From an uncultured Pseudomonadota bacterium (GTDB taxonomy: Bacteria; Pseudomonadota; Gammaproteobacteria; Steroidobacterales; Steroidobacteraceae), in assembly GCA_903832085.1 (NCBI GenBank), contig CAIKZZ010000007.1, positions 62,001 through 126,000 on the forward strand: a stretch of 64,000 nucleotides of DNA, read 5' to 3'. The notes under the pieces were generated by a model, which ran no database searches, had not been told where the DNA came from, and saw only the letters and a program-made list of their open reading frames with translations. Shown here one piece after another: positions 1 to 64,000 of this stretch. Positions within the stretch are counted from its first letter, which is position 1; the number at the start of each line of letters is the position of its first letter. The translations under genes and the position numbers were made by a program.

Positions 1-621
1 TCCTGCGAACAGTTCACCTTCAGCCCGCGCGACCCCGTCTAGATCACCGAATCCCTCAAGATGTTCCGCGCCCGCATTAGTGACAATCCCTACTGTGGGA
101 CACACCAACGGCATCAGTGACTCTACTTCTCGAGGATGATTCGCTCCGATTTCTATGACTGCGGTCGCATGACGCTCGTCTAGCTCCAGCAGCGTTAGAG
201 GTACCCCGATGTGGTTGTTCAACGTACCCTTTGTAGAGTGGCATCGCCCTCGCTCTGCAAGAATATTAGCGATGAGTTCCTTCGTGGTCGTTTTCCCATT
301 GCTTCCCGCAACCGCTACGACCGGTATTTTAAATTGTGTACGCCAAGCCCCTGCTGCACGCTGTAGTGCAAGGACGGTGTCATCGACCATAATCTGAGGA
401 ATAGGCGTCTCTACCGAGCGCGAAACCACGACGCCTACAGCGCCGGCTGCAGTGGCTGCAGCAATAAAATTGTGGCCATCAAAATTAGGCCCAACGAGCG
501 CTACAAAAAGCTCACCGCCTTTAAGGGACCGCGTATCCGTCGACACGGAGGTGAAGGTAGCGTCAGCGCCTTTCAAGGCACCTCGCATCGCGCTCGCGAA
601 ATGAGTAAGACAGCGCTTCAT
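1..621 (-). CDS. murF: MurF, UDP-MurNAc-tripeptide:D-Ala-D-Ala ligase (N-terminal part, cut by window edge)
   Basis: Adds D-Ala-D-Ala to UDP-MurNAc-tripeptide, the last cytoplasmic step of the muramyl-pentapeptide, using ATP. Only the first 207 residues lie in the window; the reading frame is open to base 1. The N-terminal substrate-binding domain (about 1-95) is followed by the Mur-ligase ATP loop GSNGKTTTKE at residues 106-115 and the central-domain motif TLNNHIGVPL. The start ATG at 621 overlaps the murE stop as ATGA (618-621), so translation is probably coupled. Last visible gene of the mraZ-rsmH-ftsL-ftsI-murE-murF cluster; mraY and further division genes are expected beyond the left edge (inference from dcw cluster order). 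Confidence 0.93.
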   Translation of the reverse strand, partial: MKRCLTHFASAMRGALKGADATFTSVSTDTRSLKGGELFVALVGPNFDGHNFIAAATAAGAVGVVVSRSVETPIPQIMVDDTVLALQRAAGAWRTQFKIPVVAVAGSNGKTTTKELIANILAERGRCHSTKGTLNNHIGVPLTLLELDERHATAVIEIGANHPREVESLMPLVCPTVGIVTNAGAEHLEGFGDLDGVARAEGELFAG

Positions 622-2117
622 GCGGCACGCTGTACGATACGTTGCACCACTTCACGATCGCTGAAGCGACGTCGCTCATCACCATACAGCTGGTACTCTT
701 CGTGACCCTTGCCGGCAATTAGCACAACGTCACCAGGACCCGCCTGCGCCGCAACCCACTCGATCGCCGCGGCACGATCACGTTCTACACGACTCGGAAT
801 ACGGCCGGTCAACCCAGCCCGAATCATCGAAATGATGTGTTCAGGATCCTCAAATCGTGGGTTGTCATCGGTAATGACGAGGTGGTCCGATATCTTTTCT
901 GCTGCAGCAGCCATTAACGACCGCTTACCTGAGTCTCGATCACCTCCGCACCCAAATACGCACCAGAGTGCACCACGCACATGGGCACGCAGAGATATCA
1001 ACGCTTTTTTTAGTGCATCCGGTGTGTGAGCGTAATCAACAACAAACATCGCACCATTTTCGGTCGGCTGGAATGTTTCCATCCGTCCCGGCGGCGCATC
1101 TGCCTCCGACAATGCATCGAGCGCACGCGCCATCGGCATATCGGCAGCTAGCAGCAAGCCAAGAACGAGCAGTAAGTTCTCTGCATTGAACGATCCGACC
1201 AAGCGCGAACGCAGTTCAAATGAACCACAGTGCGTGAGCCCAGCGATCGTCAAACCTCGCTCAGTACATTCAATGCTCGTGCAAACAATGTATTTGCCTT
1301 GCTCTAAAGGCTCTGTACCAAAAAAAACCGGCACTAGATTCACTTCTGAAGGGATCTGCGCACTAAGCTTTTTTACAAATGCGTCTTGATAATTGAGCAC
1401 AGCACACGCGAGACCTTCCCGAAAGAAAAGCTTTTTCTTCGCATCACCGTATGCTTCCATGGAGCCGTGATAGTCCAAGTGGTCACGGCTTAAGTTTGTG
1501 AATCCGGCAATTGGTATGCGCAGACCTGCGATGCGGTTTTGGTCTAGCGCATGCGATGAAACTTCTAAGGCGACATGACGCACACCATCATCGACGAGGC
1601 TGCGCAGCATACGATGCAAATTCACAATGTCAGGGGTTGTATTGAGATTTGGTACTAACTGGTCTGGCCGTCCAGCGCCTAGAGTTCCGATATATGCGCC
1701 CTCATTGCCATAGCATCGCGCGAGCAACCAGGCACAAGTTGTCTTACCGTTCGTACCAGTAACGGCAGTTACACTTGCGCTAAGTGATGGGTGATTATAA
1801 AAACGATCGGCAATCACGCCAAGGTTTTGCGCCAGACGCGCTACTGCTATGACGCTAACTGTCGTAGGTACGTCGGGGGATTTCCTGCCCTCTGTTGGAT
1901 CCCAGAGAATGACAGCAGCACCGCGCTCGATCGCTTCGTTAGTATGATCTAATCCGTGCGTCAAACGTCCCGCAATTGCGACAAATACATCGCCAACACC
2001 GACTGCTCGACTATCCAGCGTGAGGTCCGCAACAATTACTGGACTAGGCATTACAGAAAATCCGGCCAATGCTGCCTGTAGTCGCGCTCCATCAGCTTGT
2101 GAGTTAACACGTTTCAT
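618..2117 (-). CDS. murE: MurE, UDP-MurNAc-L-Ala-D-Glu:meso-diaminopimelate ligase
   Basis: Cytoplasmic ATP-dependent ligase that adds the third stem-peptide residue. 499 residues, normal for the family. The N-terminal uridine-binding domain carries DSRAV near residue 35. The ATP loop GTNGKTT is at 121-127, the expected carbamylated lysine sits in YGDAKKKLFF near 227, and the DNPR signature at 418-421 marks meso-DAP rather than lysine as substrate (established for the family). The C-terminal GKGHEEYQ motif is present. Its GTG/ATG-type start at 2117 overlaps the ftsI stop by 4 bp and its stop overlaps murF by 4 bp, fitting one polycistronic mRNA. meso-DAP specificity matches the mpl gene at 40452-41816. 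Confidence 0.97.
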   Translation of the reverse strand: MKRVNSQADGARLQAALAGFSVMPSPVIVADLTLDSRAVGVGDVFVAIAGRLTHGLDHTNEAIERGAAVILWDPTEGRKSPDVPTTVSVIAVARLAQNLGVIADRFYNHPSLSASVTAVTGTNGKTTCAWLLARCYGNEGAYIGTLGAGRPDQLVPNLNTTPDIVNLHRMLRSLVDDGVRHVALEVSSHALDQNRIAGLRIPIAGFTNLSRDHLDYHGSMEAYGDAKKKLFFREGLACAVLNYQDAFVKKLSAQIPSEVNLVPVFFGTEPLEQGKYIVCTSIECTERGLTIAGLTHCGSFELRSRLVGSFNAENLLLVLGLLLAADMPMARALDALSEADAPPGRMETFQPTENGAMFVVDYAHTPDALKKALISLRAHVRGALWCVFGCGGDRDSGKRSLMAAAAEKISDHLVITDDNPRFEDPEHIISMIRAGLTGRIPSRVERDRAAAIEWVAAQAGPGDVVLIAGKGHEEYQLYGDERRRFSDREVVQRIVQRAA

Positions 2118-3844
2118 CGCGGCGTAACGGCCTGTACTAAGGTTGCCGACGGCACGTTACTGAGATCGTCTGGGGGTACCGACAGTAGCCGTAAGGCGCC
2201 TCCCATCACTGTGGAAAATACTGGCGCCGCAACCTGGCCTCCCTGATGGTAACCGCCAGTAGGCTCATCAATAACCACAACTGCGGCAAGGCGCGGTGCA
2301 CCCGCCGGAACCATGCCGCCAAAGACAGCCATAAACTTATTCGTGGAATATCCACCCGCCATCATTTTCCATGCAGTACCCGTTTTTCCAGACACGCGGT
2401 ATCCGTGAATGGCCGCGCGTCTGGCAGTACCTTCTGGTGTGATAACGCTTTCAAGCATGTGCACGACATCACGGCACACTTGCGCGTCTAGCACCCGCTC
2501 ACCCTTTACAGGACCTTCTTGGCGGCGAAAGGTTAAGGGACGCTTGATCCCAAAACTACCAAGGGTTGCGTAAGCCTGCATCAACTGCAGAGGCGTAACA
2601 GAGATACCATAGCCATGGGCAATGGTAGCCACGGTAATGGGCTGCCACTTGGAGTAGTTGCTGAGCAGTCCTGCAGCCTCTCCAGGAAAACCGCTGGGCG
2701 TCACTCGACCAAACCCAACGTTAGTCAACGTTTGCCAAATATCTTTCTTTTCAAGCGACAAGGCAATATGTGCCATGCCTACGTTAGATGACTTAGCAAG
2801 GATCGTCGCAATGTCGACGGGCCCCCAATTATGCTCATCTTCAATCACGTGACTGCCTACACGTATAAAACCTGGACTTGTGTCAACGATGCTATCAGTT
2901 TTAAATTTTCCAGAACTTAATCCTGCTGCAACTACAAAAGGTTTTATCGACGAGCCGGGTTCCAAAATATCAAGAGCAGCTCGATTCCGATAACGAGCCA
3001 CTTCAAATTGCGCATGATCGTTTGGATTGAATGAAGGCTGATTTACCATCGCCAGTATTTCGCCGGTCCGCACATCCACCACGATCACGGATCCAGCACG
3101 TGCTTGAAATTCTGCAATCGCGCTTTTCAGCGCCCGATATGCTAGATACTGAATACGTAAATCAATACTTGTGACTAGCTCTTCACCAGGCCTTGGTGCA
3201 CGAATGCTATCGACATTCTCAACGACCCTGCCAAGTCGGTCTTGAATCACGCGCTTGATGCCATCTTCACCAGATAGCTTCTGCTCAAAGCCAAGCTCGA
3301 GACCCTCCTGACCTTGATCTTCAGCGCCTGTAAAACCAAGCAGATGCCCAGTCACCTCACCCGCTGGATAAAAGCGTCGATATTCACGCTGCAAATACAC
3401 GCCTGGTATGTGTAAGGATTTGATGCCTTCAGCTTCGTCTGGCTGTAGCTGCTTCGCGAGTACTAGATATTGAGATTCAAGATTGGAAGTTACTCGCCGC
3501 GTAAGCCAGTCATTATCGCGCCCAAGCGCTTTAGCTAACTTCGGCAATTGATCAGGTGCGGCAGCAAGCTCTGTTGGGTTTACCCATACAGTATCCACAG
3601 GCGTTGATACAGCAAGAGGCTCCCCGAAACGATCAACAATAGCGCCACGGTGAGCAGCAATCTTTGCGTTACGCATGAAGCGCTCAGCGCCTTGCTCTGC
3701 GAGAAACCCATGTTTCAAAACTTGCAAGTCAACGGCTCGGCCTATTACAACAATAGCAACGAGAGCAAGTACACCAATGACCCACCAACCACGCTGCTTG
3801 AACTGGTAAGCGGAGTTCTGCGCTTCTGTACGGCGTACCTTCAT
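2114..3844 (-). CDS. ftsI: FtsI (PBP3), septal peptidoglycan DD-transpeptidase
   Basis: Class B penicillin-binding protein that crosslinks septal peptidoglycan with FtsW in the divisome. 576 residues. A short cytoplasmic N-terminus precedes one membrane segment (about 19-38), then the pedestal domain starting near HRGAIVDRFGEPLA (65-80). The transpeptidase domain has all three active-site motifs: SSIK with nucleophile Ser298 (298-301), SSN at 352-354 and KTGT at 487-490. The start ATG at 3844 overlaps the ftsL stop by 4 bp (ATGA) and the stop overlaps murE, consistent with translational coupling in the dcw operon. No C-terminal PASTA domains are seen, as expected for a proteobacterial FtsI. 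Confidence 0.97.
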   Translation of the reverse strand: MKVRRTEAQNSAYQFKQRGWWVIGVLALVAIVVIGRAVDLQVLKHGFLAEQGAERFMRNAKIAAHRGAIVDRFGEPLAVSTPVDTVWVNPTELAAAPDQLPKLAKALGRDNDWLTRRVTSNLESQYLVLAKQLQPDEAEGIKSLHIPGVYLQREYRRFYPAGEVTGHLLGFTGAEDQGQEGLELGFEQKLSGEDGIKRVIQDRLGRVVENVDSIRAPRPGEELVTSIDLRIQYLAYRALKSAIAEFQARAGSVIVVDVRTGEILAMVNQPSFNPNDHAQFEVARYRNRAALDILEPGSSIKPFVVAAGLSSGKFKTDSIVDTSPGFIRVGSHVIEDEHNWGPVDIATILAKSSNVGMAHIALSLEKKDIWQTLTNVGFGRVTPSGFPGEAAGLLSNYSKWQPITVATIAHGYGISVTPLQLMQAYATLGSFGIKRPLTFRRQEGPVKGERVLDAQVCRDVVHMLESVITPEGTARRAAIHGYRVSGKTGTAWKMMAGGYSTNKFMAVFGGMVPAGAPRLAAVVVIDEPTGGYHQGGQVAAPVFSTVMGGALRLLSVPPDDLSNVPSATLVQAVTPR

Positions 3845-4128
3845 GGCTGAACTATCTTCACGTCAGTCGCATTTGGTAAAGCCATCTTCAGCTGCCTATC
3901 TGCAACCTGCTCTACAAATCCGTGGGTGCTCCATGCGCTTTGCTCAAGCTGCAGCCTACCCCACTCAATGTTTAAATTATCTCGCTCGGCAGTTAGCTTC
4001 TCGAGCCCGATAAACAAATTTCTTGCTGTGTGCTTTATGTAAACAGCACCAGCAGCAGAAATTAAAACAGCCAACCACAGACTCGCAACGGCCCATGGCA
4101 TTTGACGCTCAGTTGGCCGAAAATTCAT
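3841..4128 (-). CDS. ftsL: FtsL, divisome bitopic membrane protein
   Basis: Small bitopic division protein that with FtsB and FtsQ activates FtsWI. 95 residues: a short cytoplasmic N-terminus, one membrane helix at about 12-31, then a periplasmic part whose residues about 32-65 (for example GLEKLTAERDNLNIEWGRLQ) look like the leucine-zipper coiled coil of FtsL. The primary sequence of FtsL is poorly conserved, so the call rests on topology, coiled coil and position between rsmH and ftsI. It overlaps rsmH by 4 bp upstream and ftsI by 4 bp downstream. Confidence 0.9.
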   Translation of the reverse strand: MNFRPTERQMPWAVASLWLAVLISAAGAVYIKHTARNLFIGLEKLTAERDNLNIEWGRLQLEQSAWSTHGFVEQVADRQLKMALPNATDVKIVQP

Positions 4129-5063
4129 GAGCGCACCTTTTGGGCAACTCGTAACACAGCGCTACGAGCACGTGTGTTGCGCCCAACCTCTTGGTCACTC
4201 GGGCGAGTCGCCTTGCCAATGATCTGAAGGTATGGCTGTGCGTCAATAGGAATGTTCGGCATGCCGCGCCATACGGGGTCACCCTCGGCAAAGCGACGCA
4301 TAAAGCGCTTGACCGGTCGGTCTTCAAGCGAATGGAAACTAATGACTGCCAGCCGTCCGTTCACCGCCAACAACTCAAGCGCTGACTCAAGAGCGCACTC
4401 GAGTAGCTCCAACTCACGGTTCACTTTGATTCGCAATGCTTGGAATGTGCGTGTAGCCGGATGTTTTCCGACTTCCCGAAATCGAGCCGGTATTGCGCTA
4501 GTAACAATCTCTGCTAGCTGCGATGTAGTAAGTATCGGTGCGACGAGACGGGCGGCCGTAATTGCGTGCGCGATCCGACGTGCGAAACGATCCTCACTAA
4601 ATTGAGAGATCATTGCAGCAATCTCCTGCTCCCGAGCATGCGCCAAATAATCAGCGGCGCTGACTCCAGTCGTTGGGTCCATGCGCATATCAAGCGGGCC
4701 GTCGCGCAAAAAACTGAAGCCTCTGGAAGGATCATCAAGCTGGGGCGAGGACACGCCGAGATCGAATAAAATGCCATCGACGGTACCGGCACTAACGAAA
4801 TCGGCAAGGCGGTCAAATGTCGCATGACATATCTGGACTCGTAAGTCGGCGCCCAACTCCTGGCGTGCGCTCTCGATTGCTTGAGGGTCGCGATCAACAA
4901 CAAAAAGTCTCCCTTGCTCACCTAACATCCCGAGAATTTCCCGGGAATGGCCGCCTCGACCATACGTTGCATCAACGTAAACGCCATCGCTCCTAATCAC
5001 TAACGCAGCAACCGCTTCATCGAGCAGTACCGGCGCATGCATTGACAGCACCGACTCAGTCAC
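4125..5063 (-). CDS. rsmH: RsmH (MraW), 16S rRNA (cytosine-1402-N4)-methyltransferase
   Basis: Methylates N4 of C1402 in the 16S rRNA P site; RsmI, encoded at 6337-7194, methylates the 2'-O of the same nucleotide. 312 residues, like the E. coli protein. The SAM-binding glycine motif DATYGRGGHS is near residues 31-41, followed by GILFDLGVSSPQLDD near 97-111 and the C-terminal ISFHSLEDRPVKRFMR. I prefer the GTG at 5063 because AAGGAG lies 7 nt before it; an internal ATG at 5042 (MHAPVLLDEAV) is the alternative. It follows mraZ by 55 bp and overlaps ftsL by 4 bp. Confidence 0.96.
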   Translation of the reverse strand: MTESVLSMHAPVLLDEAVAALVIRSDGVYVDATYGRGGHSREILGMLGEQGRLFVVDRDPQAIESARQELGADLRVQICHATFDRLADFVSAGTVDGILFDLGVSSPQLDDPSRGFSFLRDGPLDMRMDPTTGVSAADYLAHAREQEIAAMISQFSEDRFARRIAHAITAARLVAPILTTSQLAEIVTSAIPARFREVGKHPATRTFQALRIKVNRELELLECALESALELLAVNGRLAVISFHSLEDRPVKRFMRRFAEGDPVWRGMPNIPIDAQPYLQIIGKATRPSDQEVGRNTRARSAVLRVAQKVRS

Positions 5064-5118
5064 ACCATCGCTCCTTCAACGCGCGTTACGCGGTCACAGA
5101 CACCGGGCAACTGCATTA

Positions 5119-5571
5119 CTAAAGCGACAACGTCTCGAGGTCAGCGGGCAGTGCACCGGGCAGCTCGTCGTCCTTAAGCCACTCGTCACGACGCTGCGTC
5201 CAACGCACCTCATCCCACAACTCAAATCGATTCCCTTGCCCAAGCAGCACACCGTCGCGTTCAAGCCCAGCAAAAACTCTCAACTCAGCCGGCAGCAGAA
5301 TGCGGCCATGACCATCGAGCTGCAGATCGGTTGCGTGTCCCACCATCAGACGCTGCAGACGCCGCGACTGCGGATTCAAAGTGGGTAAGCGCATCAGTTT
5401 TCGCTCGATTTCTTCCCAGTCGGGCAATGGGTAGAGCAATAGGCAGTGATCCCGATCAATGGTCACCACCAACTTGCCTGCCGAACGCTCAACGAGCCCG
5501 TCCCGATACCGGGTAGGCAAGACCATTCGGCCTTTTGCGTCGAGGGTGACTTGATTGGCGCCGCGGAACAC
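5119..5571 (-). CDS. mraZ: MraZ, DNA-binding regulator of the dcw operon
   Basis: Two SpoVT-AbrB-type half-domains (around VTLDAKGRMVLPTRYRD and LDGHGRILLPAELR) make this MraZ, which forms a ring and binds TGGG repeats to repress its own operon. I place the start at GTG 5571 (protein MFRGANQVTLD..., 150 residues against about 152 in E. coli). An ATG 24 bp upstream at 5595 would add GVTPHKN, but it lies inside the third TGGG repeat of the operator and its GGAGG is only one base away, so it is a poor start. First gene of the division and wall cluster; promoter and operator are listed separately. Confidence 0.95.
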   Translation of the reverse strand: MFRGANQVTLDAKGRMVLPTRYRDGLVERSAGKLVVTIDRDHCLLLYPLPDWEEIERKLMRLPTLNPQSRRLQRLMVGHATDLQLDGHGRILLPAELRVFAGLERDGVLLGQGNRFELWDEVRWTQRRDEWLKDDELPGALPADLETLSL

Positions 5572-5590
5572 GTTTTTATGAGGTGTTACC

Positions 5591-5614
5591 CCCATTCCTC
5601 CCCACTTTTTCCCA
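5591..5614 (-). promoter_or_regulatory. MraZ operator: three TGGG repeats at 10-bp spacing
   Basis: On the minus strand three TGGG units lie exactly 10 bp apart (CCCA on the plus strand at 5591-5594, 5601-5604 and 5611-5614), reading TGGGA, TGGGG, TGGGG with 5-nt spacers. This matches the known MraZ recognition pattern of TGGGN direct repeats with 5-nt spacers. They sit just downstream of the predicted transcription start and upstream of the mraZ GTG, the arrangement expected for autorepression of the dcw operon. Confidence 0.85.
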
Positions 5615-5623
5615 CTTCACGCC

Positions 5624-5652
5624 ACTATAAGACGATCGCTGGAGGAGGTCAA
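5624..5652 (-). promoter_or_regulatory. sigma-70-type promoter of the mraZ (dcw) operon
   Basis: Minus-strand -35 TTGACC (plus 5647-5652) and -10 TATAGT (plus 5624-5629) are separated by exactly 17 bp. The predicted start point near 5617 puts the three MraZ repeats at the very beginning of the transcript. Its quality (five of six bases matching at -35, five of six at -10) and position make it the likely main promoter of mraZ-rsmH-ftsL-ftsI-murE-murF. Confidence 0.8.
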
Positions 5653-5875
5653 CGCTCTAAATCAGAATTTTTCGTGAAACTACAAGCACTTAGCGAGCGC
5701 TGGATGCTGAAAACCGCACGGGTTGAAATGACGATATATCAAAGGGTTACAGACTAGACTTCTAAGAATATATCAAATAATGCATGAATCGTGCCAATTC
5801 GTAAAATGCCTACTTGTGAGGCCTGCGCTACCGCGCCCAACCAGGGAAATCGCGGCATTTAAGCGAAATTAAGAT

Positions 5876-6285
<410 letters not shown>

Positions 6286-6291
6286 GCCCGC

Positions 6292-6320
6292 ACGATAGGC
6301 CCGTACGGCTAGAAGCTCAA
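6292..6320 (-). promoter_or_regulatory. Promoter of rnpB
   Basis: Minus-strand -35 TTGAGC (plus 6315-6320) and -10 TATCGT (plus 6292-6297) with a 17-bp spacer. The predicted start falls within a few bases of the 5' strand of the P1 helix of RNase P RNA, as expected for a directly initiated rnpB transcript. It lies in the 51-bp gap after the rsmI stop codon. Confidence 0.7.
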
Positions 6321-6336
6321 GCCTTGTCGGATGAAT

Positions 6337-7194
6337 TTAACTCAGAAACCGTTTTTTTTGCAGAGCCTGCTGGTAAACGGCATTGCGACGCTCACCCGTG
6401 ATTGCACTGACGATATCAACAGCCCGTGATAGCGGCAGCTCAGGCAACAAAGCGGCAAGCAAAGTACCCGTCAGCGGCAAACCACCATCTAAGGGCGCCT
6501 CATCGATCAACTTGCCCGCCACGATAACCACGGCCTCACCGCGCGTCATATTGACATCAGACTCTGCAGCACTCGCGAGGGCGCCGATCGTATCGCGGTA
6601 GACCGTTTCATGCATTTTAGTCAATTCACGCGCCAATGCCGCAGGACGCTCAGCGCCAAATGCTGCGCTGACATCTCGCAGCATATCCGCCAACCGATGC
6701 GGTGCCTCGTAAAAAACGAGCGTTCTGGCTTCGCTCACTAAAGCATCAAGTCTTGCACGGCGCTTCGCTCCGCGCGGCGGCAAGAATCCTTCAAAAACAA
6801 ACCGATCTGTAGGCAATCCTGCAACGGAAAGTGCTGCAATAGCAGCGCAAGCGCCGGGGATCGGGACAACCAAAATTCCTGCGCTTCCAGCTGCCGCCAC
6901 TAAACGAAAGCCGGGATCACTGACCAAAGGCGTGCCCGCATCGGACACCAAAGCGATCCGAGCTCCATCGGTCAAGCGCTGCACTAACTCAGCAACACGG
7001 TCATGCTCATTGTGCTCATGAAAGGAAATGAACGGGCGTTCAATACCCAGTTGACTCAGGAACGCGCCCGTATGCCGCGTGTCTTCAGCGGCAATCAAAT
7101 CTACTGACGCGAGAATCTCCCGCGCACGCGGCGACAAATCACTGCGATTGCCGATGGGCGTAGCAACAACATATAAAACACCTGCGGCTGACAC
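6337..7194 (-). CDS. rsmI: RsmI, 16S rRNA (cytidine-1402-2'-O)-methyltransferase
   Basis: Tetrapyrrole-methylase-fold SAM enzyme that makes 2'-O-methyl-C1402, partner modification to RsmH. The N-terminal LYVVATPIGNRSDLSPRA, AAEDTRHT, ISFHEHNE and LVSDAGTPLVSDPG blocks are all family signatures; the C-terminal half carries GFLPPRGAKR and FYEAPHRL. 285 residues from the GTG at 7194, chosen because GGAG stands 9 nt before it; a GTG at 7209 would add five residues and has no Shine-Dalgarno sequence. Divergent from the LpoA-like gene, as in many gammaproteobacteria, and upstream of rnpB. Confidence 0.95.
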   Translation of the reverse strand: MSAAGVLYVVATPIGNRSDLSPRAREILASVDLIAAEDTRHTGAFLSQLGIERPFISFHEHNEHDRVAELVQRLTDGARIALVSDAGTPLVSDPGFRLVAAAGSAGILVVPIPGACAAIAALSVAGLPTDRFVFEGFLPPRGAKRRARLDALVSEARTLVFYEAPHRLADMLRDVSAAFGAERPAALARELTKMHETVYRDTIGALASAAESDVNMTRGEAVVIVAGKLIDEAPLDGGLPLTGTLLAALLPELPLSRAVDIVSAITGERRNAVYQQALQKKRFLS

Positions 7195-7383
7195 TCTGCT
7201 GCACTCCACGAAACGTGGTTATGGGCCTTCATCCTGCCCGTCAGCCGCCGCGCATGCAATGGCACTCGCCCATCAGCGGACACCGTATCACTCGAGTGCA
7301 GGCCCCAAATGCCTGATTACCTGATGAACCAAGGCAAAAAAACAGATAACGCGGTACCCTAGCTTACCCACGCATACAGAATC

Positions 7384-8460
7384 ATGCAGATTGTAAATAT
7401 GCTAGCAGCGCCGAGACATATCGCATTACTGCTCCCACTTTCGGGAGCGCTGCAGGAGGCTGGCGAGGCGTTGTGGAACGGTTTTTTGATGGCTTACTAC
7501 CAGACCGCGGACGATGCGCGAGCCACCGTCTCGTTGATCGATACAGAGGCAGGCATTCTAGCTGCTTATCATCGCGCCATTACGAATGGCGCCGACTTCA
7601 TCATCGGGCCACTTACCAAAGATCATGTCAAATCGGTACTACAAGTAGCTGATAGCAGAATACCGACATTAACGCTGAACATCTCGACAGAGGCAAAAAA
7701 TCCAAGAGAAAATTTCTTTCAATTCGCTCTTTCTCCTGAAGATGAAGCACGGCAAGTTGCCTCCCGCCTGATTACGGAGGGCAGACGTAGCGGCATCGTT
7801 CTCAACATATCAGGGGAATGGAGCAACCGAGTGACCAACGCGTTTACGACAGCATTCACCGCAATCGGTGGCACTGTGGTCGGTACACGAACGTTATCTC
7901 GTGACAGCACCGATATGACGGACGAGTTGGCGCCTTTACTCGGGTTTGAGGATAGCAAGCGGCGCTTTCAATCCTTAACAGCAATAGTGGGCCCCCTACT
8001 CTTTACACCCAGACATCGAGACGATATTAGTTTTGTGCTTGCCTTAGCCAACGCGTCTATGGGGCGCAATATTCGGCCGCAACTGAAATACCAATACGCA
8101 GGTGATCTACCTGTTTATTCTATTTCCGATATCCACGATCCGAATCCAGCCGCCAATCAAGATATGGAGGGCGTCACTTTTACCGATATGCCATGGTTGA
8201 TTGGCAACACGCCGGAGATCAATGATCTACACAATATGGCGCAGCAATTGTGGCCAGAAAGAGCTTGGCAGAAAAACAGGCTATTTGCGATGGGTTACGA
8301 CAGTCATCAATTGATGCAACAACTGGCCAACAACACGTCGCATGAATCCCTAGCGATCGCCGGCCTAACAGGCCGTCTCACCATCGGGCCAATGGGCTAT
8401 ATACACCGCACACTCGACTGGGCCGTTTTTGACACCGATGGACACGCGCGCGCCATATAA
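7384..8460 (+). CDS. LpoA-like (LppC/YraM) PBP activator domain protein, shortened and without signal peptide
   Basis: Matches the C-terminal periplasmic-binding-protein-like domain of LpoA, the outer-membrane lipoprotein that activates PBP1A. Visible landmarks are IALLLPLSGALQEAGEALWNGF at the start (kept here as family landmark, residues 13-34), DFIIGPLTKDHVKSV, FQFALSPEDEARQVA and a C-terminal LAIAGLTGRLTIGPMGYIHR. At 358 residues it is about half the length of E. coli LpoA (about 680); the N-terminal TPR-like domain, signal peptide and lipobox are missing. A TAG at 7360 in frame closes any upstream extension, and no Shine-Dalgarno precedes the ATG. Its position opposite rsmI is the usual one for lpoA. 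Whether it is exported or functional is unclear. Confidence 0.8.
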   Translation: MQIVNMLAAPRHIALLLPLSGALQEAGEALWNGFLMAYYQTADDARATVSLIDTEAGILAAYHRAITNGADFIIGPLTKDHVKSVLQVADSRIPTLTLNISTEAKNPRENFFQFALSPEDEARQVASRLITEGRRSGIVLNISGEWSNRVTNAFTTAFTAIGGTVVGTRTLSRDSTDMTDELAPLLGFEDSKRRFQSLTAIVGPLLFTPRHRDDISFVLALANASMGRNIRPQLKYQYAGDLPVYSISDIHDPNPAANQDMEGVTFTDMPWLIGNTPEINDLHNMAQQLWPERAWQKNRLFAMGYDSHQLMQQLANNTSHESLAIAGLTGRLTIGPMGYIHRTLDWAVFDTDGHARAI

Positions 8461-8470
8461 GCGCGGCTCA

Positions 8471-8893
8471 CTATTTCACAATAGATAAATGCGGTTTGCG
8501 CGCATCGGGGCTGCCAGACGGCTTTATCGCAGCGCCTAAAGAATCTGGTGACGGCTCAGGCGCTGGATCATCCTCTGAAAACAGCATCCCTTGACCCGAC
8601 TCACGCGAATACACACCCAGCACAGCACTAACAGGCAGTTGTATATTGAAGGGCGTCCCGCCAAACCGTGCGCTGAAGGTAATAAAATCATTCTTCATGA
8701 GCAGACCCGACGTCGCGCCATAACTCACGTTCAGCACAATTTTGTCATCACGGACATATTGACGCGGGACAACCACTCCGCTCACCGTGGCATCCACCAC
8801 TAGATGCGGCGTCTGGCCATTATCGGTAATCCACTCATGCATCGCCCGCGTCAAATACGGGCGCCGTGAACCTATCGGCGACTGTTCACCCAT
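8471..8893 (-). CDS. sspB: SspB, ClpXP specificity-enhancing adaptor
   Basis: Adaptor that binds ssrA-tagged proteins and hands them to ClpXP. 140 residues. The Sm-like substrate-binding domain is recognisable from SRRPYLTRAMHEWITDNG (near 9-26), PHLVVDA, VLNVSYGATSGL and the FSARFGG segment. A variable acidic/proline-rich linker (SEDDPAPEPSPDS) leads to the C-terminal tail KPHLSIVK, which in the family docks to the ClpX zinc-binding domain. It follows petC by 21 bp, so it is probably cotranscribed with petABC. The sspA gene that usually sits between petC and sspB is not here. Ends 10 bp from the convergent LpoA-like gene. Confidence 0.93.
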   Translation of the reverse strand: MGEQSPIGSRRPYLTRAMHEWITDNGQTPHLVVDATVSGVVVPRQYVRDDKIVLNVSYGATSGLLMKNDFITFSARFGGTPFNIQLPVSAVLGVYSRESGQGMLFSEDDPAPEPSPDSLGAAIKPSGSPDARKPHLSIVK

Positions 8894-8914
8894 AACTCTT
8901 AGACCGCCGTGCGC

Positions 8915-9670
8915 TTAATGTATATCGCGAAAATACTCGCGCTTTAGCATATACGCGAAGCCCGCAAAAACCAGCAAGAAGAGGGTTACCCAGACACCCA
9001 AGTCACGACGCTTAACCTGTACGGGCTCACCGATATAGTCGAGAAAATTTACCGTATCACGCACAAAGTCATCGTACTGCTCGGGCGTTAAACTGCCTTT
9101 GGTGGTCAATTCAAGCTTTTCGATTACAGGCGCGACGCCGGCTTTAGCCGGCGCATACACCGCTTGCTGCAGACCCTGCAGATCAAATAACACGTGCGGC
9201 ATCGCAGTGCCTTTCAACGCGACATTATTCATCCCAGTCGGACGACTTGGATCCAAATAGAATCCGCGCAGAAACGCATACAAATAGTCTGTGCCTCGGC
9301 TACGCGCAATAAGTGACAGATCTGGCGGCGCATTGCCAAACCATGCACGCGCATCGTCAGCCTTCAATGCACTTCTGATGGTGTCAGCAGGCTTGTCTGA
9401 TGTGAACATCAGATTCGCCTTTAGATCGGCATCGCTGATACCCAAATCCGTTGCCACGCGGTTGTAGCGTACGTACTGCGCAGAATGACAACCTGAACAG
9501 TAATTCATAAAGTTACGGGCGCCACGCTGCAAAGATGCTGTGTTACGCACATCATTGCCAGCATGAGGGAACGACTCACCCTCGGATGCGCTTACCACCA
9601 CGGGCAGAAGCGCAGCCAACAAACCCACCACCATCAGCGATCTTAGTTTATCAGTGAGCATTGATGACAA
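8915..9670 (-). CDS. petC: Cytochrome c1 of the bc1 complex
   Basis: Membrane-anchored c-type cytochrome that passes electrons from the Rieske protein to soluble cytochrome c. An N-terminal Sec signal (about residues 8-30, ending VVVSASEG) is followed by the haem site CSGCH at 58-62. The distal methionine ligand is probably in GTAMPHVLF. A C-terminal membrane anchor (WVTLFLLVFAGFAYML) precedes the cytoplasmic KREYF tail. 251 residues. The start overlaps the end of petB by up to 20 bp; ATG 9661 is an alternative. Third gene of the petABC-sspB unit. Confidence 0.96.
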   Translation of the reverse strand: MSSMLTDKLRSLMVVGLLAALLPVVVSASEGESFPHAGNDVRNTASLQRGARNFMNYCSGCHSAQYVRYNRVATDLGISDADLKANLMFTSDKPADTIRSALKADDARAWFGNAPPDLSLIARSRGTDYLYAFLRGFYLDPSRPTGMNNVALKGTAMPHVLFDLQGLQQAVYAPAKAGVAPVIEKLELTTKGSLTPEQYDDFVRDTVNFLDYIGEPVQVKRRDLGVWVTLFLLVFAGFAYMLKREYFRDIH

Positions 9671-10913
9671 TCCTGTCAGGCACTGGCTTAACGCGATCGA
9701 TGCGTGAATACCACGGCATCAACAAGAAAAAGGCGAAATACACGCCGGTAAATATACGTGCAAGCAGCGGAAAAATTCCACTGGGCGGCTTCATTCCGCA
9801 ATAGGCAAGTACCACGAAGGAGATCGCAAACAGCGTCAACGCGAGTTTTGAAATCCACCCCTTATAGCGTATCGAATTAACCGGCGACCGATCCAGCCAA
9901 GGCAAAAAGAACAGCAGCAAAATTGCGCCGAACATTACCAAAACACCCCAAACCTGAGTCCCTAAGAATGAGGGTACCGCGCGCAACATGGCGTAAAACG
10001 GCGTGAAGTACCACACCGGCGCAATGTGGGGCGGCGTCTGCATCGGATTTGCCACGTCAAAGTTGGGCGACTCTAAGAATAGCCCACCAAACGTTGGTGC
10101 AAAAAACACGACCCCGCAAAACAGGAGAAGGAAAACAGCAACAGCCATCACGTCCTCTACCGTGCAGTACGGATGAAAGGGCATCCCGTCTAGTGGAATA
10201 CCACGCGCATCCTTGTGCTTTTTGATCTCCACGCCATCAGGGTTGTTCGATCCAACCTCATGCAAGGCGAGAATGTGGGCAACCACCAGGAATACCAGCA
10301 ACAATGGCAATGCCACTACATGCAGCGCAAAAAATCGGTTCAAGGTGATATCAGAGATGAAGTAATCGCCTTTGATCCACTCAGAGAGGAAATCGCCGAT
10401 GACAGGAATCGTACCAAACAAAGAAACGATGACCTGGGCACCCCAATAAGACATGTTTCCCCATGGCAGCAGGTAGCCCATGAAAGCTTCGGCCATGAGA
10501 GCGAGGTAAATGACCATGCCGAAAATCCACAGCAGTTCACGGGGCGCTCGATACGAGCCGTACATCAAACCACGGAACATATGCAGGTAAACGACGATGA
10601 AAAATGCCGACGCACCAGTCGAATGCAGATACCGAATTAACCAGCCCCATTCAACATCCCGCATAATATATTCAACAGAACCAAAGGCCTCTGTTGCAGA
10701 AGGCTTATAGTTCATCGTCAGAAAAATACCGGTTAGTAACTGCAGCGCAAGCACAAAGATGGCAAGTGCGCCGAACAGATACCAGACATTGACATTTTTT
10801 GGGGCGTAATACTCGGTCACATGCTCTTTGAGCATTTTATCGAGGGGAAATCTTGCGTTAATCCAACCCCACAAACCGCCGCCCGTTACTGCTTCATAGC
10901 CCTTATTCGCCAT
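9651..10913 (-). CDS. petB: Cytochrome b of the bc1 complex
   Basis: Membrane subunit with both quinone sites of complex III. 420 residues with eight or more hydrophobic helices. The haem-ligand histidines are in HSTGASAFFIVVYLHMF (second helix) and in HVVALPLLLVFLVVAH (fourth helix). The Qo-site motif is PVWY (in HIAPVWYFTPFYAMLR) rather than the mitochondrial PEWY. From what I know of the family this is a form typical of beta/gamma-proteobacteria. Located between petA (26 bp upstream) and petC (overlapping). Confidence 0.97.
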   Translation of the reverse strand: MANKGYEAVTGGGLWGWINARFPLDKMLKEHVTEYYAPKNVNVWYLFGALAIFVLALQLLTGIFLTMNYKPSATEAFGSVEYIMRDVEWGWLIRYLHSTGASAFFIVVYLHMFRGLMYGSYRAPRELLWIFGMVIYLALMAEAFMGYLLPWGNMSYWGAQVIVSLFGTIPVIGDFLSEWIKGDYFISDITLNRFFALHVVALPLLLVFLVVAHILALHEVGSNNPDGVEIKKHKDARGIPLDGMPFHPYCTVEDVMAVAVFLLLFCGVVFFAPTFGGLFLESPNFDVANPMQTPPHIAPVWYFTPFYAMLRAVPSFLGTQVWGVLVMFGAILLLFFLPWLDRSPVNSIRYKGWISKLALTLFAISFVVLAYCGMKPPSGIFPLLARIFTGVYFAFFLLMPWYSRIDRVKPVPDRIVINAH

Positions 10914-10939
10914 CGTCTTCGCTCCTTAACGCCCCAACC

Positions 10940-11533
10940 CTAGGCTGCCTGCGAACCGTCGCTGCCAACCAGAATGCGCCCATCATTGATAAAGCCATAC
11001 GGTGGGACCGTTAGATTTGCGGGTGCGGGAACACCCTTAAAGACACGCCCAGCAAGGTCGAACTTTGAACCGTGACAAGGGCAATAAAAACCGCCCGGCC
11101 AATCTGGGGAAACAGTGACATCAGCGGCTTGAAATTTTGCCGTCGGTGAGCAGCCTAGATGCGTGCACACGCCGAGCACCACAAAATACTCTGGCTTAAG
11201 AGCGCGGGCGCTGTTTTTAGCATATGCAGGCTGTACGGACCCACCAGATTCCGGATCCAAAAGAAACGGCGCCGCTTGATCGAGCTGTTTCAACATCTCA
11301 GGAGTGCGCCGGACAACCCAAACCGGCTTGCCGCGCCACTCGACCCTGAGCATAGCCCCAGCCTCGAGTTTGCTAATGTCGATCTCAATGGGGGCACCGA
11401 GCGCTTTGGCGCGCGCGCTAGGCTTCCAGCTCGCTAAAAATGGCGAAATGGCAACGACGGCGCCCACCGCCCCAGTGAGTGCGGTGGCAGTAACAAGTAA
11501 TCGACGCCGACTCTGATCAACCTCTTGACTCAT
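10940..11533 (-). CDS. petA: Rieske iron-sulfur protein of the bc1 complex
   Basis: Carries the 2Fe-2S cluster that takes the first electron from quinol. The two cluster boxes CTHLGC and CPCHGS are intact, separated by about 24 residues. The N-terminus has a twin-arginine-like SRRRLLVTA followed by a hydrophobic anchor (ALTGAVGAVVAISPFL), as in Tat-exported Rieske proteins. I chose ATG 11533 (197 residues): AGAGG lies 6 nt before it, whereas the TTG at 11539 abuts the same sequence. First gene of petABC-sspB. Confidence 0.96.
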   Translation of the reverse strand: MSQEVDQSRRRLLVTATALTGAVGAVVAISPFLASWKPSARAKALGAPIEIDISKLEAGAMLRVEWRGKPVWVVRRTPEMLKQLDQAAPFLLDPESGGSVQPAYAKNSARALKPEYFVVLGVCTHLGCSPTAKFQAADVTVSPDWPGGFYCPCHGSKFDLAGRVFKGVPAPANLTVPPYGFINDGRILVGSDGSQAA

Positions 11534-11644
11534 GCTCAACCTCTGGATGCCCTTAAGTATTGCGCCTATATCCCAATAGTGCCGCCACGCCGTTTACAGC
11601 ACCACCGTGCCGCCTCGCGGTTTCGCGATTTCCAAGGATCGCGC

Positions 11645-11650
11645 ATTATA
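11645..11650 (-). promoter_or_regulatory. -10 element of a likely petABC-sspB promoter
   Basis: A perfect TATAAT on the minus strand (ATTATA on plus) lies about 110 bp before the petA start in the petA-degS divergent region. The -35 at 17 bp (TGCGTG) is weak, so the promoter may need an activator or the leader may be read from elsewhere. No other good -10 is visible in this gap. Confidence 0.45.
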
Positions 11651-11717
11651 CACACCTTGACCCGTGACACGCAGCGGGACACTGCCACCAAAACCACATC
11701 CTCAGGGACTTGCGGTA

Positions 11718-12914
11718 ATGCACAAAACATTGCGCTTCTTACGCTTTTCATCGCCTTGGATTGCTCTAGGCCTAGGCATAGCGCTAATAGCCGTACTGGT
11801 AAACCCGTCACTGCTTCCAAGACAGCCAACCCGACCCGGACCCACAGTAACGGCGGCACAGCCGATACCTAAGGTACCGACCCCTATTGACACCCTGAGC
11901 GAAGCGGCCCCGACTGAGCAGCCGCTGACGCGCCACTCCGCAATCGCCAGCTACGCACAGGCTGTGGCGCGTGGCGCCCCTGCCGTAGTCAACATCTCAA
12001 CGCGCCGCGTGGTAGTGGAACGTCAGGTCCCAGAACAACTTGCCCAGCTGTTCCCAGATTGGCCTGAGTTTCGCCGTCGAGAAGAAAGCAGCCGTGGCTC
12101 AGGAGTCATCCTAGATGCCAAGGGCCATATCGCCACTAACCATCATGTTGTCAAAGGCATGCAGGAAATCGTCGTACAGCTGACCGATGGTAGAACCGCA
12201 CCAGCAAAACTCATCGGCACAGATCCCGATACCGATCTTGCGATTCTTAAAATTGAACTGCCGAACCTACCCGTCATGCCACTCGGCCGCTCCGATCAGC
12301 TACAAGTCGGGGACGTTGTTCTGGCAATTGGTAATTCCGCGGGTCTAGGTCAAACCGTCACTCAAGGAATCGTCAGCGCCAAAGGACGCTCTCAGCTCGG
12401 ACTCGCCCTGCTCGAAAACTTTATACAAACCGATGCAGCCATCAATCCAGGGAACTCTGGGGGCGCGCTAATTACCGCCAACGGTGAACTTATCGGCATA
12501 AACACAGCCGTCTTGTCACGAGAGCAAGGCATTGAAGGTATCGGCTTCGCAATACCCGTTAACTTAGTACGTGGCGTCGCAGCTGAAATCGAAGCCAAGG
12601 GTCGCGTGATGCGCGGCTGGTCCGGAATTGGCGTGCGCGGCTTACCAACGGAACTCACTGACAATAGCGGCCAGCCAGTGCATGGCGTCCAAGTTGTAGG
12701 CTTTTATAGTCAAAGCCCAGCACGCGCCATCGGGCTCCACCCAGGTGACATCATTACAGCGATTGATGGCACGGCAATTTCTGCTGTGCAGGAATTTCTG
12801 AGCGCTATTGCTCGCAAAGCACCAGGATCGAACGTGCGAGCGGATATCATCAGACCCACTCAGGGGCGCATGACGATAACCGTACCCATCATTATCCAAC
12901 CAATAGAGCGCTAA
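11718..12914 (+). CDS. degS: DegS-type periplasmic serine protease (trypsin plus one PDZ)
   Basis: HtrA-family protease, probably the inner-membrane-anchored protease that starts sigma-E signalling by cutting RseA in response to misfolded outer-membrane proteins. An N-terminal membrane segment (WIALGLGIALIAVLV) is followed by a proline-rich stretch, then the trypsin fold with His in TNHHVVKGM, Asp in DPDTDLAILKI and Ser in NPGNSGGALI. A single PDZ domain (about the last 100 residues, GVQVVGFYSQSPARAIGLHPGDII) separates it from two-PDZ DegP/DegQ. ATG 11718 (398 residues) is preferred over the GTG at 11664, which has no ribosome site. Convergent with murA, 9 bp away. Confidence 0.88.
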   Translation: MHKTLRFLRFSSPWIALGLGIALIAVLVNPSLLPRQPTRPGPTVTAAQPIPKVPTPIDTLSEAAPTEQPLTRHSAIASYAQAVARGAPAVVNISTRRVVVERQVPEQLAQLFPDWPEFRRREESSRGSGVILDAKGHIATNHHVVKGMQEIVVQLTDGRTAPAKLIGTDPDTDLAILKIELPNLPVMPLGRSDQLQVGDVVLAIGNSAGLGQTVTQGIVSAKGRSQLGLALLENFIQTDAAINPGNSGGALITANGELIGINTAVLSREQGIEGIGFAIPVNLVRGVAAEIEAKGRVMRGWSGIGVRGLPTELTDNSGQPVHGVQVVGFYSQSPARAIGLHPGDIITAIDGTAISAVQEFLSAIARKAPGSNVRADIIRPTQGRMTITVPIIIQPIER

Positions 12915-12923
12915 GAGTTACAA

Positions 12924-14186
<1,263 letters not shown>

Positions 14187-14432
14187 TTAACGCCCCTTGC
14201 GAGCCGACCACTCATCGGGGGTATGAGCCTCAATCGATAGCGCATGAATTTCGTGACCAACCGCAGAACCTAGGGTCGCATACACCATCTGATGGCGCTT
14301 AATTGCCCGCTGTCCGACAAACTGAGGGGCGATCACGACCGCCTCAAAATGGGTCTCATCATCCGATCGAACGGTGACCTGACTACCGGGTAGCCCAGCC
14401 TCGATTTGCGCCTGCACTTTTTGTACCTGCAT
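14187..14432 (-). CDS. ibaG: IbaG/YrbA, BolA-family protein
   Basis: 81-residue BolA-fold protein; family members partner with monothiol glutaredoxin in iron-sulfur handling, and ibaG has been linked to acid stress in E. coli. The C-terminal helix-turn region with RHQMVYATLGSAVGHEIHAL holds the conserved histidine of the family, and THFEAVVIAPQFVGQRAIKR is the core. It stands directly upstream of murA as in many gammaproteobacteria, 3 bp away. Confidence 0.9.
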   Translation of the reverse strand: MQVQKVQAQIEAGLPGSQVTVRSDDETHFEAVVIAPQFVGQRAIKRHQMVYATLGSAVGHEIHALSIEAHTPDEWSARKGR

Positions 14433-14558
14433 GGGGTCTAGCGTCCTTCTGCTTAACGGGGGCCAGTTAGAGAGCGGCCGGCGCCGAGTGTAAGGGAATC
14501 GGCCTGCGCCGGCATAGCTTTGGCATCAATACCGTCCAACCACCCCCCGTAGCGAGTT

Positions 14559-14566
14559 GGTATGAT
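14559..14566 (+). promoter_or_regulatory. Extended -10 promoter of the kdsD-lptCAB-rpoN unit
   Basis: TGG followed by TATGAT (14561-14566) forms an extended -10 element (TGn-TATGAT) about 30 bp before the kdsD start. The -35 at 17 bp (AACCAC) is poor, as is usual for extended -10 promoters. It lies in the 160-bp divergent gap between ibaG and kdsD and is the only good candidate on the plus strand there. Confidence 0.5.
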
Positions 14567-14596
14567 AGGGGCCCAACTTGCTGTCAAGGCTTGCGC

Positions 14597-15607
14597 ATGA
14601 CGCCACCGGCGCGCTCGACAATGAAAGCACCACCACTTGATACAGGCCAACTGCTTGAATCCGGTCGGAGCTCCCTCACTATAGAGGCACAGGCCGTCGC
14701 AGCCCTCAGCGCGCGCCTTGGGCCGGAATTTGCCCAAGCATGCCACGCCCTCCATGGCTGCAAAGGTCGAGTCATTGTGACGGGCATGGGCAAATCAGGC
14801 CACATTGCTGGAAAAATTGCATCAACCCTAGCGAGCACAGGAACGCCTGCATTTTTCTTACATCCAGCTGAAGCCGTACATGGCGATCTTGGCATGATTA
14901 CGCGCGATGACGTGCTTCTGGCACTGTCGAATTCAGGTGAAACAGCAGAAATTCTGGCGTTGCTACCTAGCGTGAAGCGTCTGGGAGTCGCGCTGATAGC
15001 GCTTACCGGCGTACCAAACTCAACTCTTGCCCTCGCCGCCACGGCGCACATTGATGTCAGCGTCGCAGCAGAGGCTTGCCCACTGAATTTAGCACCGACG
15101 GCTAGCACCACCGCAGCTCTCGCAATGGGCGACGCACTAGCGGTGAGCATTTTACGCCTTCGTGGGTTCACTGAGACCGACTTTGCGCAATCCCACCCAG
15201 GTGGCGCCCTAGGTCGCCGTTTGTTGCTACACGTCGCGGACATCATGCATGCCGGCGAGCAAATTCCGCGCATCAGCCCAGACAGCACGGTGTCAGCGGG
15301 CTTGCTTGAGATGACCCGCACAGGCCTTGGAATGACGACTATTGTCGATACGAATAATCGACTGCTGGGAATATTTACGGACGGCGATTTACGGCGCGCT
15401 CTTGATCGGAAAATCAATGTTCATGAGACACGCATGCGTGAGGTAATGACCGCGAATTGCCAAACGATCGCCTCCTCAGAACTAGCCGCCACCGCAGTAT
15501 TGCTTATGGAAAAACACCGCATCACTGCCCTTGCGGTCACTGATCAGGACCAGGCTGTAGTCGGCGCACTGAATGTACATAACCTGTTGCGTGCGGGGGT
15601 AATGTGA
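14597..15607 (+). CDS. kdsD: KdsD, arabinose-5-phosphate isomerase
   Basis: Converts ribulose 5-phosphate to arabinose 5-phosphate, the first step to Kdo for LPS. The N-terminal SIS domain has GMGKSGHIAGKIASTLASTG and SNSGETAEILALLP. Two C-terminal CBS domains follow, from about residue 205 (DIMHAGEQIPRI) and about 275 (REVMTANCQTIAS). 336 residues from ATG 14597; ATG 14621 is an alternative. First gene of a plus-strand run to rapZ. The Kdo-8-phosphate phosphatase gene kdsC, normally next, is missing: lptC follows after 43 bp. Confidence 0.95.
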   Translation: MTPPARSTMKAPPLDTGQLLESGRSSLTIEAQAVAALSARLGPEFAQACHALHGCKGRVIVTGMGKSGHIAGKIASTLASTGTPAFFLHPAEAVHGDLGMITRDDVLLALSNSGETAEILALLPSVKRLGVALIALTGVPNSTLALAATAHIDVSVAAEACPLNLAPTASTTAALAMGDALAVSILRLRGFTETDFAQSHPGGALGRRLLLHVADIMHAGEQIPRISPDSTVSAGLLEMTRTGLGMTTIVDTNNRLLGIFTDGDLRRALDRKINVHETRMREVMTANCQTIASSELAATAVLLMEKHRITALAVTDQDQAVVGALNVHNLLRAGVM

Positions 15608-15650
15608 GCTCACACATCAGTATGATCATCTGCGGCGATGGCAATCACTG

Positions 15651-16199
15651 GTGAAACTACCGCGGCCACTCTTGCTGACTCTGCTAGCGCTCTTTACTGC
15701 AGCGACATGGTGGCTAGCGGCTCGCAGTCAGCGAGAAAACGAAGCGGTACCGACCAATACTCTTCAACCTGGCTATTACATCAAAGAAGCCCAGTTCGTC
15801 GACACGGGTAGCTCGGGGAACATCATTCTGAGCGGCCGCGCTTTGAGCGCGAGTCAAATTCGGCAAACCGGCGGTATCGAACTACTCTCGCCAGAAATTG
15901 AGTACCACGCACAACCAGGCATCGTCTGGCGAGTGAGTTCAAAAAAAAGCACTCTCCCGGCAAAAACTGAGACAATGATTTTCGAAGGGGACGTCAAGCT
16001 AAGCGCGTCACATGCCCGAGGCGCAGTCGCTCACACCGAGCATTTAACTCTGGACATGACTCATAGCCTTGCGAGAAGCAACGATAGGGTGGGCATTGAA
16101 CTACCACCCCACACCGTCACGGCAGTGGGTTTTCTTGCTGACTTATCACGAGAAACTTTTTCTTTGGAATCAAAGGTCAATGGCACTTTCACACGCTAA
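15651..16199 (+). CDS. lptC: LptC, LPS transport bitopic membrane protein
   Basis: Anchored in the inner membrane and passes LPS from LptBFG to LptA. 182 residues starting with GTG 15651: one N-terminal membrane helix (LLLTLLALFTAATWWLAA, about 7-24), then a beta-jellyroll with repeated strands such as YYIKEAQFVDT, ELLSPEIEYHAQPGIVWRV and TMIFEGDVKLSA. Overlaps lptA by 20 bp. Sequence is weakly conserved, but the gene order kdsD-lptC-lptA-lptB makes the call firm. Confidence 0.93.
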   Translation: MKLPRPLLLTLLALFTAATWWLAARSQRENEAVPTNTLQPGYYIKEAQFVDTGSSGNIILSGRALSASQIRQTGGIELLSPEIEYHAQPGIVWRVSSKKSTLPAKTETMIFEGDVKLSASHARGAVAHTEHLTLDMTHSLARSNDRVGIELPPHTVTAVGFLADLSRETFSLESKVNGTFTR

Positions 16200-16794
16200 A
16201 TTGATTGGAAAGCTCGCCATTGTCTGGGGCGTCCTTTCATCAATGCTGGCAATCGCTGCTCCAACGTGGGACCGTAACCAGCCTATACAACTCGATGCGC
16301 AGTCATCTGACTTTGACTATAAAAGCGGCACTCTGGCTTTCCAATCTGTACACATTGTGCAAGGTGGCTTCTCAATCGAGGCAGACCACGCGAATGCCAC
16401 TGGACTCGATTTCAAAGATAGTGAATGGCGATTCAGCGGGCACGTGAGCATCCTAACGCCTGATGGCTCGCTATCAAGCACAGCCGCCAAACTAACCTTC
16501 CGCGATAATGCGGTTAGCACCGCGCATATCGACGGTACTCCGGCCGCCTTTGAACAAAAGCAAGCCTCACGCGTCGCAAAAGGCCACGCTGAACATATCG
16601 ACTATGATTTCAATACTGGACAAATCAGCTTGAACGGCGACGCTTGGCTAACCGATGGCGCTAACGAAATCTCTGGACACACGCTTGTCTATGATTTGAG
16701 AGAACAGCACATACGCGCAAACCAAGAAGAGCAGAATAGTCAGCGCATTCATATCACCATCAACCCACGAAAGCCCGACAAAGCAACCCCATGA
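16180..16794 (+). CDS. lptA: LptA, periplasmic LPS bridge protein
   Basis: OstA-fold protein that forms the periplasmic bridge carrying LPS to LptD. 204 residues from ATG 16180, which has AAAGG just before it; a longer frame from 16069 lies wholly within lptC and is not needed. A signal peptide ([21 protein letters not shown]) is followed by the conserved [18 protein letters not shown] (N-terminal strand) and the usual [32 protein letters not shown] pattern. Overlaps lptB by 4 bp (ATGA). Confidence 0.95.
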
Positions 16795-17516
16795 GTCGCC
16801 TAGCTGCAGTCAACCTTAACAAAACCTATAAGTCTCGAGCTGTCGTAAGAGATCTATCGCTAGAGATTTCGTCAGGTGAAGTGGTCGGCCTACTTGGACC
16901 AAACGGTGCTGGCAAAACCACAGCATTTTACATGATCGTCGGTCTGATTCGACCTGATAGCGGCACTATCAGCCTCGATGATACAGACCTAACAGCACTA
17001 CCCATGCATCGACGGGCTCAACTTGGACTAGGGTATCTGCCACAAGAAGCCTCCGTTTTTCGCAAGCTTACTGTGGCCCAAAACGTTCTTGCGATTCTGG
17101 AGACACGCACAGATCTTTCCTCTACCACTCGCCTCGATCGTCTCGGCGCACTGCTTGAGGAACTGCATATCGAGCACATAAAAGACAATATTGGCCAAAG
17201 CCTGTCTGGTGGCGAAAGACGGCGCGTCGAGATTGCGCGCGCCCTTGCGGCCGAACCGCGATTCATATTGCTAGATGAACCGTTTGCTGGCGTCGATCCG
17301 CTCTCAGTGACCGATATCAGAACGAGCATCAGCCACCTGAAAGCGCGCGGAATTGGCGTGCTAATAACCGACCATAATGTACGTGAAACTCTCGGCATTT
17401 GCGAGAGGGCTTATATCGTCAATCAAGGTTCTGTAATTGCGTCTGGATCTGCGGCAGATATCCTTGCCAACACGCATGTTCGTGAGGTGTACTTGGGGCA
17501 AGATTTTCAAATGTAA
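16791..17516 (+). CDS. lptB: LptB, LPS export ABC transporter ATPase
   Basis: Cytoplasmic ATPase of LptB2FG, powering LPS extraction from the inner membrane. 241 residues with Walker [11 protein letters not shown]-loop LPQEAS, signature LSGGERRR, Walker [14 protein letters not shown] and switch histidine TDHNVRET, all typical of LptB. Start overlaps lptA by 4 bp; rpoN starts 47 bp later. lptF and lptG are not in the window. Confidence 0.97.
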
Positions 17517-17563
17517 GGTTCGCCCCGTGCGCCTTTGCACCATTGTCGAGAACGTCGTAGCAA

Positions 17564-19039
17564 ATGCTTAACACAGGCATGCAACTGCGCTTGGGCCAGC
17601 AACTGGCCATGACGCCACAGCTACAACAAGCGATCAGGCTGCTGCAGCTGTCAGCCAGCGAACTACAACAGGTCATCCAAGATGCTCTAGCTCAAAATGT
17701 GATGCTAGAACTGCTGGATGATCAAGGCCATGCCAACCCAGATACGGGTAGCGCGGCCAACCACGGCCGGTACAACGAGCGTTATGCAGGCTCAGATGGG
17801 TCGTCCACCAAACCTGAGTCCTCCGCTCACAGCGACACGCCTACGGTTTCCACGCATGGCAATGAGCAAGACTGGGATTACGATACCCATACGGTCAGCG
17901 AATCACAGCGGCCTCGGGAAGCATCTAATTCTTATGAGAGAAGCAATGAAGGCGCTCAAACCTTACAGGAATATCTAGTGTGGCAGCTGGAGTTGGCGCG
18001 ACTAAACCCGCGGCACTATGCGATTGGGAGAGCCCTGATCGATGTCGTTGGTGACGACGGTTATATGATCGATGATCTTGCGAACGTTCAGCACACGCTA
18101 CGCCCAGACGTGGAAGCGACTATGGCTGAGCTCGAGCACGTTTTGGCGACGCTACAAGGCTTTGACCCAGCAGGCGTCGCAGCAAGGTCAGTAGCAGAAT
18201 CGATCGCAATACAACTACGACAAATCGACCCGAATACTCCTGGACGAGAAACCGCACTCCTAATAGCAGAAAAACATCTTGAGCTAGTCGCCAACCAGCA
18301 ATATATTTCACTGCGCCGCGAACTATCATTAGATGATGATCAACTGAGCCATGCATTAGCATTAGTACGCGCCTGCAATCCGCGCCCGGGGGCCGTTGTT
18401 CATGCCGCCGAGCCACACTACATAACACCTGATGTCAATGTGTGGCGAGACTCGGCTGGCTGGCGTGTCGAGATCAGTGAGCAGGAAAAAACTCGCCTAC
18501 GGATCAATGAAGCGTATGCCTCTGCTATAAAAAAAGGCGCTGATCACGCATCCTTGCGCTCGCAACTTCAGGAGGCTCGCTGGTTGCTGCGCAGCCTTGA
18601 AATACGTGATGAGACCATCGTAAAAGTCGCTCGCTGCATCGTCGACCGCCAAACCACTTTTTTTGAGCATGGCGATGAGGCAATGACGCCCATGGTGTTA
18701 CGAGACATAGCGGAAGCCACTGAAATGCATGAGTCCACTGTCTCGCGCGTCACTACCGGCAAATATATGAACACGCCACGCGGGATTTTTGAGTTTCGTT
18801 ACTTTTTTTCTAGCCATCTCAGTTCACCAGATGGCTCAGAGCTATCGTCAATTGCTGTGCGTGCGAAGATAAAAAAGCTTATCTCTATCGAGGATCCCCG
18901 CAAGCCGATATCAGACCAACGAATTGTAGAATTACTCGCGGTAGATGGCGCGCATGTGGCGCGCCGGACAGTCGCAAAATATCGCGAGCTGATGCAGATA
19001 GCGCCTTCAAATGAGAGGCGAAGGACGTCGGCACCCTGA
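17564..19039 (+). CDS. rpoN: RpoN, RNA polymerase sigma-54 factor
   Basis: Alternative sigma factor for activator-dependent promoters. 491 residues. The N-terminal activator-interacting region is glutamine/leucine-rich (MQLRLGQQLAMTPQLQQAIR), followed by a low-complexity acidic linker (about 50-125), the core-binding domain, the helix-turn-helix region near DIAEATEMHESTVSRVTTGKY and the RpoN box ARRTVAKYRE near the end. It sits between lptB and hpf as in most gammaproteobacteria. Confidence 0.97.
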   Translation: MLNTGMQLRLGQQLAMTPQLQQAIRLLQLSASELQQVIQDALAQNVMLELLDDQGHANPDTGSAANHGRYNERYAGSDGSSTKPESSAHSDTPTVSTHGNEQDWDYDTHTVSESQRPREASNSYERSNEGAQTLQEYLVWQLELARLNPRHYAIGRALIDVVGDDGYMIDDLANVQHTLRPDVEATMAELEHVLATLQGFDPAGVAARSVAESIAIQLRQIDPNTPGRETALLIAEKHLELVANQQYISLRRELSLDDDQLSHALALVRACNPRPGAVVHAAEPHYITPDVNVWRDSAGWRVEISEQEKTRLRINEAYASAIKKGADHASLRSQLQEARWLLRSLEIRDETIVKVARCIVDRQTTFFEHGDEAMTPMVLRDIAEATEMHESTVSRVTTGKYMNTPRGIFEFRYFFSSHLSSPDGSELSSIAVRAKIKKLISIEDPRKPISDQRIVELLAVDGAHVARRTVAKYRELMQIAPSNERRRTSAP

Positions 19040-19068
19040 CCGACAGATTATTAGGAGAAGGACCATCT

Positions 19069-19392
19069 ATGAATATCACCGTTAGCGGCCACCATGTAGA
19101 AATAACCGCATCGCTTAGAAGTTATGTAGAAAAGAAACTTGAGCGGATAACGCGACATTTTGATCAGGTTCTAGACGTGCATTGCGTTTTGACGGTCGAG
19201 AAACTGCAGCACAAGGCCGAGGCCAATATTCGCCTTCGCGGCGGCACCATCCATGCTGATGCGCAGGAACCTCATATGTATGCCGCCATTGACCTGCTAA
19301 CAGACAAACTTGACCGATTAGTGAAGAAACATAAAGAAAAGCATAGCGACCATCATGCAGCAGAAGCGCCTCACGGACGGGCCCCTGTCTAA
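19069..19392 (+). CDS. hpf: HPF, short ribosome hibernation-promoting factor
   Basis: Binds the 30S subunit and promotes 100S ribosome dimers in stationary phase. 107 residues, the short form without the C-terminal dimerisation domain of long HPF. MNITVSGHHVEITASLRSYV at the start and ADAQEPHMYAAIDLLTDKLDRLVKKHKEK near the end (residues 63-91) are family signatures. GGAGAAGG lies 7 nt before the ATG. Follows rpoN by 29 bp. The ptsN gene that usually comes next is absent. Confidence 0.95.
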   Translation: MNITVSGHHVEITASLRSYVEKKLERITRHFDQVLDVHCVLTVEKLQHKAEANIRLRGGTIHADAQEPHMYAAIDLLTDKLDRLVKKHKEKHSDHHAAEAPHGRAPV

Positions 19393-19441
19393 AGAGCGAC
19401 TATGAGTAATTTCGCCTTTATGCAGTGACATTTGTTGGATT

Positions 19442-19472
19442 TGTAGGGCTCCACTCGCACTGGAGCTCTACA
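19442..19472 (+). other. Strong 12-bp hairpin between hpf and rapZ, no U-tract
   Basis: TGTAGGGCTCCA (19442-19453) can pair with TGGAGCTCTACA (19461-19472) over 12 base pairs with one G-U, around the 7-nt loop CTCGCAC. No run of T follows, so it is not a canonical terminator. It stands 54 bp before rapZ, where ptsN is found in related operons. It could be an RNase processing or mRNA-stability element. Confidence 0.6.
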
Positions 19473-19526
19473 CCTCGTATGATTGCGCTTAGCGGCGTGA
19501 TTCCTGCAAAACTGTATAGGTCAGCT

Positions 19527-20393
19527 ATGCGCTTAATAATCGTTAGTGGTCTGTCTGGCTCAGGCAAGAGCGTCGCTCTTAATGTCCTTGAAGACTTGGG
19601 CTGGTACTGTGTGGACAATATTCCGACGGCGCTGCTAAACGATTTTATTTCGTATTCAATACGGCGCGACAGTAAGGTTTATGATCGCTGCGCGGTTGGA
19701 ATCGATGCCCGTAACGAACCACACGACATTGCCGCTGTTCCACAGCTAGCACAAGATTTGCGCCGCAGCGGCATAGAGTGCGAAATAGTTTTTCTGCATG
19801 CCACCGAGAACGCGCTATTGCGACGCTATGGTGACACGCGGCGCCGGCATCCTCTCGCGCATGACGGGCTGAGCCTTAAAGATGCCCTAGCGGCTGAGCT
19901 CAAGCTGCTGGAACCAATCACCTACTCAGCTGATCTAGTCATTGATACAACGACTAGTAGTGTCCATGATCTGCGGGATTTACTCGGCAAGCGCATCGAG
20001 AAGCGTCACCCAGGACGACTGTCGATTATGTTTGAGTCTTTCGGTTACAAACACGGGATCCCAGCTGGCGCTGATTTTGTGTTCGACGCGAGAACTTTAC
20101 CGAATCCTTACTGGGAACCAGCTTTACGCGCCCTTGACGGCCGAGATCGCGCCACTATCGAGTTCTTAGAGAATCAACCTGCCGTTAGCGAGTTTCTAGT
20201 CGACGCTATACAGTTTATCGAGCGTCGGCTACCGCTTTACATCGAAAAGAATCGGGCCTATTTGACGGTAGCTATCGGTTGCACCGGCGGGCAGCACCGA
20301 TCTGTTTTTCTCGTAGAACGTCTCAAAGCGCACTTTTCCGCGTCATACGCGAGCGTCAACGCCCATCACGGATCACTGACGATAAAGTCTTGA
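19527..20393 (+). CDS. rapZ: RapZ, RNase adapter / P-loop nucleotide-binding protein
   Basis: In E. coli RapZ controls glucosamine-6-phosphate synthase by guiding RNase E to the sRNA GlmZ; outside enterics the role may differ. 288 residues from ATG 19527 (E. coli about 284); AGG lies 6 nt upstream, and a longer frame from 19425 would add a non-conserved leader across the intergenic hairpin. Walker A GLSGSGKS at 8-15, DNIPTALL, VGIDARNE and the C-terminal GCTGGQHRSVFL, the family hallmark, are all present. The 3' end overlaps the convergent patatin gene by 28 bp. Confidence 0.95.
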   Translation: MRLIIVSGLSGSGKSVALNVLEDLGWYCVDNIPTALLNDFISYSIRRDSKVYDRCAVGIDARNEPHDIAAVPQLAQDLRRSGIECEIVFLHATENALLRRYGDTRRRHPLAHDGLSLKDALAAELKLLEPITYSADLVIDTTTSSVHDLRDLLGKRIEKRHPGRLSIMFESFGYKHGIPAGADFVFDARTLPNPYWEPALRALDGRDRATIEFLENQPAVSEFLVDAIQFIERRLPLYIEKNRAYLTVAIGCTGGQHRSVFLVERLKAHFSASYASVNAHHGSLTIKS

Positions 20394-21580
20394 ATCTCCC
20401 CACGGCGCGCCATCGCGTCTTTATATCCTAGCAATATGAGCTCGCGCGTATAGCGCGCTTCGAATAATAAATAGCTAAGTAACATGCGACCACCCGGGTT
20501 TGCTGCGCCCATCGTTCGAAAAAGTATCTTAAGAGCCCGCGGTAACTCTGCAGTATGGCGCGCGGCTATCAAGCTGAAATCCATTGTCGGATAAATCGTC
20601 AAAATATCTTTGCGCGGATGGTTTACCGCTGAATGGCTGTGCGTGACTTCTGACATTCGCGCAGACTGCTTTACTCGTTCAATATCTTGCTGAATACCAT
20701 CGGCAAAAAGAGTATCGAGCATGAAACCAAAGATATGGCCGAAGCTAGGTGAGTTTGCACTACCGCGCGAATGCGTACTGGCGCCCTCCAATTGCTTACT
20801 ACCCGCACTATCGGGTGATGGCCTGACTCCAATAACCAGTAGACGCTCAGCCCCAAGTTCAAGCGCGGACTGCAATGGCGAGGCCTGCCGCATGGCGCCG
20901 TCACCATAAAATCCGTCCTGCAGTAATACTGGTGGGAATATAAATGGCACAGCGGCGCTGGCCATTAGGTGGTCTAGGCACAACTCTTCCTGTCTACCGG
21001 CCTGCCAATTATTTTTCCAGGGCACCTGGTCGTGCGCGGACTCATAAAATGAGACCGCCAAGGAGTTCTCGTAGGAGGTTGCGTTAATCGCGATAGCGTC
21101 CAGCGTTCCATGCTCAAGATGCTGCCGAATCTTCGCGAAATTCACATGCCGCCCAAGCAGCTGCCGTAGCGGACTATTGTCAAACAAAGATCGCGGCGGC
21201 GGTAACAAAAAGCCACCTGATAGAAGCGCTAACAGCCAGTGCGTTCCCGCCCGCAACATACTGGCTGTGTCAGCGCAAAATACTTGATCGATATGGAAAT
21301 TCCGCCAAACTCTTTCGAGATTCCAAGTGCCGAACCGAAATTGACTCGCATGACTAGCAAGTACCGATGCAATGATTGCTCCGGCCGAAGTGCCACAGAG
21401 CACACGAAACGGCAGCGGAGCCGTCTGCGGCATCATCTGAGAGATGGCTCTCAATACCCCAACCTGATAGGCCGCGCGCGCACCGCCCCCAGGGAGTATT
21501 AGACCCACGCCAGACCGACGGCGCTCGCGCACCTGCACTGTCATTGCATCACTAAGGGCACCGCTGTTCATGACCGACAT
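20366..21580 (-). CDS. Patatin-like phospholipase
   Basis: Serine acyl hydrolase with a Ser-Asp dyad acting on phospholipid or acylglycerol; substrate unknown. The oxyanion motif GGGARAAYQVGVLRA, the nucleophile elbow GTSAG and the DGA motif (YGDGAMRQASPL, with the Asp) are intact. A C-terminal extension of about 150 residues includes IYPTMDFSLIAARHTAELPR and the YLLFEARYTRELILLG segment. No signal peptide is evident, so it is probably cytoplasmic or membrane-associated. Several starts are possible (21604, 21580, 21571, 21544) and none has a good ribosome site. Convergent overlap with rapZ; divergent from the peroxiredoxin gene. Confidence 0.9.
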   Translation of the reverse strand: MSVMNSGALSDAMTVQVRERRRSGVGLILPGGGARAAYQVGVLRAISQMMPQTAPLPFRVLCGTSAGAIIASVLASHASQFRFGTWNLERVWRNFHIDQVFCADTASMLRAGTHWLLALLSGGFLLPPPRSLFDNSPLRQLLGRHVNFAKIRQHLEHGTLDAIAINATSYENSLAVSFYESAHDQVPWKNNWQAGRQEELCLDHLMASAAVPFIFPPVLLQDGFYGDGAMRQASPLQSALELGAERLLVIGVRPSPDSAGSKQLEGASTHSRGSANSPSFGHIFGFMLDTLFADGIQQDIERVKQSARMSEVTHSHSAVNHPRKDILTIYPTMDFSLIAARHTAELPRALKILFRTMGAANPGGRMLLSYLLFEARYTRELILLGYKDAMARRGEIQDFIVSDP

Positions 21581-21672
21581 ATTATGCGCACATGACACAA
21601 ACAATTGGTTTAGTATTAAGCGGTAGCTGCGTTATTTTACTGCGGCCTTCCACCGTGCTTTGGAGCTCCCGT

Positions 21673-22260
21673 ATGCGCCCCACGATCTTGAAAACTTTTA
21701 GGTTTCCCAAATTGCGCACGCTATACATGGCAGTGCTCGCCAGCCTCGTTACTCTAGTTGTAACTCCTGCATTCAGCGCAGCGGCACCAGCAGTTGGTTC
21801 AGCCGCTCCGGCATTTCGCCTGCAAGACCAGACCGGCGCTTGGCATCAGCTATCTGATTATAGTGGCAAGTGGGTGGTACTTTACTTTTACCCTAAAGAC
21901 CAGACGCCTGGATGCACTACACAGGCATGTGAGTTACGCGACAATATATTCGCGTTCCGCAAGCTGCAAGCTACAATCCTTGGAGTGAGCGTCGACGATG
22001 TGGCCTCGCATAAAGAATTTGTCGAGAAACACGGATTGCCTTTCACACTGCTTGCTGATAGTACGAAAACTACTGCCAAAAGTTATGGCGTGCTTGTCAA
22101 AATGATGGGCATATTTGAACTTGCTCAGCGGGACACATTTATCATCAGCCCAGATGGGACGATTGCTCAGCACTGGGAAAACGTTGACCCGAAGGGTCAC
22201 TCGGCTTTAGTCCTTGCTGAGCTCGAAAAGCTACAAGCGAGCGCTGCGGCGAAAAAGTAA
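21673..22260 (+). CDS. Exported Bcp/PrxQ-type thiol peroxidase
   Basis: Peroxiredoxin that reduces H2O2 and organic peroxides. The family core is VGSAAPAFRLQDQTGAWHQL, then YFYPKDQTPGCTTQACELRD, where the peroxidatic Cys is followed five residues later by a resolving Cys, as in PrxQ/Bcp. Unlike E. coli Bcp, it begins with a signal peptide (MAVLASLVTLVVTPAFSAAA), so it is likely periplasmic. ATG 21673 is chosen because GGAG lies 7 nt before it; 195 residues. Upstream frame to 21592 overlaps the divergent gene and is less likely. Confidence 0.9.
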   Translation: MRPTILKTFRFPKLRTLYMAVLASLVTLVVTPAFSAAAPAVGSAAPAFRLQDQTGAWHQLSDYSGKWVVLYFYPKDQTPGCTTQACELRDNIFAFRKLQATILGVSVDDVASHKEFVEKHGLPFTLLADSTKTTAKSYGVLVKMMGIFELAQRDTFIISPDGTIAQHWENVDPKGHSALVLAELEKLQASAAAKK

Positions 22261-22314
22261 CGCGGGTTCTAACGAAGACGGGTCATTCGCGTACATGCCA
22301 TGCGCGCGATGGCC

Positions 22315-23499
22315 CTAGCGTGCGTTCAGCGCACGCATTGCTCGGTCGATACCCGCTAGAGTCAGCGGAAACATCCGTCCCTCAAATAGTCGACGCATCA
22401 GGTCGATAGATGGCACGTAACCCCAACGATTTTCTGGCTCCGGATTAAGCCAGACATGCTTCGGATACGCCTGTCTCAGACGGGTGAGCCATGCCGAACC
22501 TGGCTCTTCGTTCCAATGCTCTACGCTACCGCCAGCCTGCAAGATTTCGTAAGGCCCCATAGCAGCATCGCCTACAAAAACAAGTCTGTAGTCAGATCCA
22601 TAGGTACGCATGACCTCTGCTAACGACATGCGTTGTGAATGGCGTCGATGGTTGTCACGCCAAACGCTCTCATATACGCAGTTGTGAAAATAATAATACT
22701 CAAGATGCTTAAACTCGCTGCGCGCTGCTGTGAAAAGCTCTTCCGACAAGCGCACATGATCATCCATAGAACCGCCTACATCCAAAAATAGCAGAACTTT
22801 TATTGTGTTACGACGCTCCGGAACTAGCCGCAAATCAAGCCACCCAGCGTTACGCGCAGTCGCGTCAATCGTGCCACCAAGATCGAGCTCCTCTGCTGCA
22901 CCCTCGCGGGCGAAGCGCCTTAATCGCCGCAGCGCTAGCTTGATATTGCGGGTACCTAGCTCAAGAGTGTCATCGAGATTACTAAATTCACGTCGGTCCC
23001 ACACTTTAACTGCTTGCCGCTCTCGCGACTCATCCTGACCGATGCGCACCCCCTCTGGGTTGTAGCCGTATGCACCAAATGGCGATCGCCCAGCAGTACC
23101 AACCCACTTGTTGCCTCCCTGGTGTCGCGACTTTTGTTCACTAAGCCTCTCCCTAAGCGCCTCCATTAATGCGTCTAGGCCGCCGAGGGCTTCAACCTTT
23201 GCGCGCTCCTCAGCCGATAGAAGCAGCTCGGCCTGACGGCGCAGCCACTCAGCAGGTAACTGAGATGCCTCTAGTATCTGCAGTGCGTTTTCCACGCCCT
23301 TAAAGTGGTCGGAAAAAACACGGTCATAGCGATCATAGTACCGCTCGTCTTTGACAAGAACGAGACGCGCTAAATAATAGAAATCATCAACGGATAGCGA
23401 AGTTGCGCGCTCCTTAAGCCCCTCTAAAAGAGCGAGGAACTCCGTGATAGACACCGGGACACCGCCGTCACGCAGCATGTAGAAAAAGCGGATAAGCAT
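22315..23499 (-). CDS. VWA domain protein of the CoxE/YehP-like type
   Basis: 394 residues with a C-terminal von Willebrand A-like domain whose metal site reads DVGGSMDDH (a DxGxS form), preceded by a long helical N-terminal part (MLIRFFYMLRDGGVPVSITEFL) typical of VWA/CoxE proteins. Such proteins act with a MoxR AAA+ ATPase in maturation or metal insertion of partner complexes; the target here is unknown. It follows the MoxR-type gene by 12 bp and is certainly cotranscribed. The central WDRREFSNLDDTLELGTRNIK region is usual for this subfamily. Confidence 0.9.
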   Translation of the reverse strand: MLIRFFYMLRDGGVPVSITEFLALLEGLKERATSLSVDDFYYLARLVLVKDERYYDRYDRVFSDHFKGVENALQILEASQLPAEWLRRQAELLLSAEERAKVEALGGLDALMEALRERLSEQKSRHQGGNKWVGTAGRSPFGAYGYNPEGVRIGQDESRERQAVKVWDRREFSNLDDTLELGTRNIKLALRRLRRFAREGAAEELDLGGTIDATARNAGWLDLRLVPERRNTIKVLLFLDVGGSMDDHVRLSEELFTAARSEFKHLEYYYFHNCVYESVWRDNHRRHSQRMSLAEVMRTYGSDYRLVFVGDAAMGPYEILQAGGSVEHWNEEPGSAWLTRLRQAYPKHVWLNPEPENRWGYVPSIDLMRRLFEGRMFPLTLAGIDRAMRALNAR

Positions 23500-23511
23500 A
23501 TTTGAGACGGC

Positions 23512-24366
23512 TTACCGGTTCTGACGTCGATCCATAAACACAAGTTTCTCAAATAGGTGTACGTCTTGTTCATTTTTAAGGAGCGCGCCATACATCAATG
23601 GAACAGCACTTTGGCCGTCTGCGCCACGCAATGCCTCAGCAGATATGTCATCTGCTAATAGCAACTTCAACCAGTCAAGCAACTCAGAGGTAGATGGTTT
23701 TTTCTTTAAACCAGGCACTTCACGCAAGCGATAAAACGACTCCAGAGCTTCTTTTAGAAGATCCGCTTTAATATTCGGATAATGCATTTCTATGATACGC
23801 GTCATTGTTGCGGCATCTGGAAAGCGAATGTAATGAAAGAAACAGCGGCGCAAAAACGCGTCAGGAAGCTCTTTGTCATTATTGCTTGTAATTAAAATTA
23901 TTGGTCTATGGCGGGCTTTGATTAGCTCGCGTGTCTCATAGACATAAAATTCCATTCGATCCAGTTCACGCAGCAGATCGTTTGGAAACTCGATATCTGC
24001 CTTGTCAATCTCATCAATCAGCAAAACCGGCTGCTCATCACTTATAAACACTTCCCACAGGCGTCCTTTTACAATGTAATTACCGATATCTGCGACCCGC
24101 GCCTCGCCTAATTGAGAATCACGTAACCGAGACACAGCGTCGTACTCATAAAGGCCCTGTTGCGCCTTTGTCGTTGACTTTATATGCCATTCGAGCAACG
24201 GCTTTTTTAAGGAGTGCGCAATCTCTTCCGCCAGTTGGGTCTTTCCCGTGCCCGGCTCACCCTTGATTAACAAAGGTCGTGACAGTGTCACCGCAGCATT
24301 CACTGCCAGCGCAAGATCTTCAGTCACAACATAGCGGTCAGTACCTTGAAAACGAATCGCGGCCAT
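23512..24366 (-). CDS. MoxR-family AAA+ ATPase
   Basis: AAA+ chaperone-like ATPase, expected to work with the adjacent VWA protein. 284 residues. Walker A GEPGTGKT at about 36-43, Walker B PVLLIDEIDKAD at about 113-124, sensor-1 ITSNNDKELPDAFLRRCFFHY with the arginine finger, as in the MoxR group. The family is known for paired MoxR-VWA genes that activate or assemble enzymes. The upstream penicillin-acylase gene ends 45 bp before it on the same strand, so all three could form one unit. Confidence 0.92.
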   Translation of the reverse strand: MAAIRFQGTDRYVVTEDLALAVNAAVTLSRPLLIKGEPGTGKTQLAEEIAHSLKKPLLEWHIKSTTKAQQGLYEYDAVSRLRDSQLGEARVADIGNYIVKGRLWEVFISDEQPVLLIDEIDKADIEFPNDLLRELDRMEFYVYETRELIKARHRPIILITSNNDKELPDAFLRRCFFHYIRFPDAATMTRIIEMHYPNIKADLLKEALESFYRLREVPGLKKKPSTSELLDWLKLLLADDISAEALRGADGQSAVPLMYGALLKNEQDVHLFEKLVFMDRRQNR

Positions 24367-24411
24367 ACTTAGAACCCATTTTTTTCAACAAACAGTGAGA
24401 ATCAAGGCTCG

Positions 24412-26802
24412 CTAGTCTTTAGAACTGCGGGCCTCAGGTACAAGCATAAGACTATGCGCAGGTGGCCCTGGAAGAAATGGCGCGCTTGCGCCATGCGCCC
24501 AATCAACATGTCCTGCGCGGTAATACGATGATAGCGGATGGCCGCTTTGCCCAGTAGGCATCTCAAAATAGGCCTCCTTCTCGTGCCCAGGTGAAACACC
24601 AAACCGCTCAGATGCCCCGAAATGGGCACCGCTGACCCGCGGCATATCAGTGTCTCCCGGTAGTTGCTCAGCAGGCATATCAAGAAACGAGCTCAGAGCC
24701 GGAATTGCACTCGAAAGCGGATGCTGAATATGCACGACGTCGGCTTTCCCCCAGGTGCACTGGGCGAGGACAGGACAGCTAGGATCAAGATTACTCAGCG
24801 AGGCATCTACAGCGAGCAGCAGAAATGCACGCCAGTCCGATGATCCAGGCGGCACTAAGTGCGCAGGTTCTGCAGTGAGCAAAGACCACAATGGACCCTC
24901 AAAGGAAGCCGGCGGCTCAAACCGAAAGGCGGGATACTTCTCGTGCGCCGGTAGTATTAGAGCGTCAAATACTCGATTCTCTACCTCCTGACGAAAAGCA
25001 CGCACTAAGCGATAGGCCGCATCATTAATGGCAGCATGACCAGTCCAACCCGCCAATGCGCGAGACAGCTCTGCTCGTCGCGGCCGCCCCTCAATCGCTG
25101 CCGAATCAAGCAACTCAACTAACCGTTTGTGCCAACGCTGTAAAAACACAGCAGTATCATCCGTCTGCACTGCCAACATGTCTTCGGGGGTTTGCTGATT
25201 ACCGCGTGCTTGCAATTTGCGCACAGCTTGTAGTGCACGTGCACCGCGATCATAGCCACCATCCCCGATTATTTTGAGCGCATCGCCACCCACGACACGG
25301 GCATTTGCCGTCACGATCTGTCCAATAACTGGATCAACCAGACGAGGATGGGCTGCTGGTGGAATCCATCCCTTAAAACCGAGCAGTTGATCAGTCGACA
25401 GACGCGGGACCTCTGTGTTGTCTCCGTTGCGCGCAGGAATCGCACCTGCAATGGTCCAACCAATGTGCCCCACCGCATCCCCGACCACAAAATTCTGTGC
25501 TGGAATCCCGCTACGCGCGGCGATGTCGAGCGCTGCAGTAGCATTCGTGGCCGTTTCAAGATCAAGCAGCCCAAGATTCAAAGCGGCGGGATCATGGGCT
25601 GCCCACATCAGCGCATACAGCTGGCCGGTGGCACTCCCGATAACTGGACCAAAGCGTGTGCCTAAGACATCAAGGTCAATTGATGCCGCTCCGCGCACGC
25701 GTATCTGCTCATGGGCATGCATCAATGGCTCACTACCACGGGCGGTTAAATAGTGATCAGACTGAGCAGGGTCTAAAACCAGCCTGACGACATCTTGAAA
25801 GTCTCCATAGCTATTGGTAAATCCCCAGGCGACTTTACCGTTGCTACCAGCAACGACCAATGGTGCGCCAGGCAATGTAACGCCAGTGATATCTACCGCG
25901 TTACCGTTGCTAGACGTCAGCACCATGCGTGCCCGGTACCAGGTATTGGGCACCCGCAAACCAAGGTGCATATCATTCGCAATAAGCGCGGCACCAGATT
26001 GGGTACGAGCACCACTCAGCACCCAGTTGTTGCTGCCAACCAGAGACTGCGTACGGCCATGTCGCGCTAAACCACCTCGCTGAGATGACATCAACCGAAG
26101 ATCATACTGACTCGCCGTCGGGATCACAGGATCATCACGATGCGTATTATCTTGGGCAGCATCCCAGTCAGTCGCATCCGCATAGAGGAACCGAGCCACG
26201 GCGTCGGGCAACTGCTCGGCAACTAAACCGCGCTGTATTTTCGTATGCGCCTCCGGGTCCTGTAGTTGGACGAACATCGCCAGCACCACCAATATGCTGT
26301 CTTCTGGTAGCCACTCCTGCGGTGTTGCACCTAATAAGAGGTATTCAAATGGCCTGCCCTTAAGCTCGGCCGTACCCGCATTTACACCAGCGGCATACGC
26401 CCCTAGCAGCTGCAACTGCTCGACCGAGAGACCTGCAATCACCTTGCGAGCAACAGCGCGAAAACCATGTACCCGTAGGCGTCGATCCGTATCCACAGTG
26501 CTGGGGCCAAGCAACTCGGACAGCTCACCTGCGCTCGCTCGCCGTAGCAAATCCATCTGGAAACGACGATCCTGTGCGTGAACAAGGCCTAGGCCATAGG
26601 CAATATCGGCTCGCGTGCTGCCTGTTACCGTTACAACACCGCGGTCATCACGCTCGACGTTAACCTGCTTCGCAAGCGTCTTTGATAATAGCTGCCCATC
26701 TAGAACTGGCAGGCTAAGCCATAAGAATCCGTATGCCGCCGAACAGAACAGAATCACGCATAGAACTAAAGCCACCCCTAATCGCAAAAACAATTTCTGC
26801 AC
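24412..26802 (-). CDS. Penicillin acylase family (Ntn) amidohydrolase
   Basis: Secreted or periplasmic Ntn-hydrolase precursor of 796 residues; family members cleave penicillin G, cephalosporin side chains or acyl-homoserine lactones. A signal or anchor segment (ALVLCVILFCSAAYGFLWL) is followed by the alpha-chain (AYGLGLVHAQDRRFQMDLLR), a spacer, and the autocatalytic Gly256-Ser257 site in VGSNNWVLSG, where Ser becomes the beta-chain N-terminal nucleophile. The late NG.. and SVSPGHE-type C-terminal signals (RFGVSPGHEKEAYFEMPTGQ) fit. Starts with GTG 26802, AAGGG 9 nt upstream. Natural substrate cannot be told from sequence. Confidence 0.93.
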   Translation of the reverse strand: MQKLFLRLGVALVLCVILFCSAAYGFLWLSLPVLDGQLLSKTLAKQVNVERDDRGVVTVTGSTRADIAYGLGLVHAQDRRFQMDLLRRASAGELSELLGPSTVDTDRRLRVHGFRAVARKVIAGLSVEQLQLLGAYAAGVNAGTAELKGRPFEYLLLGATPQEWLPEDSILVVLAMFVQLQDPEAHTKIQRGLVAEQLPDAVARFLYADATDWDAAQDNTHRDDPVIPTASQYDLRLMSSQRGGLARHGRTQSLVGSNNWVLSGARTQSGAALIANDMHLGLRVPNTWYRARMVLTSSNGNAVDITGVTLPGAPLVVAGSNGKVAWGFTNSYGDFQDVVRLVLDPAQSDHYLTARGSEPLMHAHEQIRVRGAASIDLDVLGTRFGPVIGSATGQLYALMWAAHDPAALNLGLLDLETATNATAALDIAARSGIPAQNFVVGDAVGHIGWTIAGAIPARNGDNTEVPRLSTDQLLGFKGWIPPAAHPRLVDPVIGQIVTANARVVGGDALKIIGDGGYDRGARALQAVRKLQARGNQQTPEDMLAVQTDDTAVFLQRWHKRLVELLDSAAIEGRPRRAELSRALAGWTGHAAINDAAYRLVRAFRQEVENRVFDALILPAHEKYPAFRFEPPASFEGPLWSLLTAEPAHLVPPGSSDWRAFLLLAVDASLSNLDPSCPVLAQCTWGKADVVHIQHPLSSAIPALSSFLDMPAEQLPGDTDMPRVSGAHFGASERFGVSPGHEKEAYFEMPTGQSGHPLSSYYRAGHVDWAHGASAPFLPGPPAHSLMLVPEARSSKD

Positions 26803-26862
26803 TGCAAATTGCCCTTGTAAAAATCAGCGCCGTTATTAACTTTTCACTCACGAAACCAAAAG

Positions 26863-26878
26863 CATGCGACTTCGCACG
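26863..26878 (-). terminator. Weak candidate terminator after pyk
   Basis: Just beyond the pyk stop on the minus strand, CGTGCG and CGCATG (plus 26873-26878 and 26863-26868) form a 6-bp stem with one G-U around AAGT, followed by CTTTTGGTTT. The stem is short and the T-run broken, so this is only a possible end of the tkt-gap-pgk-pyk transcript. Confidence 0.3.
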
Positions 26879-26881
26879 ACG

Positions 26882-28333
26882 CTAGAGGTCGACCTTTAAA
26901 ATCTTCATGGCATTGGTACCGCCGGCGACACCCGAGAACTCGCCCTTGGTCACGATTACGAGCTCACCCGCTTTGCAAATATTCAGCCTCAATAGCTCTG
27001 CACAAATTGACGAATACAACGCGTCTGCAGCGATATGCGTCACATCAAAAGCAACAGGATATACGCCACGATATAAGGTCACGCGACGCTGGGTTGTCTC
27101 GTGGCGGGTAAATGCGAAAATAGGAATGTCTGAGCGGATGCGCGACATCCACAGAGGAGTAGATCCTGACTCAGTCAACGCCACGATGGCACGAACATCC
27201 ATATGGTTGGCGGCGTACATCGCAACGCGTGCAATCGCCTCATCCGTGGCATGAAATGTCTCATCCGATATTTGCAGTGGGCTTTTGCCACGCTCGAACT
27301 GATATTTTTCGGCCCCCACGATCACCTGCGCCATTGTCTCAACCGCTTTTATCGGATAGTTCCCAATAGCACTTTCAGCAGACAACATGACGGCATCCGT
27401 TCCATCAAGAACGGCATTCGCTACATCTGACACCTCAGCACGCGTAGGAATCGGGTTTAAAATCATCGATTCCATCATCTGAGTCGCCGTAATTACTACC
27501 CGAAAGTGATGGCGCGCACGACTAATAATCCGCTTCTGCAGCCCTGTCAACTCAGCGTAACCAACCTCCACACCAAGGTCACCACGCGCCACCATGACAG
27601 CGTCACTGGCAAGAATAATGTCATCTAAGTTGTGGATCGCTTCGGTGCGCTCTATTTTTGCGACGGTACGACCTAAGCCACCTGCGGCCCGCAGCAGACG
27701 TGCGGCCTCCAGCATGTCATCCGCTGTCTTAGGAAACGACACCCCGAGATAGTCAACACCAATGCGCGCAGCCAATTCGATGTCGCGGCGGTCTTTCTCA
27801 GTGATAGCACCTGCAGACAGGCCGCCTCCACGCCGATTAAGACCCTTGTTATCAGACAGTTGTCCACCAACGCTAATCCGCGTCAGAACCTTCGAGCCAA
27901 TAACGCCGGTCACTTCAAGAACAATCAGTCCGTCATTGAGGAGCAAGGTGTCGCCCTCATGGACATCATGAATCAAGTCTTTATAGGCACAACCCACGCT
28001 ATCTTTTGTTCCAGCGCCTGCGGCAAGCGCTACATCCAGCGTAAAGAGTTCACCCTCATGCAAATGCACAGGCCCATCTTTAAACTGCTCGATACGGATT
28101 TTAGGGCCTGACAGATCTCCCAAAATACTCACGTGCCGACCCATGCGCTTGGCAGAAGCGCGCACACGACTTGCCCGCTCTATATGCTCCTCAGGCTTGC
28201 CATGCGAAAAATTAAGGCGAGCCATATCGGTGCCCGCCAAAATTAGTGCATCGAGGACTTCAGGCTCGTCACAAGCCGGACCAATCGTAGCGACGATCTT
28301 TGTGCGGCGCCGCAGGACCTGTTCAAACGCCAT
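26882..28333 (-). CDS. pyk: Pyruvate kinase
   Basis: Converts PEP and ADP to pyruvate and ATP. 483 residues. [10 protein letters not shown] near the N-terminus, MARLNFSHG, the metal/phosphate-site block [16 protein letters not shown] with the catalytic lysine, the [10 protein letters not shown] and TATQMMESM motifs are all intact. The C-terminal allosteric domain ends at [14 protein letters not shown]. Start overlaps the pgk 3' end by 11 bp. Last gene of tkt-gap-pgk-pyk. Confidence 0.97.
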
Positions 28334-29513
28334 TTTGGTGACGAGACGTAGCGCGCGTCTCCAGCATTACGACTGCGGGCAGCGGCTTTCCTTCAACAAA
28401 TTCTAGAAAAGCCCCACCACCTGTGGAGATATACGAAATATCTTCTTCGACGCCATATTTCTCGATGGCGGCCAGCGTGTCGCCGCCTCCAGCTAACGAA
28501 AAGGCCTTGGAACGAGCAATTGCGCCAGCCAGCGCTTTTGTCCCCTCACCAAACTGATCAATCTCAAACACACCAACCGGGCCATTCCAAACTATAGTGC
28601 CAGCCTGGTCGATAATTTTGGACAAACGTTCGACAGTATCCGGACCGATATCTAAAATTAAGTCATCGGCAGAAACTTGCCCTACGAGCTTAACGTCAGC
28701 CTCAGCCTTGGTCGAAAATTCGCGCGCTACAACAACGTCGGTCGGCAAAGGTATTGCTACTCCTTTGGCCTTGGAAAGCGTCATCAAGCGCTTGGCAATA
28801 TCAACCATATCCGGCTCAGCAAGACTCTTCCCGATGGGATAGCCGGCGGCAAGCAAGAATGTATTGGCGATTCCACCACCAACGATTAATTGATCAACCT
28901 TATTCAGTAGCGACTCAAGTACAGTTAACTTGGTAGAGACCTTAGACCCCGCGACAATGGCAACTAAGGGTCGCTTTGGCTTATCGAGCGCTTTATCCAG
29001 TGCGATCAACTCATTGACAAGCAGTGGGCCCGCACAAGCAATAGCAGCAAATTTTGCGACTCCATGTGTACTGGCTTCAGCGCGATGCGCAGTACCAAAC
29101 GCATCCATCACAAAGACATCGCAAAGCGCGGCCATCTTACGTGAAAGGTCTTCGGCGTCGTTTTTCTCGCCCTTATTAAAACGCACATTTTCAAGCAAAA
29201 CTACTTTGCCAAATTCCACAGACACGCCGTCGAGCCACTGAGTGATTAGCGGGACTTTCTGCCCTAGTAACTCAGACAGTTTTGCAGCAACCGGGGCCAG
29301 AGAAAACTCTTCACTTGGCACCCCTTCAGTAGGCCGCCCAAGATGAGACATCACCATCACGGCAGCGCCGGCCGCTAGCGCTGCTTTTATAGTTGGCAGC
29401 GCCGCACGTATGCGCGCCTCACTAGTAACTAAACCATCCGCAATCGGCACATTCAAATCTTCGCGGATGAGCACACGCTTGCCAGCAAGCACCACGTCTT
29501 GCATGCGTATCAC
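28323..29513 (-). CDS. pgk: Phosphoglycerate kinase
   Basis: Transfers phosphate from 1,3-bisphosphoglycerate to ADP. The N-terminal [42 protein letters not shown] motifs and the nucleotide-site block [21 protein letters not shown] are intact. The start is ambiguous. GTG 29513 gives an N-terminus that lines up with E. coli Pgk ([13 protein letters not shown]) and lies 13 nt after a perfect AGGAGG (plus 29527-29532). GTG 29552 overlaps the gap stop by 4 bp and would add 13 residues. The C-terminus ([11 protein letters not shown]) runs a little past the usual end. Confidence 0.95.
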
Positions 29514-29548
29514 GCGACTAGAAACGCCTCCTAAACTCTGAGGTTGGC

Positions 29549-30562
29549 TCACTTAGCACGACTCCACGCCAACGTGGTATCCAACATGCGATTTGAAAAA
29601 CCCCACTCGTTGTCATACCACGAACAGACCTTCACAAGAGTGCCGTCAATCACCTTCGTCAGCGAAGCATCATATGTTGATGATGCGGAATCATGATTGA
29701 AGTCGACCGAGACAAGCGGCTGATCATTGTAAGCGAGAATGCCCTTCAAAGGACCGTCGGCAGCAGCCTTAAGGATCGCGTTGATCTCTTCAACCGTCGT
29801 AGCACGCTTTGCAGTAAATGTCAGGTCAACAAGCGAAACGTTTATTGTTGGTACTCGCACCGCAAAGCCATCGAGCTTACCTTTCAGGTCTGGGAGTACT
29901 AGGCCAACAGCAGCGGCTGCACCAGTCTTCGTTGGAATCATTGACATCGTGGCAGAACGAGCGCGACGCAAATCCTTATGAAATACATCCGTGAGCACTT
30001 GGTCATTGGTATACGAGTGCACGGTAGTCATGATGCCGCTGACTACACCAATAGTGTCATGCAGAGGCTTTACCAAAGGAGCAAGACAGTTTGTCGTGCA
30101 TGAGGCATTGGAGATAACCGTCATGCCGCTTGTCAGCGTGCTGTGATTAACTCCGTAGACGATGGTGGCGTCCACGACGCCCTCTGCAGGTGCCGAGATC
30201 ACTACCTTCTTTGCGCCGCCCTCGATGTGCTTGGTGGCTTTTTCCTTAGTAGCAAACAAGCCCGTGCACTCCAGCACAAAATCGACTCCCAAGGCGCCCC
30301 ACGGTAATTTCGCCGGATCGCGCTCGGCCACTACCCGGATACGATCTCCATTAACCACCATGCAATCACCGTCAACGCTGACTTCGCCGGGAAAGCGGCC
30401 ATGAGCGGTGTCAAAACGAGTTAGATGTGCGTTGGTGCTAGCATCTCCAAGGTCATTGATGGCAACGATCTGAATCTCATGTGACCGCTTGCCCTCATAG
30501 AGAGCCCGCAGCACATTACGACCAATGCGGCCATAACCATTAATTCCTACCTTAATTGCCAT
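29549..30562 (-). CDS. gap: Glyceraldehyde-3-phosphate dehydrogenase, type I
   Basis: Oxidative phosphorylation of glyceraldehyde 3-phosphate. 337 residues with the Rossmann start [17 protein letters not shown], the catalytic cysteine in [13 protein letters not shown], the catalytic histidine in [10 protein letters not shown] and the C-terminal [14 protein letters not shown]. The residue after the second strand (AINDLGD) is Asp, which favours NAD. AGAGGG lies 7 nt before the ATG. Second gene of the tkt-gap-pgk-pyk unit, 45 bp after tkt. Confidence 0.97.
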
Positions 30563-30607
30563 CGTGGAACCCTCTTTCTTGCTAATCCCATTATTAAGAA
30601 CGATTGA

Positions 30608-32605
30608 TCACGCACTTAGTACGCGCTCGGCTACGCGCACAACGTCAGCAACCGTGAACCCATAGTGCTTGAATAAATCTTTCGCCGGCGCCGACGCCCC
30701 AAAGGTGTCTATACCAATTACGTTGGCACGATCACCAACGTAGCGACACCAGTAGTCACGGACGCCTGCCTCGACCGCAACACGTGGTATGCCGGGCGGC
30801 AGGATGTCACGCCGGTAGGCTTCACTCTGGGCATCAAAGACCTCAGCACATGGCATGGACACAACCCGTGCCTTATGCCCCTTAGTCTCAAGCTCTCGCG
30901 CCGCCTCGACCGCGAGCGAAACTTCAGATCCTGTGGCCATCAATAACACATCCGGCGCGCCGACTGTATCCACGAGCACGTAGCCGCCACGATGCACGTG
31001 CGTCAACTGCTCCGATGTGCGTGGCTGGTGAGGCAGCGCCTGACGCGACAATACAAGCCCTGTAGGCCCGGTACGACGCTCAATGGCAGCCACCCATGCA
31101 GCATGAGCCTCCACCGCATCGCATGGACGCCAAACATGCATATTCGGTATTAGCCGTAACGTCGCTAGCTGCTCGATGGGCTGATGAGTTGGGCCATCTT
31201 CGCCAAGGCCTATCGAATCATGAGACCAGACAAATATAGACGGCACTCGCATCAGGCATGCCATGCGCACGGCGTTACGAGCATAATCAGAGAACACTAA
31301 GAACGTGCCGCCATATGGCAGCAGCCCTCCGTGTAATGCCATGCCGTTCATCGCGGCAGACATGCCAAACTCTCGCACGCCATACCAAACATAATTGCCG
31401 CTAGCGTCCTGGCGCGTGATCCCTTTGGAACCCTTACGCCACGTATTATTAGAACCCGTCAGGTCTGCTGAGCCACCAATCAACTCGGGCAGGTGCGCAC
31501 CGAACACATTGAGCGCTGATTGAGACGACTGCCGTGTTGCCACGGTGGGTCCCGCTGCCTGCACTGCCAACATCGTTTCACGAACTAAAGACGCCCAGTC
31601 TGCCGGTAGCCGACCCGCCAATCTGCGCTCAAGCTCGATGGCTTGCGCACCGTATGCTGTGTGGTACTCCTTCATCAAGCGCCGCCACTTATTTTCAAGG
31701 CGCTTGCCTTTCGCACGAGCGTCCCATGAGGCACTAATATCTTCTGGAATTTCAAAGGGTGCGTAAGGCCAATCGAGCGCCTTACGCGCAAATGCGACCT
31801 CATCAGGTCCAAGCGCGGCTCCATGAACAGCTTCAGTACCCTGCTTATTCGGCGAACCCCAGCCAATGACCGTTTTGCAGCAAATCAGCGTCGGCTTATC
31901 GGTTTCTTTGCGCGCCTTACGAATCGCTTTACTAATGGCATCTGCATCATGACCATCCACCGCTTTAATCACCTGCCAGCCATATGCTTCAAATCGCTTC
32001 GGGGTGTCATCCGTAAACCAACCCGTCACATGGCCATCAATAGAAATACCGTTGTCATCATAAAAACAAATGAGCTTACCTAAACCCAAAGTGCCGGCCA
32101 GCGATGCCGCCTCATGAGAAATGCCTTCCATCAAGCAACCATCGCCAACAAATACGTAGGTGTGATGATCAACGATCGTGAATCCAGGTCGGTTGAAGCT
32201 AGCTGCCATATGCCGCTCAGCGAGCGCCATGCCGACCGCATTGGCAAGCCCCTGACCCAGAGGTCCCGTGGTGGTCTCAATGCCAAGGCGAGCATCGCGT
32301 TCAGGATGTCCGGCAGTATGCGAGCCTAGTTGGCGAAACCGTTTCAGATCATCAATCGATAAAGGATAGCCGGTCAGATGCAGTAGCGAATACAAAAGCA
32401 TTGAGCCATGGCCGTTCGATAGCACAAAGCGGTCACGATCAAACCACTGAGCATTTGCAGGATTATGTTTTAGAAAATCTCGCCACAGGACTTCGGCGAT
32501 ATCAGCCATGCCCATTGGCATCCCCGGGTGGCCCGAATTCGCCGCTTGAACCGCGTCCATACTGAGTGCGCGAAGGGCATTGGCAAGTGGCCGACGGTTG
32601 GACAT
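30608..32605 (-). CDS. tkt: Transketolase
   Basis: Thiamine-diphosphate enzyme of the non-oxidative pentose phosphate pathway. 665 residues from ATG 32605 ([20 protein letters not shown]); the upstream frame to 32674 adds a non-conserved leader. ThDP-binding [40 protein letters not shown]-like start [12 protein letters not shown], catalytic residues in [19 protein letters not shown] and HSD-type [14 protein letters not shown] are present. Leads the lower-glycolysis run gap-pgk-pyk, a linkage also seen in other gammaproteobacteria and in autotrophs. No fba follows here. Confidence 0.96.
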
Positions 32606-32611
32606 GGGGGT

Positions 32612-32659
32612 CTCGGTTAGGTGAACAAGGGCGCCTATTGTCCAACAGGCGCCTCCGAG
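32612..32659. repeat. Nested inverted repeat between tkt and metK
   Basis: GGCGCCT and AGGCGCC form a 7-bp dyad (around 32630-32654) nested inside CTCGG (32612-32616) and CCGAG (32655-32659), in the 127-bp divergent gap. No T-run follows. A TATACT at 32683-32688 just downstream may be the metK -10. It could be an operator or leader hairpin; function unknown. Confidence 0.4.
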
Positions 32660-32732
32660 GGGCAATGTGATCATTTAGGCGGTATACTCATCGCCTTCAT
32701 GTAACGGATGCGCTATACGCGCGGTAGGCCCC

Positions 32733-33896
32733 ATGGCTTCAAATAGCTTTCTATTCACCTCGGAATCGGTCTCGGAAGGCCATCCGGACAAGGTAGCTGA
32801 CCAAATCTCCGATGCGGTTCTGGACGCGATCCTCCGGGAAGACCGCAAAGCCCGCGTTGCCTGCGAGACGCTGATCAAGACCGGTTGCGTAATTCTGGCT
32901 GGAGAAGTGACCACCAAAGCATGGGTTGATCTCGAAGCGATCGTTAGAAAAACCGTGCTGCGGATCGGTTACAACCACTCAGACATGGGCTTTGATGGCG
33001 CAAGTTGCGCGGTCATTAACATCATCGGCAAGCAATCCCCAGACATAGCACAGGGCGTTGATCGCAAGGATCCTCGCAAGCAAGGCGCGGGTGATCAAGG
33101 GCTTATGTTCGGTTATGCAAGCAACGAAACAGATGTTTTGATGCCAGCGCCGATTACTTACGCACACCGTCTCGTGCAACGTCAGGCGTCGATCCGCCGT
33201 AGCAAACGGCTGCCATGGCTGCGTCCAGACGCAAAGAGCCAGATTACATTCCGGTATGAGCATGACCGACCGGTGGGCATTGAAGCCGTTGTCCTATCGA
33301 CACAGCACGCCCCAACGGTCAGTCAGCGCGAACTACGCGAAGGTGTCATGGAGGAAATTATCCTACCAACCCTTCCAAAACGTTGGATCTCCAAGAAAAC
33401 CAAATTTCATATTAATCCAACTGGGAAATTCGTCATCGGCGGGCCCGTCGGCGACTGTGGCCTCACAGGACGCAAAATCATCGTGGATACCTATGGCGGT
33501 TATGCCCGTCACGGTGGCGGCGCTTTCTCAGGAAAAGATCCCTCTAAGGTAGACCGCTCGGCGGCCTACGCTGCCCGTTACGTGGCAAAAAATATCGTTG
33601 CCGCTGGCCTCGCCGAGCGCTGCGAAGTACAAGTCTCCTACGCCATTGGCGTGGCCGAGCCTACCTCTGTGATGGTTGAAACGTTTGGTACTAGCAAGCT
33701 ATCGCGTGAAAAACTCACGCAACTTGTGCTGAGACACTTCGATTTAACGCCCTATGGTCTGCGCCAAATGCTAGACCTCGCCCGGCCGATATATGAGGCC
33801 ACTGCTGCATACGGACACTTTGGACGTAATGAAGCTGACTTCACCTGGGAAGCGACCGACAAGGCGCGCGCCCTGAAAGCCGACGCAAAAAAATAA
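32733..33896 (+). CDS. metK: MetK, S-adenosylmethionine synthetase
   Basis: Makes SAM from methionine and ATP. 387 residues: [24 protein letters not shown] near the N-terminus, [12 protein letters not shown], the DxGLTGRKI ([17 protein letters not shown]) and [19 protein letters not shown] signatures are all present, and the C-terminus is normal. It starts the metK - SAH riboswitch - ahcY unit, so synthesis of SAM and removal of its by-product SAH are adjacent. No strong Shine-Dalgarno is visible before the ATG (GGTAGG). Confidence 0.97.
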
Positions 33897-33906
33897 TTTT
33901 TGAAAT

Positions 33907-33994
33907 ACCGTCGCTCTGAGGGGCGCTGCAGCGACGCGGGAACAGCCTGCGTCTGCCAGGCTCAGTAGGGACGGTCGACTTGAAACGGCGCCCA
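33907..33994 (+). promoter_or_regulatory. SAH riboswitch upstream of ahcY
   Basis: Matches the S-adenosylhomocysteine riboswitch (ahcY motif): GAGGGGCGCTGCAGCGAC, then CCAGGCTCAG, then GAAACGGCGCCCA, in consensus order. P1 pairs CCGTC/CTGAG (33908-33920) with CTCAG/GACGG (33961-33974). The pseudoknot pairs GGGCGC (33921-33926) with GCGCCC (33988-33993). P2 hairpin follows the GCTGC core. It lies 27 bp before the ahcY start, whose Shine-Dalgarno AAAGGAG is immediately downstream. The class turns expression on when SAH accumulates, so it would raise SAH hydrolase. Confidence 0.92.
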
Positions 33995-34021
33995 TTCAGT
34001 CTCTAATAAAGGAGAGATCGA

Positions 34022-35434
34022 ATGAGTGCAGTAGTTCAGTTGAAGAATGATTTTCACGTGGCGGATCTTGCGCTTGCTGACTTTGGTCGCAAGGAAATCG
34101 CTATCGCTGAGACTGAGATGCCAGGTCTTATGTCGGTACGCGAAGAATATGCGGCGCAGCAGCCTCTGAAGGGTGCGCGTATTGCCGGCTCCCTACACAT
34201 GACCATCCAAACAGCCGTACTTATCGAGACGCTCACCGCGCTTGGTGCAGATGTACGCTGGGCATCATGCAATATCTACTCAACGCAGGACCACGCCGCT
34301 GCGGCCATTGTGAAAGCAGGAACCCCTGTTTTCGCCTATAAAGGCGAGTCACTGAAGGACTACTGGGAATTCACCCATAAGATCTTTGAGTGGTCAGATG
34401 GCGGCGCGCCTAACATGATTCTTGATGATGGCGGCGACGCAACGCTGCTCGTCCACCTTGGGCTCAAGGCAGAATCAGACCCAAGCGTTATCACTAACCC
34501 CACCAATGAAGAGGAAGAAGCGCTGTACGCGGCCATCGCACAGCGCTTGAAAGCAAAGCCTGGTTTTTATAAAAACCTCGCCAAGAACATCAAGGGTGTT
34601 ACGGAAGAAACCACCACCGGCGTTCACCGCCTGTATCAGATGCAGAAAGAAGGTCGATTACTATTCCCTGCAATCAACGTCAATGACTCGGTCACTAAGT
34701 CAAAGTTTGACAACCTTTATGGTTGCCGTGAGTCGCTGGTTGATGCGATCAAACGCGCCACTGACGTCATGATCGCTGGCAAGGTTGCGGTCGTCGCAGG
34801 GTATGGGGATGTCGGCAAAGGTAGCGCCCAGGCTCTCAAAGCCCTATCCGCCCAAGTCTGGGTCACTGAAATTGACCCTATTTGTGCGCTGCAGGCGGCA
34901 ATGGATGGCTACCGCGTGGTCACCATGGAGTATGCCGCGGACAAGGCCGATATCTTTGTGACCGCGACCGGCAATCTGTGCGTCATCAATAAGGGCCATA
35001 TGCAGCGAATGAAGCACAATTCGATCGTCTGCAATATTGGTCACTTTGACTCAGAGATCGACGTTGCAAGCCTTGCTACATGCCAATGGGAAGAGATCAA
35101 GCCACAAGTGGACCACGTCATTTTCCCAGATGGCAAGCGCATCATCATCTTGGCGAGGGGACGACTTGTAAATCTAGGCTGTGGCACAGGGCATCCATCT
35201 TTCGTTATGTCGAACTCATTTGCGAATCAAACGCTCGCACAGATCGAACTGTGGACCAAACTTTCGCAATACAAAAATGAGGTCTACACACTGCCGAAGC
35301 ATCTTGATGAGCACGTCGCTCGCCTACATCTCAAGAAGTTGGGTGCTGAACTCACAGAGCTGTCGGCTGAACAGGCGGCTTATATTGGTGTGCCAGTGGC
35401 AGGTCCGTTTAAGTCTGACTCGTATCGCTACTAA
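34022..35434 (+). CDS. ahcY: AhcY, S-adenosylhomocysteine hydrolase
   Basis: NAD-dependent, reversible hydrolysis of SAH to homocysteine and adenosine, relieving SAH inhibition of methyltransferases. 470 residues. [34 protein letters not shown], the NAD loop [16 protein letters not shown] and the C-terminal [10 protein letters not shown] (Lys/Tyr at the NAD site) are all intact. AAAGGAG 8 nt before the ATG. Controlled by the SAH riboswitch just upstream; a perfect 13-bp hairpin follows the stop. Confidence 0.98.
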
Positions 35435-35452
35435 GTTAAGAAGACGTAAGAG

Positions 35453-35486
35453 CCCACCAAGTCAATCATGTGGTTGACTTGGTGGG
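35453..35486 (+). other. Perfect 13-bp hairpin between ahcY and cpdA, no U-tract
   Basis: CCCACCAAGTCAA (35453-35465) and TTGACTTGGTGGG (35474-35486) are perfect complements around the 8-nt loop TCATGTGG, 18 bp after the ahcY stop. TCGTGACG follows, not a T-run, so an intrinsic terminator is only partly supported. It may stabilise the ahcY message 3' end or separate it from the phosphodiesterase gene that starts 16 bp on. Confidence 0.65.
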
Positions 35487-35502
35487 TCGTGACGTTGCTC
35501 TC

Positions 35503-36252
35503 ATGACCAGCTCAAAGCTTTATGTGCTGCAACTGACAGACTTGCACTTAAGTGCGGATGTCACAGCACAGTTTCGCGGCGTCAATCCATACGAAACTCT
35601 GAAAGCAACGCTAGCTAATAGCGCGCATCAATTTCCATGGTCTGCAGTACTGCTGACTGGCGATCTCGTGAATGATGATGCACGTGCTTATGCGCTAATA
35701 CCGCCACTATTCGCGAGTATTGACGCGCCCATTTACTGCATGCCGGGTAATCATGACATGCCAAATGCCATGGTAGCGGCCCTCGATTCTCCCACTTTTG
35801 TTGTAAACGGCTCAGGCGTCCACGATGCATGGCTAATCATCACTCTCGACACAAGCATCCACTCCATGGCGGCCGGACGCCTGAGTGACGCGGAATTGGT
35901 GCGCTTAGAGGCAACGTTAAGCGCATATCCTGATAAATATGCGCTTATCGCTTTACATCACCCACCGGTCAAAATGGATAGCGCTTGGCTTGACGCAATT
36001 TCGCTACAAAATGCTGCAGAGCTATTCGCTGTGCTGGCTCGCCACCCCAAAGTGCGCGTCGTAACGTGGGGACACGCACATCAGCAGTTCGACGCCGAAC
36101 ACGGCCAGGTGAGCCTCGTATGCACACCTGCAACATGCGTGCAATTTAAGCCCCATACAGACAACTTTATGGTCGACAGTTTGTCACCAGCCTATCGCTG
36201 GTTTTGCCTCAAAGACAATGGTGATGTAGAAACTGATGTCGTTTATATCTAG
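35503..36252 (+). CDS. cpdA: CpdA-like 3',5'-cyclic nucleotide phosphodiesterase / metallophosphoesterase
   Basis: Calcineurin-fold phosphodiesterase of 249 residues with the dinuclear metal motifs TDLHLS, LTGDLVND, GNHD, LHHPP and WGHAHQ. These match the CpdA cAMP phosphodiesterase group, though the substrate is not proven by sequence. ATG 35503 is chosen because a frame from 35470 starts inside the ahcY hairpin. Follows ahcY by 68 bp on the same strand. Confidence 0.85.
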   Translation: MTSSKLYVLQLTDLHLSADVTAQFRGVNPYETLKATLANSAHQFPWSAVLLTGDLVNDDARAYALIPPLFASIDAPIYCMPGNHDMPNAMVAALDSPTFVVNGSGVHDAWLIITLDTSIHSMAAGRLSDAELVRLEATLSAYPDKYALIALHHPPVKMDSAWLDAISLQNAAELFAVLARHPKVRVVTWGHAHQQFDAEHGQVSLVCTPATCVQFKPHTDNFMVDSLSPAYRWFCLKDNGDVETDVVYI

Positions 36253-36286
36253 CACTCAGTGGCGCATGGTGCGCGCAACAGCGAAC

Positions 36287-36463
36287 TCAAAGTTCAATCA
36301 TTTCAAAATCGTCTTTACTGGCCCCACAATCTGGGCAACTCCAGTCAGCGGGCACGTCGACCCAACGAGTCCCCGGCGCAACGCCCCGCTCAGGGTCACC
36401 CTTTGATTCCTCGTAGACATGACCACAAATCACGCAAATCCATGTTTTATTACCGCCACTCAT
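36287..36463 (-). CDS. Rubredoxin
   Basis: 58-residue electron-transfer protein with one iron held by four cysteines: CVICG at 10-14 and CPDCG at 43-47, with the conserved aromatic/proline frame (Tyr17, Trp34, Trp41 and DWSCPDCGASKDDFE). This is the standard rubredoxin pattern, CxxCG-x(n)-CPxCG. It is encoded on the minus strand from ATG 36463, divergent from hemL with 91 bp between, and converges on the phosphodiesterase gene. Found by direct translation; below usual size cut-offs. Confidence 0.95.
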   Translation of the reverse strand: MSGGNKTWICVICGHVYEESKGDPERGVAPGTRWVDVPADWSCPDCGASKDDFEMIEL

Positions 36464-36554
36464 GCGCCAGATCCCTCCCCAGCTCTAAAAAGTTCAAACT
36501 CTCACGGTTTCGAAGCCACACGGCGCCCCTGTACACTGCGCCTAAGAGGTACTC

Positions 36555-37841
36555 ATGACTCGCTCTAGCGAACTTTATCAGGAAGCCTGCCGGTTCATTC
36601 CAGGCGGCGTCAATTCTCCGGTACGCGCCTTTCGCGGGGTCGGTGGTCATCCGCTGTTCTTCACGCGCGCGTTAGGCCCCCACGTTTGGGACGCCGATGG
36701 CGTGAAATACGTGGATTATGTCGGTTCGTGGGGGCCTGCGATCTTAGGACATGCGGATCCGGAGGTCATACGTGCCGTGCAAACAACTGCCGCCAATGGC
36801 CTGTCCTTTGGGGCACCAACGCCTTTAGAAACGGACCTTGCGCGGCTGATTTGTCGCCTAGTGCCTTCGATTGAGCTCGTCCGGATGGTCAGTTCCGGCA
36901 CGGAAGCGACCATGAGTGCGATCCGACTCGCCCGTGGCTTTACTGGACGCGACCTCATTGTGAAATTCGAAGGTTGCTACCACGGGCATTCTGACTCATT
37001 GCTCGTTAAAGCAGGCTCGGGAGCGCTCACCCTCGGAGTACCTACATCTCCAGGGGTACCTGCCGCCTTTGCCGCACAGACCCTCACCCTTGCCTATAAC
37101 GACAGCGAGCAGGTCCGCGCATTATTTCGTGCCCGCGGGGCAGATATAGCCTGCATCATTGTTGAGCCCGTTGCCGGCAACATGAACTGCATTCCACCAG
37201 CGCCGGGTTTCTTAGAAACGCTGCGCGAGGAATGCACGCGGCACAACAGCATTCTGATCTTCGATGAGGTGATGACCGGCTTCCGCGTTGCCCTCGGTGG
37301 TGCTCAGGCGGCCTATGGCATTCAACCAGACCTAACCACTCTGGGTAAGGTAGTGGGCGGCGGCATGCCTGTTGGTGCTTTTGGTGGACGGCGCGAGATC
37401 ATGGAGCATATTGCACCTCTAGGCCCCGTCTACCAAGCCGGAACCCTATCCGGCAACCCTGTGGCAATGGCAGCAGGACTTGCCACACTGCGTGCGCTTG
37501 AAGCGCCGGGCTTTCATGCACAACTACGTGCTGCAACAGATACGCTTGTCAACGGACTGAAAGATGCCGCGGGCGCCGCTGGCGTGGCCCTTGCAACAAA
37601 TCACGTCTGTGGCATGTTCGGAATTTTCTTTACCAACGCGAGTGAAGTAACCGACTACACAGCAGCTACGAGCTGTGATACGGAACGGTTTAAACGGTTT
37701 TTCCACGCAATGCTTAAAGAAGGTGTTTACCTCGCGCCATCGGCCTTCGAGGCTGGCTTTCTATCGATCACACATAGCAGCGCTGAACTTGATTACACCC
37801 TAGCTGCGGCGAGACGGGCGTTCCTTCTTTGTAAGAGCTAA
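36555..37841 (+). CDS. hemL: HemL, glutamate-1-semialdehyde 2,1-aminomutase
   Basis: PLP enzyme making 5-aminolevulinate for haem by the C5 pathway. 428 residues, normal length. Start AAGAGG 5 nt before [19 protein letters not shown] at the N-terminus, [31 protein letters not shown], and the PLP lysine in [17 protein letters not shown] are intact. Followed after 4 bp by a GT9 gene, with which it is probably cotranscribed. A weak TACACT at 36532-36537 may be its -10. Confidence 0.97.
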
Positions 37842-37845
37842 GACG

Positions 37846-38889
37846 GTGACGCAGCACCATGTCAGACCTCTTATCGTGCGCTTTGGCGCCTTTGGTGACA
37901 TGGTCCTACTGACATCGCTAATACGCACGTTGTCGCAACGGTATAACTCACCCGTTGACATTGTCTCGTCAGGTCCATGGACTGCACCGCTACTCGCCGG
38001 CCAAATAGGTGTTGGTGATCTTTACTTAGTCAAAAGTCGGCGTCGACCCTATTGGGCCAGCCCAGACCAATGGTCATTGGTCAAAAAACTGCGCGAACGC
38101 GGCATTGGGCCTGTCTGGTTTTTAGATGCGCATGGCCTCGGTAAATCGCTACTTCACCGCGCCGGAATCACCCCCGAGTGGCTCGTTGACGCCAAGGATT
38201 TTCCACGCATTAGTGGTGAGCATTATCTTGAGCAGCAAGCACGCATTGCTAACGCAACCCCGCCAGCCCTGAACGCTGCGCCTGATAGCCATGCAGACAC
38301 GGGGCCACTAGGCGTTGCCATTGCAGTTCCGGCCGAGGCCCGTGTAATGCTTAAAACATGGCTCGCAGAACACGGCCTGGACAGAAGGCCACTATTGCTC
38401 ATACAGGCTGGCAACAAACGCACTATGCGCCGCGGTAATCGACAGCGCGCGAGCAACACAAAATATTGGCCTGAAGCCCACTGGGCGGCCGTAATACAAG
38501 CCATGATGACTCACCATCCCGAACACGCCATCGTGCTCCTCGGTGTTCCAAACGAATACGGGCTCAATGAAGACATCCGGCGGATTACCAACCACCCTGC
38601 CGTCACTAACGCGGCGTCCAGCCTGCCGATACCCTTGTTACTCGCCCTCATGGAACGGGCGGATGGCATGGTGAGTATCGACACAGGCCCCGCGCATGCG
38701 GCAGCCGCCGTGGCTCTACCGATCGTGGTCTTGTTTGGCATGGCTGAACCCGCCTTTTATCGTCCGTGGGGCTTAAGCGGGGCCCCCGTGATTTGTCTGA
38801 CAGCCACGCCTGGGGCACCACTGACGAGCCTACCGATCACTGATGTCATTGAGGCATTCACCAAACTTAAGCTACGTAGCGAGCGCTGA
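37846..38889 (+). CDS. Glycosyltransferase family 9 (heptosyltransferase-like)
   Basis: 347 residues, GTG start 4 bp after the hemL stop. LIVRFGAFGDMVLLTSLIRTL is the GT9 N-terminal signature (…R.G.iGDv), and LLLIQAGNKRTMRRG and the GMVSIDTGPAHAAAAVALPIVVLFG nucleotide-sugar block (Asp/Gly/Pro/His of the family) are present. Family members add heptose or related sugars to LPS core. Whether this one uses ADP-heptose is not resolved; a second GT9 gene is at 60062. Cytoplasmic, likely membrane-associated. Confidence 0.88.
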   Translation: MTQHHVRPLIVRFGAFGDMVLLTSLIRTLSQRYNSPVDIVSSGPWTAPLLAGQIGVGDLYLVKSRRRPYWASPDQWSLVKKLRERGIGPVWFLDAHGLGKSLLHRAGITPEWLVDAKDFPRISGEHYLEQQARIANATPPALNAAPDSHADTGPLGVAIAVPAEARVMLKTWLAEHGLDRRPLLLIQAGNKRTMRRGNRQRASNTKYWPEAHWAAVIQAMMTHHPEHAIVLLGVPNEYGLNEDIRRITNHPAVTNAASSLPIPLLLALMERADGMVSIDTGPAHAAAAVALPIVVLFGMAEPAFYRPWGLSGAPVICLTATPGAPLTSLPITDVIEAFTKLKLRSER

Positions 38890-38960
38890 GCCAGGACCGA
38901 ATTCGTCGACAGAGGCCATTTGGGGTTGTCCAAAGACGATCGGTCGAGTACCGTCGACAC

Positions 38961-39851
38961 ATGCGCGCTTTCCTGTCATTTCTTGCATCGATAGGCGTTA
39001 CGCTTCTCATCGCTGCGTTCGCTGCCTATCCTTTGTACCTTGTCATTCATCCTCTGGTCCAGGTCTGGCCATTTGACAAGATTGCGACGCGCCTATGGCA
39101 ACTACTCATGCTGCTTGCCGTATGGATGCTCATACGGCAGCTCAAGTTAGTGCGTAAACGTGATTTTGGCTATGACGTCGCTGCTACGCGCTGGCGCCGG
39201 TTATGCGTACAAGGATTTGCGGCTGGCGCTCTTAGCATGCTGCCGATCACTATCAGCATGCTAGCGCTTGGTGTACGCACTTTGCGGCCAGAGCTTGATT
39301 TTATGCGCGTTACTGGCGCGCTTGTCAGTGGAGTATTTTCAGGATTCGCCGTTGGGTTTTTAGAAGAAACTTTTTTTCGGGGGCTCGTGCTAGGAGCCGT
39401 GCTGCGCGAACTGCGTCGCCCCACTGCCGCTATCATGCTTGTATCCATACTGTATGCGTCAGTGCACTTTCTTGCGAGCACGCATATTCCACCAGATTCC
39501 GTCACATGGCATAGCGGCCTTGATTTGCTCTCAGGCGCGCTACGCAACTTTGTATCGCCAACTTCAATAATCGACGCTTGGCTTGCCTTGCTGGCAGTTG
39601 GCCTACTACTGGGCATGAGTGCGTTCTTTACCGGTAACATCGCCGTTGGCGTTGGTTTGCATGCTGGTTGGGTCGCGATGATGCGCGTAACGATCGGCGT
39701 AACTGATCTAAATGCTAGCTCGCCTTCGGCTTGGCTGGTGAATCAGAGTAACGGTTATATTGGCTGGCTGGTGTTTGGCTGGACGGCCGTACTCATCACC
39801 ACACTCATGCTAGTCCGTCGCCGTCTACGTAACCTGCGCCGCGATTACTAA
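38961..39851 (+). CDS. CPBP-family intramembrane glutamic protease (CAAX protease-like)
   Basis: Polytopic membrane protein of 296 residues, about six to eight helices. The catalytic EExxxR of the CPBP (Abi/Rce1-like) family is FLEETFFRGLVLG, with the later histidine motifs SVHFLAS and GLHAGWVAM. Family members are CAAX proteases or bacteriocin-immunity proteases; function here unknown. No convincing Shine-Dalgarno. Ends 4 bp from the convergent Lon-N gene. Confidence 0.88.
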   Translation: MRAFLSFLASIGVTLLIAAFAAYPLYLVIHPLVQVWPFDKIATRLWQLLMLLAVWMLIRQLKLVRKRDFGYDVAATRWRRLCVQGFAAGALSMLPITISMLALGVRTLRPELDFMRVTGALVSGVFSGFAVGFLEETFFRGLVLGAVLRELRRPTAAIMLVSILYASVHFLASTHIPPDSVTWHSGLDLLSGALRNFVSPTSIIDAWLALLAVGLLLGMSAFFTGNIAVGVGLHAGWVAMMRVTIGVTDLNASSPSAWLVNQSNGYIGWLVFGWTAVLITTLMLVRRRLRNLRRDY

Positions 39852-39855
39852 GCAC

Positions 39856-40455
39856 TTAAGCGTCGAGATTCGCGGGTGCTAGCTGGATCAGTGGCGCTAA
39901 ATAGCCTAGCCGCTCAAGTGGATCTTGTAACTCTAGCAACCCCTGCTTCACATCAGCCTCTAGCGGCGCGAGCTCCGCGATACGATTACCCACCCAACTC
40001 GCATCATCCCAGCGAGGAGTGAGCCACGAGTATGCATCATCCAAATCGGGGAATAACCGCCGCAATGCTTCGCTCAAGTGTGCGCATGCCAAAGGAATAG
40101 CTGCACTACAATCAGGGGGTATATCAACAACCTCCGCCATATTCAGACCGTCGGCCTCACGCCAAACTCGTTTGATTGCAAAGCGCTCCTTGCCGACACA
40201 GGTGAGGCCTAAAAGCCCATCCTCAAGCTGATTGAAGTCAACAACTTGCGCCTCTGTGCCCACGAGAGCTGTGGCCTGGACCGCAGTACCGACCTCTTGG
40301 CCGCTCGCTAACTGCACTACCCCAAACCCACAACCTTCGCGCATGCAACGGCTCACCATATCAACATAACGAGTTTCAAAAATACGTAGTGATAAAGGCC
40401 CCCCAGGAAACAGAGTCGTCCTTAACGGGAATAGAGGTAGCGTCCGCAAGTTCAA
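39856..40455 (-). CDS. Lon N-terminal (LON) domain protein
   Basis: 199-residue stand-alone LON substrate-binding domain, without AAA+ or protease parts. LRTLPLFPLRTTLFPGGPLSLRIFETRYVDMV is the domain start (residues 3-34), and GFGVVQLASGQEVG and VGKERFAIKRVWRE continue the fold. Its role in bacteria is not well defined. It overlaps the mpl stop by 4 bp, so mpl and this gene are cotranscribed. Confidence 0.9.
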   Translation of the reverse strand: MNLRTLPLFPLRTTLFPGGPLSLRIFETRYVDMVSRCMREGCGFGVVQLASGQEVGTAVQATALVGTEAQVVDFNQLEDGLLGLTCVGKERFAIKRVWREADGLNMAEVVDIPPDCSAAIPLACAHLSEALRRLFPDLDDAYSWLTPRWDDASWVGNRIAELAPLEADVKQGLLELQDPLERLGYLAPLIQLAPANLDA

Positions 40456-41816
40456 GGTAACCGCCCAAGCGCTGTCAGCAACTTAGCGTGCAATCCACCA
40501 AAGCCACCATTGCTCATCACAAGGATTTGGTCTCCACTGCGCGCGTATTCAACAATTTGGTGCATAAGATCTTCCAGGTCTTTGCAAACACTCGCCCGTT
40601 CACCAAGCGCTGCCACAGCGCCCCGAACATCCCAACCAAGGTCTGCTGGCTCGAAGACAAACACTCTATCTGCCGCGAGCAACGAGTCAGCGAGCGTGTC
40701 GCGATGTACGCCGAGGCGCATTGTTGCAGAGCGCGGCTCAAGCACGGCAACGATGCGATTATCTCCCACCTTTTTACGCAATCCATCTAAGGTCATTGCG
40801 ATTGCGGTCGGATGGTGCGCAAAATCGTCGTACACCGTAATATCGTGGACGATTCCGCGCACCTCCATTCGACGGCGAGCATTTTTAAACGATGCCAAAG
40901 CTTGCAATGCCGACTGCAGTGGGACGCCAGCGTGGCGCGCCGCCAAAATTGCAGCGAGCGCATTTTCTGCGTTGTGCGCACCGATCAATTCCCATTCCAC
41001 TGCGCCCATAACTAGACTGCCGTGTCGTACTTCAAAACTGGACCAGTCTGGGGCGAGCGCTTGCACCATAAAATCCGCGTCGTGATGTCGTGAAAATGTC
41101 TCCACCGGAGTCCACGCCCCCATGCTAAGCGTTGCGCGCAACTCAGCATCTGCACCATTAACAATTAGACGACCATCGCTTGGAACAGTACGCACCAGCT
41201 GATTGAACATTTTTCGAATGCTAGCAATATCTGGATAAATATCTGCGTGATCAAATTCGAGATTATTCAGAATCGCCGTCAATGGGCGGTAGTGTACGAA
41301 CTTAGCTCGCTTGTCGAAAAATGCTGTGTCGTATTCGTCAGCTTCCACCACAAAAAATGGTGATTTTCCAAGCCGCGCTGATACGGTAAAATTTCCCGGG
41401 ACACCACCAATTAAAAATCCAGGCTCCAAGCCGGCATACTCAAGTATCCACGTAAGCATACCTGACGTTGTGGTTTTTCCATGAGTACCTGCAACGGCGA
41501 GTACCCACCGATCAGCAAGCACATGCTCTGCAAGCCATGCAGGCCCTGAGGTATAAGCTAAGCCGCGGTTAAGCACCGCCTCGATCACAGGGTTGCCACG
41601 CGACAGTGCATTACCTATGACCACTACATCTGGCGCTGGCTCAAGTTGGCCAGGCAGATAACCCTCTGTCAGCCGAATCCCCAGAGCTTCCAGCTGTGTA
41701 CTCATCGGCGGGTACACGTTTTGATCAGATCCCGTGACTTCATGGCCCGCCTCGCGCGCCAATGCCGCGATGCCACCCATGAACGTGCCGCAGATACCGA
41801 GTATATGAACGCGCAT
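40452..41816 (-). CDS. mpl: Mpl, UDP-MurNAc:L-Ala-D-Glu-meso-DAP ligase (murein recycling)
   Basis: Reattaches recycled murein tripeptide to UDP-MurNAc, bypassing MurC-E. 454 residues from ATG 41816; MRVHILGICGTFMGGIAALAREAGHEVTGSD is the family start (residues 1-31), and a longer frame to 41885 adds a non-conserved cysteine-rich leader. The Mur-ligase ATP loop GTHGKTTTSGML and the DDFAHHPTAI block are intact. The start overlaps the stop of the upstream membrane-protein gene (TGATG), so translation is coupled. Fits the meso-DAP-type MurE in the same window. Confidence 0.95.
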   Translation of the reverse strand: MRVHILGICGTFMGGIAALAREAGHEVTGSDQNVYPPMSTQLEALGIRLTEGYLPGQLEPAPDVVVIGNALSRGNPVIEAVLNRGLAYTSGPAWLAEHVLADRWVLAVAGTHGKTTTSGMLTWILEYAGLEPGFLIGGVPGNFTVSARLGKSPFFVVEADEYDTAFFDKRAKFVHYRPLTAILNNLEFDHADIYPDIASIRKMFNQLVRTVPSDGRLIVNGADAELRATLSMGAWTPVETFSRHHDADFMVQALAPDWSSFEVRHGSLVMGAVEWELIGAHNAENALAAILAARHAGVPLQSALQALASFKNARRRMEVRGIVHDITVYDDFAHHPTAIAMTLDGLRKKVGDNRIVAVLEPRSATMRLGVHRDTLADSLLAADRVFVFEPADLGWDVRGAVAALGERASVCKDLEDLMHQIVEYARSGDQILVMSNGGFGGLHAKLLTALGRLP

Positions 41817-42334
41817 CAAGCTACTGCCATCGTTGAAACAGAAGGAATCAACCAATATCCGAGTGCAACATAAAGCATTGCACACATAAATCCTAATACG
41901 AAAGACACATCAAGCGCGGCCCTTGCCACGTGGCCCAGTGCAACGAGATACCACAGCAGCAACGGTAAGGACGCCAAGGACATCATAGCCGACAGCATAT
42001 GTGCGGCGCCCAATAACTGCCGGGCCAGCAGGATACCCAACATGGGCAGCGCGAACAGCGTGCCAACGCCAAAAATAGCGATCAGAGTCTGTAGTAGACG
42101 ATGACCGCAGCCCCGCAAAAGCAGCAATAGCGAAAAAAAAGCAACTGTCAGTGTCAGGTCCGCAAATCCCTGTGTTAGCGCGCCCGCCGGCCCGAATAAC
42201 CAACGCGACTGCAAGATGCTCGTCAGCAGATAGCAGGATCCTAACCGCAACAGCAATGGCCAAGACGGCGGTAGGTCACGCGGACCTTGGCGCAACTGGG
42301 CAATACTTAGGAAGGTACGAAAAAATGACTGCAT
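41816..42334 (-). CDS. Small integral membrane protein, unknown function
   Basis: About 172 residues from ATG 42334 (180 from 42358). Four or five hydrophobic helices follow a short N-terminus MQSFFRTFLSIAQLRQGPRDLPPS; for example FADLTLTVAFFSLLLLLRGC, IFGVGTLFALPMLGILLARQ and LALPLLLWYLVALGHV-like stretches. I recognise no family with certainty; topology resembles Yip1-type membrane proteins. Its stop overlaps the mpl start by one base (TGATG), so it is in one operon with mpl and the LON-domain gene. Divergent from rnd. Confidence 0.7.
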   Translation of the reverse strand: MQSFFRTFLSIAQLRQGPRDLPPSWPLLLRLGSCYLLTSILQSRWLFGPAGALTQGFADLTLTVAFFSLLLLLRGCGHRLLQTLIAIFGVGTLFALPMLGILLARQLLGAAHMLSAMMSLASLPLLLWYLVALGHVARAALDVSFVLGFMCAMLYVALGYWLIPSVSTMAVA

Positions 42335-42412
42335 CTTCAGATTCCGATTTGGGATCAACGGGACGGGGCCGCATAATGCCTACCTAATTGTACCTGCCAC
42401 CGGTCCACCCTT

Positions 42413-43534
42413 GTGCACACGCCTAACACTGCTTTACCTCTACCTCCCATCACCACACCGGCGGATCTTGCCGCCGTCGTTGCCGGATTTGAACCGCACG
42501 CTAAACTCGCGCTGGACACAGAATTTCTACGCGAGCGCACCTACCTTGCTGAACTTGCGCTGGTGCAGATCAGCGATGGCAGACAGATCGCACTGATAGA
42601 TCCCTTGGCAGATATTAGCCTCGACCCCCTTGCGCAGCTGCTCATCGATCCCACTCGGACAAAGGTATTACATGCTGCGCGACAAGACATCGAAGTCCTG
42701 CTACCACTGACAATAAGCCCACTGGCGCCTATTTTTGACACTCAAATTGCCGCAGCCCTCCTTGGGATGCCCGCTCAGATCGGCTATGCGGATCTGGTGC
42801 TGCGAGAACTTAACGTCACACTGGAAAAAAGCCAGACTCGAACCGACTGGACTAAACGTCCGCTGTCGGAGGCGCAGTTACACTACGCCGCAGATGACGT
42901 TCGCTGGCTACTCCCGCTCGCCGAACGCTTAGAGGAGCAACTTAATAAGCACGGCCGGCTGGCCTGGCTGGTTGAAGATTGCACAGCGCTGATCAATCCC
43001 GCGATTTACCGAATGAACCCCACCGATGCTTGGCAACGATTAAAGGGCATCCAGTCATTACCGCCTAGTGAACAACAGCGCCTGCGTGCGCTGGCGACTT
43101 GGCGCGAAGCACGCGCGCAACGCAGGAACCTGCCGCGTAGCTGGGTTGTAACAGATGATGCCATCAGGGCTATTGCGCAGCGAGTGCCTACAGACCTCGC
43201 GGGGCTGCAGCGACTTGCGATAATGCCGGTAGGCGCTAGCGAAAAGTTCTGGCCCGAAATCAAGGAAGCGCTGTCGCAAGCAGCTGAACAGCCTTTAAAC
43301 GGCATTACCCAAACGGTAGACGTCAAACCCTCACCAGAGGAACAGGCTGCAACCAAACGACTCGCTGAGCGGATGCGCTCGGTTGCCCAATCGCTGAATC
43401 TGCTACCCGAAGTACTGGGTACGCAGCGCGATCTGCGACGCATCGCTAGCGGTGAGCCACCGCTGACGGTCCTTTCAGGATGGCGAGCTGACATTCTTGC
43501 GGCGCCACTCGCGCAAGCTCTCGCCGGGAGCTAG
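42413..43534 (+). CDS. rnd: RNase D, 3'-5' exoribonuclease
   Basis: Trims tRNA 3' ends. 373 residues, GTG start. The DEDD exonuclease domain has DTEF in LALDTEFLRERTYLAEL, then AARQDIEVLLP, and YAADDVRWLLPLAERL (the DEDDy Tyr/Asp motif). Two HRDC domains follow (about 205-290 and 295-373). Converges on adk, with 9 bp between. Divergent from the membrane-protein/mpl unit. Confidence 0.94.
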   Translation: MHTPNTALPLPPITTPADLAAVVAGFEPHAKLALDTEFLRERTYLAELALVQISDGRQIALIDPLADISLDPLAQLLIDPTRTKVLHAARQDIEVLLPLTISPLAPIFDTQIAAALLGMPAQIGYADLVLRELNVTLEKSQTRTDWTKRPLSEAQLHYAADDVRWLLPLAERLEEQLNKHGRLAWLVEDCTALINPAIYRMNPTDAWQRLKGIQSLPPSEQQRLRALATWREARAQRRNLPRSWVVTDDAIRAIAQRVPTDLAGLQRLAIMPVGASEKFWPEIKEALSQAAEQPLNGITQTVDVKPSPEEQAATKRLAERMRSVAQSLNLLPEVLGTQRDLRRIASGEPPLTVLSGWRADILAAPLAQALAGS

Positions 43535-43543
43535 TATTTAAGG

Positions 43544-44206
43544 CTAAGCAGCACCAGCTGTGCGCAGAGCCGCGATGAGGCGCGTTGTGACGCCATCGAT
43601 GTCGCCCTCTGCATCCACAGCATGCAATAAGCCGCGACCACGATAGTACTCGGCAAGAGGCTGCGTCTGAGCTTCGTACACTTCAAGCCGTTTACCGATA
43701 GTCGCCTCGCTGTCATCGGGCCGCTGAAACAAATCTGGAGTTACGCACTGCCCACCACATGGAGGTGGCACTGAAGGTGCTGCAGTGTAAACATTGAACA
43801 CGCGCCCACAACCACGGCAAGTACGCCGACCAGTTAGGCGTCGCAAGAGCTGCTGAGGATCGACCTGCATCAGTACCACCGCCTGCAGTGGCTTACCGAT
43901 ACTCTCAAGGAGCATATTCAGGCCATCCGCTTGTACGATCGTACGAGGGAATCCATCAAGGATGAAGCCACTGTTCGCATCTGGAGCCGCAAGACGCTCG
44001 CGTATAATACCGAGCACAGTTTCGTCATCAACTAACTTACCGGCATCCATGGTCTGTTTGGCACGCAGCCCCATTGTCGTGCCAGCAGCTACAGCCGCGC
44101 GCAGCAAGTCGCCTGTCGAGACCTGCGGCACGCCATACATGTCGATCAGGCGTTGGGATTGGGTGCCTTTACCCGACCCAGGCGCACCCAGGAGCACAAT
44201 ACGCAT
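43544..44206 (-). CDS. adk: Adenylate kinase with four-cysteine (zinc-type) LID
   Basis: Interconverts ATP+AMP and 2 ADP. 220 residues from ATG 44206 (MRIVLLGAPGSGKGTQ); the frame to 44230 adds an extra MAAASKDI. Walker A GAPGSGKGTQ, AMP-site ISTGDLLR-like QVSTGDLLRAAV and FILDGFPRT are intact. The LID carries CRGC and, 16 residues later, CGGQC: four cysteines as in zinc-binding adenylate kinases of Gram-positives, whereas E. coli Adk has none. This is a likely structural zinc site (inference). Terminates against rnd. Confidence 0.95.
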   Translation of the reverse strand: MRIVLLGAPGSGKGTQSQRLIDMYGVPQVSTGDLLRAAVAAGTTMGLRAKQTMDAGKLVDDETVLGIIRERLAAPDANSGFILDGFPRTIVQADGLNMLLESIGKPLQAVVLMQVDPQQLLRRLTGRRTCRGCGRVFNVYTAAPSVPPPCGGQCVTPDLFQRPDDSEATIGKRLEVYEAQTQPLAEYYRGRGLLHAVDAEGDIDGVTTRLIAALRTAGAA

Positions 44207-44426
44207 GATGTCTTTACTCGCCGCCGCCAAACACGAACCGCGGGCGCTTTAGCCGCCCATAAGGTGGATATGCTGCCGCCCGATCACACAATCGTCAAAT
44301 CGTCGTGCGGGAGCCACAACAGCTGACCACGAACACGAACCGCCACGCCGCCCACACAAACGGCTAAAGTATGTTGTTTAGAGCATCCCAAAGTGGCGCC
44401 TACACGCCCCAGATTGGAGTTTAGAC

Positions 44427-45707
44427 ATGAAAGCATCGAAAGCGCCCCGTAAACGCAACGCCCTGTACGCCCAGTCCGGTGGGGTCACCGCCGTTATTAA
44501 CGCCTCTGCCGCGGGCGTCATCGAGACCTGCCGCGCGCACTCAAATCGTATAGGAAAACTGTACGCGGGTCGTCACGGAATTGTTGGCGTCTTGACCGAA
44601 GACCTCATTGACACCAGCCGCGAGAGCATCAAAGCGATTCGTGCGCTGCATCATACTCCTGCAGGGGCCTTTGGATCTGCGCGCTACAAACTCAAGAGCA
44701 TCGAACAGGATCGGCTGAAATACGAGCGTCTCATCGAGGTGTTTCGCGCACACGATATTGGTTACTTTTTTTATAACGGTGGTAACGATTCGATGGACAC
44801 CGCCCTAAAGATTTCAAAAATCGGTGCTGAGCTGCATTACCCCATCGCTTGCATCGGCGTACCGAAAACCGTTGATAACGATTTGCCAATCACGGATTGC
44901 TGCCCGGGTTTTGGCTCTGTTGCTAAGTACATCGCCGTCTCTACCCGAGAAGCGGCGCTCGATGTCGCCTCGATGGCACGCACATCGACCAAGGTATTTA
45001 TCCTTGAAGTCATGGGCCGGCACGCCGGTTGGATCGCTGCGGCCAGCGGCCTGAGTCAGCAAAAATCTGGAGATGCACCGCATATCATTTTGTTTCCGGA
45101 AATCCCTTTTGAGCAAAAGTCCTTTCTGGCACGCGTTAAAGACTGCGTGGCTCGACATGGATTTTGCGTCATCGTCGTGTCAGAGGGAGTTAAAACAAAG
45201 GACGGCACATTCCTCGCTGAGGCAGGAACTCGTGACGCCTTTGGACACGCTCAACTCGGTGGCGCGGCCCCAGAAATCGCACGATTGGTCAAAGAGGGGC
45301 TGGGTTACAAGTATCACTGGGCAGTGGCTGACTATCTGCAGCGCGCAGCTCGACACGTCGCCTCAAAAACAGATGTAGAGCAAGCCTACGCCGTAGGCAA
45401 AGCCGCTGTTGAATTTGCCCTCAAAGGGCACAATGCCGTTCTGCCGGTCATTGTACGCAAGTCCGACAAGCCCTACCGATGGGGCATTGCTGCCGCGCCG
45501 CTTGAGGCCGTGGCAAACGTGGAAAAGAAACTACCCCGTCACTTCGTAACCCGCGACGGCTTTGGCATCACGGCGGCAGCTCGGCGCTATCTTGCCCCCC
45601 TCATTGCAGGTGAAGACTATCCCCCGTTCAAAGACGGGCTGCCGGACTACGTCGTACTGAAGAACATTGCGGTTAAACGGAAGCTTAAAAGCAACTTCAA
45701 GGTATAA
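44427..45707 (+). CDS. pfp: Pyrophosphate-dependent 6-phosphofructokinase
   Basis: Uses PPi instead of ATP to phosphorylate fructose 6-phosphate, reversibly. 426 residues. The phosphate-donor site reads YNGGNDSMDTALK (Asn/Asp-type, as in PPi enzymes, not the GGDGS of ATP-PFK), and PKTVDNDLPITDCCPGFGSVAKY, FILEVMGRHAGWIAA and the GYKYHWAVADYLQRAARH block follow the PPi-PFK pattern. GGAG lies 7 nt before the ATG. hppA follows 138 bp downstream on the same strand, a linkage reported from methanotrophs. Confidence 0.95.
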   Translation: MKASKAPRKRNALYAQSGGVTAVINASAAGVIETCRAHSNRIGKLYAGRHGIVGVLTEDLIDTSRESIKAIRALHHTPAGAFGSARYKLKSIEQDRLKYERLIEVFRAHDIGYFFYNGGNDSMDTALKISKIGAELHYPIACIGVPKTVDNDLPITDCCPGFGSVAKYIAVSTREAALDVASMARTSTKVFILEVMGRHAGWIAAASGLSQQKSGDAPHIILFPEIPFEQKSFLARVKDCVARHGFCVIVVSEGVKTKDGTFLAEAGTRDAFGHAQLGGAAPEIARLVKEGLGYKYHWAVADYLQRAARHVASKTDVEQAYAVGKAAVEFALKGHNAVLPVIVRKSDKPYRWGIAAAPLEAVANVEKKLPRHFVTRDGFGITAAARRYLAPLIAGEDYPPFKDGLPDYVVLKNIAVKRKLKSNFKV

Positions 45708-45845
45708 TGACCTGCTTTATACGAGGGCCGAGCAGATAAACTTGTTGTAATTCATGTAGTTAGCCTTCAAGAGGCCACATCAATTACCCAAAGCCATGCT
45801 CGGATTTGGCGCTTTTTTTGTTTAACAACTGTTGGGGAGTAGACC

Positions 45846-47900
45846 ATGACGAGCGATCTTGCTCTGTGGCTTGCGATTAGCGCGGGCGCGGTGGCCATTG
45901 TGTACGGCCTTCTGGCTGTGCGCTGGATCATTAACCAGCCTGCGGGCAATGCACGCATGCAGGAAATTGCAGCCGCCATTCAAGCGGGTGCGGCAGCCTA
46001 TCTCAACCGGCAGTACTCAACGATTGCCGTGGCGGGCGTTGTACTTTTCGTTGTGCTGGGTTTCGTCCTTAACTGGCCAACAGCTGGCGGATTCGCTGTA
46101 GGCGCAATCCTCTCTGGCCTCACCGGCTACATCGGCATGAACGTCTCCGTGCGCGCGAACGTACGCACCGCTCATGCAGCAAGCATCGGCCTGAACCCAG
46201 CGTTGCAAGTCGCCTTTCGCGGCGGAGCGATCACCGGCATGTTGGTCGTTGGCCTTGCTCTGATTGGCGTTGCTTCTTACTACCTGATCATGCTGCAAGT
46301 AACCAGTGAGGATGCTGCGTTGCATTCACTGGTAGGTCTTGCATTCGGTGGCTCATTGATTTCAATTTTTGCGCGCCTCGGTGGCGGTATTTTCACCAAG
46401 GGCGCTGATGTCGGTGCTGACCTAGTTGGTAAAGTCGAAGCCGGCATTCCAGAAGATGATCCACGCAATCCTGCCGTGATCGCGGATAACGTTGGTGACA
46501 ACGTAGGCGATTGCGCTGGCATGGCAGCCGACCTATTCGAGACATATGCCGTAACTGTTGTTGCGACAATGCTGCTCGCAGGCATGACCGTTAAAAATCT
46601 TGGCGTCAATGCGATCCTGTTCCCGCTTGTGCTGGGCTCAGCATCCATCATCGCGTCCATCGTCGGCACATTCTTTGTCAGCGCCCGTGAAGGCGGCAAA
46701 ATCATGAATGCGCTGTACCGTGGCGTCATTGTGTCTGGCGCGATCGCAGCGCTTGCGTTCTACCCAATCACAACCATGATGATGGGCGAGCAGGCAATGC
46801 CACTGTACATGTGTGCACTGATTGGTCTTGCGCTCACTGCAGCCATGATCGTCATCACCGAGTACTACACAGCCACGGAGTATGGCCCAGTACGCTATGT
46901 CGCGGCAGCCTCACAAACTGGGCATGGCACCAACGTGATTGCGGGACTTGCGATCTCCATGAAGTCAACGGCACTGCCCGTACTGGCCGTGTGCGCCGCA
47001 ATTTATGGAGCCTATACGCTCGGCGAGAGTGCCGGCGTTGGTGAAGGCCTGTATGGCATTGCGATCGCAGCGACGGCGATGCTGTCGATGACTGGAATGA
47101 TTGTGGCGCTCGACGCCTACGGTCCGATCACTGATAACGGCGGCGGCATTGCTGAAATGGCTGGGTTGCCGAAAGAAGTGCGCAAAATCACAGACGCACT
47201 TGATGCTGTGGGCAACACCACCAAGGCGGTCACCAAGGGCTATGCGATTGGCTCGGCGGGACTCGCGGCACTTGTGCTGTTTGCCGATTACACACACAAC
47301 CTTGAGGCGGTCGGCAAACTGCAGCTCTTTTCGCTGTCAGACCCCGCGGTCATCATTGGACTGTTCATCGGCGGCTTAGTACCTTACCTGTTTGGGGCGA
47401 TGGCGATGGAAGCTGTCGGCCGCGCAGCAGGTGCGGTTGTTGTGGAAGTGCGTCGTCAGTTCAAAGAAATCCCCGGCATCATGGAAGGCACTGCAAAACC
47501 CGAATATGGTCGGGCTGTGGATATGCTGACACGTGCAGCCATCCGGGAAATGATCATACCGTCGCTGCTGCCAATCATCGTGCCAGTCATCATCGGCTTC
47601 GGGATGAATTTCCTGATGGGCCCAGGCGCTGGCGTTAAAGCCCTCGGTGGCTTGCTCATCGGCACCATTGTCACGGGCCTATTTGTGGCCATCTCAATGT
47701 GCACGGGCGGTGGCGCTTGGGACAATGCCAAAAAGTACATCGAAGAAGGTCACTTCGGCGGCAAAGGGTCTGATACCCATAAAGCCGCAGTCACGGGCGA
47801 CACCGTGGGTGATCCGTACAAGGATACGGCTGGGCCCGCGATCAACCCACTGATCAAAATTATCAACATCGTGGCACTACTGCTGGTGCCCTTGCTGTAA
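45846..47900 (+). CDS. hppA: Membrane-bound H+-translocating pyrophosphatase, K+-independent type
   Basis: Couples PPi hydrolysis to proton pumping (or makes PPi from the gradient). 684 residues, about 15-16 helices. The acidic catalytic loop is [20 protein letters not shown] followed by [29 protein letters not shown], and the C-terminal [13 protein letters not shown] and [20 protein letters not shown] metal sites are intact. At the K+-dependence site the sequence is [10 protein letters not shown], with Lys and Thr, the K+-independent signature (established). TTGGGGAG 8 nt before ATG. A strong terminator follows. Confidence 0.97.
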
Positions 47901-47921
47901 TACCACGCCATTAGCGTGTTA

Positions 47922-47948
47922 AAAGGCGCCTTCGGGCGCCTTTTTTTT
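47922..47948 (+). terminator. Intrinsic terminator of pfp-hppA
   Basis: AAAGGCGCC and GGCGCC(TTT) (47922-47930 and 47935-47943) form a GC-rich stem around the stable TTCG tetraloop, followed by a run of T to 47948. It lies 22 bp after the hppA stop. This is the clearest rho-independent terminator in the window. Confidence 0.93.
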
Positions 47949-48002
47949 GCGCCTATACCGCGCACGACGGGTGCCAGCGGCGCACCCAAACTGATCATCG
48001 AT

Positions 48003-48920
48003 TCATGCTGAACGTAGTTTGCATGCAAACTGAAGGATATATAACTCGACTCCGGCGACGCTTACACGCAGCTTTGCGGAAGCAACAATCTCAAAGCCGC
48101 TGACTTGCAACAATTTCGACAACGACTTCTCCGAGAAGAAATTGACATGCTCATGCCAATGCTTTTTAAGCCGCTGCAACTCGATCTCATGATTTCTCAT
48201 CAGATCCTCAAAAGGCACATCAATGTACAAGACAGAATCGGCGTCCATCGCGTTTTTAAGATCATTCAACAAACTCGCCGGATACGGGATGTGCTCCAGT
48301 ACATTGCTGCAAACAACAAGTCGGTAACTTCTTGAAAAGGCCTCCGCTCTACTAACAATTCGGGCCCCATCCACTGGATCTTTACTACTGATATCGTGAA
48401 TATCAAAGACCTCGCTCTGGCCTTTGAATGGCGTGTTTTTACCCGTATCACCACCCCAATCGAGAATGCTGAGCGGAAACTTCAGGTGCGGTGACAAAAA
48501 CGCCTCGATACGGTCCACGTAATCCAGCTCAGGCTGTAGCGCCGCGTTTCGCATCGCATAACCAGGCTCATAGAATTCTCTAAGGCTCGTGTATTGCTCA
48601 CCCCGATAATCGTGATACAGCTGAGCCAACTCAGTAGGCGAAAACCGTATATCAAGAAACAACAAGCCGCACTCTACGCAGCACAAAGATCTACACACAG
48701 AGTAGGCATTGCCACTTTTTATGGTCTTAAGGCCCCAACTTTCATCTATCACCACAGGCTCCCAACCAAGTGCCCGATGCGCCACAAAAGGCATCAGCAC
48801 GGCAGGCGATGATTTGAGTTGTTTACTGGCGCAGCAAACGCACGCACTTGCGATGCGCTCGTCGCTAACTACGGGGATGTAGGGCTCTGCACCTTGCTCA
48901 ATACTTTCTTTATCGCTCAT
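48003..48920 (-). CDS. SAM-dependent methyltransferase with N-terminal cysteine-rich (zinc-ribbon-like) region
   Basis: 305 residues. An N-terminal part holds CVCCAS near 26-31 and [10 protein letters not shown] near 76-85, which could form a zinc site as in nucleotide-sugar C-methyltransferases. A class I methyltransferase domain follows, with [11 protein letters not shown] (SAM glycine motif) and [13 protein letters not shown], then the [14 protein letters not shown] motif common in sugar/small-molecule methyltransferases. Substrate unknown; no polysaccharide genes are adjacent. It stands alone on the minus strand, is not preceded by a Shine-Dalgarno sequence, and seems AT-richer than its neighbours, so recent transfer is possible. 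Confidence 0.8.
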
Positions 48921-49055
48921 AATGCGGTCGTCGGTAGCCAGATAGTGGGTTCCATGTTACGTCGCGTAAAACGTGGCGCATAGCTCTTTCAAGTAGCTGG
49001 GCGAACAAGCATCATCTGACCCGGCACCTGCGATACTGCAATGAGATCAGATCAG

Positions 49056-49127
49056 CGCTATAAGCCACCATGCGGCTTAGCGGGTAAGCTGAGGTACGGT
49101 TACAACTAGCGCCTAGTCACGGTGACT
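49056..49127 (+). promoter_or_regulatory. Leader hairpin and dyad upstream of scoAB
   Basis: CGCTATAAGCC (49056-49066) can pair with GGCTTAGCG (49074-49082) with a 2-nt bulge. Further on, AGTCAC-G-GTGACT (49115-49127) is a perfect 6-bp dyad centred 46 bp before the preferred scoA start. The latter looks like a small operator. No good -35/-10 pair is visible nearby. Suggestive only. Confidence 0.3.
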
Positions 49128-49166
49128 GGCTCTAACGACATTTTTGAGAAAAGACGGGGAGATGCG

Positions 49167-49874
49167 GTGAACAAGATCTATCCTACAGCCGCAGCGGCGC
49201 TTACCGGCATTATCCGCGATGAGATGCTACTAGCCGTTGGCGGCTTCGGGTTATGCGGCACACCCGAACTACTCATTGAAGCGGTCAAGAATTCGGGGGT
49301 TCGGAACCTCACGGTGATATCTAACAATGCCGGTGTCGACGGAATTGCGCTTGGCACGCTACTTACCACCCGCCAAATAAAGAAGATGATCTCGTCCTAT
49401 GTTGGTGAGAATAAAGAGTTCGAACGCCAATACCTCAGCGGCGAACTGGAGTTAGAATTTACGCCACAAGGCACGTTAGCAGAACGCCTGCGCGCGGGCG
49501 GCGCAGGTATTCCCGCATTTTATACACCCACAGGTGTTGGCACATTAGTTGCCGAAGGGAAAGAACAACGCGAATTTGACGGCACTCGCTACGTGCTCGA
49601 GAGGGCACTGCTGCCGGATATATCGCTAGTAAAAGCGCACACAGCCGACAAGAGCGGCAATTTACGTTTCCGCTATACAGCACGTAACTTTAACCCAGCG
49701 GCTGCAACGGCGGGTCGCATCTGTATCGTCGAAGCAGACCACATCGTTGAGACGGGCACAATTGCACCAGACGATGTTCATTTACCTGGCATTTATGTGC
49801 ATCGCATCGTGCACAATCCGAATCCAATTCGACACATTGAAAAGCGCACTTTGTCTGCGCCAGCAGGAGCCTGA
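49167..49874 (+). CDS. scoA: 3-oxoacid CoA-transferase, subunit A
   Basis: Alpha subunit of succinyl-CoA:3-ketoacid (acetoacetate) CoA-transferase family. 235 residues from GTG 49167, preceded by GGGGAG at 5-nt spacing; GTG 49122 has no ribosome site and lies in a dyad. [17 protein letters not shown] (the glycine-rich CoA-binding start), [44 protein letters not shown] are family blocks. scoB follows after one base, so the subunits are cotranslated. Used in acetoacetate or branched-chain catabolism; exact substrate not resolved. Confidence 0.93.
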
Positions 49875-49875
49875 C

Positions 49876-50517
49876 ATGCCGTGGACACAAGACCAGATGG
49901 CTGCTCGCGCTGCCAAGGAATTACAAGACGGCTATTACGTTAACTTAGGAATTGGTATACCGACGCTGGTTGCAAACCATGTCCCAGCGGATATCGAAGT
50001 TTGGTTGCAAAGTGAAAACGGCATGCTAGGTATTGGACCGTTCCCCACTGAAGAGCAAGTCGATGCCGACATCATCAATGCAGGCAAACAAACTGTAACG
50101 ACGATCCCTGGCTCTGCAACATTTGGTAGCGATCAAAGTTTTGCAATGATCCGTGGTGGCAAGATCAACTTAGCAATTTTAGGCGCGATGCAGGTCAGCG
50201 AAAAAGGCGACCTTGCCAACTGGATGATCCCAGGAAAAATGGTCAAAGGCATGGGCGGAGCAATGGACTTGGTTGCTGGCGTCGCGCGCGTCGTCGTAGT
50301 TATGGAACACGTTGCCCGCAAAAAAGACGGTACGACTGATCTTAAGATTCTGCCGCAATGTACTTTGCCGTTGACTGGAGTACAGGTGGTAGACCGTATC
50401 ATTACAGACATGGGCGTTATCGATGTAACCGAACATGGGCTGCGTCTTATTGAAACCGCACCCGGCGTCACACGCGAGGACATCGCAAAACATACCGGTG
50501 TGGCACTGCTTGATTAA
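49876..50517 (+). CDS. scoB: 3-oxoacid CoA-transferase, subunit B
   Basis: Beta subunit with the catalytic glutamate in [11 protein letters not shown] (SENG motif). 213 residues from ATG 49876, one base after the scoA stop; a longer frame from 49747 is inside sco[20 protein letters not shown] at the start and [21 protein letters not shown] near the end are diagnostic of the SCOT beta chain. AGGAGC lies just before the ATG. Acts with ScoA as the heterotetrameric CoA-transferase. Confidence 0.95.
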
Positions 50518-50609
50518 ATACTACGAGCAAGTCAGTTCGTCGATCCAACGGCTCTCGGGAAGACTACTCGGCAGGGGCACCCGATAAGTTTGCTCAGACA
50601 CCGCGTGGG

Positions 50610-52772
50610 TTACGCGACGGCTTTGAGTGCCTCAGGCCGAGAAACTGCATACCCTTGCACAAAGTCTACGCCCATACCACGGGCTGCGGCCAAAGACGCC
50701 TCGTCTTCAACCTGCTCCGCAATCACCTTAAAATGAAGCGAGTGCGCAAGCTGAATGATCGCGGATACCATCGCTTGGTTAACGGTATCCTTGGCAAGAT
50801 TGCGCATGTACATGCCGTCAATTTTTATGTAGTCAATCGTGAGTGTTTTTAGGTTCGCAAACGAACCTAGTCCACAGCCGAAATCATCGAGTGCAAATGT
50901 GCAGCCAAGGCCACGCAAGACGCTTATGAAGCGCCGCGCATGCTCAATATTGGCAACAACAGCCGCTTCCGTTACCTCAAAGCACACTTGGGCAGGCAGC
51001 ACACCGGTACGGTCCAGACACTCAACGACGAACTCTAAAAACTGCACATCACCCAGCGTCTGGCCTGATAAGTTGATTGTCATGCTTTGACCGGCGCCCA
51101 GCACAATACTACCCCGACCTAGCTCAGCGATCGCCGTTTGGACAACCCAACGATCGACCATCGACATTAACCGATACCGCTCAGCAGCCTCGAGGAAATC
51201 GGCTGGCATCTTAATTGAGCCGTCCTCGGCGATGAGGCGCACAAAAACCTCTAGCGCCGGACCGGTCTGATCGCTTATGCCGGACGGCTGAATCTCCTGC
51301 GTGTATAACAAGAAGCGACTATTGGTCAGCGCATTTTGTACGTGCTGCAACCACTGAATCTCTGCGCGCTGCCGCACCAATGGGGCATCTTCCGGTGAGT
51401 ACACGTGCACCTGTCCCTGCCCCATGCTCTTCGCGACATAGCAGGCTGAATCGGCAACTGCGATGGCATCTTCAACGGTACTAGCTGATCCTGTCAGATC
51501 AACCAAGCCAATACTGATACCAATCGAGAAAATCTTGTCGCGCCAAATAAAGCGATAATCGCGGACTGCTGCCGAGACGTTCTCGCAGATACTAACCGCT
51601 TGCTCGACTGGGCAGTCCAGCAGCAAAAAACCAAACTCATCACCACCAAGACGACCAACCGTATCCGTCTCGCGCAGTACTGTCTTGAGCAACGCTCCGA
51701 CTTCACGCAGCATGCCATCTCCAGCCATATGACCGCTCGTATCATTGACTGCTTTAAATCGATCAAGATCAAGAAAGCACAATACTTTCGCTTGCTGATC
51801 TGCGTGAGTGGCCGATAGCGCAGCCTGCAGCCTACGCTCGAACTCCTGGCGATTTACGAGACCTGTCAACGCGTCATGACTGGCCTGATAGGTCATCTGT
51901 CGCGTCACGCCACGCAGCTCTGAGATGTCATGCATAACGACGACGACGCCGACCATCTCATTGCGCTGGCCCGGAAGTGGGGTGACGCTCAGCTCGACAT
52001 TACGTTCAGTACCATCAGCACGTAACAAAAGCACAGACCGGCGTCCTGCGCGTAATTTTTGGCCCATCGCCAAAAATTCGGCGATCGGATCCACGATCAC
52101 CTGCCGGTTAGCTTCATCGAGCAATGTGACAGTATCGGCAAACTGCTGCCCCCTGACCGACCCGGGCGTAATACCCAACAGCCGCTCACAGGCCTTATTC
52201 ATAAAATCGACACGGCCTTTATTGTCAGTTGTGAGTAATCCATCCCCAAGCGCCTCAAGCGCGCTCTGGGCGCGCCCAGGGGAGGACTGCGCCCCAGACT
52301 GCTGCTGGCGCATCATTTCCATCGCCGTGTACAGAATGACGCGCTCACCGTGGTAGACCGTCAGCGTGCCGGTTAACTCAATACGAGTAACCTGTCCGTA
52401 GGGGTCGACAAGTTCTACCTCAAACCGCTCGGGAGCCGGCCGACCCGCGAGTCGGCGCTCAATATTATCTGCCACCAGCGGCCCGTAGTCTGGCGCGACC
52501 AAATCCACCAGCGAGCGGCCGGCGAGCGCCGCACTTTCTTCCCCAATAAGTGATGAAAATCTCTTATTTATCAATACAATATGAGTGTTGTGCAGCAACG
52601 CGGCTTCGTGAATGACAGCCAGCAGACTGTCGATACCGTCATCCATAGGCAAGGGCGTAGCCGGCGGCAATGCCACAGCGGCCGGCGCAGCAGATGACTG
52701 CCGCACACGTACCGCAGCCGCGATACCGACAGCGAGCGCCGCAAGTGGCGCAACGACAACAGCGGTCGACAT
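50610..52772 (-). CDS. PAS-GGDEF-EAL cyclic-di-GMP signalling protein
   Basis: 720 residues from ATG 52772 (GTG 52781 alternative). A hydrophobic N-terminal segment (VVVAPLAALAVGIAAAV) suggests a membrane anchor, followed by two PAS-like domains (about 45-160 and 170-290). The GGDEF domain has an intact RLGGDEFGF active site with an inhibitory RxxD (RETD) five residues before it. The EAL domain has EVFVRL at the EAL position and intact TINLSG, FEVTE, LDDFGCGLGSF, KIDG and AEQVED. Both cyclase and phosphodiesterase residues are therefore present. It stands alone on the minus strand after scoB. Confidence 0.92.
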   Translation of the reverse strand: MSTAVVVAPLAALAVGIAAAVRVRQSSAAPAAVALPPATPLPMDDGIDSLLAVIHEAALLHNTHIVLINKRFSSLIGEESAALAGRSLVDLVAPDYGPLVADNIERRLAGRPAPERFEVELVDPYGQVTRIELTGTLTVYHGERVILYTAMEMMRQQQSGAQSSPGRAQSALEALGDGLLTTDNKGRVDFMNKACERLLGITPGSVRGQQFADTVTLLDEANRQVIVDPIAEFLAMGQKLRAGRRSVLLLRADGTERNVELSVTPLPGQRNEMVGVVVVMHDISELRGVTRQMTYQASHDALTGLVNRQEFERRLQAALSATHADQQAKVLCFLDLDRFKAVNDTSGHMAGDGMLREVGALLKTVLRETDTVGRLGGDEFGFLLLDCPVEQAVSICENVSAAVRDYRFIWRDKIFSIGISIGLVDLTGSASTVEDAIAVADSACYVAKSMGQGQVHVYSPEDAPLVRQRAEIQWLQHVQNALTNSRFLLYTQEIQPSGISDQTGPALEVFVRLIAEDGSIKMPADFLEAAERYRLMSMVDRWVVQTAIAELGRGSIVLGAGQSMTINLSGQTLGDVQFLEFVVECLDRTGVLPAQVCFEVTEAAVVANIEHARRFISVLRGLGCTFALDDFGCGLGSFANLKTLTIDYIKIDGMYMRNLAKDTVNQAMVSAIIQLAHSLHFKVIAEQVEDEASLAAARGMGVDFVQGYAVSRPEALKAVA

Positions 52773-52968
52773 GACTGTCACAAGATTCTTACACCCTTAT
52801 CCGGCCATCATTCCGGCGAGATTGGCGGTCCTAGACCCTCAGCGAGGGCCTAGCGCCGCCATGAGTCCTAGCGGGACTAACCCGCGGCCAGCGGCTCCAA
52901 TAGCGCCAGACCGGCTAACTCCCCGAACCGCAATAGGATACCGAAGGTCATGGCGCGTATCTGCCCGA

Positions 52969-52996
52969 TTGACCATAATGCAGCGCGAATCATACT
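52969..52996 (+). promoter_or_regulatory. Possible pcm promoter
   Basis: TTGACC (52969-52974) and CATACT (52991-52996) are 16 bp apart on the plus strand, about 80 bp before the pcm start. Only the -35 is good. The rest of the 298-bp gap (52782-53079) shows no gene, repeat or hairpin I would stand behind. Confidence 0.35.
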
Positions 52997-53079
52997 TAGC
53001 CTGATTGCTTGTGACTCTACGTCTAACTCCGTAACCTGCCGCGTGAATCATCAAATCATCCGCAAACAGTGACCTAACC

Positions 53080-53730
53080 ATGGATTTTGAAACCGCAAGA
53101 CTACAAATGGTTGATCAGCAAGTCCGAACGTGGGACGTGCTGGACCCGCAAGTGCTCGACGTGATGGGACGAATCCCGCGTGAGCGGTTCGTCCCAGCGG
53201 CTTACCGGGATCTTGCTTTTGCCGATGCCCCTATACCGTTACGGGATGGCCAGCAGATGCTTCCACCGAAGCTGGATGCGCGCATCTTGCAAGCCTGTGA
53301 GATACAACACGGTGAATCGGTGATTGATATAGGTACCGGCAGCGGATTTTTGGCTGCTTGCCTGTCGGCTCTAGGCGCCAATGTCCAATCCATTGAAATT
53401 CGGTCTGAATTAGTTGCCGCAGCGAAAGATAACTTACAGGCGACCGGTTACGCTGGCATCGCGCTGCAGTGTGCCGATGCGACGACTTGGGCTCCCCTCG
53501 CACCCGTGGATGTGGTCATACTGACGGCCTCTTTACCAGTTTATGATGCCCGCTATGAGCACTGGCTAAAACTTGGTGGTCGGCTATTTGTCGTGACAGG
53601 CGTACGTGCTCCCATGAGCGCCCAACTGATCACGCGCACAGGCGCCAATGCGTATGCACGCCGCGAGCTATTCGAAACATCCATCCTACCGCTCGCCCAC
53701 GCGCCACAATCTTCCGGCTTTGTGTTTTGA
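53080..53730 (+). CDS. pcm: Protein-L-isoaspartate O-methyltransferase-like protein
   Basis: Repairs isoaspartyl residues by SAM-dependent methylation. 216 residues. ARLQMVDQQVRTWDVLDPQVLDVMG at the N-terminus and RIPRERFVPAAYRDLAFAD, MLPPKLDARILQAC and the SAM loop VIDIGTGSGFLAACLSALG are PCMT family features. The substrate motif is the shorter variant common next to tolC, so activity as true isoaspartate repair is likely but not certain. Rhodanese and TolC-like genes follow on the same strand. Confidence 0.88.
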   Translation: MDFETARLQMVDQQVRTWDVLDPQVLDVMGRIPRERFVPAAYRDLAFADAPIPLRDGQQMLPPKLDARILQACEIQHGESVIDIGTGSGFLAACLSALGANVQSIEIRSELVAAAKDNLQATGYAGIALQCADATTWAPLAPVDVVILTASLPVYDARYEHWLKLGGRLFVVTGVRAPMSAQLITRTGANAYARRELFETSILPLAHAPQSSGFVF

Positions 53731-53734
53731 TTTT

Positions 53735-54055
53735 ATGATCAAGGAACTGACGCCGACTGAATATATGCGCGACTACGCCAACGACCCACGCACGACCCTA
53801 CTTGATGTCAGGGAAGCGTGGGAGGTACAGATTGCCGCCGCACCGAAAGCGCTGCACATCCCCATGGGCTCTATCCCCGACCGGCTGGCCGAACTGGAGC
53901 GCAATCACCATATCGCCGTGCTGTGTCGCTCAGGTGGGCGCAGCATGCAAGTCGCGAACTTTTTGTATGCGCAAGGTTATCCAACTGTTTCGAATATCAC
54001 AGGCGGAATCTTGGCATGGGGCCGCGAACTTGATCCTTCACTTCCGGCCTATTAG
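53735..54055 (+). CDS. Single-domain rhodanese
   Basis: 106-residue sulfurtransferase-like domain from ATG 53735, 4 bp after the pcm stop. A longer frame from 53648 lies within pcm. LLDVREAWEVQIAAAPKALH and IPMGSIPDRLAELE precede the active-site loop CRSGGRS with the persulfide cysteine. Probably cytoplasmic, with no signal peptide. pcm-rhodanese-tolC is a recurrent gammaproteobacterial order, so a link to export-system or envelope function is only inferred. Confidence 0.92.
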   Translation: MIKELTPTEYMRDYANDPRTTLLDVREAWEVQIAAAPKALHIPMGSIPDRLAELERNHHIAVLCRSGGRSMQVANFLYAQGYPTVSNITGGILAWGRELDPSLPAY

Positions 54056-54152
54056 TAGTTAGTCGCACTAAATTGAATAATGTCAGCTCCGATATACTGC
54101 ATCGCTCGATAAACGCCAGCCTGCTTGATGGCTCACTTGGAAAGACGACCGA

Positions 54153-55538
54153 ATGAATATCGCATTACTGAAACGCGTCTCGCTATTCACCGCCGCCGCT
54201 TTACTTTTACCAGTACTTTCATGGGCGACGGATCTTAATGAAATATACCAGCGTGCATTACGTAACGATCCTGTGCTGCGGGAAGCCGAAGCAAATCGTA
54301 TGGCGGCACGAGAAACGCACCCTCAAGCTTTAGGCGCCTTGCTGCCACAGGTCAACGCTAACGGCTCTTATACGCACGACGAAATCAGTCAACCTGAAAC
54401 GCTGTTTGCAGGTACGACGCAGCAACTCATCCCAACTCTGACAAAAATCGATACTCCACGCTGGTCAGTGCAGCTACGCCAAACGCTGTTTCGTTGGGAC
54501 CAATTAGCCACTTTGCGCGAATCTGACGCCCAAGTAGCCCAAGCCGAAGTCGACTTTCGCGCAGCCCAACAAAGTCTGATCCTACGTACGGCGACTGCAT
54601 ACTTTAACGTGCTGGCAGCCCGCGACACGCTCGACGCAGCGCAAGCCTCTCACGAAGCGATTAGCAAGCAACTTGAGCAATCTGAAAAACGATTCGACGT
54701 CGGTTTGATTGCTGTGACCGACGTAGAGGAAGCAAAAGCTGCCGCCGACCAGGCAACCGCCACCGTCATTGAGTCTAAGCGCGCACTGGCAACCACACGC
54801 GATAGGCTGCGCGAACTCACTGGCGACTTCTTTGACGAACTCGCGCGCCCGGGGGATGACATTCCGCTAATTGCACCAGACCCAGAGAACGAAGATCAGT
54901 GGGTCAAGACAGCACTTGATCAAAATCTAAATCTGACGTCTGCACGCCTAGCTGCTGACATCGCCCGCAATAAGATTTCGGTCGCACATAGTGGTCACTA
55001 CCCAACCATTGACATTGTTGCGAGCCGCAGCGGTAGCAACACGAGCGGCAACACTCTCGCCCTAGGCACAGCATTTTCAGCCGATAGCAGCCTGAACGAC
55101 AAACAGATCAGCATTCAGATGACCATCCCACTCTATTCAGGCGGCATTGCCTCGTCACGCGTGCAAGAAGCGGTATACCGGCACCGCGCTGCGCGCGAGC
55201 GTCTTGAGCAAACAGCGCGAGAAACTGAGCGCATAGCGCGTGACTCATATCTTGGGGTTCTCGCAGAAATTTCGCGCATTCGGGCGCTCAAGCAAGCGCT
55301 GGCCTCCAGTACTGTTGCCTTGCAGGCCACGGAAGCGGGCTACGAAGTCGGCACACGTACCGCGGTGGATGTGCTGCTCTCACGCCAACGGCTCTTCGAT
55401 GCACAAACAAGTTACGCGCGCAGTAGGTATGACTACGTCATCAACGTACTCACTCTTGAACAGGCAGCGGGCATGCTCAATAGCGGCCGTCTCGAACGGG
55501 TTAATGGCTGGCTTGGTCAGACGGTGTCAGTCAAGTAG
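54153..55538 (+). CDS. tolC: TolC-family outer-membrane efflux/secretion protein
   Basis: 461 residues with a Sec signal peptide (LFTAAALLLPVLSWA), then DLNEIYQRALRNDPVLREAEANRMAARE, the repeated coiled-coil/alpha-barrel pattern (AALRAA/QAQAEVDFRAAQQSL; VEEAKAAADQATATVIESKRAL) and beta-barrel segments in each half, the TolC duplication. Forms the trimeric exit duct of type I secretion or RND pumps; partner genes are not in the window. Follows the rhodanese gene and converges on amtB. Confidence 0.94.
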   Translation: MNIALLKRVSLFTAAALLLPVLSWATDLNEIYQRALRNDPVLREAEANRMAARETHPQALGALLPQVNANGSYTHDEISQPETLFAGTTQQLIPTLTKIDTPRWSVQLRQTLFRWDQLATLRESDAQVAQAEVDFRAAQQSLILRTATAYFNVLAARDTLDAAQASHEAISKQLEQSEKRFDVGLIAVTDVEEAKAAADQATATVIESKRALATTRDRLRELTGDFFDELARPGDDIPLIAPDPENEDQWVKTALDQNLNLTSARLAADIARNKISVAHSGHYPTIDIVASRSGSNTSGNTLALGTAFSADSSLNDKQISIQMTIPLYSGGIASSRVQEAVYRHRAARERLEQTARETERIARDSYLGVLAEISRIRALKQALASSTVALQATEAGYEVGTRTAVDVLLSRQRLFDAQTSYARSRYDYVINVLTLEQAAGMLNSGRLERVNGWLGQTVSVK

Positions 55539-55578
55539 CCCTGTCAGCTCAGTTTTCCGAGGTAGTCGCCTGGCAGTA

Positions 55579-56916
55579 TTATTCAACGTAACCGCTCTCA
55601 CCGAACTCAGCAATATCGAGCCCAGCGATTTCTCCAAGCTCATCGACTCGCAGCCCTACAACGCGGTCGGTTAGCTTGAGCAGCACGTAACTAGCGAACC
55701 CCGCCCAGAATACGACGGCAGCGACTCCTAGTGCCTGCACTCCAATTTGTTGAATGATGCTGTAACCGAAAGAAAGACCCGTACCGCCAAGAGCCGTACT
55801 AGCAAAAACACCAGAGAGCATTGCGCCGACGATGCCCGCCACACCATGCACCGGCGATACGTCCAGCGCATCATCAACCGACATATTAGCCCTCATGGTA
55901 AGCAGCGCCCCAAAGGCAAGTACACTGCCGAGTGCGCCGATCACAACGCCGGCCACCAGCGACACGTAGCCGCAGGCGGGGGTAATCGCCACTAAGCCTG
56001 CGACAGCGCCTGTAATCAACCCTGTGACCGATGGTTTTCTGAAACGCAGCCATTCCGCTCCCATCCATGCAAGGGCTCCGGCACAGGCTCCAATGTGGGT
56101 CACGAGCAACGCCATCGCGGCATCGTCGTTCGCGGCGAGCGCAGAGCCACCATTAAAACCGAACCAGCCCACCCACAACATGCCACCGCCTATAGCGACC
56201 AATGGCACAGAGTGGGCCGGCGTCACTGTACGGCGTCGCTCACGATCGCCGATCACGAACGCCGCGACCAACGCCGACACTCCCGCGGTTACATGCACGA
56301 CCAAACCCCCAGCAAAGTCGATGACGCCTCGATGTGCGAGCCAGCCCGTGCCCCACACCCAATGAGCAACGGGCGCGTAGACCACGATCGACCAGAGCGC
56401 TGTGTACATCAGTACCGCGGGGAAGCGCATACGCTCTGCAAAACCGCCAAGAGACAGCGCCGGGGCGATAAGCGCAAAAGTCATCTGAAACAACAGGTAC
56501 GCTGCAGCTGGCACAGTTCCATGCAGGGTGCCACGCAACTGACTACTTGAAGTAATATTGCTAAACGTGCACAGCCACTCATTGCAATCGCCATCAGGGC
56601 CAAATGCCAGTGGAAAGCCAATAAATAGCCAGATTAGTGAAGCCACACATGCGACCGCAAAGCACTGCGCGAGCACCGACAGCACGTTCTTACGGCGTAA
56701 AAAGCCACCGTAAAACATCGCAAGCCCTGGCAAACACATAAATAGAACGAGGGCGCTCGCGACGAGCAGCCATGCAGTATCACCATGATCGAGAACCGTC
56801 GACTCGGCTAACGCAGGAGAGGAGCCTGCAACCAAAAAGGCTGCCAGCACGCTCTGCACATAGCGCTTAGGTGAAAGCAACGCGTTCCACGCGCCAGCCT
56901 GCAAGAATCTTTTCAT
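55579..56916 (-). CDS. amtB: AmtB-family ammonium transporter
   Basis: 445 residues, signal-like start and about 11 helices. DTAWLLVASALVLFMCLPGLAMFYGGFLRRKN, WLFIGFPLAFG, FQMTFALIAPALSLGGFAERM and DFAGGLVVHVTAGVSALVAAFVIG with the pore histidine pair (HVTAG and later VHGVAGIVGAM) are intact. No glnK is adjacent, unlike most amtB loci. No sigma-54 element with the needed GG and GC spacing was found upstream; a sigma-70-like pair is listed instead. Converges with tolC. Confidence 0.95.
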   Translation of the reverse strand: MKRFLQAGAWNALLSPKRYVQSVLAAFLVAGSSPALAESTVLDHGDTAWLLVASALVLFMCLPGLAMFYGGFLRRKNVLSVLAQCFAVACVASLIWLFIGFPLAFGPDGDCNEWLCTFSNITSSSQLRGTLHGTVPAAAYLLFQMTFALIAPALSLGGFAERMRFPAVLMYTALWSIVVYAPVAHWVWGTGWLAHRGVIDFAGGLVVHVTAGVSALVAAFVIGDRERRRTVTPAHSVPLVAIGGGMLWVGWFGFNGGSALAANDDAAMALLVTHIGACAGALAWMGAEWLRFRKPSVTGLITGAVAGLVAITPACGYVSLVAGVVIGALGSVLAFGALLTMRANMSVDDALDVSPVHGVAGIVGAMLSGVFASTALGGTGLSFGYSIIQQIGVQALGVAAVVFWAGFASYVLLKLTDRVVGLRVDELGEIAGLDIAEFGESGYVE

Positions 56917-56951
56917 CTGATCGCACTCCCCGTACGAACGATTTTAAAAAG

Positions 56952-56981
56952 ATCATATCACTGTCAAAAATAACCTTGCAA
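56952..56981 (-). promoter_or_regulatory. Possible sigma-70 promoter of amtB
   Basis: Minus-strand TTGCAA (plus 56976-56981) and TATGAT (plus 56952-56957) are 18 bp apart, about 36 bp before the amtB start, in the AT-rich 151-bp gap to waaA. Plausible but unproven. A perfect TTGACA (plus 56962-56967 in the complement) also lies here without a well-placed -10. Confidence 0.4.
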
Positions 56982-57068
56982 ATCCTTAAGTTGGCGATAG
57001 ACACCAAAGCGAACGCGCTCGCATCAGCGATGCATCGAACCTTTACTGTTTTATTAAAATTAGCGAAA

Positions 57069-58364
57069 TCACACTTGTCGTTTTAGTGATTTCGGTAACA
57101 ACCCAAGTAAGCGCAACAGCGCACCACGATTTTCTTGCACACAAGCACGTGCACGTGCCCCAAGTCGCAGGCGTTCGGCCGGATCCTGCAGCCATGACAT
57201 GACCTGCAGCCCAAAACTGCTCGCGTCAGACACGATGCATAGAGCACCGGTTTCCGACAATAAGGCCGCAACGCCCGCTGCGTTAGCGTTATGCGGACCA
57301 CTGATCATAGGTAGACCGAGACTCGCCGGCTCCAGCAGATTATGCCCACCAATAGGCACCAAGCTTCCGCCAATAAACGCCAAATCGGCACTGGCATAAA
57401 AGCGCATTAAATCACCGACTGTATCCAGCAATAGAACCTCAACCGAGTCCGTCACTGGCTCGCGCGCCGAGTAGCGCACGAAACAAATGCCGCGCCGCTG
57501 AAGCAACCCAGCGACCGCATCAAAGCGCCCTGGATGACGAGGCGCAAGAACCAGAAGCGCGCGATCCAAGCGATTACGCACGACACACTGCGCATCTAAG
57601 ACAAGCTCCTCTTCCACCGCGTGCGTGCTGCCAGCCACCCAGATGGGACGGTCAGTCCCAAGCTGTGCACGTAGTTGCTGCGCGGCGCTAGCAGTGTCAG
57701 CAGGCAGCTCTACATCAAATTTAAGATTACCCACAACGGGCACTTGCACGCGTGTCGCGCCAACACGGATAAATCGCTCCTGGTCGGCCGCACTTTGCGC
57801 AGCGATCAAGACTTGTCCAGCGAACATCGTCCGCAGCAATGGCGCCACCAAGCGGTACCGACGCGCTGAGCGCGCTGACAGGCGCGCACTCGCCATGATC
57901 AATGGAATCTTGCGGCGATGGATTTCAAAATACAGATGCGGCCACAGTTCCGTCTCGAGCACAATGAGAAGCTGCGGATCTACCCGTCGACAGAAACGCC
58001 GCACCACACTTGGCAGGTCCACAGGCGCGTAGGCTAGAGTTACTGTCTTACCGTACAGCGCTTCCGCCCGGGCCCGACCAGTCACCGTGGTGGCAGTCAG
58101 ATAAAGCGCATATCCCGGATAGCGGCTCGCTAACGCCCGCAGCAGGGGCCCTGCCGCCTGCACCTCACCCACCGACACCGCATGTACCCAAATAACGTCG
58201 CCGATAGCCGGGGAGACGTAACCAAAACGCTCCCCAAAACGCCCCCACTCACGCCACGTCCATGGCCCCCGCAATTGGGTAACCAGTGCAAGGACTGGCA
58301 GCAAGCCGTAGGCAAGGCCGCGGTACAGCAATCGCAACAGTAGGGCTGGCATCTGAGCTGACAT
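57069..58364 (-). CDS. waaA: WaaA (KdtA), Kdo transferase
   Basis: Attaches Kdo to lipid IVA. 431 residues. An N-terminal membrane segment (LLPVLALVTQL) precedes the GT30 fold: WGRFGERFGYV, VWVHAVSVGE-like DVIWVHAVSVGEVQAAGPLL with the catalytic Glu, TTVTGRARAEALYG, APVDLPSVVRRF, ETELWPHLYFEIHRR, and the C-terminal GGSLVPIGGHNLLEPASLG nucleotide site. With kdkA adjacent, it may add a single Kdo, as in Haemophilus (inference). Starts 17 bp from the divergent lpxL ATG. Confidence 0.96.
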   Translation of the reverse strand: MSAQMPALLLRLLYRGLAYGLLPVLALVTQLRGPWTWREWGRFGERFGYVSPAIGDVIWVHAVSVGEVQAAGPLLRALASRYPGYALYLTATTVTGRARAEALYGKTVTLAYAPVDLPSVVRRFCRRVDPQLLIVLETELWPHLYFEIHRRKIPLIMASARLSARSARRYRLVAPLLRTMFAGQVLIAAQSAADQERFIRVGATRVQVPVVGNLKFDVELPADTASAAQQLRAQLGTDRPIWVAGSTHAVEEELVLDAQCVVRNRLDRALLVLAPRHPGRFDAVAGLLQRRGICFVRYSAREPVTDSVEVLLLDTVGDLMRFYASADLAFIGGSLVPIGGHNLLEPASLGLPMISGPHNANAAGVAALLSETGALCIVSDASSFGLQVMSWLQDPAERLRLGARARACVQENRGALLRLLGLLPKSLKRQV

Positions 58365-58381
58365 CCCTAGATCATACCGCT

Positions 58382-59365
58382 ATGACGACTGCTCGCACCG
58401 CCACTTCCACACACGACGCGCACGATGTGCCTTTGGAGCCCCTGCACGGGTACCTAACGCCCAGGTGGTGGCCAACTTGGATAGGTTTTGGCCTTATCTG
58501 GTTCGTCGCGCAGCTACCCACCGCGTGGGCTTGTGCCATAGCGCGCACACTGGGCCATCTTGCATGGCATATCGCTCGGCGGGACCGAAAAATCACTCTC
58601 GTAAATTTATCTCTGGCGTATCCGCAAATGACCGCACCCGCACGGGCAGCGCTCGCCCGCGCACATTTTGAGTCCTTGGCATTTTCCTTGGTGGAAATTG
58701 GTCGCGTTTGGTTTCGGGGCCAGTCAGCCCTCTACGCACGTGTGCACATCGAGGGTGTGGAGCACCTAACGGCAGCACTCGCGCGCAACAAAGGAGTACT
58801 ACTCCTAGGCGCACACTTCACAACGAATGAGATTGCTGCAGCAGTACTACCTGTAACGGGCCATCGGTTTGAGATCATGTACAAACCCTCAAGCAATGCA
58901 CTGATGAATCAGCTTGCCTTGCGACGGCGTATGGCCCGTGGCGGACATATGATTCCCAGCGATCGCTTTGTAGATTTGTTGAAAACACTGCAACGCGGCG
59001 GCATCGTACTCTATGCACCAGACCAGCGTTTCGACGGGCAAGGCCATATCATCGTTCCATTATTCGGCGTACCCGCCTTATCCAACCCAGGAACTACTTT
59101 CGTGGCGCGCGCGACTAAGTGCACAGTACTGACTTATTTCCCACGCCGTCTTGCAAATGGAAAAGACTATGTCATGACCATAGGCGCGCCAATTGAAGGT
59201 TTTCCGAGCGGCGATGCCAGCAAAGATGTCGCGCACTATCACGCACTGATCGAACAGGCCGTTGCCAGCGCGCCTGAACAATATCTCTGGAGCTATAAAC
59301 GCTTTCGCCCCTCGGCTGGCGAACCAGACCCTTATCGCGATGGCTCGCTTAGAGGCTCAGCATAA
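58382..59365 (+). CDS. lpxL: LpxL (HtrB)-type lipid A late acyltransferase
   Basis: Acyl-ACP-dependent secondary acyltransferase of lipid A, inner-membrane bound. 327 residues from ATG 58382; the frame from GTG 58286 runs back into the divergent waaA start and is not supported. YLTPRWWPTWIGFGLIWF is the N-terminal anchor, and the HX4E catalytic motif is HFTTNE in LLLGAHFTTNEIAAAV. YAPDQRFDGQGHIIVPLFG follows the family pattern. The 3' end overlaps the convergent kdkA by 34 bp. Confidence 0.94.
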   Translation: MTTARTATSTHDAHDVPLEPLHGYLTPRWWPTWIGFGLIWFVAQLPTAWACAIARTLGHLAWHIARRDRKITLVNLSLAYPQMTAPARAALARAHFESLAFSLVEIGRVWFRGQSALYARVHIEGVEHLTAALARNKGVLLLGAHFTTNEIAAAVLPVTGHRFEIMYKPSSNALMNQLALRRRMARGGHMIPSDRFVDLLKTLQRGGIVLYAPDQRFDGQGHIIVPLFGVPALSNPGTTFVARATKCTVLTYFPRRLANGKDYVMTIGAPIEGFPSGDASKDVAHYHALIEQAVASAPEQYLWSYKRFRPSAGEPDPYRDGSLRGSA

Positions 59366-60063
59366 CCGTCGAGCAACGCCGACCAGTCTGCACTCGATAC
59401 CTGCGCGCCTTGCTTTGCTCGAAGCTTGTTAATCGAGCGATGCAGACGACTGATGTTGGCATTACACCAAGCGCCAGGCGTACGCTGCGCGCCACGATCA
59501 AAATCGACGAGATACACTGTGCCTTGGCCATCAATGAGCACGTTATGCGCATTTAAGTCGGCATGATAAATGCCAGCACTATGAAACCGCCGCAGTGTCC
59601 GGCCGATCACCCGCCAGAAGGGCAGATCGCGGGGCTTATCAATCAATGCCGCCAAGGACTGCGTATCAGGTATAGCTAGGGTCAGTAGATCCGCCCGGTA
59701 GCCAAGCCAACTGCGCTCATAGCGAGCCGCCACTGGCCGTGCCGCAGGCAAATCGAGCCGCTCCAGTGCAGCGAGTAGGCGCAACTCCCGAAACGCCCGA
59801 GTCGCTTCCCCACCACACCACAGATACCGATCGCGCACTAAACGCGCCAGCAGGCCGCCTCGTCGATAATGCCGCAATACCCAAGAACCCTCAGCCTCGC
59901 GGGCGGAGACGAACCAAACCTTACCGCGCCCATGACCTACAGCGAGCAAGCGCCCAGCCTCAATCAACCGATTTACGTCAAAATCCTCATCCAGTGGATG
60001 GCTGATCCGCGCTGGGTCGTATAGGATCGCGCCGTACCGTATCGGGGTGCACAACAACCGCAT
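59332..60063 (-). CDS. kdkA: KdkA, Kdo kinase (3-deoxy-D-manno-octulosonic acid kinase)
   Basis: Phosphorylates the Kdo of LPS; known from Haemophilus, Xanthomonas and relatives. 243 residues from ATG 60063 (AGAGG 4 nt upstream); a frame to 60216 reads far into the divergent gene. Kinase motifs are GIYHADLNAHNVLID (catalytic Asp with the HxDLN loop) and VYLVDFDRG (DFG-like). Presence suggests single-Kdo LPS where the second Kdo is replaced by phosphate. Its ATG overlaps that of the heptosyltransferase on the other strand in the palindrome CATG (60061-60064). Confidence 0.9.
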   Translation of the reverse strand: MRLLCTPIRYGAILYDPARISHPLDEDFDVNRLIEAGRLLAVGHGRGKVWFVSAREAEGSWVLRHYRRGGLLARLVRDRYLWCGGEATRAFRELRLLAALERLDLPAARPVAARYERSWLGYRADLLTLAIPDTQSLAALIDKPRDLPFWRVIGRTLRRFHSAGIYHADLNAHNVLIDGQGTVYLVDFDRGAQRTPGAWCNANISRLHRSINKLRAKQGAQVSSADWSALLDGYAEPLSEPSR

Positions 60064-61132
60064 GTCGCCTCTCAAATATTTCAAAGATTCCCCGCCCGCC
60101 GCCGTCTGCTTGCTGCGGCTTTCCGCTATTGGCGACACATGCCATACGCTCGCAGTACTACGCACACTGCAAAAAGCCTGGCCGAAGACACGCTTTACCT
60201 GGATTATCGGCAGCATCGAGCACCAACTTCTTAGCCTAGTGCCCGAGGTCGAGTTTATCAGCTATGACAAGCGTGGCGGCATTGCAGAGTTTTTACGTCT
60301 ACGTAACCGGCTGGCAGGCCGCCGCTTTGACCTACTCTTGCATATGCAGCTGGCGTTACGAGCGAGCCTACTGTCCACACTCGTACGCGCGCCCGTCAAA
60401 CTTGGCTTTGATCGTGCCCGCGCACGGGAACTGCAGTGGCTCTTCACCACCAATCAGATCGCCCCCGAAAATCATGTGCACGTACTCGATGCGCTATTTG
60501 GCTTTTCTTCCGCCCTTGGGATTGAAAACCATCAACCATTTTGGAACGTGCCCTTACCCGCAGCGGCTGAGGCCTACGCACAAGCGCTGACCACACCCAC
60601 AAAACCCACAATGATCATCAGCGCATGCTCCAGTCATCGGCTGCGAAATTGGCGGCCAGAACGCTATGCCGAGGTAGCGGACTATGCTGTACGCGCTCAC
60701 GGCATGCGCGTAATCCTGTGCGGCGGCCCGGGCGCGACAGAGCGCGCTATGGCGGATGCTATACAAGAAAAAGCGCATAACCAACTCATCGACCAAGTTG
60801 GTAAGGACACCCTGCCGCAGTTTCTGGCTCTGCTTGGCGCCGCAAGCGTGCTTCTGACCCCAGACTCAGGTCCCGCTCACATGGCAACCATGGTGGGAAC
60901 ACCCGTGATTGGCCTGTATGCTGCAACTAACCCCTTGCGCAGTGGCCCCTACTTTAGTCAAGCATCCACCGTGAACTGCTATCCCGAGGCCGCGCGGATG
61001 TTCTTGCACAAAGAACCCGCGGCACTCCCTTGGAGCACCAAAATTGAACGCCTAGGTGTCATGGACCTGATCACACCAGCGCGCGTCATCGCGGCTCTGG
61101 ACAGCATCATGCAGAAACTTTCAGGTCAGTAA
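60062..61132 (+). CDS. opsX: OpsX-like LPS heptosyltransferase I (GT9)
   Basis: GT9 enzyme expected to add the first L-glycero-D-manno-heptose to Kdo. 356 residues from ATG 60062; GTG 60047 is an alternative. VCLLRLSAIGDTCHTLAVLRTL, FTWIIGSIEHQLLSLVPEVEF, ISACSSHRLRNWRPERYAEVADY and LLTPDSGPAHMATMVGTPVIGLYAATNPLRSGPY match Haemophilus OpsX, which is also coded next to kdkA. Starts within the CATG shared with kdkA. The M28 peptidase gene follows after 151 bp. Confidence 0.88.
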   Translation: MSPLKYFKDSPPAAVCLLRLSAIGDTCHTLAVLRTLQKAWPKTRFTWIIGSIEHQLLSLVPEVEFISYDKRGGIAEFLRLRNRLAGRRFDLLLHMQLALRASLLSTLVRAPVKLGFDRARARELQWLFTTNQIAPENHVHVLDALFGFSSALGIENHQPFWNVPLPAAAEAYAQALTTPTKPTMIISACSSHRLRNWRPERYAEVADYAVRAHGMRVILCGGPGATERAMADAIQEKAHNQLIDQVGKDTLPQFLALLGAASVLLTPDSGPAHMATMVGTPVIGLYAATNPLRSGPYFSQASTVNCYPEAARMFLHKEPAALPWSTKIERLGVMDLITPARVIAALDSIMQKLSGQ

Positions 61133-61283
61133 TTAAATCAGTCATCGGACCCAAGCCCAGCCACGCAGCTTCATGCTAGGCTAAAGCCACGCTGCAATGA
61201 ATAACACGCGGCGTCCGTTGGAACGGGGGCAGGTGCTCTCCTCCCATGGAGCTGCCCAATATCTTGCAACGCAACGCCACAGG

Positions 61284-63572
61284 ATGACTACCGTGTACAG
61301 ACAACTGCCACGCCTGACCGTATTTGCCTTGACACTGACCATGCCGCTGACCGCCACGATGGCGGCCGGCCCCACAGCGATGCACGGCTTTACTGCAGAA
61401 TCAGCTGCGATCGAGGCTACTCTTGAGGCGCGCTTTGATGCAGGACTAAAAGCAAGCGAAATGAAAGACTGGCTTAAGCGCCTAGCCAGTGAACCAAACC
61501 ACGTCAGCTCCACACACGACAAAGCCAATGCTGAGTTCATGTTGGCTGAATTCAAAAAATGGGGCTGGGATGCGCGTATTGAGACCTTCGACGTGCTGTA
61601 TCCGAAGCCAAAGCAAGAGCTGCTGGAACTCGTAGGCCCCACCCACTTCCGCGCCTCACTGCACGAGCCGCCCATTGCGGAAGATCGCAGCTCACAGGAC
61701 ACCCGTGCGGCACTGCCGCCTTATAACGCTTATGGAGCCGACGGCGATGTAACTGGCGAAGTGGTGTACGCGAACTATGGCATGCCAGATGACTATAAGG
61801 ATCTAGCGCGACGCGGTATCTCGGTCAAAGGACGCATCGTCCTGACGCGTTATGGTGGTGGCTGGCGTGGGCTGAAACCAAAGCTGGCCTATGAGCATGG
61901 CGCGATTGGCTGCCTCATTTATAGTGATCCTAAAGATGACGGCTACGGAGCTGCGGACGCCTACCCTGCTGGCGCGGGTCGCCCTGCATTGAGCCTGCAA
62001 CGGGGTTCGGTAGCTGACATGCCAATTTATACGGGTGACCCGTTGACCCCCGGCGTGGGATCAACGAAAGATGCCAAGCGCCTAGCCATTGCAGACGCGA
62101 AAACGATACTAAAGATTCCTGTCATCCCCATCTCATACACTGATGCAAAGCCGTTTCTTGCAGCGCTCAAAGGCCCTGTCGCCCCAGCCAACTGGCGCGG
62201 CGGCTTACCTATGACCTACCACATCGGGCCCGGACCTGCGAAGGCCCACCTAGTCATCCATTCGGATTGGTCGCAGCAAACAATATATGACGTGATCGCC
62301 ACATTGCGCGGTAGTGAATTCCCTGATGAATGGGTACTGCGCGGCAATCATCACGATGGTTGGGTATTTGGCGCCTCTGACCCTCTGTCTGGCAATGTCG
62401 CCATGATGGGCGAGATGAAAGCCATTGGTCAGCTCGCCGCCGCTGGCTGGAAACCAAAACGCACTCTCGTGTACTCCAGCTGGGATGGCGAGGAAGTGGG
62501 CTTACTCGGCTCGACTGAGTGGGTAGAAACACACATGGAGGATTTGGCAAAGCACGCGGTGGCTTATATCAACTCCGATGGCAATAGCCATGGCTTCTTT
62601 GGCGCGGGTGGTAGCCCATCCTTGCAACGATTGGTCGATGAGGTAGCGGCCGGTGTGACAGATCCCACCATGCACGCCACCGTGCTTGAGCGTTCGCGTG
62701 CACGCGCCATTATCGCAGCCGGTCATGGCGAAGAATCCCGCCGAGTTGCACAGAGCTTACTCAAGGGCGGAGATCTTCCACTCGAACCGCTCGGATCAGG
62801 CTCAGACTTCACGCCCTTCCTGCAACATGCAGGAGTTGCGTCTTTGAACTTAGGTTTTGGTAATGATGATCCAAGTGGCGTGTATCACTCTATCTACGAC
62901 TCGTATGATCACTACATACGTGTTGAAGATCCGGATTTAAATTATGGTGTCGCTTTAGCAGAGGTCGCAGGACACGCAATGCTGCGACTCGCAGATGCAG
63001 ACTTACTGCCTTTTCACGAACAAGAGCTTGCCAGTAACGTCACCCGCTATATTGAAGAGCTCGAAAAAATCACCGATAAAATGCGCGCTGATACGTTGGA
63101 CACAAACCAGATCATTGAGCAAAAACTCTATGATCTAGGCGCCGATAATGCAGATCCGGTAGGTCCACCTCCGCACGAGGATCAGGTGCCATTTTTAAGC
63201 TTTGCGCCACTAAAAAATGCGGCTCTAGCCCTTACAGCGAGCGCAGCCGAATTTGATGCGTCGTATACCGCGGCATTAAATGGCAAACGACCCGCTCTAT
63301 CAAAGAGCACGCTTGCGGCTGTTAATGCCCAATTACGTGCGGCTGAACCTGCTTTACTGGCAGTGGAAGGCCTACCAGGACGCGACTGGTACAAACACAT
63401 GATCGTAGCCCCTGGACTACACACTGGCTATGGCGCAAAAACATTGCCGGGTGTGCGCGAAGCTGTTGAAGAGCGACGCTGGTCTGAAGCGACTGACTAT
63501 ATTGCGATCATCACGCGTACGCTTGATGCTCACCGCGCTGTAATCGACTCTGCCAACAAGCTATTACGCTAA
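61284..63572 (+). CDS. Secreted M28 zinc peptidase (glutamate carboxypeptidase II-like)
   Basis: 762 residues from ATG 61284, which gives a good signal peptide (LTVFALTLTMPLTATMAAGP); the frame from 61197 adds a leader without signal features. A PA domain (about 130-270) interrupts the peptidase fold. The M28 zinc site has NHHDGWVFGASDPLSGN (His/Asp), WDGEEVGLLGS (Glu pair), SDFTPFLQHAGVASLNLGF and the last histidine in GVYHSIYDSYDHY. A C-terminal transferrin-receptor-like dimerisation domain ends the protein, as in GCPII/NAALADase. Periplasmic or outer-membrane exopeptidase. Confidence 0.93.
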   Translation: MTTVYRQLPRLTVFALTLTMPLTATMAAGPTAMHGFTAESAAIEATLEARFDAGLKASEMKDWLKRLASEPNHVSSTHDKANAEFMLAEFKKWGWDARIETFDVLYPKPKQELLELVGPTHFRASLHEPPIAEDRSSQDTRAALPPYNAYGADGDVTGEVVYANYGMPDDYKDLARRGISVKGRIVLTRYGGGWRGLKPKLAYEHGAIGCLIYSDPKDDGYGAADAYPAGAGRPALSLQRGSVADMPIYTGDPLTPGVGSTKDAKRLAIADAKTILKIPVIPISYTDAKPFLAALKGPVAPANWRGGLPMTYHIGPGPAKAHLVIHSDWSQQTIYDVIATLRGSEFPDEWVLRGNHHDGWVFGASDPLSGNVAMMGEMKAIGQLAAAGWKPKRTLVYSSWDGEEVGLLGSTEWVETHMEDLAKHAVAYINSDGNSHGFFGAGGSPSLQRLVDEVAAGVTDPTMHATVLERSRARAIIAAGHGEESRRVAQSLLKGGDLPLEPLGSGSDFTPFLQHAGVASLNLGFGNDDPSGVYHSIYDSYDHYIRVEDPDLNYGVALAEVAGHAMLRLADADLLPFHEQELASNVTRYIEELEKITDKMRADTLDTNQIIEQKLYDLGADNADPVGPPPHEDQVPFLSFAPLKNAALALTASAAEFDASYTAALNGKRPALSKSTLAAVNAQLRAAEPALLAVEGLPGRDWYKHMIVAPGLHTGYGAKTLPGVREAVEERRWSEATDYIAIITRTLDAHRAVIDSANKLLR

Positions 63573-63582
63573 GGAATACGCA

Positions 63583-63975
63583 ATGTCTGAAATCATGGTG
63601 CCGGTCTCGCCTGGAGAAGTGATCGACAAGATCACCATCTTGCGTATCAAGTCTGCTCGCATGACAGATGCTGAAAAAATCGCCAACGTGCGTCGCGAAC
63701 TCCATCTGCTGGAAAAGACTTGGGCAGAGTCACCTTATGGACAGCACGATATTGCCACGCACCAAGAGGCCTTGCAGGCAGTTAACGAGCGCCTGTGGGA
63801 CATCGAGGACCGAATCCGCGACCAGGAGCGAATCGCGGCTTTTGATGCCACATTTATCAGCCTGGCTCGCTCTGTTTATATCGAAAACGACGAGCGCGCC
63901 GTCATCAAGAAGCGTATCAATGTGGCCTTAGGCTCCACGATCGTTGAAGAAAAAAGCTATGCAGCATATCGTTGA
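63583..63975 (+). CDS. DUF6165 family protein
   Basis: 130 residues beginning MSEIMVPVSPGEVIDKITILRIK, a start that characterises DUF6165 (residues 1-23). It then forms a long, charged helical stretch (VRRELHLLEKTWAES, VNERLWDIEDRIRDQERI) and ends ALGSTIVEEKSYAAYR. Function unknown; members are often near glycosyltransferase genes, but here the neighbour is an M28 peptidase. 10 bp after the peptidase stop, with AAGGA 8-9 nt before the ATG. The remaining 25 bp to the window edge show no further gene. Confidence 0.85.
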   Translation: MSEIMVPVSPGEVIDKITILRIKSARMTDAEKIANVRRELHLLEKTWAESPYGQHDIATHQEALQAVNERLWDIEDRIRDQERIAAFDATFISLARSVYIENDERAVIKKRINVALGSTIVEEKSYAAYR

Positions 63976-64000
63976 GACGAGGCCACGCTACGAATAGCTA

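Follow-up and report, generated by a model that had tools for sequence, protein, structure and literature searches.

A transcribed MraZ operator that may double as a split ribosome-binding site in the mraZ leader of Steroidobacteraceae-like Gammaproteobacteria

We analyzed the leader of mraZ in a stretch of 64,000 nucleotides of contig CAIKZZ010000007.1 (assembly GCA_903832085.1), which we call the window. The results suggest that the transcribed MraZ operator doubles in this leader as a split ribosome-binding site, and we put the probability of this reading at roughly 0.6. That is, at the DNA level, MraZ would bind three TGGG boxes spaced by 10 bp just past the promoter and would repress its own operon. 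Since the operator lies inside the transcribed leader, the sequences of the boxes are also present in the mRNA. At the RNA level, box 2 and the spacer that follows it (GGGGAGG, 5603-5597) would serve as the Shine-Dalgarno (SD) sequence, and box 3 (5594-5591) would pair with its complement downstream to form a hairpin at 5595-5578. This hairpin would loop out 18 nt, shorten the distance between the SD and the GTG start codon at 5571 from 25 to 7 nt, and bury a decoy AUG at 5595. Ribosomes may then bridge the hairpin from the upstream SD to GTG 5571. We also favor, a little less firmly, the fuller proposition that the same bases act as MraZ boxes 2 and 3 at the DNA level, and in the transcript as the SD and as a co-evolving hairpin arm that folds the SD onto the start codon, and that this chromosomal split site has been selected throughout the family, with the hairpin enlarged in some genera.

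An earlier note on this DNA had remarked, as an oddity, that no SD lies close to GTG 5571. Our analysis agrees with this remark, the nearest strong SD being GGGGAGG at 5603-5597, which ends 25 nt upstream. The SD inside the operator and the hairpin between box 3 and the mraZ start, both of which the note had missed, probably explain the oddity. The hairpin is a new finding.

The mraZ coding sequence occupies 5119..5571 on the minus strand and has 150 residues when read from GTG 5571. In profile searches with the ORF of the window, the product scored 149.6 bits against TIGR00242 and 124.4 bits against Pfam MraZ. On the minus strand, mraZ comes first and is followed by rsmH, ftsL (all three Pfam matches) and a penicillin-binding-protein ORF that we read as ftsI. 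This order of division and cell-wall genes around mraZ is ordinary.

On the same strand, the -35 element TTGACC (5647..5652) and the -10 element TATAGT (5624..5629) are separated by a spacer of 17 bp. The pair agrees with the promoter consensus at 10 of 12 positions and was the sole promoter-like match in 5000-6400, where shuffled sequences gave a mean of 0.5; the mraZ transcript would start at about 5617. The three TGGG boxes follow at 5611..5614 (box 1), 5601..5604 (box 2) and 5591..5594 (box 3), and the last of them also lies within the 5' arm of the RNA hairpin. The promoter with its 17-bp spacing and the three repeats exactly 10 bp apart had been claimed in the note, and all of them are present on the minus strand; the ATG at 5595-5593 does overlap box 3 at 5594-5591, as claimed there too. 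The motif TGGG-N6-TGGG-N6-TGGG has a single copy in the window and two in the genome of 2.65 Mb, and none of 100 dinucleotide shuffles contained it. The second exact triple with a 10-bp period is located on the minus strand at G000:C10:65216-65239 (L185) and reads TGGGCTGGTGTGGGTCTGGATGGG.

Three sets of leaders were used for comparison. The window belongs to a family of Steroidobacteraceae-like Gammaproteobacteria, for which we obtained 130 leaders, that is, those of 140 genomes with mraZ minus 11 (10 unfetched and 1 cut by a contig end) plus 1 other. From the same order outside the family, 40 of 115 matched genomes were picked by hand for spread over families. The class set (n=41) consisted of 40 of 160 matched genomes from other orders, also picked by hand for family spread, plus E. 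coli K-12; 3 of the 41 had no recognisable boxes, which left 38 usable for the counts of SD sequences.

The -10 element was TATAGT at all six positions in 124 of the 130 family leaders. The three boxes were perfect (12/12 letters) in 116 of the 130, and 13 more had 11 of the 12 letters. Thus the conservation of the repeats upstream of mraZ in neighbouring genomes, which the note had proposed as a check, was confirmed, and the arrangement of promoter and boxes in the relatives is far from chance. The repeats are direct, have a period of 10 bp, and lie between the promoter and the mraZ start. In E. coli K-12, three TGGG boxes with this 10-bp spacing likewise stand at the corresponding place before mraZ. 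According to two published papers, MraZ binds such repeats in E. coli and in Mollicutes, and the direct repeats stand upstream of mraZ near the promoter, with a 10-bp unit in Mollicutes (PMC8475190, PMC5282649). We infer that MraZ binds the boxes and regulates its own expression in the present bacterium as well.

The position of the start codon was considered from comparative evidence. GTG 5571-5569 (the start codon at 5569..5571, minus strand, giving MFRGAN) opens V(M)FRGANQVTLDAKGR, a product of 150 residues. When the MFRG motif was located in the relatives without requiring a start codon at that position, the codon found there in the 130 family leaders was ATG in 99, GTG in 30 and TTG in 1, so that all 130 had a start codon. 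The same was true (ATG, GTG or TTG) of 40/40 order leaders and 40/41 class leaders. The ATG in box 3 (5593..5595) was present in 113 of the 130 family leaders, of which 21 had it in frame and open, 6 in frame and followed by a stop, and 86 out of frame. Within the genus of the window (13 leaders), it was in frame and open in 7, the window included, stopped by an in-frame TAA in 2, and out of frame in 4. In addition, the longer ORF aligns to TIGR00242 and Pfam MraZ only from its residue 10 onward. Since the start at MFRG is kept while the frame of the box-3 ATG is not conserved, the likely product is the protein of 150 residues that begins at GTG 5571, and the 158-residue ORF from ATG 5595 is very probably wrong. 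The note had taken GTG 5571 as the standard MFRGAN start and had doubted the longer ORF; both views, and the comparison of MraZ N-termini that it had proposed, held up in these counts.

The hairpin of the window leader, AUGGGG-GUAACA-CCUCAU (5578..5595, minus strand), has a stem of six pairs, including one G-U, and a loop of six bases, and the tail AAAAAC (5572..5577) separates it from the start codon. Its 5' arm is box 3 and its 3' arm is a covarying C-rich stretch downstream. The 30-nt stretch 5571-5600, which was picked after the hairpin had been seen, gave a fold z of -3.82, and 0 of 200 shuffles were equally stable. By a criterion of our own choosing, an unbroken run of at least 4 pairs that begins with the GGG of box 3, the hairpin was found in 93 of the 114 family leaders of usual length, and 200 shuffles of the same bases gave a mean of 21.2 and a maximum of 33. 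The remaining 16 leaders, with lengths below 20 or above 31 nt, were treated separately, and the 94 hairpin leaders counted below include one long doubtful case (L126). The loop is 3-7 nt long in the family and its sequence varies, and the total span of the hairpin ranges from 13 to 20 nt.

In order to avoid circularity, we fixed the 3' arm only by the first CCC; 94 of the 114 leaders could be used in this way, and 20 had no usable CCC. The fourth pair formed in 79 of the 94 (43.6 in permutations), and the fourth and fifth pairs together in 66 (23.3 in permutations). Shuffles within genera matched the observed pairing at fractions of 0.0055 or less. With one leader per genus (20 leaders), the fourth pair formed in 17 against 10.7 expected, and 0 of 2000 permutations were as high; the fourth and fifth together formed in 10 of 20 against 4.9 (fraction 0.011), and the fifth alone in 12 of 20 against 9.0, which was not significant (fraction 0.14). 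An ungapped alignment of 33 leaders was also examined. In this alignment, 96.1% of the cells pair (88.5 in shuffles), and 15 cells are changed on both sides (4.6 in shuffles). All six standard pair types are represented at the fourth pair, without a single unpaired case, and shifting the partner by 1-3 columns cuts the pairing to 32-46%. The number of pairs with a two-sided change was 2, which was reached by 440 of 500 shuffles. The basal A-U pair is kept in 30 of the 33, and the partner of the box-3 T gives UG in 16 and UA in 17. The window leader itself lies outside this alignment, having a six-base loop, and outside the CCC-anchored test, its arm reading CCTC.

RNAalifold returned the same stem with six pairs at -8.06 kcal/mol. 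At the fourth pair, G-U outnumbered A-C by 18 to 1, and at the fifth pair by 18 to 0; this excess indicates that the sense RNA, rather than double-stranded DNA, has been selected. The predicted probability of the core stem pairs was 0.97 in the window leader, with a median of 0.99 in the 93 leaders. When a longer part of the window leader is folded, the stem persists, but the stability is not exceptional (z -1.39 for 58 nt and +0.30 for 119 nt), and in the 58-nt fold box 1 is paired with the first codons. Taken comprehensively, covariation and predicted folding support well that the hairpin is a conserved RNA structure of the sense strand. An intrinsic terminator at 5578-5595 was ruled out, because the T run is absent after the stem; we found no terminator-like or attenuator-like site there.

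The decoy ATG at 5593..5595 would be buried at the base of the stem. The probability that this codon is unpaired was 0.04 in the window leader, with a median of 0.14 across the hairpin leaders. The base before box 3 was A in 85 of the 94 hairpin leaders, and boxes 1 and 2 were always preceded by G. Such an A is expected if a stem that uses it shapes box 3 beyond the needs of the operator, and the G before the other two boxes means that the operator does not force an AUG.

Some genera of the family depart from the usual hairpin and contribute to the 36 family leaders that do not pass our criterion. Those from one genus (g22) have a stem of four or five pairs that lacks the fourth inward pair. 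In another (g4), the box-3 hairpin of L108, L111, L122 and L142 has grown to a long imperfect stem, with leader energies from -18.8 to -27.2 kcal/mol; the genus also includes L115 and L116, in which just 14 nt separate box 3 from the start codon and this hairpin is absent. In a third (g19; L056, L062, L067, L073 and L101), we noticed by eye an alternative stem in which GAGGA/GGAU of spacer 2 pairs with UCCUC/AUCC and which would cover the SD, and some leaders of this genus have, again by eye, GGAG 3 nt before the ATG.

We then consider the location of the SD. The sequence GGGGAGG at 5597..5603 (minus strand) is made up of part of box 2 and of the spacer between boxes 2 and 3. We called an SD strong when its pairing energy with the anti-SD was -5 kcal/mol or lower, a cut-off of our own choosing; the anti-SD sequence was an assumed one, and a search of this assembly did not yield the end of the 16S gene. 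A strong SD was present in spacer 2 (boxes 2-3) of 80 of the 94 hairpin leaders, in spacer 1 (boxes 1-2) of 20, and downstream of box 3 in 3. Among the usable leaders from other orders (n=38), a strong SD stood downstream of box 3 in 29 and in spacer 2 in 5; for these differences in location, Fisher p values were 5e-18 and 6e-15, uncorrected for relatedness. The probability that the SD is unpaired was 0.28 in the window leader, with a median of 0.56 in the 93 leaders.

By direct count, the SD of the window lies 25 nt from GTG 5571, and 7 nt from it when the 18-nt hairpin is looped out. Thus the SD stands beyond the functional distance with no nearer strong SD, as it does in most hairpin leaders of the family by the counts above, and the hairpin, indicated by covariation and folding, would bring the spacing into the functional range. 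In the 80 leaders, the raw distance was 24-33 nt (median 26), and the distance after looping out was 6-15 nt (median 9), a value to be read with the fact that any excision between SD and start shortens the distance. The median of ordinary SD spacing in the class, 5, is shorter than this looped-out median of 9. The distance from box 3 to the start did not follow hairpin length one for one, as had been expected, the slope being only 0.36; tail length and hairpin length showed a correlation of -0.47.

A tight link between the hairpin and the location of the SD was also expected, and it holds only loosely. Of the family leaders without the hairpin by our criterion (36), 21 had an SD in spacer 2 and 2 had one downstream. 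The 40 order leaders from outside the family comprised 22 with an SD in spacer 2, 6 with one downstream, and only 10 with the hairpin, 5 of these 10 together with a spacer-2 SD. In the class, our criterion picks out 6 of the 38 leaders as having the hairpin, each of them with a downstream SD. That is, the location of the SD tracks lineage more than it tracks the hairpin. Some order leaders outside the family, e.g. L162, L164 and L167, have neither a hairpin by our criterion nor a downstream SD, and SD-independent initiation of mraZ is therefore plausible there.

Several other explanations can be weighed against these results. The hairpin might mainly hide the decoy A/GUG of box 3, so that ribosomes start at MFRG, with the upstream SD unused across the hairpin and initiation independent of an SD. 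We regard this as unlikely, although it is the alternative to which we give the most weight. It agrees with the low unpaired probability of the decoy codon (median 0.14; window 0.04) and with the basal A-U pair kept in 30/33 aligned leaders; moreover, the decoy ATG adjoins a strong SD, and of the 113 family leaders that bear this ATG 86 have it out of frame; the order leaders just described make SD-independent initiation plausible in their case. However, hiding of the decoy leaves unexplained why SD sequences are enriched in spacer 2 (80/94) over spacer 1 (20/94), and the A before box 3 in 85/94 hairpin leaders, where boxes 1 and 2 have G, means that there was no AUG forced by the operator. 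We think it rather improbable that the hairpin serves to control translation, blocking initiation in its folded state in response to a protein such as MraZ or CsrA or to temperature. It does lie in the leader of a presumed autoregulator, the adjacent SD is partly occluded in some folds, and the alternative stem seen by eye in g19 would cover the SD; but the typical stem leaves both the SD and the start codon outside, and a loop of variable sequence and length (3-7 nt) offers no obvious site for recognition by a protein.

Three further explanations seem very improbable to us. With three G runs in the boxes and a GG in the spacer, the leader might act through a G-quadruplex, a structure that has been reported for the S. 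aureus mraZ promoter (PMC11796246). Against this, the C-rich arm co-evolves with box 3, which favors a duplex stem, and the window leader has only three runs of at least 3 Gs. Even more doubtful is the idea that CCCA downstream of box 3 acts in DNA as a fourth MraZ half-site in inverted orientation. Read on the other strand, CCCA gives TGGG (in the window the bases are CCTCA), but the fourth and fifth pairs, which lie beyond TGGG, covary, and G-U is far above A-C. Furthermore, G stands opposite the T of box 3 as often as A (UG 16, UA 17, n=33), which would spoil a TGGG on the opposite strand, and the hairpin covers anything between 13 and 20 nt. We rejected this candidate, since such a half-site calls for CCCA at a fixed helical phase with no covariation outside it, and what we found was covariation and the excess of G-U. 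We give equally little credit to the 158-residue ORF from ATG 5595 as a real protein, with the SD-like GGAGG serving that ATG directly. Its frame is open in 7 of the 13 genus leaders, the window included, but a TAA interrupts it in 2 and the ATG is out of frame in 4 of these and in 86 of 113 in the family; moreover, just 1 nt would separate GGAGG from the AUG.

As a probable split ribosome-binding site, the mraZ leader can be compared with known systems. To our knowledge, T4 genes 25 and 38 and E. coli thrS are the main cases that have shown how ribosomes handle structure between SD and start codon. The thrS mRNA is bound by its own protein, which represses it. A hairpin in T4 genes 38 and 25 cuts the distance between SD and start from 22 to 5 nt and from 27 to 11 nt, and mutations that destabilise the structure reduce initiation (PMC3014915). 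As in these genes (22 and 27 nt), the SD of mraZ is too distant (25 nt) and an intervening hairpin would shorten the distance to 7 nt. Unlike in T4, the mraZ leader belongs to a chromosomal regulator gene and occurs family-wide, and the SD and one arm of the stem are parts of a repressor operator; its function here is our deduction. E. coli thrS is named as a split ribosome-binding site in another source (PMC3936740), and the mraZ leader resembles it in that RNA structure interrupts the ribosome-binding site. In contrast to the large structured modules of thrS, the mraZ leader has just one small hairpin, and no ligand of its RNA is known. It also differs from the leader of E. coli mraZ, in which an ordinary SD, GGGGTGAGG, lies between box 3 and the ATG; in the present leader the hairpin occupies that place, with the SD farther upstream, in the spacer of boxes 2 and 3. 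Among the matches listed from open-licence PMC papers, in part the best 20 of many, none described a hairpin or a split site in an mraZ leader.

These findings may have practical meaning. A strong SD beside an ATG would lure gene-start callers to a wrong start for the first gene of a cell-division operon. If the proposed mechanism holds, the leader would be a compact case of DNA and RNA functions residing in the same bases, and the 93 natural variants could be used for studying how ribosomes deal with structure between the SD and the start codon. The comparison also points to an evolutionary switch: other orders mostly have the SD downstream of the operator, whereas the family mostly has the SD inside the operator with the hairpin between SD and start.

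When the whole window was scanned with Rfam, the matches at gathering score were RNase P class A and an SAH riboswitch, and the mraZ leader hairpin matched no family at that score. The RNase P class A RNA gene (5873-6284, minus strand, 324.7 bits) lies directly upstream of the mraZ promoter on the same strand. The SAH riboswitch (33912-34000, plus strand) sits in an ordinary setting between ORFs 32733-33896 and 34022-35434, which presumably encode S-adenosylmethionine synthetase and adenosylhomocysteinase, respectively.
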